Assembly (NCBI GenBank): GCA_003697105.1
Contig: RFFQ01000006.1
Coordinates: 1 to 5,756, forward strand
DNA from: Gemmatimonadota bacterium
Lineage (GTDB): Bacteria > 4572-55 > J002
Direction: 5' to 3'
Length of the DNA: 5,756 nucleotides
A program made the translations under genes and the position numbers. Positions 1 to 5,756 of this stretch are shown piece after piece. The number at the start of each line of letters is the position of its first letter. Positions within the stretch are counted from its first letter, which is position 1. Below the pieces are notes generated by a model. The model did no database searches and had not been told where the DNA came from. It saw only the letters and a program-made list of their open reading frames with translations.

Positions 1-79
1 GTAATTTTTACACGCAACAGGCGGCAGTAAACTAAACCCAACCGGATTAGCCCCCACCGGAAACCCCCCTGTTTTCCTC
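1..79. other. non-coding upstream region, no gene recognised
   Basis: I see no coding sequence, tRNA or terminator here. The stretch has C-rich runs at 51-55 and 64-69 and a short direct repeat ACCGGA at 41-46 and 56-61, neither with an obvious role. Any upstream gene lies outside the window. Confidence 0.5.
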
Positions 80-108
80 TTGACAGATTCGCAATATTCC
101 CTTATTTG
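80..108 (+). promoter_or_regulatory. probable sigma-70-type promoter of the hydrolase-lipoprotein-receptor operon
   Basis: A perfect -35 hexamer TTGACA (80-85) is followed after 17 bases by TATTTG (103-108), which keeps only the first half of the TATAAT consensus. The spacing is optimal and the position, about 50 bases before the first start codon, is sensible. The weak -10 means that an activator or an alternative sigma factor may matter. The Bacteroidetes-type -7 element TAnnTTTG is not matched exactly, although TTTG is present at 105-108. This is the only plausible promoter seen for the three-gene block. Confidence 0.5.
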
Positions 109-155
109 GTAGCAACTCATTTTAGCCTCATATTTTTCGATTACGAAAGGTCATA

Positions 156-974
156 ATGGATATCCGGTTACGACCTAACGAAATTCACCCCGGCATCTAT
201 CTGTTTACCAGTTTTAAAACCCTCATGGTTAACAGTACCGTTGTGGACTGCGGCGATGAGGTGATCGTTGTGGATACCCTACTCCGTAAGGATGAAGCTA
301 CCCAAGTTGCCGATTTTATCCGAGAAACATTACAAAAATCCGTCAGTTGGATCATCAATACCCATTGGCACAAAGACCATTTGTATGGTAATCAGGCGTA
401 CCCCGGGGTGCCCACCATTGCCCATGAAAACTACATCCACAGTGCAGAAGCCCAAAAAATCTTGATGGGACATCGCATGCCGTACCAGCATCCCAAGCTA
501 ACCTTCTCCGAGCGGATGCGGCTTACCATTGGTACCCGTCACATGGAACTTCACGGCGCACCGGGACACTCTCCAGATGGGTTGGTCGTCTATCTACCGG
601 AGGAAAAGGTGATGTTCACCGGCGATACCGTGATTGGTAACGGCTCCCGCCGGATCGGTTTGCCTTATGTCCATGAAGGAAATTGGGGACGCTTGGAAGC
701 CACCTTGGAATGGTTGTTGACCTTTAACATTGAACGGATCGCGCCGGGACATGCCAAACCCGGTGATAAGTCCTTGATTCAACAACGGTTAGATTATACC
801 CAACGGTTGCGCCGTTTCGTGCAAGAGGCGCCTCTGGCGAATATGACAAAAGCCGACCTTATCGCCCTGCCCTTGACCGAGTTTACTCACGATGGTAGCG
901 AAGCGATGATGCCCAATCTGCATCACATCAATCTGGAAAAGATGTGGGCAGAACTTCACAACAACACCCCCTAA
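156..974 (+). CDS. MBL-fold (metallo-beta-lactamase superfamily) zinc hydrolase
   Basis: A 272-residue cytoplasmic enzyme of the metallo-beta-lactamase fold, with no signal peptide. All the canonical metal ligands are visible: the HxHxDH motif in THWHKDH (His70, His72, Asp74, His75), His138 in APGHSPD, Asp157 in FTGD and His199 in APGH. A dinuclear zinc (or Fe/Zn) hydrolase site is therefore intact. The N-terminal beta region with VVDT (38-41) and the length are normal for the superfamily. Members hydrolyse thioesters, lactones, beta-lactams or phosphoesters; the sequence does not say which, and I see no residues that fix it as glyoxalase II or a beta-lactamase. The start at 156 has GAAAGG at 145-150, five bases upstream. 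It is the first gene of a probable operon with the lipoprotein and the TonB-dependent receptor, which suggests it may process whatever the receptor imports (inference). Confidence 0.95.
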   Translation: MDIRLRPNEIHPGIYLFTSFKTLMVNSTVVDCGDEVIVVDTLLRKDEATQVADFIRETLQKSVSWIINTHWHKDHLYGNQAYPGVPTIAHENYIHSAEAQKILMGHRMPYQHPKLTFSERMRLTIGTRHMELHGAPGHSPDGLVVYLPEEKVMFTGDTVIGNGSRRIGLPYVHEGNWGRLEATLEWLLTFNIERIAPGHAKPGDKSLIQQRLDYTQRLRRFVQEAPLANMTKADLIALPLTEFTHDGSEAMMPNLHHINLEKMWAELHNNTP

Positions 975-980
975 AGGAGA
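973..980 (+). promoter_or_regulatory. Shine-Dalgarno that fixes the lipoprotein start
   Basis: AAAGGAGA overlaps the stop codon of the hydrolase gene (972-974) and its AGGAG core (975-979) lies six bases before ATG 986. It decides for 986 over the earlier in-frame ATG at 944, which lies inside the hydrolase gene, has no comparable site and would bury the signal peptide behind 14 extra residues. The overlap also suggests translational coupling of the two genes. Confidence 0.85.
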
Positions 981-985
981 ATTTC

Positions 986-2524
986 ATGAAACCGGTCAGT
1001 CTCGGATTGATATTCCTCGTACTCTGGGGATGTTCCCCAGAAAAACAAGATTTAAACACAGTCGGACCGGACCCGGACCCGCTTTTTGATGTAACCTTTT
1101 ACATTTACGACTATAATTCTCGGGAAAGACCCCTTGAAAATGTACGAGTAAGCCTGATTGACTATCCCTCACAAGAGGTTCTCTTTAGCGACCAAACCGG
1201 TGCAAACGGACGAACCACACCCTACCCACTCCGCACCAGCCAAAGCTTCCGATTAGCAGTGGAAGCCCCCGGCTTCACTTATCTCAATTCGGGAAAAATC
1301 TTTAGCCTAACCTACGTGGACTCGGTGATCTCGATCCCCCTGATTCCCCAGATCGAACCGCTGGCAGAAATACCGTTGTTCACGGATGAACCGATTTATC
1401 CCACCGGCGTAACATGGGGGAACAACCGGTTGTGGTTCTTGGGGGGTAAGAACCCTCACAGGTTAGATATCGATCCGCAAACGGTATCCCATAATAACCC
1501 TTGTGATACGCTCACCTATCTGAGAGTTTGGCCGGTTTATGTGGAAACAATTGCCAGAAAGCCAACCGAAACTACCGCGCGTTTATGTTTATCGGAGACC
1601 GCCACTACCCCATTGACGTGGGAAGTGTCGCTGGTAACAAGGGATAGCACTCCAACTACACCCTCATGGGTGAAAGAAATATATCCCACCCATGGAACCT
1701 TACGCGTACCGGGAAACTGCCAGCGAATTAACATTTGGTTTGATACAGACCAACCCGAAGGAGAATACCGCGCCGAACTGAAGGTGATAACCCAAACCCC
1801 CCTTTGCCAAGATACGATTTATACCAGTGTGACATTGGACGTCTATTATTATTACCTCTGGGAGACAGATACCTCCGGTGCAAATCCCACAAGGTATGAT
1901 TTAGATTGGTTCGCCGTTACCCCCGATACCCTACGCATGGACGTCCTCAAACCATACGCGTTAGTATGGGACTTACACTTTCTCGATGGTACCCTGTGGT
2001 CCAACTTTGGGAAACGTAGTACGAACAACGGAGATACATGGCTCTACTACCATACCGCAGAGAACCCCGTGTGCATTGGGCATCGTGTACCAACCACTCT
2101 AAATATTTTTGGGTCATTGCGCCCCGCACAGGATTTAGCCTATCAAGATGAGAATTATTTATGGGGATGCACGGAGCAATCAGTGATGCGATTGCCGACT
2201 CAGCAGTATAATATTCCGATTGAGTCAGAAGCGGTATTTAACTATACGAATATTATCCAGCAGGGAACAATTGGCGGAATTGCCCATGATGGGACAACCC
2301 TTTGGATGAAGTATACGGAAAGCAGTTTTATCTACGGTGCCACCCTTGATGAGACGAATACTCCGCCAGATGTCCCCAACCGCCAATACCACCTGATTGC
2401 CAATTACGCCCAATATGCCGACCTGACAACAGACCGAAACGGTCGATTTTGGCTGCTGGGGCGCCATACCAATGATACAGCATCACCATTTAAGTTAATC
2501 ATTTTTGAAATCCCCCAATTATAA
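986..2524 (+). CDS. exported multidomain lipoprotein (Ig-like, BACON-like and propeller-like modules), function unknown
   Basis: A 512-residue predicted lipoprotein. The type II signal peptide is short: Lys2, a hydrophobic core at about 5-14, then a lipobox ending LWGC with Cys16 as the lipidated residue. A Pro/Asp-rich linker (27-35) follows. Residues about 33-120 look like a carboxypeptidase-regulatory-like Ig domain (PLENVRV 49-55, SDQTG 68-72). Five propeller-like strands centred on Leu/Phe-Trp end at Trp150, Trp338, Trp393, Trp440 and Trp489; the last four are spaced 47-55 residues apart. Between the first and second, residues about 172-288 resemble a BACON-type Ig domain (PSWVKEIYPTHGTL at 226-239, then EGEYRAELKV at 258-267), ending in four tyrosines (287-290). 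No catalytic motif is visible. It is not SusD-like, since no TPR helices are seen. Its place directly before the receptor gene suggests a surface or periplasmic partner that binds ligand (inference). Domain names rest on pattern recognition only. Confidence 0.9.
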   Translation: MKPVSLGLIFLVLWGCSPEKQDLNTVGPDPDPLFDVTFYIYDYNSRERPLENVRVSLIDYPSQEVLFSDQTGANGRTTPYPLRTSQSFRLAVEAPGFTYLNSGKIFSLTYVDSVISIPLIPQIEPLAEIPLFTDEPIYPTGVTWGNNRLWFLGGKNPHRLDIDPQTVSHNNPCDTLTYLRVWPVYVETIARKPTETTARLCLSETATTPLTWEVSLVTRDSTPTTPSWVKEIYPTHGTLRVPGNCQRINIWFDTDQPEGEYRAELKVITQTPLCQDTIYTSVTLDVYYYYLWETDTSGANPTRYDLDWFAVTPDTLRMDVLKPYALVWDLHFLDGTLWSNFGKRSTNNGDTWLYYHTAENPVCIGHRVPTTLNIFGSLRPAQDLAYQDENYLWGCTEQSVMRLPTQQYNIPIESEAVFNYTNIIQQGTIGGIAHDGTTLWMKYTESSFIYGATLDETNTPPDVPNRQYHLIANYAQYADLTTDRNGRFWLLGRHTNDTASPFKLIIFEIPQL

Positions 2525-2570
2525 GTAGGGTCTAAACTGGAACGTTCAACTCCGTGAAATTGAGATCGCC

Positions 2571-5132
2571 ATGAAACCTTCCATTTTTGGGATCATCTGT
2601 TTGCTGTTCTCTTTCGTCAAACTATCCATTGCCGGAATTACCGGTACACTGTCGGGACATATCATTGATAATGACACCCAGACACCGTTGGAAGGTGTCA
2701 ACGTGGTTCTGGTCGGAACAGATTTGGGCACTATCAGTGATGAAACAGGATATTTTGTGCTGAACAACATCCCTGGCGGAACCTATGCTGTGCGCTTCAT
2801 GCGGATCGGCTATACGACAAAAACGATCAAAGGGGTGGTCATCCTGATGGACCAGCATAAAAAGATCGATGTTCACTTGCAAGCCACGGCTCTGGACGTC
2901 GGAGCAGAAGTTACCGTCCATGCCCAACGACAGTTGTTACAGCAAGATGTCACCGCTACGATGCATATTACCACCGGTGAGGAAATCAATTTTATGCCGG
3001 TCAAGGACTTTCAGGATGCCATTAAACGAGAGCCGGGTGTTGTCGGCCGGCATGTGCGTGGCGGTCGCGAAACAGAAGTGCTCTATCTAGTGGACGGAAT
3101 CCCGATTCAAGAAGCCATTTATGGCGAAACCGGCGCAAACCTACCCAATAGCTCCATTATTGAGATGAGCTTACAAACGGGCGGTTTTAACGCCGAATAT
3201 GGAAACGCCATGAGCGGCGTGGTGAACGTCGTCACAAAGGAAGGTACGGCAAAAACACAAGGCTTATTCAAATATTACACAGATTATATCGGCGGGGACC
3301 AAAGCGATCATCTTAACCAATTTGAATTGAATCTTGGCGGCGGTTTATGGGGCGAAAAGAACAACTATTTCCTCTCAGCAGATTTCGCCACATCTGATAC
3401 GCGCTGGCGAACCCAATTTGACGGCAAAATTGATGCTCCCAACCTGATCCGCTATAACATCAATGGCAAAGCGGTGACCTACTTCCACCCGCGTCATAAA
3501 CTGGTGTGGCAAGGGATTATCTCCCATCAAACCTGGACCGATTACGAACACCCGTGGAAACGCCACTTAGAGGGACTACCCGAACATGAAAATAACAGCT
3601 ATCGCTACAGCCTGACCTACACCCATACCCTCTCCTCAAAAACCTTCTACAAAACCAGTTTAAGCCGGTTTTATGTGTTGAATCAAATTCTAGGGAAAAA
3701 TAATGGGGTCTATGAGATGGAGGATTACATCTTAGTGAGCGAACCGCCCCACTCAATCCGCTATTTTGTGGACAAACGCGATCCAACCGACCCTGACCCC
3801 TTGGTAAAACCCCAATGGCGCGATTCCGAGCAGATAATCACCATCGGTAAAGCGGACTTTACCAGCCAATTGAACCCATTCAACCAGCTAAAACTCGGTG
3901 CCGAATTCACCCATTATGATCTGTATGTCAACAATGTGGAATACGTGCTAATTGACCCCGATGCGATTCTACCCGGCTACCCCCCCGAAGCCGCTTATAG
4001 CGTCTATGTGACAAAATATGATTATCAGCCGGTTGCCGGTGCGGCGTATCTACAATTTAAAACCGAAGCCTTACAAGAAGTGACCCTCAATTACGGGGTA
4101 CGTTTTGACTTTCTCGATCCAAAAACCCACCGTCCCGCCGTCGAATTTGATTTCGAGCAAGGACGGAACCCGTTCCGCCCACAAGAAATCATCAATGATA
4201 AAACCGTACGGGCAGAATTCCAATATCAGATAAGCCCTCGCTTTGGGGTTTCCATGCCCATCACCGAAATTGATATGATCAATTTTAATTACGGGCACTT
4301 TTTCCAGTTCCCCCTGTTTAGCTACCTTTATACTAACCCCACTTACGATTTTAAGGGCTATAACTCATTGTTGGGCAATCCCGATTTAGCGGCAGAAAAA
4401 ACGGTCGCCTATGAAGTGGGGTGGGAACACTTGCTAACCGAGGATATTAAGTTCAGCGCCAACTATTTTAATAAAGATATTGAAAACCTCATTGATAAGG
4501 TAACATTTTACCTCTATGATGCCGAGTTGAATGCCACCAAACCCTTTGAGCAATATCGCAATTTATCCTTCGGGTCATCCTACGGGTTGGAATTTTATCT
4601 GGAAAAACGACGAGGTGTGGAAGCATGGAGTGGCTGGCTGGCGCATCTCTCCGGGAAGATTAGCTACACCTGGATGCACGCCAAAGGGTCAAGCTCCCAG
4701 TTTGGGACACAGTACGACCCCGAAGGGGTAATTACCGTCCCACCCCATGAATATTATCTCAGTTGGGATCAGCGCCATACGCTGGTAGCAAATGTGGATT
4801 ATCGCTTGCCCGAAAATTGGGGCATCAATGTGTTATTGCGGGTCAACAGTGGGCAACCGTACACCCCAGCAGACCCCGATCCCTTCGATACGGAAACCCC
4901 CGATCCCAATAGCAAACGCATGGAAAGTACAACCTACTTTGATTTTAAGTTGAACAAAGATATGACGTTTGGGTGGCTGTTCGCCTCGTGTTTCCTTGAA
5001 GTACTCAATGCGTTTGATGCCGATAATGTAATTTGGGTGGACCATAACGGGCAACCGGGTGGGGTGTATGCAGACCCGACAGCATGGGATGTGGGTCGCC
5101 GGATAAATCTGGGCATTCTCGGCAAGTTTTGA
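2571..5132 (+). CDS. TonB-dependent outer-membrane receptor with N-terminal carboxypeptidase-regulatory-like domain
   Basis: An 853-residue outer-membrane receptor. A Sec signal peptide ends near Ala21-Gly22. Residues about 23-105 form a carboxypeptidase-regulatory-like domain (PLEGVNV 39-45, SDETGYF 56-62, GGTYAVRF 69-76). The plug spans about 110-225: EVTVHAQR (113-120) sits where the TonB box and its linker are expected, followed by DAIKREPGV (149-157), LVDGIPI (173-179) and GGFNAEYGNAMSGVVNVVTKEG (204-225, typical of plugs). The rest is a 22-strand-type beta barrel with alternating aromatic strands, a LLGNPDLAAEKT motif (600-611), VLNAFDADNV (811-820) near the end and a terminal Phe853 expected for BAM recognition. 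The length is normal and no frameshift is seen. The family uses TonB-ExbBD energy to import large ligands; the ligand here is unknown. The start is weakly served by GAGA at 2562-2565. No SusD gene follows; the upstream lipoprotein is the likely partner. Confidence 0.97.
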   Translation: MKPSIFGIICLLFSFVKLSIAGITGTLSGHIIDNDTQTPLEGVNVVLVGTDLGTISDETGYFVLNNIPGGTYAVRFMRIGYTTKTIKGVVILMDQHKKIDVHLQATALDVGAEVTVHAQRQLLQQDVTATMHITTGEEINFMPVKDFQDAIKREPGVVGRHVRGGRETEVLYLVDGIPIQEAIYGETGANLPNSSIIEMSLQTGGFNAEYGNAMSGVVNVVTKEGTAKTQGLFKYYTDYIGGDQSDHLNQFELNLGGGLWGEKNNYFLSADFATSDTRWRTQFDGKIDAPNLIRYNINGKAVTYFHPRHKLVWQGIISHQTWTDYEHPWKRHLEGLPEHENNSYRYSLTYTHTLSSKTFYKTSLSRFYVLNQILGKNNGVYEMEDYILVSEPPHSIRYFVDKRDPTDPDPLVKPQWRDSEQIITIGKADFTSQLNPFNQLKLGAEFTHYDLYVNNVEYVLIDPDAILPGYPPEAAYSVYVTKYDYQPVAGAAYLQFKTEALQEVTLNYGVRFDFLDPKTHRPAVEFDFEQGRNPFRPQEIINDKTVRAEFQYQISPRFGVSMPITEIDMINFNYGHFFQFPLFSYLYTNPTYDFKGYNSLLGNPDLAAEKTVAYEVGWEHLLTEDIKFSANYFNKDIENLIDKVTFYLYDAELNATKPFEQYRNLSFGSSYGLEFYLEKRRGVEAWSGWLAHLSGKISYTWMHAKGSSSQFGTQYDPEGVITVPPHEYYLSWDQRHTLVANVDYRLPENWGINVLLRVNSGQPYTPADPDPFDTETPDPNSKRMESTTYFDFKLNKDMTFGWLFASCFLEVLNAFDADNVIWVDHNGQPGGVYADPTAWDVGRRINLGILGKF

Positions 5133-5153
5133 ACAAATACAAATGGGTATAGC

Positions 5154-5186
5154 AAAAAAGGCGGAGCAACAGTCTCCGCCTTTTTT
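5154..5186. terminator. bidirectional intrinsic terminator between convergent genes
   Basis: A perfect 7-bp stem GGCGGAG (5160-5166) and CTCCGCC (5174-5180) encloses a 7-base loop. Six A's precede it and seven T's follow it (5181-5187), so each strand reads as stem plus U-tract. On the + strand it lies 21 bases after the receptor stop; on the - strand it lies 22 bases after the VOC stop. It should end both transcripts. Confidence 0.93.
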
Positions 5187-5194
5187 TGTTCCAG

Positions 5195-5209
5195 ATGCTT
5201 CCGAAGCAT
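5195..5209 (-). repeat. small inverted repeat at the 3' end of the VOC gene
   Basis: ATGCTT (5195-5200) and AAGCAT (5204-5209) form a perfect 6-bp stem with a 3-base loop. It overlaps the last base of the VOC stop codon (5209-5211 on the + strand). There is no T-run directly after it, so it is not a terminator alone. It may protect the 3' end or be chance. Confidence 0.4.
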
Positions 5210-5580
5210 TAGACATGCTGATCGATTAAAATCGGATTGCCGTCAGGATCAACGATGACCATACTCCCCGGTCCGGTACCGCTCTCATCCACCTCTTGGG
5301 CAATGGCGACCCCTCGTGCTTTGAGTTCGCGCTGTAGGTCGCGTATATCCGTAAACGTCTCCAACGGCTGAGCATCCTGATCCCAACCCGGATTAAAGGT
5401 AAGGATATTTTTATCAAACATCCCCTGAAATAAACCGATAACATGATCACCGTTTTTTAGAATCAGCCAATTTTGGGAGGCATCCCCGCCAAAAACGGTA
5501 AATCCCAATTTTTCATAAAATGCTTTGGAAATATGAAGGTCTTTCACACTTAAACTGATGGAAAATGCACCCAGTTGCAT
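5209..5580 (-). CDS. VOC superfamily (glyoxalase/bleomycin-resistance fold) protein
   Basis: A 123-residue cytoplasmic protein with the two beta-alpha-beta-beta-beta modules of the vicinal oxygen chelate fold. Module one carries SVKDLHISKAFYEKLGF (11-27), and module two ends in VDPDGNPILID (110-120). GGDASQNWLILKNGD (31-45) and GLFQGMFDKNILTFNPGW (49-66) are recognisable from small proteins often annotated as lactoylglutathione lyase-like. The usual metal ligands look absent. The position that carries Gln/His in glyoxalase I (seven residues before the Asp of VKD) is Ser7, and the Glu expected seven residues after the Asp of DPDG is Leu118. A classical metal-dependent lyase role is therefore doubtful; binding or sequestering a small molecule is an alternative. 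It has its own promoter and Shine-Dalgarno and converges on the receptor gene, so it is probably unrelated to the operon. Confidence 0.95.
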   Translation of the reverse strand: MQLGAFSISLSVKDLHISKAFYEKLGFTVFGGDASQNWLILKNGDHVIGLFQGMFDKNILTFNPGWDQDAQPLETFTDIRDLQRELKARGVAIAQEVDESGTGPGSMVIVDPDGNPILIDQHV

Positions 5581-5587
5581 CTAACTC

Positions 5588-5592
5588 CCTCC
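5588..5592 (-). promoter_or_regulatory. Shine-Dalgarno of the VOC gene
   Basis: On the minus strand GGAGG lies seven bases before the ATG (5578-5580). It matches the anti-Shine-Dalgarno well, supports this start and contrasts with the very weak site of the receptor gene. Confidence 0.85.
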
Positions 5593-5603
5593 GAGTCTTA
5601 AAG

Positions 5604-5618
5604 GTATAAGGGGTATAC
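5604..5618. repeat. inverted repeat in the VOC leader, possible operator
   Basis: GTATA (5604-5608) and TATAC (5614-5618) flank the five bases AGGGG. The repeat sits in the untranslated leader, 11 bases before the Shine-Dalgarno on the minus strand. The arms are too short and AT-rich for a firm call. It could be a regulator half-site pair or chance. Confidence 0.3.
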
Positions 5619-5621
5619 TGC

Positions 5622-5679
5622 CGTTCACGCGCACCGCAGAGTGAAGATAAACACATTATAGTACCGGATATGGTGAACG
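5622..5679. repeat. 7-bp inverted repeat spanning the VOC transcription start
   Basis: CGTTCAC (5622-5628) is the exact reverse complement of GTGAACG (5673-5679), with an extra partial copy GTGAA at 5641-5645. The outer arm overlaps the -35 element (5678-5683) and the spacer; the inner arm lies about 20 bases downstream of the predicted start of transcription. This placement would suit a repressor, but no regulator gene is in view. Confidence 0.35.
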
Positions 5680-5683
5680 TCAA
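5655..5683 (-). promoter_or_regulatory. strong sigma-70-type promoter of the VOC gene
   Basis: Read on the minus strand, TTGACG (5683-5678) and a perfect TATAAT (5660-5655) are separated by exactly 17 bases (5677-5661). Eleven of twelve bases match the consensus. Transcription would start near 5648, giving a leader of about 68 nt before the VOC start codon. The main housekeeping sigma factor should recognise it. Confidence 0.85.
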
Positions 5684-5756
5684 GGGTGCAAATAGAAACC
5701 CAGCCCTGAAGAATACTATTTGACCAGAAATCGCTTATATTAAGGGCAAAAGATCA
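5684..5756. other. non-coding region upstream of the VOC promoter
   Basis: No gene, terminator or RNA is recognised. It is A-rich and holds TTGACC (5720-5725) and TATATT (5736-5741), which are only 10 bases apart and do not make a promoter together. A divergent + strand gene may begin beyond the window. Confidence 0.4.

Follow-up and report, generated by a model that had tools for sequence, protein, structure and literature searches.

The protein of 512 amino acids encoded at 986-2524 of the window (the whole stretch of DNA analysed here, 5,756 nucleotides, which is an entire contig, G000:C107) is supported as a lipoprotein in which a series of propeller-type repeats accommodates a BACON/Ig domain, the architecture put forward in the original prediction. 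The support comes from the BACON homology of the inserted stretch and its Ig-like model when folded on its own, and from propeller homology on both of its flanks. Both domain types are themselves known, and a BACON domain inside a propeller was found nowhere else in the data searched; the novelty of this orphan lipoprotein lies in how known domains are arranged. The five blades probably form a complete ring closed by an N-terminal strand, judging from sequence, and we give slightly better than an even chance to an outer-membrane lipoprotein in which a stem domain bears a five-bladed ring with the BACON domain in blade 1, and which would act as partner of the receptor encoded downstream and take part in ligand capture.

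The lipoprotein and its inserted BACON/Ig-like domain

The protein features, the flanking genes and the terminator described here lie on the forward strand. The reading frame opens at ATG986, shortly downstream of a good ribosome-binding site (AAAGGAG), with a lipoprotein signal peptide (986-1033, residues 1-16) whose lipobox, LWGC, read from the sequence, places the lipidated cysteine at Cys16, as had been proposed. It is followed by an N-terminal transthyretin/CarboxypepD_reg-like domain (1082-1336, residues 33-117), for which a CarboxypepD_reg-type fold is plausible: residues 46-98 match CarboxypepD_reg at 17.2 bits (E 0.0068), under the Pfam cut-off of 32.3, and strands appear here in a weak model. 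This sub-threshold match is all that Pfam shows for the protein, with no match to BACON or BACON_2, and the NCBIfam and PDB sequence searches returned zero matches. Orthologues were found neither in 386 genomes nor in GTDB contigs, IMG/VR viral contigs and plasmids, leaving only paralogues in the protein's own genome; three weak orthologue candidates contained internal stops and were dismissed as chance. Because no orthologue was found, a full-length model was not obtainable, and the single-sequence AF2 model of the complete protein (pLDDT 36.9) was set aside.

The inserted domain (1502-1855, residues 173-290) is recognised through its paralogues. Residues 181-288 match two giant proteins encoded on contigs C124 and C163 of the same genome, and a profile of seven BACON domains from these two proteins, built with the window left out, scores residues 173-293 at 43.3 bits, a value reached by 0 of 1000 shuffles (best shuffle 11.5). 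Members of this seven-domain set match Pfam BACON_2 (best 1.3e-6), and the paralogous stretch homologous to the insert scores 28.6 against BACON_2, whose cut-off is 25. The motifs on which the domain had originally been recognised, PSW (226-228) and EGEYRAELKV (around 255-265), both lie inside the stretch with this BACON score. Four cysteines of the insert, C173, C201, C245 and C274, fall into two pairs, each jointly present or absent in eight of eight domains; this co-occurrence suggests two predicted disulphides, C173-C274 and C201-C245, and an extracytoplasmic location.

Folded by AF2 alone and with no alignment, residues 173-293 give an all-beta, Ig-like sandwich (pLDDT 66.5, pTM 0.59), whose top structural matches are PapD-like domains, ASH domains and a Porphyromonas gingivalis protein (2qsv), with Z up to 11.9, and whose viral structural matches include BACON-annotated phage proteins. 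The segment is an Ig-like domain of the PapD/ASH/BACON kind and not a propeller blade. When the BACON alignment was used as a profile to search the PDB, the matches stayed at chance level. A further BACON match in the genome, on C74, belongs to a subtilisin-like protein of unrelated architecture. The inserted BACON is of the type that the genome's two giants carry, and it was not found in the nearest classmate genome searched; it is therefore possible that the insert arose by shuffling inside the genome.

Blades and probable ring closure

Five tryptophans lie exactly where the original prediction had placed its Leu/Phe-Trp motifs, at residues 150, 338, 393, 440 and 489, and the predicted spacing is borne out as well: the last four are separated by 55, 47 and 49 residues, close to a period of 50, and the first gap measures 188, compared with a longest inter-blade stretch of 64 residues among 46 propellers. 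Five A-B hairpins can be read around them (GVTWGNNRLW, DLHFLDGTLW, DLAYQDENYLW, GIAHDGTTLW and DLTTDRNGRFW); the hairpin pattern occurs five times against 0.006 per shuffle, a figure that is illustrative only, the pattern having been fitted afterwards.

Two profiles locate these blades on both sides of the insert. The profile made from 46 propellers, with the window left out, matches residues 118-172 at 8.4 bits (0 of 1000 shuffles, shuffle maximum 4.6) and residues 290-512 at 12.6 bits (0 of 1000 shuffles, shuffle maximum 7.9), with no match to the N-terminal domain (-0.9 bits) or to the insert (-0.4 bits). Residues 172-288, modelled as Ig-like, are not seen as part of a regular blade. A profile of 160 blades gives exactly five matches, all in one phase (138-159, 323-336, 379-395, 428-440 and 478-495), with 0 of 500 shuffles as good. 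A less independent profile, drawn from the window's own five blades and aligned manually (MAFFT alignments of these blades were misregistered), separates five paralogous propellers from their shuffled versions, of which 0-3 in 200 were not outranked; a 28-position profile matched Toxoplasma TLAP2 at 4e-6. Unguided MAFFT alignment of 32 family propellers with the window placed family blades 1, 3, 4 and 5 at residues 140, 382, 430 and 475-477 and left the BACON domain mostly as a gap. Three comparisons were not significant: hhalign of the window's whole profile against the propeller family (probability 3%), direct hhalign, and an initial blade profile made from 25 blades of paralogues.

The series begins with a lone strand (1337-1396, residues 118-137, AEIPLFTDEPIY), the expected strand D of blade 5, positioned by homology in the MAFFT alignment. 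Blade 1 contributes strands A-B(-C) (1397-1483, residues 138-166, with W150), as indicated by the propeller match at 118-172 and the first of the five blade matches. Beyond the insert, a return segment (1856-1951, residues 291-322, LWETDTSGANPTRYDLDWFAVTPD...), whose MAFFT register is unstable, probably completes blade 1. Blade 2 (1952-2119, residues 323-378, W338) is the weakest of the five, with a negative blade-profile score when taken alone; blade 3 (2120-2266, residues 379-427, W393) and blade 4 (2267-2416, residues 428-477, W440) follow, each of the three with its own blade match. Blade 5 (2417-2524, residues 478-512 and the stop, W489) matches in the same way, consists of strands A-B-C only, and has a family-like end after strand C. 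The cysteines C363 and C395 (window 2072-2170) lie in neighbouring blades and are a candidate third disulphide.

The closest family is represented in the same genome by five propeller modules of the giants on C124 and C163. The profile of these modules has relatives in 35 of 386 genomes; among known propellers it matches 1l0q, of the YVTN type, at 4.7e-7, and those of WD40 and olfactomedin weakly. Scans of GTDB contigs and IMG/VR with the propeller alignments found nothing. Family members that were read out have five blades, a lone front strand and a final blade stopping after strand C, and near-ideal members score above the cut-off for Pfam Glu_cyclase_2, one of them also for SGL. In the MAFFT alignment, the start and end of the window protein align with this lone N-terminal strand and strand-C end. 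The five blades are probably a full ring because this closest family has five, with the same start and end; neither the insert nor a degenerate blade nor a partner protein would then be needed to close it. The original prediction was right that about five blades are recognisable, as five in-phase matches show; its further step, that something more is required to close the ring, is probably unnecessary in a family that is itself five-bladed. Ring closure is proposed from sequence and homology.

Two other arrangements of the same segments can be considered. The stretch YLWETD...TRYDLDWFAVTPDTLRMDVL (290-327) could be a blade of its own in a six-bladed ring, with the BACON domain between blades 1 and 2: a sixth LW, overlooked originally, stands at 291-292, 46 residues ahead of W338 and in keeping with the period, and family blade 2 fell near 280-300 in some of the MAFFT alignments. 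We regard this as unlikely, since residues 284-330 hold no blade signal (391 of 500 shuffles were equally good), the A strand of such a blade would coincide with the last BACON strand, and the propeller family is uniformly five-bladed. Still less probable is that there is no single ring, residues 118-172 being a relic hairpin, residues 323-512 a separate, open four-bladed repeat and the BACON domain an ordinary linker between them. The weakness of blade 2, the low pLDDT of the full-length model and the fact that the segments are linked by homology only would agree with such a broken layout; against it, residues 118-172 by themselves align to the first-blade region of the propeller profile (hmm 27-48), and the start and end suit a family whose ring is closed by a single strand at the N-terminus.

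Gene neighbourhood and proposed function

The lipoprotein gene lies between two others on the same strand. Upstream, 156-974 encodes a metallo-beta-lactamase-fold hydrolase (Pfam Lactamase_B, 5.7e-24) with an HxHxDH motif, in which sequence inspection saw no signal peptide; the gene ends 11 nt 5' of the lipoprotein start. Downstream, beginning 46 nt past the lipoprotein gene, 2571-5132 encodes a TonB-dependent-receptor-type protein composed of a CarboxypepD_reg domain, plug and barrel (Pfam CarbopepD_reg_2, 1.1e-16; Plug, 9e-07). A likely intrinsic terminator, read from the sequence as GGCGGAG...CTCCGCC with a T run, occupies 5157-5188, and the hydrolase, lipoprotein and receptor genes look like a single transcription unit. 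Related receptors in the same genome and in two others have gene neighbours that differ from those in the window. The contig breaks off, at 5697-5756, within an intergenic MITE-like repeat about 165 bp long that is bounded by terminal inverted repeats (CAGCCCTGAAGAATAC...GTATTCTTCAGGGCTG); elsewhere the genome has four further copies that are near-complete and one that is partial.

In the five-bladed reading that we prefer, the protein would run from the lipidated Cys16 through the transthyretin-like stem into a propeller whose N-terminal strand completes the ring; a BACON/Ig domain, pinned by disulphides, would emerge from blade 1. Exposed at the surface, it would be the probable partner of the receptor encoded next to it: the propeller would most likely sit over the receptor, bind a ligand at its face and hand it on, and the BACON arm would touch the receptor, its ligand or whatever surrounds them. 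That the protein forms such a complex and captures ligand on behalf of the TonB-dependent receptor is inferred by analogy with BtuG/BtuB and XusB/XusA.

The same architecture might serve another end. It is rather unlikely, though a shade less so than a sixth blade, that the protein acts at the surface as a stalked scaffold or adhesin, the neighbouring receptor not being its partner. BACON domains are commonly supposed to bind carbohydrate or mucin, and within the genome both the BACON and the propeller have their relatives in giant secreted proteins that carry a sorting-type region at the C-terminus; the window protein, on the other hand, is a compact lipoprotein encoded close ahead of a receptor gene, and a terminator follows only after the receptor. 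An enzymatic role, as a glutaminyl-cyclase- or Vgb-lyase-like propeller, we consider very improbable. Ideal members of the wider family match Pfam Glu_cyclase_2 and Vgb_lyase, and the profile of the window's blades finds weak matches to Vgb structures (E 0.5-0.9), but the window protein itself matches neither Pfam family, and blade homology indicates a fold rather than an activity.

If capture for the receptor is indeed its function, a small, complete five-bladed propeller joins the lipoproteins that may serve TonB-dependent receptors, one that belongs to neither of the seven-bladed Bacteroides families, BtuG and XusB, and holds an Ig domain within its ring. A recurrent coupling between BACON domains and five-bladed propellers would also be indicated, one for which the searched libraries have no family name. 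The general principle is unchanged, propellers with inserted domains being known already.

Comparison with known systems

The nearest relatives of the ring are uncharacterised, secreted proteins of the Glu_cyclase_2/Vgb/NHL-like five-bladed family (L074, L076, L078-L080, L085, L090 and others), which share with the window protein the five GLxxD...LW hairpin repeats, the lone first strand and the strand-C end; unlike it, no member seen has an insertion in the ring. The insert, in turn, resembles the BACON/PapD-like Ig domains (PF13004, PF19190) of the giants on C124 and C163 in length, in the PSW/DWV and TDQPxGxY motifs and in its cysteine pairs, at no more than 28% identity. In those giants complete BACON domains stand beside propellers, whereas in the window the BACON domain lies within the propeller and is, alone, below Pfam detection. 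The two giants, L067 (G000:C163) and L066 (G000:C124), have open frames of 3207 and 1477 amino acids, both cut by contig ends, and are made up of repeated BACON and five-bladed propeller modules, dockerin-like segments (DVTGDG.S.FDAARI) and the sorting-type region.

The opposite nesting of the same two domain types also exists. Ten members, from six genomes, have just the latter half of a BACON domain after the propeller, and in several the first half is readable ahead of it; such propeller-in-BACON modules were read in L078, L079, L080, L083, L090, L103, L104, L106, L110 and L111, and in L066/L067. Three of these secreted proteins were scanned and gave no family-specific Pfam match. We tentatively suggest, as a possibility that we hold below even, that BACON and the five-bladed propeller are a recurrent pair that nests either way, usually with the propeller in the BACON domain, and that here a local type of BACON has entered a receptor-linked propeller, yielding a capture protein with a second binding arm.

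Folded domains inserted in propellers are known from the integrin alpha-I domain and from the lectin domains of some sialidases, where the insertion is comparable and the domains and functions are unrelated. The window protein has no BtuG- or XusB-family match in Pfam, NCBIfam or PDB sequences, and the likeness to these systems lies in genetic organisation, a propeller lipoprotein being encoded with a TonB-dependent receptor in BtuG2-BtuB2 and XusB-XusA as in the window. That propeller lipoproteins can cap TonB-dependent receptors is established in Bacteroides: BtuG2 is a seven-bladed propeller that forms a stable complex with BtuB2 (PMC10404256), and XusB, also seven-bladed, binds its siderophore by a hook inserted in a blade (PMC13142918); both belong to other families and have no BACON domain, in contrast to the five blades and BACON domain described here. 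In Parabacteroides distasonis, the XusB operon includes an esterase gene (PMC13142918), which the order of hydrolase, propeller lipoprotein and receptor in the window resembles. By the same analogy, the BACON domain could play the role of an enlarged XusB-type hook.
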